From Komagataeibacter europaeus LMG 18890 (GTDB taxonomy: Bacteria > Pseudomonadota > Alphaproteobacteria > Acetobacterales > Acetobacteraceae), in NCBI RefSeq assembly GCF_000285295.1, contig NZ_CADP01000032.1, forward strand, positions 1 to 32,908: DNA of 32,908 nucleotides, read 5' to 3'. A program made the position numbers and the translations under genes. Shown in pieces: positions 1-32,908 of this stretch (positions are counted from its first letter, which is position 1; each line of letters opens with the position of its first letter). The notes under the pieces are model-generated. The model saw only the letters and a program-made list of their open reading frames with translations, did not search any database and was not told the origin of the DNA.

Positions 1-318
1 AGTTCTGCGAAAAATCAATCAAACCGCTTTCTGATTCAGGCTCTCACATGCTGCGGGCATGTAATGGTTTCAAGGCATGGGCAGGTCGTCGCCTGTAATT
101 TTATATTATGAATTCGATATATAATTCATGAATTCAGAACGGAATATTATTTTTTTATTTTGCATGGCGCGGCCGGAACCGCCTGCATCCTGCCCCGTTG
201 ATCTGTTCACAGCGTGCAGTTTCAGGATTGCTTCCCACGACTGGCCCAACGGGCCAGGGGAAAAACAAGGATCCCCATGTGCCGCTGTAATCTGGAAAGC
301 CGGGAAAGGTGAACGATC
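1..318. other. Intergenic region with a palindromic ATGAATTC repeat
   Basis: I find no convincing gene here. The one structured element lies at 108-135: ATGAATTC occurs at 108-115 and again at 128-135, 20 bp apart, and the first copy is also inverted against AATTCAT at 123-129 with an 8-base spacer. The surroundings are AT-rich (about 98-160). This could be an operator or promoter region for the small + strand frame starting at 319, but no regulator is identifiable. Weakly open frames on both strands here have no recognisable motif. Confidence 0.35.
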
Positions 319-573
319 ATGGTTTATCGCATCGATCCGCACGAACACACCAGTATCATCACAATAACCCATGCCAACGTCCGTGGTGACGGGTGATCCG
401 CGCACAATCCCGGCCATTTCATCAATAATCCCGAAAAGGCTGTAGCTGCCGGGCATGAAGGTGGCCGGCATGGCCATGCCCGGTGGTATGAAAAAACCCT
501 GAACATGACAGGTACAGCCTCCACGGGTTCCGCTTTCCCGCATGCGGACAGTCAGGCTGGCCCGACCTGCTGA
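319..573 (+). pseudogene. Decayed KGG-repeat stress-inducible protein
   Basis: The frame starting at ATG 319, preceded by AAAGGTGA, meets an in-frame TGA at 394-396. Immediately after it, the same frame reads SAHNPGHFINNPEKAVAAGH, then EGGRHGHARWYEK, to a TGA at 571-573. The block NPGHFINNPEKAVAAGHEGG closely resembles the NPGNFANDPEKAxEAGRKGG motif of the small hydrophilic general-stress family (GsiB/YciG, KGG repeats). No start codon follows the internal stop within a sensible distance. A second frame from ATG 371 ends its overlap in DPRT, which would join the KGG block through a frameshift. I therefore read it as a single-motif stress gene lost by a nonsense or frameshift change. A sequencing error or a short functional version with an unusual start cannot be excluded. 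Confidence 0.45.
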
Positions 574-712
574 TGCGGTTGGCAGCCATCTTGTGTGTCC
601 GCCATGAACGCTTGGTCCGTGGAAAAACGGGGCAGGGGCCATTTTCCGTCCGCCGCGATGATGGCCTGCCCGCATGGAACATGCCCGTTCCGAAATATCT
701 GGAGTAAGCCAA

Positions 713-1246
713 ATGAAAAAAAGCACAATACTGATGCTGGGGGTGGCTGTATGCCTGTCCACGCCCGCCATGGCGCAGTCCATACCGGAAAAGACAGGGA
801 TCAATTCCCTGATGGGTGTCGCACCGCACACGGAAGATTTTGTCAAGATCGCGACGATCAGTGACATGTTTGAAATCCAGTCCAGTGAACTGGCGTTGCA
901 CAGCAAGGATACCGCCCTGACGGAATTCGCGACACGAATGATCGCGGACCACAAGAAGACATCCGCCGCCCTGCAGGATCTGCTTCATAGTGGCAGCGTG
1001 CAGATACAGCAGCCTACCGCACTGGATGAAACCCATCAGGACGAACTGGACAAGCTCAAGACCCTGCATGGACGTGATTTCGCCCTGCAGTACAGAAGTG
1101 ACCAGGTATCAGCGCATGAAGATGCCGTGTCCCTGTTCCGGCGTTATTCTGAAAATGGTGAAAATGCCAGCCTGAAGACATGGGCGGCCAATACCCTGCC
1201 AACACTTGAAAACCACCTGCAGGCGGCAAGGTCGCTGCCGCAATAG
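713..1246 (+). CDS. Secreted DUF4142 family protein
   Basis: The product is 177 residues. The start at 713 is favoured over an in-frame ATG at 674 because GGAG sits 8 to 12 bases upstream and the protein then opens with a normal signal peptide (MKKSTILMLGVAVCLSTPAMA, cleavage after AMA). The mature part is almost wholly helical and matches the DUF4142 pattern: a first helix after EDFVKIATISDMFEIQSSELAL, then EFATRMIADHKKTSAAL, and a C-terminal H-rich helix ending NTLPTLENHLQAA. DUF4142 proteins are predicted four-helix, ferritin-like periplasmic or outer-membrane proteins common in alphaproteobacteria; their biochemical role is not established. The gene stands alone, followed at once by a strong terminator, so it is probably monocistronic. 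Confidence 0.85.
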   Translation: MKKSTILMLGVAVCLSTPAMAQSIPEKTGINSLMGVAPHTEDFVKIATISDMFEIQSSELALHSKDTALTEFATRMIADHKKTSAALQDLLHSGSVQIQQPTALDETHQDELDKLKTLHGRDFALQYRSDQVSAHEDAVSLFRRYSENGENASLKTWAANTLPTLENHLQAARSLPQ

Positions 1247-1250
1247 GCGA

Positions 1251-1283
1251 CGGGACGCCGTGGTTCCGTCCTGCTGTTTTTTT
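1251..1283 (+). terminator. Rho-independent terminator of the DUF4142 gene
   Basis: A seven-pair stem (CGGGACG at 1251-1257 with CGTCCTG at 1267-1273, one G-U pair) has a nine-base loop. After CTG comes a run of seven T at 1277-1283. It begins 4 bases after the stop codon. Confidence 0.8.
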
Positions 1284-1362
1284 CGAAATGATCTACCCTG
1301 CCGGGTGCAACTTTCCACAATGCATGCTGTTGAAGCCGGATATCCGGTAAAGGATGGTTCCA

Positions 1363-1551
1363 ATGAAGTATTCATCAAATGGAAATCCGCGGGACGGACG
1401 TGCCCCTGTCGATCCCACTCATGCGCCGCCATTCACGACGCCCGAGCAGAAACGGCATGGTTTTATTGTCGGCTGCATGGTCGTATTCTTCGTTACGCTG
1501 ATCGCGATGGTCTGCTGGTTCTTCCCGCAGATCCCGCTTCCCAGATTCTGA
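1363..1551 (+). CDS. Small single-pass membrane protein, hypothetical
   Basis: The product is 62 residues from ATG 1363, which has AAAGGA about nine bases upstream; an in-frame ATG at 1354 is too close to that site. A polar, proline-rich N-terminal half (NGNPRDGRAPVDPTHAPPF, then TTPEQKRHG) is followed by one hydrophobic helix, FIVGCMVVFFVTLIAMVCWFF, and a short tail PQIPLPRF. The layout suggests a tail-anchored protein with its N-terminus in the cytoplasm. I do not recognise a family. Similar one-helix peptides occur as accessory subunits of respiratory oxidases, but nothing here links it to one. A terminator-like hairpin follows at 1587. Confidence 0.5.
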   Translation: MKYSSNGNPRDGRAPVDPTHAPPFTTPEQKRHGFIVGCMVVFFVTLIAMVCWFFPQIPLPRF

Positions 1552-1586
1552 CATGCCACCATGAATACGAAAACACGCATGCCCTG

Positions 1587-1613
1587 AATGCCGGTCCGAT
1601 ATGGGCCGGTATT
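1587..1613 (+). terminator. Terminator-like hairpin
   Basis: An 11-base stem (AATGCCGGTCC at 1587-1597 with GGGCCGGTATT at 1603-1613, two wobble pairs) closes a five-base loop, 35 bases after the small membrane protein gene. The following CGTTTCGGGG is a poor T tract, so termination may be weak or factor-dependent. Confidence 0.45.
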
Positions 1614-1958
1614 CGTTTCGGGGGCTGTTTGAAAAAAGGCAGCATCCAGATTTTCAACAGGTCTGCCCTGCAGCGTGCTGACCGCACGCCCGGTCTCGAA
1701 CACATCCATCCCGCCAGGATTATGCCACAGCCCCGGCGATATGGGGGCAGGGAATGTGTCCTGCCATTGCGGTCTTGCGCATGCGCGACTATGGGCGGGA
1801 CGCCGCGCCATCCACCGCCACGGGCGGGAACGTGAGTGTGCCGGCCGGTCCCGTGGCGCTGCTTCATGCAACTGCCCCGTTCAGGGGGCGTTGGCGGCAG
1901 GCCACGTCATGACGGGTGCCTGCCGCCAGCGCACTGGTCCCAGCAGGAATGTAGCGCC
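1614..1958. other. Gap upstream of glgP
   Basis: About 345 bases with no supported gene. It contains AAAAAGGCAGCATCC at 1633-1647, an exact 15-base match to 25022-25036 and part of what looks like a dispersed intergenic repeat. Frames running through this gap have proline/arginine-rich translations with no motif. The promoter of the glycogen operon should lie here, but I cannot point to convincing -35 and -10 boxes. Confidence 0.4.
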
Positions 1959-4466
1959 ATGGGCGATATGACGCCATCATGCAATACCGATGATGAGCAG
2001 GCAGTGACCGATCTGGCGCTTGACCTGCACTGGACATGGAATCACGCCACCGACCGGCTGTGGCGCCAGCTTGCGCCTGATATATGGGACCACACGCATA
2101 ATGCGTGGACCGTGTTGCTCAACACGCCGCGCAGTCACCTGCGCAGCCTGCTGGCGACACCGGATTTTCGTGACATGCTGGCGCAACTGGTGCAGGCCCA
2201 TGCCGACAGCCAGAAAAAACCGTCATGGTTCACGCAGGCCAGCACCATGACCCCGTCACCGACCATTGCCTATTTCAGCATGGAATACATGCTTGATGAG
2301 GCCCTGCCCATCTATTCCGGGGGATTGGGCAATGTGGCGGGGGACCAGCTGAAGGCCGCCAGCGATCTTGGCGTGCCGGTGGTGGCGGTGGGGCTGCTGT
2401 ATGCGCAGGGGTATTTCCGGCAGGGTTTTTCCCCGACCGGGCAGCAGGAAGCCCTGTATCCCATTAACGATCCCGCCCAGCTGCCGCTGACACCGGTATG
2501 CGATGGCAATGGTGACCGGTTGCGCGTACCCTTCCGCATTGCCACGGGCCAGGTCTGGCTGCGGGCGTGGCGGGCGCGGGTGGGGCGTACGGCGCTTTAC
2601 CTGCTGGACACCAATGATCCCGACAATCCCCCGGACATCCGCTGTATCACAACACAGCTTTATGGTGGGGATGATACCCTGCGCCTGCGTCAGGAACTGG
2701 TGCTGGGCATAGGGGGATGGCGGTTGCTGCGTGTGATGGGGCTGCGGCCCGATGTCTGCCACCTGAATGAAGGCCATGCCGCTTTTGCCGCGCTTGAACG
2801 CGCATGCGGCCTGATGGAGGATCTGGGCATTTCCTTCGCCCATGCCCTGACCATCGCCCGCGCGGGTACGATCTTTACCACCCATACTGCAGTCCCCGCA
2901 GGATTTGACCGCTTTGCCCCCGAACTGGTGCGGCGGCACCTGGATTTTTATGCCCGCCATGACCTCCGCACCGATATTGCCGAGATCCTTGCGCTGGGAC
3001 ATGATGAGGGCGCATCCCCCGATACCCCCTTCAACATGGCCTGGCTGGCGCTGCGTGTCAGTGGCGCGGTCAATGCCGTCAGCCGCCTGCATGAACAGGT
3101 CAGCCGCAGCCTGTTCAACCCGCTGTTCCCCCGCTGGCCACAGGTCCAGGTGCCGGTATCCCATGTCACCAATGGCGTGCATGTGCCGACATGGGACAGT
3201 GCCGCCGCCGACGCGTTGTGGACCAGTGCCGCAGGCAAGGACCGCTGGCTTGGCACGCTGGAGGACGTGGAACATGGCATCCGTGCCATGCCCGCCCATG
3301 ACCTGTGGCACAGCCGCATGCAGGCCCGTGCGGCGCTGGTCGGGTTCATTGCGAACCAGCACGGCGCGCGTTCATGTTTCGCGGGCGGACAGCATGATTG
3401 CGGCATGCCGCCGCCACAATTTGATCCCGCTGCCCTGACCATCGGTTTCGCCCGCCGCTTTGCCGCCTACAAACGCCCCGACCTGCTTTTGCATGATCCC
3501 GGCAGGCTGGCCCGTATCCTGACCAGTACGGACCGCCCGGTGCAACTGGTGATCGCGGGCAAGGCGCATCCACGCGACATGGCGGGTCAGGCCCTGATTG
3601 CACGGTGGATGGATTTCATCCGGCGGCCTGACCTGCACGGGCGGGCAACCTTTCTGGTGGATTATGACATGTCCATCGCCCGACGGCTGGTGGAGGGGGT
3701 GGACCTGTGGGTCAATACACCCCTGCGCCCGTGGGAAGCGTGCGGCACCAGCGGTATGAAGGTGCTTGTCAATGGTGGCCTGAACGTGTCGGAACCCGAC
3801 GGGTGGTGGGCCGAAGCAGGGGCACCGGATGTTGGCTGGGTCATTGGGGATGGCGCGGATCATGGCGAAGGCCCCGCGCGTGACGCTTATGATGCGGATT
3901 GCCTGTACACCCTGCTGGAAAACGAAATCGTCCCCCTGTTCCATCAGCGTGACGGGGCGGGCATTCCGCAGGGATGGGTTGCGATGATGCGTGAAAGCAT
4001 GGCCCGGCTGACCACGCGTTTTTCGGCCAATCGGGCGGTCCGTGATTACACGCGGCGGTTCTACCTGCCCGCTGCCGCCGCCTGCCGCGCGCGTCTGGCT
4101 GACGGTGGGGTGAAGGCGGCCGAACTTGGGCGCTGGCGGCAGGCGCTGGCGGCGGGGTGGCATGAAATACGCTTTGGCGCGCTACTGGCCACGCGCGTGG
4201 CGGACCGCTGGCGCATCAGTGTTGATGTGTATCTGGGGGCGATTGCGCCGGACATGGTGCAGGTGCAGCTTTATGCCGATGTGACGGCCGGGCCCCCGGT
4301 CATCGTGCTGATGACACCGGCGGCGGGCGGGGCGGATGGGCAACTGACCTACAGCGCGGAAGTGGATGCAGCGCGTCGTGCCGCGGATTATACGCCACGG
4401 GTCGTGGGCTTTCATCCCGATGCCGCCATTCCGCTGGAAGCAGCGTTCATTACCTGGCAGAAATAG
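1959..4466 (+). CDS. glgP: Alpha-glucan (glycogen) phosphorylase, GT35
   Basis: The enzyme releases glucose-1-phosphate from the non-reducing ends of glycogen or maltodextrin, using pyridoxal phosphate. The product is 835 residues from ATG 1959 (AGGA about ten bases upstream); the open frame extends to 1836, but that part looks non-coding. The N-terminus (ALDLHWTWNHATDRLWRQL) is the DUF3417-type cap seen in the short bacterial and archaeal phosphorylases. YFSMEYMLDEALPIYSGGLG and GDQLKAASDLGVP follow. The cofactor-binding segment EACGTSGMK lies at residues 593-601, with the PLP lysine expected at 601. NGGLNVSEPDGWW comes after it. This form lacks the regulatory N-terminus of animal phosphorylases. 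It is first in the glycogen/trehalose cluster and is separated from glgA by 226 bases. Confidence 0.93.
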   Translation: MGDMTPSCNTDDEQAVTDLALDLHWTWNHATDRLWRQLAPDIWDHTHNAWTVLLNTPRSHLRSLLATPDFRDMLAQLVQAHADSQKKPSWFTQASTMTPSPTIAYFSMEYMLDEALPIYSGGLGNVAGDQLKAASDLGVPVVAVGLLYAQGYFRQGFSPTGQQEALYPINDPAQLPLTPVCDGNGDRLRVPFRIATGQVWLRAWRARVGRTALYLLDTNDPDNPPDIRCITTQLYGGDDTLRLRQELVLGIGGWRLLRVMGLRPDVCHLNEGHAAFAALERACGLMEDLGISFAHALTIARAGTIFTTHTAVPAGFDRFAPELVRRHLDFYARHDLRTDIAEILALGHDEGASPDTPFNMAWLALRVSGAVNAVSRLHEQVSRSLFNPLFPRWPQVQVPVSHVTNGVHVPTWDSAAADALWTSAAGKDRWLGTLEDVEHGIRAMPAHDLWHSRMQARAALVGFIANQHGARSCFAGGQHDCGMPPPQFDPAALTIGFARRFAAYKRPDLLLHDPGRLARILTSTDRPVQLVIAGKAHPRDMAGQALIARWMDFIRRPDLHGRATFLVDYDMSIARRLVEGVDLWVNTPLRPWEACGTSGMKVLVNGGLNVSEPDGWWAEAGAPDVGWVIGDGADHGEGPARDAYDADCLYTLLENEIVPLFHQRDGAGIPQGWVAMMRESMARLTTRFSANRAVRDYTRRFYLPAAAACRARLADGGVKAAELGRWRQALAAGWHEIRFGALLATRVADRWRISVDVYLGAIAPDMVQVQLYADVTAGPPVIVLMTPAAGGADGQLTYSAEVDAARRAADYTPRVVGFHPDAAIPLEAAFITWQK

Positions 4467-4692
4467 GCGCGGCCCCCGCGCGGAGAAATAATAACGGCAG
4501 GACTATATTCAGTGGTGCCGTCACATAATTGCCATTTTCATTATATTCCGGACCTCTGAACAATATTCGGAAGTAATGGCCTGCCCCCCGCGATCACATA
4601 ACCGTGTTGGTGAGACCATGCAGTCCATGGCCCGTTAACTGCCTAGAACCAGAAAATATGACCGGTTTTTCCCCCTGCAAGGAAACAGGCCG

Positions 4693-6315
4693 ATGGTCCG
4701 TGCGGTTACCACCTTCTTTTCCCCGATCCGGCTGCTGTCTGTCACGGCGGAGATGTTTCCCTTCGTCAAGACCGGGGGCCTGGGTGACGTGGCGGGTTCG
4801 CTGCCTGTCGCCCTGGCCCCGTATGGTGTCATGGTCACGACGCTGTTGCCGGGATACCCCGCCGTCATGGCGGCGGCGCGTGAACGGCGGCTGGTCGCCC
4901 ATGTGGACAGCCTGCTGGGACACGCGGTTACGTTATGGTCCGCAACTGTCGCGGGGCTGGACCTGCTGATCGTTGACGCACCTGAACTGTTTGACCGTCC
5001 GGGCAACCCCTATATGTGCCCTGATGGGCAGGACTGGCCTGATAACGGTATCCGTTTCGCGGTCCTGTCGCGCATGGCCGCCGATATCGCGCAGGGCCGC
5101 ATCGACCGGTACCGCCCCGATATCGTGCAGGCGCATGACTGGCAGGCGGGGCTGACGGCTGCCTATCTGCACCATGACAGCATTGCATTGGGAACGCCCC
5201 GCACGCCGGTGGTCCAGACCATCCATAACCTTGCATTCCAGGGACGTTTTCCCGCCACCTGCCTGGCGCAGTTCGGCCTGCCGCCCGAAGCGTTCTCGAT
5301 CGAAGGGTGCGAATGCTATGGCGCGATCAGCTTCCTCAAGGCCGGGCTGTATCATGCCGACCGCATCACCACCGTTTCCCCCAGCTATGCGCAGGAAATC
5401 CAGACGCCCGAAGGCGGCATGGGGCTGGATGGCCTGCTGCGCCATCGCAGCGACAGGCTGGAAGGGATCCTGAACGGGATCAACACCGACATATGGAACC
5501 ACGCCAGTGATCCGGCAGTACACTTTCCCTACGGGGTGGGGGACATGACCGGGCGTGCGTTCAACAAGCGCGACCTGCAATCGGAATTCGGCCTGTGGGC
5601 GGACCCCAATGCCTTCGTGATCGGTATTGTCAGCCGCCTGACCGCGCAGAAGGGCATCGACCTGCTGGCCGATGTGATGGCCCGGCTGCTGGTGGGCAAT
5701 ACCCAGATCATCGTGGTGGGGGAAGGGGACCGGGATATTGAACGCAGCCTTGTCGCCCTGCAACGGCAGTTCCCCGGACGGTTCGCGTGCCGTATCGGAT
5801 ATAGCGAAGTCCTGGGCCACCGCGTGCCGGCGGCCGTGGACGCGCTGCTTATTCCCTCGCGCTTCGAACCCTGCGGGCTGACCCAGCTTGGTGCGCTGCG
5901 TTACGGGGCCATACCGATCGCATCGCGCGTGGGGGGCCTTGCGGACACCATTGTGGATGCCAACCCCGCCGCACTGGCGCGTGGCGGCGCAACGGGGTTC
6001 CTGTTCGCGCCCGTGGATGGGGAAACGCTTGTCGCGGGCGTCAACCGCGCGCGCACGCTGTATCGCCGCAACCGGCAGGCCTGGCGCCAGCTTCAGTACA
6101 ATGGTGCGGCGTATGACGTGTCATGGAATGACAAGGCCGGACATTACGTCACGCTGTTTGCCGAGGTGCTGGGCGTGGACCTGTCGGCGCCCGCGGTGTC
6201 CAACGTGATCAGCCTGTCCGGTGGGGCGGATATGGGCATGCGCCTGCGTGAAGGGCGCAGGCGGACCATTGCCCGGCGGCCCCCGCGCCTGTCCCGCCCG
6301 CTTGCCGCGCCGTAG
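4693..6315 (+). CDS. glgA: Glycogen synthase, GT5
   Basis: It transfers glucose from ADP-glucose to the non-reducing end of a growing alpha-1,4-glucan. The product is 540 residues, starting at ATG 4693 with AAGGA upstream. The donor-binding motif [13 protein letters not shown] begins at residue 26. QAHDWQAGL, the second Rossmann domain opening ([15 protein letters not shown]), and the C-terminal [17 protein letters not shown] motif with its conserved glutamate are all present. It ends with a basic, probably disordered tail of about 35 residues ([19 protein letters not shown] and on) beyond the usual end of the family. No ADP-glucose pyrophosphorylase gene is next to it, so its substrate must be made by a gene elsewhere. 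Confidence 0.95.
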
Positions 6316-6380
6316 CTGGCGCGCGGCCATACCTGTTCGACGGCGTCATTACATTTAAAGACAATAATAAAGGCCACGGC

Positions 6381-8596
6381 ATGAGGATCAGGCATGATGC
6401 AGCCCACTATTCCCTTCCCGAAGGCGTTGATGACCTGGTGCATGGACGCAGCCCCGACCCGTTTTCCATCCTTGGCCGCCATAACATGGGCAAGGTCGAT
6501 GTCATCCGTGTTCTGTACCACGACGCGGCCCGCGTGCGGCTGGTGGTCGAACGTCCCCGCGCGGGGATGATGGAACGACCCATGCGACGCATGGGGGATT
6601 CCGGGCTGCATGTTGGCACGATTCCGGCGGGCGCACGCTATCACCTGAAAATCCAGTGGGCCGACGCGGTGGAGGAAACGGACGATCCCTACGCCTTCGG
6701 CCTGCTGGTGACGGACGCGGACCTGCGCCTGTTTTCCGAAGGGCGGCATCCGCACCTCGACCGCGTCATGGGCGCGCAGCCCATGGTGGTGGACGGGACG
6801 GCGGGCGTGCGCTTTGCCGTGTGGGCCCCCAATGCGCGGCGGGTTTCGGTTATCGGGGATTTCAATTTCTGGGATGGCAGGCGTCACCCCATGCGCCTGC
6901 GCCATGGCGCGGGGGTGTGGGAACTGTTCATTCCCGGTCTTGGTCCCGGTGAGCGGTACAAATTCGAGATCATGACGCGCGAGGGCCATATCCTGCCGCA
7001 GAAGGCCGACCCCTTCGCCCGTTTTGCCGAACGTCCCCCCGCCACCGCGTCCGTCATTGCCTCCCCCGCGCCCTTTGCGTGGCAGGACCATGAATGGATG
7101 GAACAGCGCGCGGGCAGGCAGCGCGAGGATGCGCCCGTTACCATATACGAACTGCATGTTCCCTCCTGGCGCAGGCCGCAGGGCGATCCCGACCGCATCA
7201 TGACATGGCGTGAACTGGCGGCGGAACTGATCCCGTATGTAGTGGAGGCGGGCTTTACCCACGTCGAACTCATGCCCGTGATGGAATACCCGTTTGGCGG
7301 GTCATGGGGATACCAGCCGCTGGGCCTGTTCGCCCCGTCCGCGCGGCACGGGACGCCAGCGGATTTCGCGGCCTTTGTCGATGCCTGCCACCGTGCGGGC
7401 CTTGGCGTGATACTGGACTGGGTGCCCGCCCATTTTCCCAATGATGTCCATGGCCTGGTCAATTTCGACGGCTGCGCGCTGTATGAACACCAGGACCCGC
7501 GCGAAGGGGTGCACCGTGACTGGAACACCCATATCTACAACCTTGGCCGGCATGAAGTGCGCGGCTTCCTGATCGCCAGCGCGCTGATGTGGCTGGAACG
7601 CTTCCATATCGACGGCCTGCGGGTCGATGCGGTGGCGTCCATGCTGTACCGTGACTACAGCCGCCGGGACGGGGAGTGGATACCCAACATACATGGCGGA
7701 CGCGAAAACCTGGAGGCCGTGGCCTTCCTGCGGCAACTGAATCAGGCCGTGCATGACACTATTCCCGACGCCATTACGGTGGCGGAGGAATCAACCGCGT
7801 GGCCCGGCGTCACCCGACCGGTGGAACAGGGCGGGCTGGGATTTTCATACAAATGGAACATGGGCTGGATGCATGACAGCCTGCGGTTCTTTGGCCGCGA
7901 CCCGTTATGGCGGGGCTATCACCTGCCAGAAATCCTGTTCGGGCTGCATTATGCCTTCAGCGAGCGGTTCATCCTGTGCCTGTCGCATGACGAGGTCACG
8001 CACGGCAAGGGATCGCTGCTGTCGCGCATGCCCGGCGACAACTGGCAACGCCACGCCAACATGCGGCTGTTCCTGGCCTTCATGTGGGCGCATCCGGGCA
8101 AGAAGCTGGTTTTCATGGGCATGGAATTCGCGCAGGAAGGCGAGTGGTCGCATGATGGCCAGCCCGAATGGCATATCCTGCCCGATCCGTTCAAGTCCGG
8201 CATGCTGCGGCTTGTGACCGATCTCAACCACATGTACCGCACGTTGCCCGCCCTGCATGCGCGGGACTGCGACCCCGCGGGCTTTGCGTGGGTCATTGGC
8301 GATGACACGGCCAATACGGTCCTTGCATGGCTGCGCTTCGCCCCCGGCCATGTGCCGGTTCTTGTCGTGCTCAACATGACGCCGGTGGTGCGCCATGACT
8401 ACCGCGTGGGCGTGCCGGTGGGTGGATCGTGGCGCGAATGCCTCAATTCCGACGCCACCGCATATGGCGGCAGCGGGGTGGGCAACGGGGGTTACGCCAT
8501 GGCGACGGATCAGGCGGCCCATGGGCATCCGTGTTCGTGCGTCCTGACGCTGCCGCCGCTGGCGGCCCTTTACCTTCATCCGGCGGGAGACGGGTC

Positions 8597-8600
<4 letters not shown>
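6381..8600 (+). CDS. glgB: 1,4-alpha-glucan branching enzyme, GH13_9
   Basis: It cuts alpha-1,4 chains and re-attaches them as alpha-1,6 branches, giving glycogen its shape. The product is 739 residues. An AAAGG lies eight bases before the start. The order is N-terminal branching-enzyme module ([17 protein letters not shown]), CBM48 ([20 protein letters not shown]), then the GH13 barrel. Catalytic positions are visible: nucleophile D416 in [17 protein letters not shown], general acid in the EEST motif near 469, and D537 in [14 protein letters not shown]. The full two-module N-terminus is of the long, E. coli-like type. Its TGA overlaps the glgX ATG (ATGA at 8597-8600), so the two are translationally coupled. 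Confidence 0.95.
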
Positions 8601-10707
<2,107 letters not shown>

Positions 10708-10711
<4 letters not shown>

Positions 10712-12489
10712 ACCGGTATTTCCAGCACCCCCGCCACGCCGGGGCCACGGTGGTGGACGGTGGGCATACGCGTTTCCGCCTGTGGGCGCCGTCATGCGAT
10801 ACGGTGGCGCTGGAGGTGGAAGGCCATGCCCCGATGCCGATGTCACGGCGCAAGGGGGGATGGTACGAATGCGTTTTTCCCTGCGGTCCCGGCGCGCGCT
10901 ACCGCTACCGTGTCGCCCCGGACCTTGCGGTGCCTGATCCCGCGTCGTGCTACCAGCCCGACGATGTGCATGGGCCGAGCATGGTGGTCGATCCCGGCGC
11001 CTATGACTGGCAATATCCACGCTGGTCCGGGCGGCCTTGGCATGATGTGGTGATATATGAACTGCATGTGGGGCTGATGGGCGGGTACGAAGGCGTGGCG
11101 CGCGAACTGCCCCGCATTGCGGCCCTTGGGGTCACCGCCATCGAACTCATGCCCCTGTCGGAAATACCGGGCGGACGCAACTGGGGATATGACGGTGTGT
11201 TCCCCTATGCCCCGGAATCCGCCTATGGCCATCCCGATGACCTCAAGGCGCTGATCGACGCGGCGCACGGGCTTGGGCTTATGGTGTTTCTTGACGTGGT
11301 CTACAACCATTTCGGGCCGGACGGGAATTACCTGGCGGGCTATGCCGCCCCCTTTTTTCGTGCCGACCTGCCCACGCCATGGGGGGCGGCCATTGATTTC
11401 CGGCAGGCCGCCGTGCGGACATTTTTTGAAGATAACGCGCTGTACTGGCTGATGGAATTCCGTTTTGACGGATTGCGGCTGGATGCGGTGCAGGCCATTG
11501 CCGAACGTGACTGGCTGCGTGAACTGCCCGCGCGTATCCGTACCCGCACCGAACCGGGGCGGCATGTGCATCTGATCGTGGAAAACGAAAATAACGACGC
11601 GGGCCTGCTGCGCGCGGGCTATCGCGCCCAGTGGAATGACGATGCCCATAACGCCCTGCATGTGATGCTGACGGGGGAGGATGAGGGGTATTACGCCAAC
11701 TTTACCCCCGATCCCGCAGCCGCCCTGGCGCGCGTGCTGGCGGAAGGCTTCGCCTTTCAGGGCGAAATCTCGCCCGTCACCCACAGGCCGCGTGGCAGCC
11801 CGAGTGGCGACCTGCCGTCCGACCGGTTCATCATCTTCCTGCAGAACCATGACCAGATCGGCAATCGGGCGCTGGGTGAACGGCTGGGCGTCCTGGCCCC
11901 GGAACCGGCATTGCGCGCGGCCTACGGGCTTGTACTGCTGTGTCCGCAGATCCCAATGCTGTTCATGGGGGAGGAATGGGGATCACGCCAGCCCTTCCTG
12001 TTCTTCACCAGCCATACGCCCGGCCTGGGCCGGATCGTGCGCGACGGGCGGCGCAGGGAATTCGCGGCATTTTCACATTTTGCGTCAGAGAAGATGCGTG
12101 ACACCATTCCCGACCCCAACGCGCCGGAGACCTTCGCCGCCTCCTGTCTGAACGATGCGGAACGCGACGCGCCGGACCATGTGGCGTGGACCGCCTTCAT
12201 CCATCACCTGCTGACGCTGCGCCGTCGCTGGATCATGCCCCGCCTGACCGGCGCGCACGCCATCGGGGCGCAGGTGATCGGGCCAAGGGCAGTGGTGGCA
12301 CGGTGGCGCATGGGCGATGGCACGGTGCTGGGCATCGCGCTCAATCTGGGAGATGTCCCCGTTGCCATGCCCGATGCGCCACGGGGACAGCGGGTGTATA
12401 TCCTGCCCATGTCGGAAACCGACGGGATTTCAGGCGTTCTGCCTGCCTGTTCCGTCATGGCCTGCCTTGCCGAGGTGTCCGATGAATAA
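10708..12489 (+). CDS. treZ: Malto-oligosyltrehalose trehalohydrolase
   Basis: It releases free trehalose from the end of malto-oligosyltrehalose, the second step after TreY. The product is 593 residues, starting in the ATGA overlap with glgX. A short carbohydrate-binding N-terminal domain (HTRFRLWAPSCDTVALEVEG) precedes a GH13_10 barrel: IYELHVGLM, then GRNWGYDGVFPYAPESAYG, then DVVYNHFGPDGNYL, all characteristic of TreZ. Catalytic residues visible are D259 in GLRLDAVQAI, E292 in LIVENENNDA and D382 in QNHDQIGNRA. The family normally runs to about 580-600 residues, so this is full length. Its pairing with treY downstream makes the assignment firm. Confidence 0.93.
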
Positions 12490-14569
12490 CCGCGACCTTG
12501 TCGATCGCGCCCGCCATGCCGGGCTGAGCATGCGCTGGCGTGACGCGGCGGGGCAGATCCACCGCGTCTCCAACGAAAGCGTGCGCCGCCTGCTGGCGGT
12601 GCTGGAGGGGCATGGCGGTCCCGCCGCCGCCGGACTGCCGCCCATGGTGGTGACGATGGTGGGGCAGGTCACCCCGCTGGTCCTGCCTGAAAATACACAG
12701 GCCGCCGATTTCCGCATCGAGATGGAAACCGGGGAAGTGATGGAGGGACCGCTGCGCCGCATACGGGGACGGCCCGCGCTGCCACCATTGCGGGTATGCG
12801 GTTATCATCGCGTGTCCATCGGGCCGCATGCCACGACCCTCGCGGTGGCCCCGCAGGCCTGCCCGACTGTTGGCGCGCGGATGGATGGGGCGGGATCCGG
12901 CCGGCCATGGGGGCTGGGCGCGCAGGTCTACAGCCTGCGCACGCCCGGTGATGGGGGCATGGGCCATCTTGGCGCGGTGGCGACGCTTGCGCGCCTTGCG
13001 GCGGCGCGGGGGGCGGATGCGCTGGCCATAAGTCCGGTCCATGCCATGTTTGCCGCACGCGTGGGGCAGTACAGCCCGTATTCGCCATCCACGCGCCTGT
13101 TCCTCAATGTGCTGCTGGCGGACCCGCTGGCGGTATTCGATACCGCGACGGTGCAGGCGGCGGCACTGCGGAACGGCAAGGCCTATGTCGATACGGTCAG
13201 GATGCTGGAAGATGCGCCCCTGATCGACTGGCCACAGGCCGCCACCCGGCGTTACGAACTGCTGCGGCGGCTATATGATGAACGGATCGTGCCCAATCCC
13301 CCTGCGGAGCTTGCGCAGTTCCGGACGATACATGGCGCGGCACTGGAACAGCACGCCGTGTTTGAAACCCTACATGCCTATTTCACCACCCGGGGCGGGC
13401 GTGGCGGGGACTGGCGGCAGTGGCCACTGGCGATGCGCCGCCCCGACAGCCCGGAAGTGGCGCGTTTTGCCTACGAATTCGCCCATGACGTCAGCTTTCA
13501 TGTGTTCGTGCAGTGGCTGGCCGCCAGAAGCATGGAACAGGCATGCGGTGCCGCCCGCGCGGCGGGCATGCGCATTGGCCTGGTTGCCGACATGGCGGTG
13601 GGTGTTGACCCCACCGGCAGCGAATGCTGGGCGCGCCAGCAGGAATTCCTGGTGGGGGCGTCCATCGGCGCGCCGCCCGATGCGCTGAGCCCGGTGGGGC
13701 AGGACTGGGGGCTGACCACCTTTTCCCCCGCCGGGCTGCAGGTGGGCGGATACCGCGCCTTTATCGACACGGTGCGCGCGGGGCTGGCGCATGGGGGCGG
13801 GCTGCGCATCGACCATGTCATGGCGCTGGAACGGCTATGGATCATACCGCAGGGCGGCACGTCGGCCGAAGGGGCGTACCTGTCCTTTCCCGTGCGTGAC
13901 CTCATGCGGCTTGTCGCGCTGGAGGCGGCGCGCGCCAATGCCATCGTGATTGGCGAGGATCTGGGCACCGTCACCGCCTCCTTCCGGGCCGTGGCGCAGA
14001 AACACGGGATCATGGGGATGAACGTGCTGTTTTTCGAACGCACGCCACAGGGTGCGTTCAAGCCGCCGGGGGCATGGTCAACCAATGCGACCGCCATGAC
14101 CACCACGCATGACCTGCCCACCGTGGCGGGCTGGTGGCAGGGGACCGATATCGACTGGCGCGTGAAACTGGGGCAGATGGCGCCGGGCGTGGATGGTGTC
14201 ACCCTGAATGACGAGCGCGAGAACGACCGCACCGCGCTGTGGGCGGCGATGATGGCGCAACGTGACGCGCCAACGCCCGCTGCCCGGACCATGCGCAGGA
14301 AGTCGCCCGCGACAAAACCGCCCGCCACCGCCGATGGCGCCGCAAAGGTCGTGGATGAAGCCATAGGCTTCGTCGCCCGCGCGTCATGCCCGCTGGCGGT
14401 CATTCCGGTGGAAGACCTGCTGGGCCTGAATGAACAGCCCAACCTGCCCGGCACCACGACCGGCCACCCCAACTGGCGCAGGCGGTATCCGGGCATGACC
14501 GCGACCCTTCTGTCCGGCGTGGCGGCGCGCCGGCGTTTCGGGCGCCTGCGGGCGGGACGGTCGTCATGA
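12482..14569 (+). CDS. malQ: 4-alpha-glucanotransferase (amylomaltase), GH77
   Basis: It moves maltodextrin segments between chains, converting short oligosaccharides into longer ones that GlgP and TreY can use, and releases glucose. The product is 695 residues from ATG 12482, which overlaps the treZ stop by eight bases; GAGGTG precedes it. SPYSPSTRLFLNVLL is the GH77 acceptor-region motif. Catalytic positions are D444 (LRIDHVMALERLW), E492 (VIGEDLGTV) and D544 (TTTHDLPTVAGWW). An N-terminal helical domain (RDLVDRARHAGLSMRWRDA) is present, as in the longer bacterial MalQ. A low-complexity basic and alanine-rich stretch (around residues 595-620, with RRKSPATKPPATADGAA) looks like a lineage-specific loop. 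It ends in a four-base overlap with treY. Confidence 0.92.
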   Translation: MNNRDLVDRARHAGLSMRWRDAAGQIHRVSNESVRRLLAVLEGHGGPAAAGLPPMVVTMVGQVTPLVLPENTQAADFRIEMETGEVMEGPLRRIRGRPALPPLRVCGYHRVSIGPHATTLAVAPQACPTVGARMDGAGSGRPWGLGAQVYSLRTPGDGGMGHLGAVATLARLAAARGADALAISPVHAMFAARVGQYSPYSPSTRLFLNVLLADPLAVFDTATVQAAALRNGKAYVDTVRMLEDAPLIDWPQAATRRYELLRRLYDERIVPNPPAELAQFRTIHGAALEQHAVFETLHAYFTTRGGRGGDWRQWPLAMRRPDSPEVARFAYEFAHDVSFHVFVQWLAARSMEQACGAARAAGMRIGLVADMAVGVDPTGSECWARQQEFLVGASIGAPPDALSPVGQDWGLTTFSPAGLQVGGYRAFIDTVRAGLAHGGGLRIDHVMALERLWIIPQGGTSAEGAYLSFPVRDLMRLVALEAARANAIVIGEDLGTVTASFRAVAQKHGIMGMNVLFFERTPQGAFKPPGAWSTNATAMTTTHDLPTVAGWWQGTDIDWRVKLGQMAPGVDGVTLNDERENDRTALWAAMMAQRDAPTPAARTMRRKSPATKPPATADGAAKVVDEAIGFVARASCPLAVIPVEDLLGLNEQPNLPGTTTGHPNWRRRYPGMTATLLSGVAARRRFGRLRAGRSS

Positions 14570-17311
14570 ACAGCCGCCACGGCGCGCCATCCGTGCGGGC
14601 GACGTATCGCCTGCAGTTCCGCGGCGGCATGACGCTGGATGGCGCGACGGCCCTTGTGCCGCAGCTTGCGCGGCTGGGCATAAGCCATCTCTATGCCTCG
14701 CCACTGTTTGCCGCCACGCCCGGTTCTACGCATGGCTATGACACGATCAGTTATGACCGGATCGATCCCGCGCTGGGGGACGAGGCGGCGCTGATTCGGC
14801 TGGCCGCGCGGCTGCATGCCCATGGCATGGGACTGATCCTGGATATCGTGCCCAACCACATGGCGGCGGACGCGCGCAACCCGTGGTGGATGGATGTGCT
14901 GACATGGGGGCAGGCGTCGCTGCGCGCCAACTGGTTCGACATCGACTGGGACGTGCCGGACCCCGATCTGCACGGGCGTGTCGTGCTGCCTTTCCTTGAC
15001 CGTCCGTTTGATGAAGCGCTGGCGGCAGGCATGCTGGCGCTGCGCCATGATGGGGAAAGCGGGTTGTTTTTCATCCAGCACCATGACCATCGCTTTCCGC
15101 TCCGTCCCTGCGGGTATGCTGCCCTTCTGGCGGCGGTCGATGCGCCGGGGGAACTGCTTGCGGCCTTTACCACCGTGGCCATGCGCGCCGGACCGGGGCG
15201 GGAGGCTGATGCGGCGCTGGACAGGCTGCGGCAATGGGCGGCGACCGACGCGGGAAGGGGGGCCATGGCCCGTATCGCCACGCTTCATGATGGCGCCAGC
15301 CTGTCGGGCCGCGCACGCCTGATGGACGTGCTGGCGGGGCAGGCCTGGCAACTGGCATGGTGGCGCGATGGGGCGTCCCGCCTGAACTGGCGGCGGTTTT
15401 TTGATATTACCGGCCTTGTCAGCCTGTGCGTCGAACGTGAAGAAGTGTTCGACGCAGTGCATGATTATGTTCTGTCCCTGTACCGGCGCGGGCTGGTTGA
15501 TGGCCTGCGGGTGGATCATATCGACGGGCTGGGCGCACCCGCCATCTACTGCCAGCGCCTGCGCGCCCGGCTGGATGCCCAGACACCCGACCGGCCCGGG
15601 GACGTGCTGCCTGGCGGGGCGGTGTATGTTGAAAAAATCCTGATTGCGGGGGAAGAACTGCCCGCCGCGTGGCCGGTTGACGGCACTACCGGCTATGACT
15701 TCATGGACCAGGTATCAGCCGTGCTGCATGACCCCGACGGGGCCGGAGTGCTGGACCGGCTATGGGCCGGGTGTGGTCCCGATGCCCGCCCCCTTGGCCC
15801 GATCGTGCGGGCGGCGCGCACTTATCTGCTGGAGCATGTCTTTCGCGCGGAATTCGGCCATCTGGCCACGCTGCTGCGCCGTTGCCTGCCTGATGAGGAC
15901 GGGTCATGGGCGGGACAGGACATCCGGCCCGTGCTGGCATGCCTGCTGCTGCATTTTCGTCCTTACCGCACCTATTTTGGGGATGAGGCGGTGCAGGACC
16001 ATGCGGCGGACCGCCTGATGCTGGATGCGGCGGAAACGGCAGCATGCCAGACCATGACCGGGGAGCAGGCCATGGTGGCGGCGGACATCACGCGCCTGCT
16101 GTCGGCCCGTCCCGAACAGGCGCCGCCCCCTGTCGTGCGCCGGATGCAGCTGGCATCTGAACACCTGACCGCGCCACTGGCCGCCAAATCCCTGGAGGAT
16201 ACGGCCTTCTACCGTTACGGCCGCCTGCTGTCGCGCAACGAAGTGGGATCGGACCCTGCAGTACTGGGCCTGACGGTTGCGGCCTTCCACGCCTGTTGCC
16301 TGTCCCGTCAGGCGCGGTTTCCCCATGCGATGCTGGCGAGTGCGACCCACGACCACAAGCGCGGGGAGGATGCCCGTGCCCGCCTTGCGGTACTGAGCGC
16401 CATGCCCGAGGAATGGGAACGGCAGGTACATGACTGGTTCGCCCATAACGGGGCGGCGGGCAGGCACGGCCCCGACCGTATCGATGAACTGATGCTGTAC
16501 CAGACGCTGGTGGGGGCGTGGCCGCTGGAACCGTTTGCGAATGAGGCCGAACGGCTGCATTTCCGCAGGCGCATCCGGCAATGGCAGACCAAGGCCCTGC
16601 GTGAAGCCAAGCGCCACAGCGGCTGGATCAGTCCCGATACGGCGTATGAGGACGCCTGCGCCAGTTTTGTGGACCGCCTGCTTGATCCCATTGTCTGTGC
16701 ATCCTTCCTGCAGCAGATGGCGGGATTTGTGGACCGCATCGCCCCGGCGGGTGCGCTAAACGGCCTTGCGCAGACGCTTCTGCGCCTGACCGCACCGGGG
16801 GTGCCGGACCTGTATCAGGGGTGTGAGTTGTGGGATTTCAGCCTTGTCGATCCCGATAACCGCGCCCCGGTCAATTTTGATTACCGTGCCGGACTGCTGG
16901 AACACGCCACCAGTTTTGCGGCAGCCGCGGCTGACTGGCGCACGGGACGGGTCAAGCAGGACATGATCCGCCGCATCCTGGCGTTCCGCCAGAATTATCC
17001 CGACCTGTTCACATCTGGAACCTATGAACCGGTAGGGATCAGGGGACGGGACCGCGCCCATGCCATTGCCTTCCTGCGGCGGCATGGGGGGGATCAGCCT
17101 GCTGGTCGTTGCATCCCGCCTGCCACAGGCGTTGGGGGTGCGGGCCACGGACCTGTCGGTGGGGCGCGATGTTGACCTTGCGCTTGAACTGCCGCGCCTG
17201 CATGGGCCGTGGCACAGCCTGCTGGGGGATGTGCCACGGCAGGTGACGCATCCGTTCATGCGCGGGCAGGTGCCGCTGGCCTGTCTTGTTCACCACGCGG
17301 CGGGGGAATAA
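14566..17311 (+). pseudogene. treY: Malto-oligosyltrehalose synthase, 3' frameshifted
   Basis: TreY isomerises the reducing-end glucose of maltodextrins into an alpha,alpha-1,1 linkage, giving malto-oligosyltrehalose for TreZ. GH13_26 features are clear: YRLQFRGGMTLDGA at the start, LYASPLFAATPGSTHGYD, DIVPNHMA, D317 in GLRVDHIDGLGAP, E356 in VYVEKILIAGEELP, and D596 in SATHDHKRGED. As given, the frame ends at 17175 with an atypical tail. The expected C-terminus (ISLLVVASRLPQAL onward to the stop at 17309-17311) lies in the next frame. Removing one G from the run of seven at 17086-17092 restores a 914-residue protein. All catalytic residues precede the shift, so an 869-residue product might still fold and work. 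It may equally be a sequencing error. I list it as a pseudogene only to span both frames. Confidence 0.85.
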
Positions 17312-17396
17312 CGCGGCAGCTTGGCCATGCCGGTGAGGGCGGATCTTGCGTCCGGGCGGGAATTTTGTATCCTGTTATGTTTCAGATGCTTGTGCG

Positions 17397-18716
17397 ATGG
17401 CACGGGCACGGACAGATACAAAAGGCTGGAACTTGACCGGTTTTGACGACAACCAGAAAATCAGGCGTTCTGGCCTGAAACGCAGGGACCTGTTTGCCGG
17501 TTCCCTGGCTTTTGGCACCCTTGGCGCGCGCGGCATGTGGAATTCCGTGCCCGCCGCCGCAGCCGCCCTGCAGCGCACCGCTGTCGGTGGCACCGTGCCC
17601 CGGCTGGTGCCCATGCGCGCCCATGCCGACCAGATCACCGATATCAAGGTCTGCCTGCGCCCGTTCCGTCCCGCCGGTCCCCGGCTGGATGTCGAACGCG
17701 TGGGTGACAAGGTGGTCATCCATAATTATGGCCATGGCGGCAGTGGCTGGTCCCTGTCATGGGGATCGGCCGATATCGCGGTGGGCAAGGCGGCGTCGCT
17801 GTCGCCGCGGCGGATCGCGGTGGTGGGCTGTGGCGTGATCGGCCTGACATCGGCGCTGAGCGCGCAGCGCGCGGGCTTTGATGTTACCATCTATACCCGC
17901 GACATGCTGCCCCATACCCGTTCCGTTCGGGCCAATGGCAGCTGGACGCCGGATTCACGCATCGCGCTGACCGCCCCCGCCGGGCCGCAGTTTGCCGAGG
18001 TGTGGGAACAGATGGCCCGTTATTCATGGAAAACCTATCGCGACTATCTTGGCCTGCCGGGCAACCCGATTGATTTCCGTGACAACTACACGTTATCGGA
18101 CACGCCGTTTGAAGAAGGCCCCGAACCCGAGGGCCGCACGGGACCGGGGGATTACGCATCGACCGGAATGCCGCGCGCGACCAGCGAATTCGCGACGTAT
18201 GGCGACCGGATCAGGGACATCATTCCCGCACCCGAACTGCTGGCCAGTCAGGATAATCCCTTTCCCGTCGCATACGCGCAGCGTGCGCCGATGATGATGT
18301 TCAATTTCGGCGCGTACGGGCATCTGCTGCTGTCGGAATTCTATCAGGCGGGCGGCAAGGTCGTGATCCGTGAATTCCATACGCCAGCTGACATGAAATC
18401 CATAGCGGAACCCGTCATCATCAACTGTCCAGGCTATGCCGCGCGGGATCTGTGGGGGGACAGGACCCTTATTCCCGTGCGCGGGCAAACGACATGGCTG
18501 CCGCCCCAGCCGGATGTCACGTACGGCGTGGAATACAAGGGGGCGGCAGCCCTGTCCAAAAGTGACGGGCTGATGATCCAGGCTGTTGACCTGAATAATG
18601 TTGGCGAAATGGAAGGGGTCGGCAACAGCTTCGAGCATGCTGACCGCGCTGAATCTGAAAAGGCGATTGCGGTGTTTGAAAACCTGTTTGCACGCTTTCC
18701 CGCGGGGCGTGGCTGA
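17397..18716 (+). CDS. Exported FAD oxidoreductase, circularly permuted DAO family
   Basis: This is predicted to oxidise a D-amino acid or similar substrate outside the cytoplasmic membrane. It has 439 residues from ATG 17397; TTG 17433 with AAAAGG upstream is a good alternative and gives a shorter signal. Residues 28-35 (KRRDLFAG) and the following apolar stretch resemble a twin-arginine signal. Next comes LRPFRPAGPRLDVER (87 on) and VIHNYGHGGSG (107-117), the signature found at the C-terminus of ordinary D-amino-acid oxidases. Only after it is the FAD motif RRIAVVGCGVIGL (GxGxxG at 144-149). INCPGYAARDLWGD, VRGQ and YGVEY (376-380) follow, and the chain stops where the usual C-terminal signature should begin. 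Residues matching human DAO Tyr224, Tyr228, Arg283 and Gly313 can be placed. It overlaps the cytochrome c gene by one base. The substrate is unknown. Confidence 0.8.
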   Translation: MARARTDTKGWNLTGFDDNQKIRRSGLKRRDLFAGSLAFGTLGARGMWNSVPAAAAALQRTAVGGTVPRLVPMRAHADQITDIKVCLRPFRPAGPRLDVERVGDKVVIHNYGHGGSGWSLSWGSADIAVGKAASLSPRRIAVVGCGVIGLTSALSAQRAGFDVTIYTRDMLPHTRSVRANGSWTPDSRIALTAPAGPQFAEVWEQMARYSWKTYRDYLGLPGNPIDFRDNYTLSDTPFEEGPEPEGRTGPGDYASTGMPRATSEFATYGDRIRDIIPAPELLASQDNPFPVAYAQRAPMMMFNFGAYGHLLLSEFYQAGGKVVIREFHTPADMKSIAEPVIINCPGYAARDLWGDRTLIPVRGQTTWLPPQPDVTYGVEYKGAAALSKSDGLMIQAVDLNNVGEMEGVGNSFEHADRAESEKAIAVFENLFARFPAGRG

Positions 18717-19165
18717 TGCGCGGGCGGGGCCATGCCTGCCGCGCGGGCCTTGGGGCCGGGCTCTTGCTGGCGCTGGTGCATATGGGCGCACCGGCCAGCG
18801 CGGCGCCGGCACGGACCGTATCCTACTACACCACGGAACAGGCCCAGCGGGGGGAGGGTGCGTACCAGCAGTTCTGCGCGGTCTGCCACGGCGCCAGCCT
18901 TGCGGGGGCGTTTGACGTGCCGCCGCTGAAGGGCCGGTTCGTCACCAACTGGTCCGGCGCCACGCTGGATCGGCTGTTTGACTATATTTCCAAGGCCATG
19001 CCGCTGTTTTCCCCCGGTGCGCTGACACCGGCGCAGAATGCCGACCTGGTTGCGTTCATTCTGCGTGAAAATGGCGTGCCTGCGGGTAAGGTGGACCTGC
19101 CGGCCACGGATGCCGCGCTGAAAACCATGATGTTTCCCGTCATTTCCGCTGACAGGGTGAAATAA
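18716..19165 (+). CDS. Secreted class I cytochrome c, partner of the upstream flavoprotein
   Basis: The product is 149 residues starting in a TGATG overlap with the flavoprotein gene, so the two are translated together. An N-terminal signal (GLGAGLLLALVHMGAPASA) is followed by EQAQRGEGAYQQFCAVCHGA, with the single haem-attachment motif CAVCH at residues 54-58. The expected distal ligand is M95 in ISKAMPLFSPGALT, and LTPAQNADLVAFIL is the closing helix of a class I cytochrome c domain. The length is normal for a one-haem periplasmic cytochrome. By position and coupling I infer that it accepts electrons from the FAD protein and delivers them to the respiratory chain, as cytochrome subunits do for other periplasmic dehydrogenases of acetic acid bacteria. 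A terminator follows immediately. Confidence 0.9.
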   Translation: MRGRGHACRAGLGAGLLLALVHMGAPASAAPARTVSYYTTEQAQRGEGAYQQFCAVCHGASLAGAFDVPPLKGRFVTNWSGATLDRLFDYISKAMPLFSPGALTPAQNADLVAFILRENGVPAGKVDLPATDAALKTMMFPVISADRVK

Positions 19166-19171
19166 CCCGGG

Positions 19172-19216
19172 CATCCCGCCACGTGTGTGCATGGGACGTG
19201 GCGGGATGATTTGTTT
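19172..19216 (+). terminator. Rho-independent terminator of the flavoprotein/cytochrome c pair
   Basis: A perfect 13-pair stem (CATCCCGCCACGT at 19172-19184 with ACGTGGCGGGATG at 19196-19208) has an 11-base loop and is followed by ATTTGTTT. It begins 7 bases after the cytochrome stop codon, closing that transcription unit. Confidence 0.85.
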
Positions 19217-19420
19217 AGAGATTGTTTTGAAAGCGGCTTGCCCAGAAACGTTCTTCTTTTCAAACGGTCCCTTACTTCGGATCACAGTGTGGGGAGAAAA
19301 TGTAATCTTCCCGAACTTATGCTAATATCTGGCGTTGGGTGCGTGTGGCAGGCTGCTACAGCGTTCCCACATACCTCGTGACAGTTCCAGTACCCACCAT
19401 GCAGATGCAGGGAGATGGAC

Positions 19421-19651
19421 ATGACGAAGTCAGATTACACCGTGAATAATCAGGAACTTGAGACACGGGCAATCAGCCTGTGGAACAAGCAGCATCCCGA
19501 CCGCCCATGGCGGCGGCTAAGTAACCTGCACCGCTATCGCCGGTCCACGCACGCGCTGCAGGGCATCCCGGCCTTTCCGGAAGAACAGGCGCAGTTCCGG
19601 TTTCTTGCATCGCATGGCATGGGCCTTTCACAAGGCAAAAACTGCATGTAA
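19421..19651 (+). CDS. Small hypothetical protein
   Basis: The product is 76 residues from ATG 19421, with GGGAG six bases upstream; ATG 19415 in the same frame is too close to that site. It is basic and hydrophilic, without a signal peptide or membrane helix: a first part TVNNQELETRAISLWNKQHP, then RRLSNLHRYRRSTHAL and FPEEQAQFRFLASHG. I do not recognise a family. A good start site, protein-like composition and a dedicated terminator at 19717 support a real gene. It may be a small cytoplasmic or nucleic-acid-binding protein, but nothing proves that. Confidence 0.5.
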   Translation: MTKSDYTVNNQELETRAISLWNKQHPDRPWRRLSNLHRYRRSTHALQGIPAFPEEQAQFRFLASHGMGLSQGKNCM

Positions 19652-19716
19652 TCCCGTGGCGCGGGCAGGGGGCATGTCCGCATGCGCCTGCCGGCCATAG
19701 TGGATCGTGACGATAC

Positions 19717-19750
19717 GGGTGGGGGCAGTCATGCACCCACCCATTTTTTA
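19717..19750 (+). terminator. Rho-independent terminator
   Basis: GGGTGGG (19717-19723) pairs with CCCACCC (19736-19742) around a 12-base loop and is followed by ATTTTTTAT. It lies 65 bases after the small + strand gene ending at 19651. Read on the - strand it has no T tract, so it does not terminate the convergent gene. Confidence 0.7.
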
Positions 19751-19755
19751 TATGG

Positions 19756-20061
19756 TCAGTGCAGGGCGGACGGACTGCGCAGGGTCTGGTGATTGGTGGA
19801 CATGCCAGGGTGGTCCGGGCTTTTGTTGCCTGCGGGCTGCTTGGTCAGGGGCTGATCGGGCTGCTGTTGCTGCCGGGCCGGATCGACCTGTTCCGGCAGT
19901 GGTTCCGTCTTGCGGGAATAAGGTTGTGCCCGTTCGATCGAGGACGGCGAATTGCCGCCTGGCTGGCTGACATTCCTGTCCTGCGGGTGCTGCTGGGCCA
20001 TGGCGGCCGGAACGGTGGCCAGCGGCAGGCATAGCATGAGTATTGCAGGAAAATATCGCAT
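19756..20061 (-). CDS. Secreted Pro/Gln-rich hypothetical protein
   Basis: The product is 101 residues on the - strand. It opens with a textbook signal peptide, MRYFPAILMLCLPLATVPAA then MAQQ, with cleavage expected after AMA. The mature part is disordered in character: rich in Gln, Pro, Asn and Ser (QQHPQDRNVSQPGGNSPSS; VDPARQQQQPDQPLTKQPAG) with no domain I know. Several + strand frames overlap it but lack a signal, motif or good start. Proteins of this shape are common, poorly conserved periplasmic proteins in acetic acid bacteria. It runs convergent to the small gene ending at 19651. Confidence 0.6.
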   Translation of the reverse strand: MRYFPAILMLCLPLATVPAAMAQQHPQDRNVSQPGGNSPSSIERAQPYSRKTEPLPEQVDPARQQQQPDQPLTKQPAGNKSPDHPGMSTNHQTLRSPSALH

Positions 20062-20390
20062 CGCGTCATGTCCCTGAAGATCTCTGGAGGGAGGAGCGAA
20101 AAACCGTCATCCTCCCCCGCTTTCCTGTCGATAGCGTGCAGGCATATGAACAGTTCCGGACCGCAGGCTGTTTTATTGTCATTTTTACTGCCTGGCGTCT
20201 TTACGCCATTCCGTCCCGTACTGAAATAATTTGAAACTTCAATGAAGGTGGAATGTTATAACTCGGATCACGGTGTTCAGGCGCAACGCAGGGCCGATCA
20301 AGTACATGCCAGTGCCTATATGAAATGCGCATGACGGAAGTGTGCATGTTTGTACGGTCATGACGCATATGGTGAAAAGGGAGTGCGCAC
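20062..20390. other. Divergent intergenic region with a candidate promoter
   Basis: About 330 bases between the - strand secreted protein and the + strand glycosyltransferase. No gene is supported. A possible + strand promoter is TTGAAA at 20231-20236 with TATAAC at 20257-20262 (spacing 20) or the overlapping GTTATA at 20255 (spacing 18). An 11-base palindrome CTTCA-A-TGAAG sits between the boxes. The ribosome-binding site AAAAGGGAG lies directly before the glycosyltransferase start. Confidence 0.35.
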
Positions 20391-21245
20391 ATGCCGAAGG
20401 GACATTCTACCCAGGCGGACTTTTTTGATTCCGATTTCTGTCAGCATAAGAATTTCTGGCAGAAACGTAAGGTTTCCGTCCTGACTGACATGCTGTTTGA
20501 TATCCACAACACGAAATTCGCCAGGCAGGTCAGGCGTATTGCGACACGTCACCCGATCCGCAAGGTGCTTGTCACATCCGTACAGGTTCCCAGACGCGGC
20601 AGGAAGCTTGATAAAGTATTCAGCCGGTTCATGAATACACGGCACACCGTTGACTTTGCCCCGGTCCGCATGGCACGTGGCCGCGGCAAGTTCAGTAACA
20701 TCAATACAGCCCTGTCGAAGGTCAATCTGCCTGATTACGACTGGGTCGTGGTCACGGATGATGATGTGAACCTGCCCCCGCGGTTTCTGGACATGTTCAT
20801 TCCACTATGTGAAATCATGGACCTGAAGATATCACAGCCCGCGCATCGGTATCATTCCTATACATCCTTTACTTTCAATTACAGGAAATGGAACAGCATT
20901 GGCCGTGTAACACGGTATGTGGAAGATGGCCCCGTTACGGCATTCCACCGGGACGCCATGGCTTACCTGTTTCCTTTTCCCGAATTGCGCTGGGCATGGG
21001 CGACCGATATCGCATTCTGTGATGAAGCCCGCAGGAATCACCACAATGTCGGTATTGTCGATTATACGGCCATTGAACATCTCAAGCCCGCCGGGCATGA
21101 TTATCCCGTAAGGGAAGCCACGGCCGAGGCCCGTGCCTTCCTGTCGCGCCGGTCATTGCAGCCTGACCGGCAGGACCTGTTCCGTGATACGGAAATACTT
21201 CGCCATATCGGCAACGGATGCCTGACATATGACGTCATGATGTAA
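20391..21245 (+). CDS. GT-A type glycosyltransferase-like protein
   Basis: The product is 284 residues from ATG 20391, preceded by AAAAGGGAG. The central stretch LPDYDWVVVTDDDVNLPPRF puts a DDD motif at residues 123-125, matching the metal and nucleotide-sugar site of GT-A glycosyltransferases. LRWAWATDIAFCDEA (from 199) resembles their acceptor/catalytic acid region, and H230 in IEHLKPAG is a plausible third metal ligand. I see no signal peptide or membrane segment, so it should act in the cytoplasm. GRGKFSNINTAL at 97-108 may close the nucleotide pocket. No polysaccharide or O-antigen genes are next to it, so the acceptor is unknown. It may act in envelope sugar assembly or protein glycosylation. 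It stands alone between small hypothetical genes. Confidence 0.65.
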   Translation: MPKGHSTQADFFDSDFCQHKNFWQKRKVSVLTDMLFDIHNTKFARQVRRIATRHPIRKVLVTSVQVPRRGRKLDKVFSRFMNTRHTVDFAPVRMARGRGKFSNINTALSKVNLPDYDWVVVTDDDVNLPPRFLDMFIPLCEIMDLKISQPAHRYHSYTSFTFNYRKWNSIGRVTRYVEDGPVTAFHRDAMAYLFPFPELRWAWATDIAFCDEARRNHHNVGIVDYTAIEHLKPAGHDYPVREATAEARAFLSRRSLQPDRQDLFRDTEILRHIGNGCLTYDVMM

Positions 21246-21364
21246 GGGGGGCATATCCCTGCATTGCCGGTCAATGCTGGCCGTTTTCATGAATTCCCTT
21301 TATGGCAATCCGCACGGGATGACCATGTCGCAATGGCATCCGCAGTTTTCGTGAAGGATTGACC

Positions 21365-21673
21365 ATGCCCCCATTGCATGATGATGCCCTGTCCCCGGCC
21401 GAGCAGGCGCAACTGGGCATGCATATCTGGCACAATGCCTTTTGCGCTGCCCTGCTGGATATGGATGCGGCGCAGCGCAGGACCCTGCTGGCCCGGCTGG
21501 AACGGCTGGGGCAGACAATAGAGCGCGGCAAGCATACGCCCAGCCGCGTCAATACTCCCGCCGCGCGCGATCATGCCCTGAACCTGGTCCGGCAGGCCGT
21601 GAGGGAGGCTGAAAACCACATCCCCCCGCTGCGCGTACCCGAATGGTGTCGGGATGTCCCTGATTGTGACTGA
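21365..21673 (+). CDS. Small helical hypothetical protein
   Basis: The product is 102 residues from ATG 21365, with AAGGA seven bases upstream; an in-frame TTG at 21359 is less likely. The sequence is acidic to neutral and predicted helical: SPAEQAQLGMHIWHNAFCAA, then MDAAQRRTLLARLERLGQTI and DHALNLVRQAVREAENHIPP. There is no signal peptide, membrane segment or known motif. The amphipathic pattern suggests a small cytoplasmic helical bundle or a binding partner of another protein. It is 94 bases upstream of another hypothetical gene in the same direction and may share its transcript. Confidence 0.55.
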   Translation: MPPLHDDALSPAEQAQLGMHIWHNAFCAALLDMDAAQRRTLLARLERLGQTIERGKHTPSRVNTPAARDHALNLVRQAVREAENHIPPLRVPEWCRDVPDCD

Positions 21674-21767
21674 TCGTGCATAAGCGTCTTTTCCTTGTTG
21701 CTGATTGTCTGCGGGCTGCAACTGGACCAGTTTGACATTGTAATCATGATGGAAAAGAGGATTTGAC

Positions 21768-22235
21768 GTGATTGACCATGATCTGCAGGGGGTGATGCTG
21801 CGCCGCATGGCCGCCAACGGGGGGACGGCCAATCTGGCGCCCGATCACGATGCAGATGCCGAACGCTGCGCCCGGAACCTGCTTGATCTGGAATTGCAGG
21901 GACTGAGCAAGGGGGGCGTCAGCATTACCCCGGATGGATTGCGGATTACGGGGGACAGCACCCTGACCAATGCAGGACGTGCATATCTGGACCGTCCGGA
22001 CGATATGCATGTGGTGCTGGATGGTCCCGACACCGTAAAGGCCCTGCATCAGCGTATTGCAGGCGATCCCGATCTGTCGGACACGGAACGGCATGACCTT
22101 GCCCGTTCGCTTGACGGCATGCACCCGCTGACGTTGAAAGCCTTTGGTCAGGAACTGCTGGAACGCGCGGTATCACACTGGTCGGATACGGTATCACTGT
22201 TGAAAAAACACGCGGCCCCCAGGGACAAGCCGTAA
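21768..22235 (+). CDS. Hypothetical protein with GTG start
   Basis: The product is 155 residues. GTG 21768 is the best start: AGAGGA lies nine bases upstream and the frame is closed before it. The protein is soluble and mixed helix/strand. ERCARNLLDLELQGLSKGGV and SITPDGLRITGDSTLTNAGR look like a small winged-helix-like or effector-type unit: helix, beta-strand pair, then TNAGRAYL. This is only a structural impression. The C-terminal third (LSDTERHDLARSLDGMHPLT, then KAFGQELLERAVSHW) is helical. No family is recognised. Confidence 0.6.
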   Translation: MIDHDLQGVMLRRMAANGGTANLAPDHDADAERCARNLLDLELQGLSKGGVSITPDGLRITGDSTLTNAGRAYLDRPDDMHVVLDGPDTVKALHQRIAGDPDLSDTERHDLARSLDGMHPLTLKAFGQELLERAVSHWSDTVSLLKKHAAPRDKP

Positions 22236-22547
22236 GCGCGGCCGTCCTTCATGCTGACCCGCGCATGGAATTATTTATTCCAAAAGCAAATATAAGAAAA
22301 AATGTATGAAAAATTAAAACATAAGTCTTATTTCAATAAAAATTAAGCATGACAAATCAAAGTCGATTGCCACAAGTAAATTGCAAAAAGGTAGACGGTT
22401 TCTTGCATATCAGGTCGGCTTCCCTGTCTCTGCGCTTTTACAGCCATCTCTGCAATAACGCAGGATGATTGCCTGAAATGGGAAAATATCGTGTCGTGTA
22501 TACATGGCAGGTATTCATGATCAGGCAGCCGGGATGGAAGGGGAACA
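22236..22547. other. AT-rich intergenic region upstream of mscS-like gene
   Basis: About 310 bases with no supported gene. From about 22262 to 22400 the composition falls sharply to AT-rich with many A runs, in contrast with the GC-rich coding DNA on both sides. It probably holds the promoter of the channel gene, and its composition would also suit an H-NS-like silencer target or an old insertion. I cannot fix -35/-10 boxes among the many AT-rich candidates. Confidence 0.35.
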
Positions 22548-24983
22548 ATGCGGCACTTAACCGATACTTGCCAACGGGGCGGCAAAGGCCGTTTCCTGCC
22601 GGGGTTCTGGCGGGTTGCCGTTCTGGGGTTTGTCGCAATGTGCCTGCTGGCCATGCCGGGGCATGGCCGTGCCGCCGATACGGATGCAACGCAGGGCATG
22701 AGCCGTGAACAGGCGCAGCAGGTGCTGGCCGTCATGAACGACCCGGCAAAACGGGCTGAATTCACCAATACCCTGTCGGCTATCGCATCCCGGCTTCCTT
22801 CCGCCCCCGCCGCCCCTGCCGCCGCCCCCAAACCTGCCGCGGATGCCCTGTCGGTTGAACCCGATACGCTGGGCAGTGACCTGGTGCAGGACATGGGAAG
22901 CCTGCGTGGCCGCCTGATCGTGCAGGCCCAGCATTTTGTCGCCCTGTTTGGCGACCTGGTGTTTGTGGCGCACTGGACCCACACCATTTTTGCCGATCCG
23001 CAATCGCGGATGATCCTGTTTGACGCCATGGGGCGGGCGACCCTGATCCTGCTGCTGGCGCTGGCGGCGGAACATGGTTTTTCCCTGCTGCTGCGCAAGC
23101 CGCTGCTCAAGGTCACCGAACGGGCGGTCGCGACCGAACGCCGCCTGAACCTGCCCGACGCCACGGCCGCCCCGGCGGCAGCGCCCGCGACCGGGGCGAC
23201 GACACAGGACAAGGATGACGCGCAGGTCCAGCAGGGCGACATGCAGGCCCAGCACGCAACACTGCGCCTGCTGGCCCGTGTGCCGTATTCACTCATGCAT
23301 CTGCTGATCAAGCTGTTGCCGGTGGCGCTGTTTTTCGCGCTTGGAACCTGTTTTGCCTATCTGCTGACCACCACGCATCAGGCCATGCTGGTCACGCTTA
23401 CGCTTACGAATGCCTATGTGGTCGCCCGCGTGGTCTATCTGCTGATGGAAACGCTGTTCGTGCCGCATTCGCCCGCCATCCGGCTGTGCAGCGCCAGCGA
23501 CCAGACGGCCTTCATGGTCACGCACTGGCTCAACTTCCTTGTCGCGGCACCGTCGGTCGTGGTCTGCCTGTCCACGCTGGGCGGCGTGTTTGACATGCCC
23601 GCGCGCGGGACGGAGGCAATCATCCGTTCCGTCGTGCTGATCGAACACGTGCTGGTCGCCATTTTCACGTGGCGGGTCCGCATGCATGTCGCACTGGCCC
23701 TGCAACCGCCGGCGCGTCTGCGCACGCAGCCATTCTGGATGTTCCTGGGGCGGCTGGTCTACCTGTGGTGGGTGCCGGCCATGTTCTTCAACTTTGCATT
23801 GTGGCTGATCTGGGCAACCCATATCCAGGGTGGCTATGCGTGGATTATCCGCACCGTCATCCTGACAACAGCTGTCGTGATCCTGTCGCGGGTGCTGTCG
23901 GTCCTGATCTTCAACCTGCAGAACCGGCTGTTCCATGTCTCCCCCGCGATGGAGGCGCGTTATCCGGGCCTGCAGGCGCGCGTGAACTATTATTACCCGG
24001 TTTCGCGCAAGATCCTGTCGTTCCTCATGTTCTTCGCATCCGCCACGCTGTTCCTTCAGGCGCTCGGGTTGCCTGCCATCCACTTCCTGCTGCATGGCAG
24101 GCTGGGGCCAAAAATCATTGGCGCGATGCTGTCCGTCCTGGTTGCCTACACGGTCGCCATCATCATATGGGAAGCCGCCAACGCCGCCCTGCAGGGACAG
24201 ATCGCCCGCTTCGAGAATTCATCCCAGACCGGTCGGGCCAGCAGGCTGCGCACGGTCCTGCCCATTATCAAGACCGTGCTGCTGGCGCTGATCATCATCA
24301 TCGTGGCGGTCACCACGCTGTCGCAGATCGGGATCAATGTCGCCCCGCTGCTGACCGGTGCGGGCATCATGGGTGCGGCCATCGCCTTTGGCGCGCAGAG
24401 CCTGGTCAAGGATTTCATCACAGGCTTCTTCATGCTGGTGGAAAACGCCATTCAGGTGGGCGACTGGGTAACCGCCGGTGGCGTGTCCGGTACGGTCGAA
24501 CACCTGTCGATCCGGACCCTGCGGCTGCGTTCGGTCAATGGCGACCTGCATATCATCCCGTTTTCGGAAGTATCGTCCATCGCCAATACATCGCGTGATT
24601 ATAACCTGGTCGTAGTAGATTTCATGATCGACCTCAGTCAGGACACGAAGCAGCTTTGCGCCATCCTGCATGAGGAACTGGAGATCATGCGCAAGACGCC
24701 CCGTTACGGGCATCTCATCATGTCCGAATTCGCTTTCCTTGGTATTGAGCAGGCGGATGGGAATGGCGCGCGTTTCCTTGGTTCCGTCCGCACTGCGCCG
24801 GGGTCCAAATGGAAGGTATACCGTGAATATTACAGCCGTCTGGCCGTGCGCATGAATAATGAAGGCATCAAGTTCCCGGTCCCCAGCTTCCTCAACCTGC
24901 TGGACAACGGCCCGGGGGCAGATGGCCTGAAGGTAACGGCGACCGTTCCCCCCGCGACAGGGCCACACGCGCCACAGGCCTGA
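22548..24983 (+). CDS. Large MscS-family mechanosensitive ion channel
   Basis: The product is 811 residues from ATG 22548 (AAGGGGAA upstream). A signal peptide-like start (RVAVLGFVAMCLLAMPGHGRA) leads to a periplasmic part with an Ala/Pro linker (about residues 85-105). A series of membrane helices follows, including LILLLALAAEHGFSLLL, HLLIKLLPVALFFALGTCFAYLL and the TM pair before the pore. The MscS core is unmistakable: LLTGAGIMGAAIAFGAQSLV (pore helix with Gly/Ala packing), KDFITGFFMLVENAIQVGDW and the beta domain VSGTVEHLSIRTLRLRSVNG. Length and layout resemble the YbiO-type large channels. Role: release of solutes on osmotic downshock, relevant in a cell that makes trehalose. It is convergent with mntH. 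Confidence 0.9.
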   Translation: MRHLTDTCQRGGKGRFLPGFWRVAVLGFVAMCLLAMPGHGRAADTDATQGMSREQAQQVLAVMNDPAKRAEFTNTLSAIASRLPSAPAAPAAAPKPAADALSVEPDTLGSDLVQDMGSLRGRLIVQAQHFVALFGDLVFVAHWTHTIFADPQSRMILFDAMGRATLILLLALAAEHGFSLLLRKPLLKVTERAVATERRLNLPDATAAPAAAPATGATTQDKDDAQVQQGDMQAQHATLRLLARVPYSLMHLLIKLLPVALFFALGTCFAYLLTTTHQAMLVTLTLTNAYVVARVVYLLMETLFVPHSPAIRLCSASDQTAFMVTHWLNFLVAAPSVVVCLSTLGGVFDMPARGTEAIIRSVVLIEHVLVAIFTWRVRMHVALALQPPARLRTQPFWMFLGRLVYLWWVPAMFFNFALWLIWATHIQGGYAWIIRTVILTTAVVILSRVLSVLIFNLQNRLFHVSPAMEARYPGLQARVNYYYPVSRKILSFLMFFASATLFLQALGLPAIHFLLHGRLGPKIIGAMLSVLVAYTVAIIIWEAANAALQGQIARFENSSQTGRASRLRTVLPIIKTVLLALIIIIVAVTTLSQIGINVAPLLTGAGIMGAAIAFGAQSLVKDFITGFFMLVENAIQVGDWVTAGGVSGTVEHLSIRTLRLRSVNGDLHIIPFSEVSSIANTSRDYNLVVVDFMIDLSQDTKQLCAILHEELEIMRKTPRYGHLIMSEFAFLGIEQADGNGARFLGSVRTAPGSKWKVYREYYSRLAVRMNNEGIKFPVPSFLNLLDNGPGADGLKVTATVPPATGPHAPQA

Positions 24984-25008
24984 TCCCTGCAGGAAAGTTT
25001 CAGGGAAT

Positions 25009-25050
25009 GCCGCCTTTCCGGAAAAAGGCAGCATCCGGAAGCTTTTATTT
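25009..25050 (+). terminator. Hairpin between mscS-like gene and mntH
   Basis: GCCGCCTTT (25009-25017) pairs with AAAGGCAGC (25024-25032) with one mismatch. A T-rich stretch (CTTTTATTT) follows about ten bases later. It sits in the convergent gap and probably ends the + strand transcript. The right arm is also a copy of the dispersed AAAAAGGCAGCATCC repeat, so repeat and terminator may be the same element. Confidence 0.45.
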
Positions 25051-25087
25051 CTGTCAATATTTCATGTTGCGCCGCGTGCAGCGATTG

Positions 25088-26467
25088 TCACGCTGCAAAA
25101 ATCGTATCGTAAAGCAGCTTGAAATTCAGCACCAGAATGATGGCCGCCACCAGCCACGATAACAGGGCGAATGGGCGGGAGATGACGAATTCCCCCATTT
25201 TCCGCCGGTCGGATACAAACATCACCAGCGGGATCACGGCAAAGGGCAGTTGCAATGACAAGATCACCTGACTGGCCAGCAGCAGTTGCCCCACGCCCCT
25301 GTCGCCATAAAGGGCCGTGACAATCACAACCGGGACAATGGCCAGCCCACGTGTCAGCAGCCGTCGCGCCCAGTGGGGAATACGCAGCCGCAGGAACCCT
25401 TCCATGATGATCTGACCGGCCAGCGTGCCGGTAATGGTTGAATTGGTGCCCGCCGCCAGCAGGGCAACCGCAAACAGGGTGGAGGCAATGCCCAGCCCCA
25501 GTACGGGGGACAGCAGGCGGTACGCGTCCTCCAGTTCCGCGACATCCTGGTGCCCGGTGGTGTGGAAGGCGGCAGCCGCAACAATCAGGATGGCGGCATT
25601 GATGAACAGCGCCAGCATCAGCGCAAGGGTGCTGTCCCATGTGGCCCAGCGTATGGCATCCCGTCGCCCCGGCACGGTGCGGGGAAAGGCGCGTGTCTGC
25701 ACGATGGAGGAATGCAGGTACAGGTTATGCGGCATGACCGTCGCCCCGATAATGCCAATGGCGATATACAGCGTATGGCTGTTGGTCACGATCCGGGGGG
25801 AGGGCACGAACCCCTTCAGTAACGCCATGACGGGGGGCTGTGCCGCCACGACCTGTATGGCAAAGCACAGTGCAATGATGCTGAGCAGCCCGATAATGAA
25901 GGCTTCAAGATAACGGAAGCCCCGGTTCATCAGGAACAGCACGAGAAAGGCGTCCAGAACAGAAATCAGCGCGCCCACCAGCAGGGGTATGCCAAACAGC
26001 AGTTGCAGCGCGACCGCCGTGCCGATGACTTCCGCCAGGTCGCAGGCGATGATGGCCAGTTCACAGGCCAGCCACAGGACGATATTCACGACCGGCGGGA
26101 AGTGATCGCGACATGCCTGCGCCAGATCACGCCCGGTGGCGATGCCCAGCCGTGCCGACAGTGATTGCAGGATGATCGCCATGCAGTTTGACAGCAGGAT
26201 GACAGACAGCAGCGTGTAACCGAACTGCGCACCGCCCTGCAGGTCGGTGGCCCAGTTTCCGGGGTCCATATACCCGACCGAAACCATATAGCCCGGCCCC
26301 ACGAACGCCATGAACCGGCGCAGCCATGATGCCCCGGCATCCGGCACCCGCACGCTGGCGAAGGCTTCGGGCAGGCTGTTGGTTTCAGCGTCCCCCGATC
26401 GGGCGAAACGCCATGCTGCGGTGGCGGGTGGGGGCGAGGCAGGCGGTCTTGCTGGCATCATGGGCAT
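25088..26467 (-). CDS. mntH: Nramp-family divalent metal (Mn/Fe) transporter
   Basis: A proton-coupled importer of Mn2+ and Fe2+ in the inner membrane. The product is 459 residues from ATG 26467; a TTG at 26473 is in frame and closer to the GGGGGA site, so it may be the true start. A 50-residue polar N-terminus precedes about eleven hydrophobic helices. The two family hallmarks are present: DPGN in [18 protein letters not shown] (helix 1) and MPH in [14 protein letters not shown] (helix 6), both providing metal ligands. [19 protein letters not shown] and [14 protein letters not shown] mark the later helices. An 8-base inverted repeat upstream (26490-26517) is a likely metal-regulator operator. 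The gene is monocistronic. Confidence 0.93.
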
Positions 26468-26473
26468 ACTCAA

Positions 26474-26870
26474 TCGTATCCCCCATAAATATGCAATATG
26501 CTATATCACATTGCATAGGGAAATCTTATCAGCATATGCCATGACATGGCGGGCATAATGTATGAAGTATAAGATCATGGAAAAGTTTGGGGATGTATTT
26601 ATAAATAAACTTTCAATAAATTCGTGTTACAAGGTTGCGATTGAAAATAATAAAAGTTTATTGGATATGTTTTTTTAAAATTGGCGTTTTTTGAAGATTT
26701 TTTGGAAAAGGCTTCACCAAAAAATTTCTTATGATTGCAGGATATTCCCCATCTGATTTTTTAAACTGCCTTCAAGGCAAGACAGCATTCCAGAATTTTT
26801 ATTATTTTGTCAGTTGCCCGTTTGGAAACGATCTTTCAGACAACAGGCGGACCCGGCCACATGGTGATGG
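26474..26870. other. AT-rich gap between mntH and the acyl-CoA dehydrogenase-like gene
   Basis: About 400 bases, strongly AT-rich from roughly 26550 to 26820. No gene is supported. It holds the mntH operator candidate (26490-26517) at one end. In the middle is TTTGGAAAAGGCTTCACC (26701-26718), a divergent member of the repeat also seen at 1633 and 25022. A small imperfect palindrome (TGCCTTCAAGGCA near 26768) may help terminate the - strand gene that ends at 26871. Confidence 0.45.
26490..26517 (-). promoter_or_regulatory. Candidate metal-regulator operator of mntH
   Basis: A perfect 8-base inverted repeat, TATGCAAT then 12 bases then ATTGCATA, lies 23 to 50 bases before the mntH ATG. Alphaproteobacterial mntH genes are commonly repressed by a Fur-family Mn sensor (Mur) or by MntR through AT-rich palindromes in this position. 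The exact match to either consensus cannot be judged by eye. Confidence 0.5.
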
Positions 26871-28040
26871 TCATGAACGCTGTGGCGGTTCTGTCAGGGC
26901 CGCCCTGCCTGCCGCCGCCAACGCCACGTCGCCCTGGGGGGAGTGGATACGCGCGCAGAGCACGTTGCGAAAATGCCGTTCCAGGGGGTTATCCTCGCTC
27001 AATGCCGGGTTGCCGATCGCGGCAACGCCCAGTTCCACGGCTTTGATGGCGTTTTCCGTCACGACGTATTTGGCCAGGTTGGCTTCGGTGCCGGGATAGG
27101 TCCCATTTTCAGCCCGGTCGAGGGCCACGTCCATTATGCTCCGGTTGGTCATCAGCAACGCGTCAATCTGTCCCAACAGCGTATGGAACCGGGGCAGGGT
27201 GGCAAGTGGCCTGCCCAGCGCCGTCGGCACGCGCGCATGCAGGAACGAAATCAGCCAGTCACGCGCGGCACGGGCCACGCCATCATACAGCGCTGCAATG
27301 GCCAGGGCATGGCCGGTAACCAGCGCTCCGTCATTGCTTTGCCACTGTTCGGGCAGTCGCAGGTCAACCAGTGCCGTCTCGGGCAGTTCGACATTTTCAA
27401 ATACAAAGGTATGGCTGCCTGTCGCGCGCATGCCCATCTGGCGCCAGCTGCGTTCAATGCGTACGCCCGGCGCATGCAGGTCAACCAGAACCTGCCCGAC
27501 CCGTGGCTGGGCTTCATCCGTTGCGACCCATACCGTGCCCCAGCGCAGGGCGGTTGACCCGGTGGAATAGATTTTCCGCCCGTTCAGCACCACTCTGCCC
27601 GCGTCAGATGTAATGCGTGTCGCGGGCAGGCCGCCACGTGACGGGGTGCCCAGTTCAGGCTCGACCCGCAGCGCGTTGATCAGCGCACCATCGTGCAGGG
27701 CGGTTTCGGTCACCTGCCGTTGCGCGGCTTCGGGCCAGTGGTCGGATTGCGCAATCAGCATATGCTGCAGGAAATGCATGGCCATGATCAGTGCGGTGGT
27801 GGGATCGCCAGTGGCAAGGGTGCCAACCACGTCAGTCACCTGTCGCAGGCCGCCGCCCTGTCCCCCGTCCGCGCGCGCAATGGTCAGGCCCAGCAGGCCC
27901 GCCGCACGGCATTCGTCAAGGTTTTCGGTGGCGATTTCACCAGATCGGTCATGGGCGGCCGCACGGGTGGCAAAACGTGCCGCCAGTGCGTCCGGTGTCT
28001 GTCGGGTCGTCGGGACGGCAGGGGTAGAGGGTGAACCCAT
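26871..28040 (-). CDS. Acyl-CoA dehydrogenase-like flavoprotein
   Basis: The product is 389 residues from ATG 28040, with AAGGA ten bases upstream. The three-part acyl-CoA dehydrogenase fold is visible: N-terminal helices (LAARFATRAAAHDRSGEIAT; LGLTIARADGGQGGGLRQV), the middle beta domain (RVVLNGRKIYSTGSTALRWG; SWRQMGMRATGSHTFVFENV), and C-terminal helices (YDGVARAARDWLISFLHARV). Members with this pattern, including a GxKxYSTG-like motif, include desulfurisation-type FMN monooxygenases (DszC/SfnB group) as well as true dehydrogenases. The usual catalytic glutamate of fatty acyl-CoA dehydrogenases is not obvious. I favour a sulfur- or nitrogen-scavenging monooxygenase, but this is inference. 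No reductase partner is adjacent. Confidence 0.75.
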   Translation of the reverse strand: MGSPSTPAVPTTRQTPDALAARFATRAAAHDRSGEIATENLDECRAAGLLGLTIARADGGQGGGLRQVTDVVGTLATGDPTTALIMAMHFLQHMLIAQSDHWPEAAQRQVTETALHDGALINALRVEPELGTPSRGGLPATRITSDAGRVVLNGRKIYSTGSTALRWGTVWVATDEAQPRVGQVLVDLHAPGVRIERSWRQMGMRATGSHTFVFENVELPETALVDLRLPEQWQSNDGALVTGHALAIAALYDGVARAARDWLISFLHARVPTALGRPLATLPRFHTLLGQIDALLMTNRSIMDVALDRAENGTYPGTEANLAKYVVTENAIKAVELGVAAIGNPALSEDNPLERHFRNVLCARIHSPQGDVALAAAGRAALTEPPQRS

Positions 28041-28411
28041 GGCTCAGATATCCTTGCGGCGGTTATCCATGATGGATCAGGCCCTGTGGACTTCATCACC
28101 ATGTATCGATGCATGCAACCCATGCTGCGTCCGGCATCGCGCGGATCAGGCGGTGGCCTGTATAAAACGATAAATAATGTACATTTACAAAAATATCATG
28201 CGGTCCGCATGCGGTCCGGTTGAAATGATCGGGCATCATGTTACCGTCCAGACATGGTTCCCCATCCCCTGATCCCGCCATGGATGTGGGGAGGGGGAAG
28301 GCACGTGTCCACGCGGTCGCGCCTGCAAGGGCACGATGACTGTCATGACCGTCCATATCCCGGTTGCGCAGTGCGGGCGTGCCGGTCCTTTTTTAACCAG
28401 CAGGATTTCAG
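28041..28411. other. Divergent promoter region with palindromes and direct repeats
   Basis: About 370 bases between two divergent genes. The AT-rich core (about 28160-28197) contains the perfect palindrome AATGTACATT at 28176-28185. Next to it CATGCGG-T-CCGCATG (28197-28211) is a second palindrome, and ATGCGGTCCG is directly repeated at 28198-28207 and 28209-28218 with an 11-base period, one helical turn. This looks like a regulator site serving either gene. No gene is supported within. Confidence 0.4.
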
Positions 28412-29458
28412 ATGAAGCAACGTGAACTTGGGCGTACCGGTATCAGGGTCAGCGAGATCTGCCTTGGCACAATGACATTCGGCCAGCAGAATACGGAAGC
28501 CGAGGGGCACGCCCAGCTTGATATGGCCGTGGCGAACGGCATCAATTTCATTGATACGGCCGAACTGTATTCCATTCCCCCACGCGCCGAAACCTATGGT
28601 GCGACGGAGCGGATCATCGGCAGCTGGCTCAACGCCCGTGGCGGGCGCGAGCGTCTGGTTATCGCCAGCAAGGTTGTCGGGCGTGGGACGTCGCCATGGT
28701 TCCGCCCCGGGGGCGAGGAAACGCGCCTGACACCGAAACAGATCCGTTACGCGCTGGACGGGTCGCTGCGCCGCCTGGGCACGGATTACATCGACCTATA
28801 CCAACTGCACTGGCCGGACCGGAAGGTGGGTCTGTTCGGGGCGGGGGGCAATACGTTCACCACCGTGCCGGATGCCGAGGAGGTGCCGATTGCCGAAACG
28901 CTGGGCGTGCTGGGCGAACTGGTGAAGGAAGGAAAGATCCGCCATGTCGGCCTGTCGAACGAGACCGCATGGGGCCTGTCGCAATACCTGGCCGAAGCCC
29001 GCAATGGCGCGCCGCGCGTTGTGTCGATCCAGAACGCCTATAACCTGATCAACCGCACGTTCGAAATCGGGCTGGCGGAAATGGCGCTGCGCGAAGGGGT
29101 GGGGCTGCTGGCCTATTCCCCGCTGGCGCAGGGATACCTGACTGGCAAATACCTTGATGGCGCGCGGCCTGCCGGCGCGCGCACGACCCTGTTCAACCGT
29201 GGGCAGCGTTATGAAAAACCCGGTGTGGACGACGCCGTTCGCGCCTATGTCCAGCTTGCGCATGAATACGGGATCGACCCCGTGCAACTGGCCATCGCGT
29301 TTGTCACGTCGCGTCCGTTCGTGACGTCCAACATCATTGGCGCCACCAGCACGGCGCAGCTTGAAACCATCCTGGGGGCGGAAAACGTGACCATCACCCC
29401 CGAACTGGAGAAACGGATCAACGCCATCCATCAGGTCCATTCCAACCCGGCGCCCTGA
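28412..29458 (+). CDS. Tas-like NADP(H)-dependent aldo/keto reductase
   Basis: It reduces aldehydes or ketones with NADPH in the cytoplasm. The product is 348 residues, full length for the Tas/YajO-like group, from ATG 28412 with AGGA a few bases upstream. It opens with the usual MKQRELGRTGIRVSEICLGT. The catalytic tetrad can be placed at D48 and Y53 (FIDTAELYS), K87 (VIASKVVG) and H133 (LYQLHWPDR). GKIRHVGLSNETAWG and VGLLAYSPLAQGYLTGKYL are conserved strands, and NIIGATSTAQLETIL lies at the nucleotide-phosphate site. The insert around residues 138-155 (KVGLFGAGGNTFTTVPDAEE) is typical of this subfamily. The physiological substrate cannot be told from sequence. A strong hairpin terminator follows. 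Confidence 0.9.
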   Translation: MKQRELGRTGIRVSEICLGTMTFGQQNTEAEGHAQLDMAVANGINFIDTAELYSIPPRAETYGATERIIGSWLNARGGRERLVIASKVVGRGTSPWFRPGGEETRLTPKQIRYALDGSLRRLGTDYIDLYQLHWPDRKVGLFGAGGNTFTTVPDAEEVPIAETLGVLGELVKEGKIRHVGLSNETAWGLSQYLAEARNGAPRVVSIQNAYNLINRTFEIGLAEMALREGVGLLAYSPLAQGYLTGKYLDGARPAGARTTLFNRGQRYEKPGVDDAVRAYVQLAHEYGIDPVQLAIAFVTSRPFVTSNIIGATSTAQLETILGAENVTITPELEKRINAIHQVHSNPAP

Positions 29459-29464
29459 GTGACG

Positions 29465-29516
29465 CGCCATGGCCGCCTGGCCCGGTTCGGGGCCAGTAGC
29501 GCCATGGCGGTCTTTT
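29465..29516 (+). terminator. Nested-stem terminator after the aldo/keto reductase
   Basis: An outer nine-pair stem (CGCCATGGC at 29465-29473 with GCCATGGCG at 29501-29509) encloses an inner seven-pair stem (CTGGCCC at 29477-29483 with GGGCCAG at 29490-29496). TCTTTTCC follows. It starts six bases after the stop codon. Confidence 0.65.
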
Positions 29517-29665
29517 CCCGCCGGGACGGGCTGCCTGCATCCCGTTATCAATATTCCGTAATGTAATATGATTGCGGGCTAACATTTCATTCAGGAACGT
29601 CAACTTAATTTCCTTATCTATGCCGGCCCCTAAAATTACGTGCTATATTGAATGGCCGTTGTTTT

Positions 29666-31018
29666 ATGGGTGTTCCGGTGATTTTGTTTTTTTCTGGCCT
29701 GATCGCGCTTGTCCTTCTGGTCGCACTTAATATCTTCATTTCCCTGTCTGAAATATCATTTGCCGCCGCACGTGACGCACGCCTGCGTTCGCGCGCGGAA
29801 GCGGGCGATGAACGGGCCACCGCGTTCCTGAAGCTGCGGCGCAACAGCGGGCAGGTCATGACCGTGCTGCAGATATGCCTCAATGGCGTGGGCGTGCTGG
29901 GCGGCATGATCAGTTCGGAAATGATCGCGCCATCCGTCACCCATGGGCTGATGGGGTGGGGCCTGCCGGCCCCGACCGCGGAAACGCTGGCCTCGGTCTT
30001 CGGGTTCGTGCTGGTGACGGGGCTGTTCGTGCTGTTTGCCGACCTGCTGCCCAAACGTGTCGCCATGAACGCGCCCGACAAGATCGCCCTGGCTGTCGGC
30101 TGGTTTCCGGCTGCCGCGCTAAAGCTGCTCTATCCCATCGTCTGGGTGTTTTCCAAGATGTCGGACGCCATCCTGCGCGCCCTGAAGATCCCGGCGGCAT
30201 CAGCGGTCGAACCGGTCACGCCAGAGGACCTGCGCGCGATCCTGGCCGCGGGCACGGCGTCGGGCGTGCTTTTGGAACAGGAACACCAGATGATCCAGAA
30301 CGTGCTGGGCCTGCAGGACCGTTCCATCACGTCCGCCATGACCCCGCGTGATGAAATCGTCTTCCTCGACCTGCAGGAAACAATCGAGGAGCAGAAGACC
30401 AAGGTCCGCGCCAAGCCCTATTCACGCTATCCCCTGTGCAATGGGGGGCTGGACAATGTCGTCGGCTCCATCCGCGCGGAAGACGTGCTGGCGGCCGTGG
30501 TGGACCGTGACCCGACCCAGCCGCCCGCCAAGGGGCCGCAGGGCGCGCTGTCCAGTGGCAACGCGATCTTCCAGGTGCGGCGGGATGTCCTGTCCGTGCC
30601 CGAGACGATCAACCTGTGGGACACGCTGGCGCAGTTCGACACGCATGGCGCGGGCTTCGCGCTGGTGGTGAACGAATACGGGCTGGTTGTCGGGCTGATT
30701 ACCTTCAAGGACATCATGGGTGCCCTGATGGGCGGCCTTGCCAACCCGTTCGAGGAACAGCTGATCGTGCGGCGTGACGCCAATTCATGGCTGATCGACG
30801 GCGCTGCCTCCATCGGTGACGTACGTCGCGAACTGGAGGCCGCCGATCTGGATGAAGCCGGGCCATTCGACACCATTGGCGGTTTTGTCATGCACCGCCT
30901 GCGCCGCATGGCGCGCAAGGCCGACCGGGTGGATACGCTGGGTTTCCGTTTCGAGGTGGTTGACGTGGAAGGCTTCCGCATCAACCAGCTGCTCGTCACC
31001 CGGCTGACCGGGCAGTAA
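29666..31018 (+). CDS. CNNM/HlyC-CorC family membrane protein with CBS domains
   Basis: The product is 450 residues from ATG 29666. Domain order: four-helix DUF21/CNNM membrane part (VILFFSGLIALVLLVALNIF, SLSEISFAAARDARLRS, then LASVFGFVLVTGLFVLFADL and LPKRVAMNAPD), a CBS pair (MTPRDEIVFLDLQE to VVNEYGLVVGLITFKDIMGA), and the C-terminal CorC_HlyC transporter-associated domain (LIDGAASIGDVRRELEA onward). This is the YtfL/YfjD-like layout. Family members are linked to Mg2+ or polyamine handling. The start has no clear Shine-Dalgarno, while TGCTATATTG at 29641-29650 looks like an extended -10 box, so the leader may be only about ten bases long. An in-frame TTG lies at 29648. Confidence 0.88.
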   Translation: MGVPVILFFSGLIALVLLVALNIFISLSEISFAAARDARLRSRAEAGDERATAFLKLRRNSGQVMTVLQICLNGVGVLGGMISSEMIAPSVTHGLMGWGLPAPTAETLASVFGFVLVTGLFVLFADLLPKRVAMNAPDKIALAVGWFPAAALKLLYPIVWVFSKMSDAILRALKIPAASAVEPVTPEDLRAILAAGTASGVLLEQEHQMIQNVLGLQDRSITSAMTPRDEIVFLDLQETIEEQKTKVRAKPYSRYPLCNGGLDNVVGSIRAEDVLAAVVDRDPTQPPAKGPQGALSSGNAIFQVRRDVLSVPETINLWDTLAQFDTHGAGFALVVNEYGLVVGLITFKDIMGALMGGLANPFEEQLIVRRDANSWLIDGAASIGDVRRELEAADLDEAGPFDTIGGFVMHRLRRMARKADRVDTLGFRFEVVDVEGFRINQLLVTRLTGQ

Positions 31019-31029
31019 CCGTCACGGGG

Positions 31030-31230
31030 TCATGGTCGTCCCATGCCGCCCCCGCCGCCCATATAGGGGCCACCGTATCCGCGCCCGGGACCGCCATATC
31101 CGTTTCCGTACCCGCCACGGTGATAGCCGTCATATCCACCGCGGTGGTGATGGTGATAGTGGCCATCATGGCACCCCGCGACGGACAGGCCGATGCTCAG
31201 GGCGATGAGTAACCTGATGGAACGTGTCAT
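31030..31230 (-). CDS. Small Gly/His/Tyr-rich lipoprotein
   Basis: The product is 66 residues. ATG 31230 is chosen over an upstream in-frame start at 31266 because GGAGGG lies seven bases before it. MTRSIRLLIALSIGLSVAGC is a lipoprotein signal with lipobox VAGC. The mature part starts CHDGHYHHHHRGGYDGYHRG and continues as Gly/Tyr repeats (GGYGNGYGGPGRGYGG). It is anchored in the outer or inner membrane. The histidine run could bind divalent metal; that is inference from composition, and low-complexity tails of this kind also occur in envelope proteins without metals. It is convergent to the CBS protein gene, with 11 bases between their stops. Confidence 0.7.
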   Translation of the reverse strand: MTRSIRLLIALSIGLSVAGCHDGHYHHHHRGGYDGYHRGGYGNGYGGPGRGYGGPYMGGGGGMGRP

Positions 31231-31305
31231 GGGAAAACCCTCCATTACCTGCCGTGACAACGCCATGGTGGTGCAAAGGTTTGGGCCACGCGGCCCGAAT
31301 ACATG

Positions 31306-32463
31306 CTAGCGGCTGCGTTTGCGTACGATCAGGCCATGCATGGCCCGGGCTTTTTTCAGGACGGGCTGGAAGGTCGCGCGATCCTTCTGGGCCAGATCGG
31401 TCAGCAAAGACGTGGCTTCATGCACCGTATGCAGGGCCGTGTCATAATCCTTGTAGGTAATCAGGTACTGCGTCAGGTCGAGCAGGCACTGCGCCAGCTG
31501 CGGGCGGAATTCCTGCGGGTGGTCGGTGACGAGGATGCGGTACAGCGACAGCGCTTCCTTCAGCGCCACCCGCGCCTGATCCAGCTGTTCCAGTCCGTTA
31601 TGGCATAAAAAGGTCTTGTACAGGCTGTCCGCGTAACCGGCGCGGTGGCGGTCGGGATCGCTGGCATACAGCCGGGCGTAGATGGCAGCCGCTTCCTGTG
31701 CGGATTCCAGGGCGTCCGCCCATGCGGGCACGCCGCCCTGCCACTGGCACGTGCATAACCGGACAAGAAAACAGGCAAGATCGGGCAGGAACTGTTCGGG
31801 ATATGCGTCGGCAAGCGTGCGGCACAGTTCCACGGCATCAAGGGTATCAGCCATGGAATCATCCCGGCCCGTCGCCGCCTGCCGCAGGCGGGGCAGGGCG
31901 CGCAGGCATTCGGCAAGCGGGGCTGAAAAATCGGCCGGTTCCTGTCTGGCCAGCCTGGAATACAGGTCGATCGCCTCCGTAACCGCCTGCAACGCGGCGG
32001 CATGCTGCCCCAGCGTGTCATGCAGGCTGGACGCACGGGCCAGGTTTGCCGCCAGCGCCGGTTCAAGCGCCCCGAGCGCGGGCGATGATATGGACGTATC
32101 CTGTTCAATCAGCCTGCGGAACCGGGATATGGCCGAGGTCGTGGACGCCAGCGAACCCTTGGTCTGTGCCAGATGCATCTGGCACATGCCCAGCACGCTG
32201 TATTTTTTGGCCAGTTCCCATTCAAGGCCTTCTTCGCCCCTGTCAATCAATTGCTGGTAGATGGCGATAATGGCTTCGGCCACCCGGCGCATGTCGTCAT
32301 ACTGGTCTTGGGTTTTGTAGATATAGGCCAGTATGTCCATGCTGCGCGCCAGGGCGACGTGGCGCTGGCAGTCGTCAATGATCTGTTTGTCCATGCGGCC
32401 GTGATGTACGGATATGGCGCGCTGGATGGCCTGCAATGCCTGCTCGGGCTGACCGTCTTGCAG
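31306..32463 (-). pseudogene. TPR-repeat protein, 5' end cut off by an insertion sequence
   Basis: The readable frame gives 386 codons on the - strand, from the IS junction near 32463 to the stop at 31306. Helical repeats of about 34 residues run through it: YDDMRRVAEAIIAIYQQLID, ELAKKYSVLGMCQMHLAQTK, HAAALQAVTEAIDLYSRLAR and LDQARVALKEALSLYRILVT. Reading upstream, LQDGQPEQALQAIQRAI is clear TPR sequence that is then interrupted by TAA (32464-32466 on the + strand as TTA), created at the IS border. The start codon and first part must lie beyond the IS, outside the window. The protein probably mediated protein contacts in a larger assembly; its partners are unknown. Confidence 0.8.
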
Positions 32464-32908
32464 TTACCCACAAATCTGCTGTTCTTGAATTTTGTGCTTG
32501 ATGCAGATGAATCTGTTGTGATTCCTTTTCTGTCACCTTTATGCAGGCGGGGTGTGAGAATGGTACAGGATTGGGTCATACAGGAAATATCCGGATCTGA
32601 CCTTGGCGACGAGCGCCTGAACAGGCGTCTGGGCACGATGCTCGCGGCACTTGCTGAACGACCGGGCAAGTCTCTCCCGACGGCATTTCAGGATTGGTCT
32701 GCGACCAAGGCAGCATATAGATTTTTTGCAAATGCAAATGTAAGCGAAGACAAAATCCTTGAAGGGCATTTTTCTGCTACCGCCCAGCGTTTCGATGCGA
32801 CTGCAGGGCCAGTCCTGATCCTGCAGGATACAACGGAGTTTTCCTTCACCCGAGCATCTCCCGAAAAGATCGGGTTTACCAAGGTCTCTACGGGAGGCAG
32901 GGAAAAAA
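32464..32908 (+). mobile_element. IS4-family (Tn5/IS50-like) insertion sequence, left part
   Basis: Composition and coding content change at about 32464, where the TPR frame ends. The outer segment (TTACCCACAAATCTG onward) should be the left terminal inverted repeat, but its exact first base cannot be fixed without the right end. The element continues past the window edge, so its length and target duplication are not visible. Confidence 0.75.
32560..32908 (+). CDS. IS4-family transposase, N-terminal part
   Basis: The frame starts at ATG 32560 and runs off the window after 116 residues. MVQDWVIQEISGSDLGDERL, then NRRLGTMLAALAERPGKSLP and QDWSATKAAYRFFANANVSE, match the Tn5-type transposase DNA-binding domain (pattern DLGDxRLNxRL...WAxTKAAYRFF). 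LILQDTTEFSFT contains the first catalytic aspartate of the DDE triad (QDTTE, compare the Tn5 transposase family). The rest of the catalytic domain is outside. It reads away from the disrupted TPR gene. I cannot tell whether the element is intact. Confidence 0.88.
   Translation, partial: MVQDWVIQEISGSDLGDERLNRRLGTMLAALAERPGKSLPTAFQDWSATKAAYRFFANANVSEDKILEGHFSATAQRFDATAGPVLILQDTTEFSFTRASPEKIGFTKVSTGGREK

Follow-up and report, generated by a model that had tools for sequence, protein, structure and literature searches.

The flavoprotein gene and its surroundings

The window, i.e., the whole stretch of 32,908 nucleotides analysed here from Komagataeibacter europaeus LMG 18890, contains an open reading frame (ORF) for a flavoprotein related to D-amino-acid oxidase (DAO) in which the parts of the chain occur in circularly permuted order, and this ORF is followed by a gene for a c-type cytochrome whose start codon overlaps the flavoprotein stop codon by one base (18716) (Table 1). 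From its twin-arginine N-terminus the protein runs through VCLRPFRPAGPRL...VVIHNYGHGGSGWSLSWG and VVGCGVIGL to the C-terminal end ...FENLFARFPAGRG. In the 439-amino-acid form Arg88 of LRPFRP is followed by H109-G115 of HNYGHGG and then by G144-G149 of GxGxxG. The FAD GxGxxG, LRPxRP and HNYGHGG signatures are all present, with CLRP replacing GLRP in the subfamily to which the window protein belongs. The Pfam model PF01266 (DAO) matched residues 156-415 (3.4e-20; 73.3 bits versus a gathering score of 27.9). One copy of the permuted gene was recovered from the genome of the window by the genome search.

The upstream ORF (14566-17175) was assigned to the alpha-amylase family by Pfam and reads as a synthase of the trehalose type. 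It includes a run of seven G at 17086-17092; since two relatives (L002, L004) have shorter runs of five and six G and are open in another frame, the copy in the window looks frameshifted or misread.

Table 1. Positions of the genes and sequence features in the window.
Feature	Position	Strand	Remarks
Circularly permuted DAO-fold flavoprotein ORF, 439 aa from ATG	17397..18716	+	Alternative TTG start at 17346 possible
Twin-arginine signal LKRRDLFAGSLAFGTLGA	17475..17528	+	Arg29-Arg30 invariant in 14/14 aligned rows
N-terminal segment corresponding to the C-terminal part of canonical DAO (human 274 onward)	17631..17807	+	
Cys86, at the position of human DAO Gly281	17652..17654	+	Cys in 37/37 rows of the window's subfamily
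Arg88, equivalent of human DAO Arg283	17658..17660	+	
HNYGHGG, equivalent of human DAO 307-313	17721..17741	+	
Body, N-terminal in canonical DAO: Rossmann strand to the helix preceding the cut	17808..18713	+	
GxGxxG FAD motif (G144-G149)	17826..17843	+	
YGVEY, aligned to the strand preceding Tyr224/Tyr228	18522..18536	+	
Ala384, at the position of human Tyr228	18546..18548	+	
c-type cytochrome gene (PF13442)	18716..19165	+	Heme motif CAVCH at 18875-18889; apparent signal peptide by eye

Evidence for a circular permutation

A preliminary description of the locus had proposed that the C-terminal signature of DAO precedes the FAD motif by circular permutation, and this was borne out by the motif order of the ORF, by out-of-order matches to PDB sequences and by all 74 permuted sequences (rows) compared here. 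In phmmer searches against PDB, DAO and D-aspartate oxidase (DASPO) chains were matched in two or three stretches that were out of order; for 7ct4 (3.4e-13), residues 45-147 of the 456-amino-acid form aligned with chain positions 266-370 and residues 148-389 with positions 17-246. A profile of 18 canonical DAOs matched the trimmed window protein in three stretches, which in chain order corresponded to profile positions 250-308, 2-50 and 101-191. This pattern of matches is far beyond chance. A profile of the permuted family matched 16 of the 17 DAO/DASPO sequences in PDB in two stretches, the swapped order being visible in the two printed alignments, 7ct4 and 6rkf, and the canonical profile matched each of the 17 in one stretch. 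For 6rkf, profile positions 102-365 fell on chain positions 8-270 and positions 50-100 on 280-333; boundaries of this type therefore place the new ends, in canonical numbering, between residues ~270 and ~280. The chain of the window protein was confirmed to stop where the C-terminal signature would begin, its end lying just past the helix that in canonical DAO leads up to this signature.

With the canonical profile the C-terminal stretch came ahead of the N-terminal stretch in 74/74 permuted rows and a single unbroken stretch was obtained in 18/18 canonical rows; the count is a check on the sorting rather than a blind sample, since the rows had been sorted by motif order beforehand and the profile was built from those 18. 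Rotating the permuted rows raised the best single-stretch score by any amount in 49 of the 74; using a margin of 0.5 bits, 39 rows scored higher, 35 were unchanged and none scored lower. Rotation in the reverse control brought no gain in any of the 18 canonical rows. The spacing from HNYGHG to GxGxxG was 35 in 60 of 70 rows. It was 49 and 71 in L069 and L081, i.e., the linker at the joined old ends is enlarged in these two.

AlphaFold models were computed from 14 rows for the window protein (mean pLDDT 68, pTM 0.73) and for its homolog L011 (mean pLDDT 85, pTM 0.83). Using Foldseek, in which the alignment follows sequence order, the top match of the window model was 4qfd (TM 0.62 by target), an entry whose title ends at "human" and which was taken to be human DAO. 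The top match of the L011 model was human DASPO (6rkf; three chains, TM 0.67-0.69 by target, rmsd 2.6-2.7, 269-276 columns). The moved piece in the L011 model is made up of three strands and one helix, which stops five residues short of the first Rossmann strand. The piece, with its HNYGHGG segment, would be predicted to sit at the flavin.

Taxonomic distribution of the permuted family

The 74 permuted rows came from Acetobacteraceae, other Pseudomonadota, Acidobacteriota and one actinomycete. A scan of genome contigs yielded 14 loci, 13 of which had the permuted order (four from Komagataeibacter/Acetobacter, two from Acidobacteriota, seven gammaproteobacterial) and one, from Microgenomates, the canonical order. 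When whole genomes were searched with the permuted alignment, 19 of 299 Acetobacteraceae, 20 of 398 Pseudomonadota and 28 of 247 Acidobacteriota genomes had matches; the 28 Acidobacteriota matches were sorted by reading into 20 permuted, seven canonical and one fragment. The canonical profile found matches in 14 of 299 Pseudomonadota genomes, 12 of which were already in the permuted list; the other two, together with a second match in genome G456, were taken as more distant relatives and served as outgroup. Canonical members within the Pseudomonadota were found on Burkholderia glumae plasmids. Among plasmid records, the permuted order was present in Kozakia, Niveispirillum, Rhizobium, Bradyrhizobium, Mesorhizobium (split gene) and the actinomycete Nonomuraea, and the canonical order in Streptomyces, Streptantibioticus and Nocardia.

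Removal of duplicates reduced 92 permuted ORFs to 71 unique ones. L014 was left out because it is cut by a contig end, L076 and L077 because their TNYGHGG escaped the search pattern although they are permuted, L147 because it is the same Kozakia gene as L027, and L151 because the gene is split. In this last record, from a Mesorhizobium onobrychidis plasmid (L151:4926-5989), the annotation divides the permuted gene into two overlapping CDSs, with the break just past GxGxxG. A Terriglobia MAG carries a partial second copy (L006:5889-6362, profile positions 262-371) ~0.8 to 1 kb past the full permuted gene, and an Acidobacteriota genome (G739; L065, L090) has four near-full-length matches to the permuted profile, of which two were read, both permuted. 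Where annotations of permuted members were encountered they read only "FAD-dependent oxidoreductase". Among the titles and opening lines of abstracts that searches of the open-licence PMC literature brought up, no description of a permuted DAO family was found.

Phylogeny and origin of the swapped order

Once the permuted rows had been rotated into register, one branch (100/100) separated 70 of them from 11 canonical rows, and the permuted rows likewise formed one branch in the core tree of 309 columns filled in both groups (100/100) and in the tree of the N-part alone (99, SH-aLRT only). In the rooted tree the 74 permuted rows formed a clade (98/92) that was sister to the 18 canonical DAO/DASPO rows including the human enzymes (98/86), so that the family of the window protein lies outside the canonical clade; the rooting is less sure than the split itself, since the four other DAO-superfamily rows used for it are on very long branches. 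Homologs sharing the motif order had been suggested as a group to be checked for common descent, and they form one clade in both the rotated and the rooted trees.

That the chain is permuted and that the permuted members constitute a single clade is well supported, and we have little doubt about either. A repeated, independent origin of the permutation would agree with the tree of the C-part alone (57 columns), which had no single permuted branch but two changes; the whole-protein, core and N-part trees, each with one branch, and the spacing of 35 shared by most rows make it very improbable. It is still harder to conceive that the swapped order is an artefact, either a misassembly, the possibility raised in the preliminary description, or the fusion of two neighboring DAO genes. 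Elsewhere than in the window, the Mesorhizobium copy annotated in two pieces and the partial second copy in the Terriglobia MAG are what such events might leave behind, but the same order is found in records of K. diospyri, K. swingsii, A. oeni, Kozakia, Niveispirillum, Rhizobium, Bradyrhizobium, Nonomuraea and many more genomes, and the permuted rows are one clade. Because independent assemblies share the swapped order, this reading is already refuted. The proposal of a new structural variant of DAO is supported.

Active site residues and subfamilies

According to an excerpt of PMC6279847, human DAO binds the carboxylate of its substrate through Arg283 and Tyr228 and the amino group through Gly313. 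Equivalents of Arg283, His307 and Gly313 were present in 74/74 permuted rows, in agreement with the earlier placement of Arg283 and Gly313 in the window protein. Its YGVEY, however, which had been equated with Tyr224/Tyr228, aligned with the preceding strand, and the active site that had seemed complete has Ala384 in place of Tyr228 and a deletion at Tyr224.

The permuted clade was divided into three groups, for which the names are our own: type I (32 rows), type II (37 rows, including the window protein) and type III (five rows, rhizobia and Nonomuraea among them). Position 228 is Tyr in 16 of 18 canonical rows, in 22 type I rows (His in the other 10) and in 5/5 type III rows. Type II has Tyr there in 6/37 rows, and none of these six is in the 19-row clade with a cytochrome gene that includes the window protein. 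The Tyr224 position is a gap in 37/37 type II rows, and the LGG motif (LGGT) is lost in this subfamily. Type II is further characterized by Cys for Gly281 (37/37), Trp for Leu316 (37/37), Tyr for Val184 (36/37) and Arg for Thr44 (36/37). Position 281 is Gly in 18/18 canonical, 32/32 type I and 4/5 type III rows (54/55 of the others). With the loss of both the Tyr228 equivalent and the LGG motif, the subfamily of the window protein may act on something other than a D-amino acid; our guess is an amino or imino acid.

Cysteine 86 and the possibility of covalent FAD

Position 315 of the chain of monomeric sarcosine oxidase (MSOX) is the Cys that opens CMYTKTLDEHF...AAGFSGHGF, and it is the FAD anchor of that enzyme. 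This Cys is 26 residues ahead of the AAG glycine, and Cys86 is likewise 26 residues ahead of the NYG glycine that aligns with human Gly310. The same MSOX probe matched FsqB (6gg2) around Cys414. An excerpt of PMC6222107 describes an 8-alpha-methyl link of FAD to Cys414 in FsqB, mentions covalent FAD for MSOX too, and states that a Lys is needed for flavinylation in this group (FsqB K448, MSOX K348). The position paired with this Lys, human 317, is Ser in 37/37 type II rows, which speaks against covalent FAD in them.

The C-terminal piece of MSOX was compared with three DAO C-part profiles (18 canonical; canonical and type I; type II), and its best domains scored 0.5, 2.6 and 4.5 bits, respectively, in weak alignments of the glycine-rich half only, which fix the spacing count and leave the Cys outside the aligned part. 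Among the reported shuffles, the best whole-sequence scores against the same profiles were 11.5, 7.6 and 9.7 bits and the next best 5.2, 6.2 and 2.8 bits. Since the type II Cys at human Gly281 matches the FAD-linking Cys of sarcosine oxidase by spacing, covalent FAD is possible in type II; from sequence we regard it as a lead, with somewhat less than an even chance of being correct.

Export signal

The export proposed for the window protein is supported by a twin-arginine pattern, with arginines followed by a hydrophobic stretch, in the window protein and altogether in 68/70 rows, the exceptions being L055 and L056; the test was a simple pattern applied to stop-to-stop ORFs, and L063, L066 and L067 look doubtful. 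Inspection by eye revealed no twin-arginine signal in the rhizobial and Nonomuraea type III rows; the type III row L057 has one. By one pattern, 27 of the 70 rows have a lipobox-like Cys.

Genomic context

In 19/19 rows of the clade of the window protein (100/100), the permuted gene is immediately followed on its own strand by an ORF that contains CxxCH, and 18 of these 19 ORFs fall into one BLAST cluster, which no row from outside the clade joins. No homologous cytochrome was present outside the 19-row clade among the clustered neighbors of the 70 rows (flanks ~1.5 to 4 kb). Other CxxCH ORFs near L009, L011 and L012 are not of the same family, and for one near L063 a methyltransferase was named.

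In Kozakia baliensis, on plasmid pKB14400_3, the downstream ORF carries the annotation cytochrome c. The genes there run from LysR through a serine hydrolase, an FAD oxidoreductase, a second serine hydrolase and an alpha/beta hydrolase to the permuted protein and then cytochrome c; genes for a CocE hydrolase and a TonB receptor lie on the opposite strand. In this region (L147:760-8661) another DAO-superfamily protein, two serine hydrolases and an S9-type hydrolase precede the permuted protein and the cytochrome c. Other recurrent neighbors were S9- and S12-type hydrolases, TonB receptors and amidohydrolases, in only a few genomes each; 39 hand-picked neighbors were scanned with Pfam. The hydrolase and TonB neighbors hint at peptide use and prove nothing.

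Comparison with known flavoenzymes

The permuted family shares with DAO and DASPO (human DAO 2du8/5zj9, human DASPO 6rkf, Rasamsonia DAO 7ct4) the FAD GxGxxG, NCxG, LRPxRP and HNYGHGG motifs, the fold as modeled, and the equivalents of Arg283, His307 and Gly313. It differs from them in the swapped order of its parts and in the twin-arginine signal, in the subfamily of the window protein also in Cys for Gly281, Trp for Leu316 and the loss of Tyr228 and LGGT, and in one clade in having a cytochrome c partner. With MSOX and FsqB, of the same superfamily, it has in common a Cys 26 residues ahead of the glycine aligned with human Gly310, but those proteins are of canonical order and their flavinylation Lys is Ser in the window's subfamily. 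The DadA-type D-amino-acid dehydrogenase of bacteria is a member of the DAO superfamily that has the canonical order, acts on the cytoplasmic side and passes electrons to the respiratory chain. The window protein would resemble it in superfamily and, as proposed here, in being a dehydrogenase, and is unlike it in its swapped order; the NCBIfam DadA-type match was far under the cut-off (32.8 versus 383 bits).

Putative function and origin

We consider it rather likely, reading from the sequence comparisons, that the window protein is a Tat-exported, once-permuted DAO-fold amino- or imino-acid dehydrogenase that feeds cytochrome c. In an old bacterial family the DAO/DASPO fold would have undergone a single circular permutation that brought the last strands and helix (LRPxRP...HNYGHGG...WG) ahead of the Rossmann strand; a short linker would now connect the former termini, and the present ones would lie between human residues ~270 and ~280. 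The protein would fold with FAD in the cytoplasm and then be exported by Tat, an alpha-amino or imino acid would be oxidised in the periplasm with its carboxylate held by the Arg283 equivalent, and the electrons would be passed to the co-encoded cytochrome c.

It is likely, as one part of this reading, that the window protein is exported and works as a flavin dehydrogenase for cytochrome c, and because it is paired with cytochrome c in its own branch the electrons probably go to respiration rather than to peroxide. If it were instead a permuted oxidase like DAO, O2 would take the electrons and the cytochrome c would belong to another step, in keeping with the oxidases that make up its fold and its best PDB relatives and with the confinement of the homologous cytochrome to the 19-row clade among the clustered neighbors. 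We regard this as unlikely in view of the one-base gene overlap in the window and the pair kept throughout that clade; moreover, acetic acid bacteria typically oxidise substrates in the periplasm by means of dehydrogenases and cytochromes. Quite improbable is a non-catalytic or degenerate DAO-fold protein, for although the window protein lacks Tyr228, the lid Tyr224 and the LGG motif, the equivalents of Arg283, His307 and Gly313 and the subfamily-specific Cys281 and Trp316 are kept in 37/37 rows, and the clade of the window protein has retained the cytochrome gene alongside.

The dehydrogenase reading can be extended, tentatively and with some doubt, to a scenario in which a deep permutation founded a separate family and the exported branch of the window protein gained an FAD-tethering Cys, lost the substrate Tyr of DAO and became a periplasmic dehydrogenase with a dedicated cytochrome c. 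DAO is a flavoenzyme known from textbooks, its structures have been solved and it attracts interest in drug research; all 17 DAO/DASPO sequences in PDB were matched by the canonical profile in one stretch. A natural permutation of apparently single origin in at least three phyla would show that this fold can be cut inside the substrate domain, and the family would offer a natural experiment on flavoprotein folding and Tat export.

Electron transfer to a cytochrome does not generalise to the whole family, since the cytochrome neighbor is confined to one clade. On plasmids of Rhizobium and Bradyrhizobium, typed conjugative (L148, L149), the permuted protein lies between an FAD-binding oxidoreductase, of the berberine-bridge type in L148 according to Pfam, and a thiamine-diphosphate enzyme, and this gene row is an apparent pathway.
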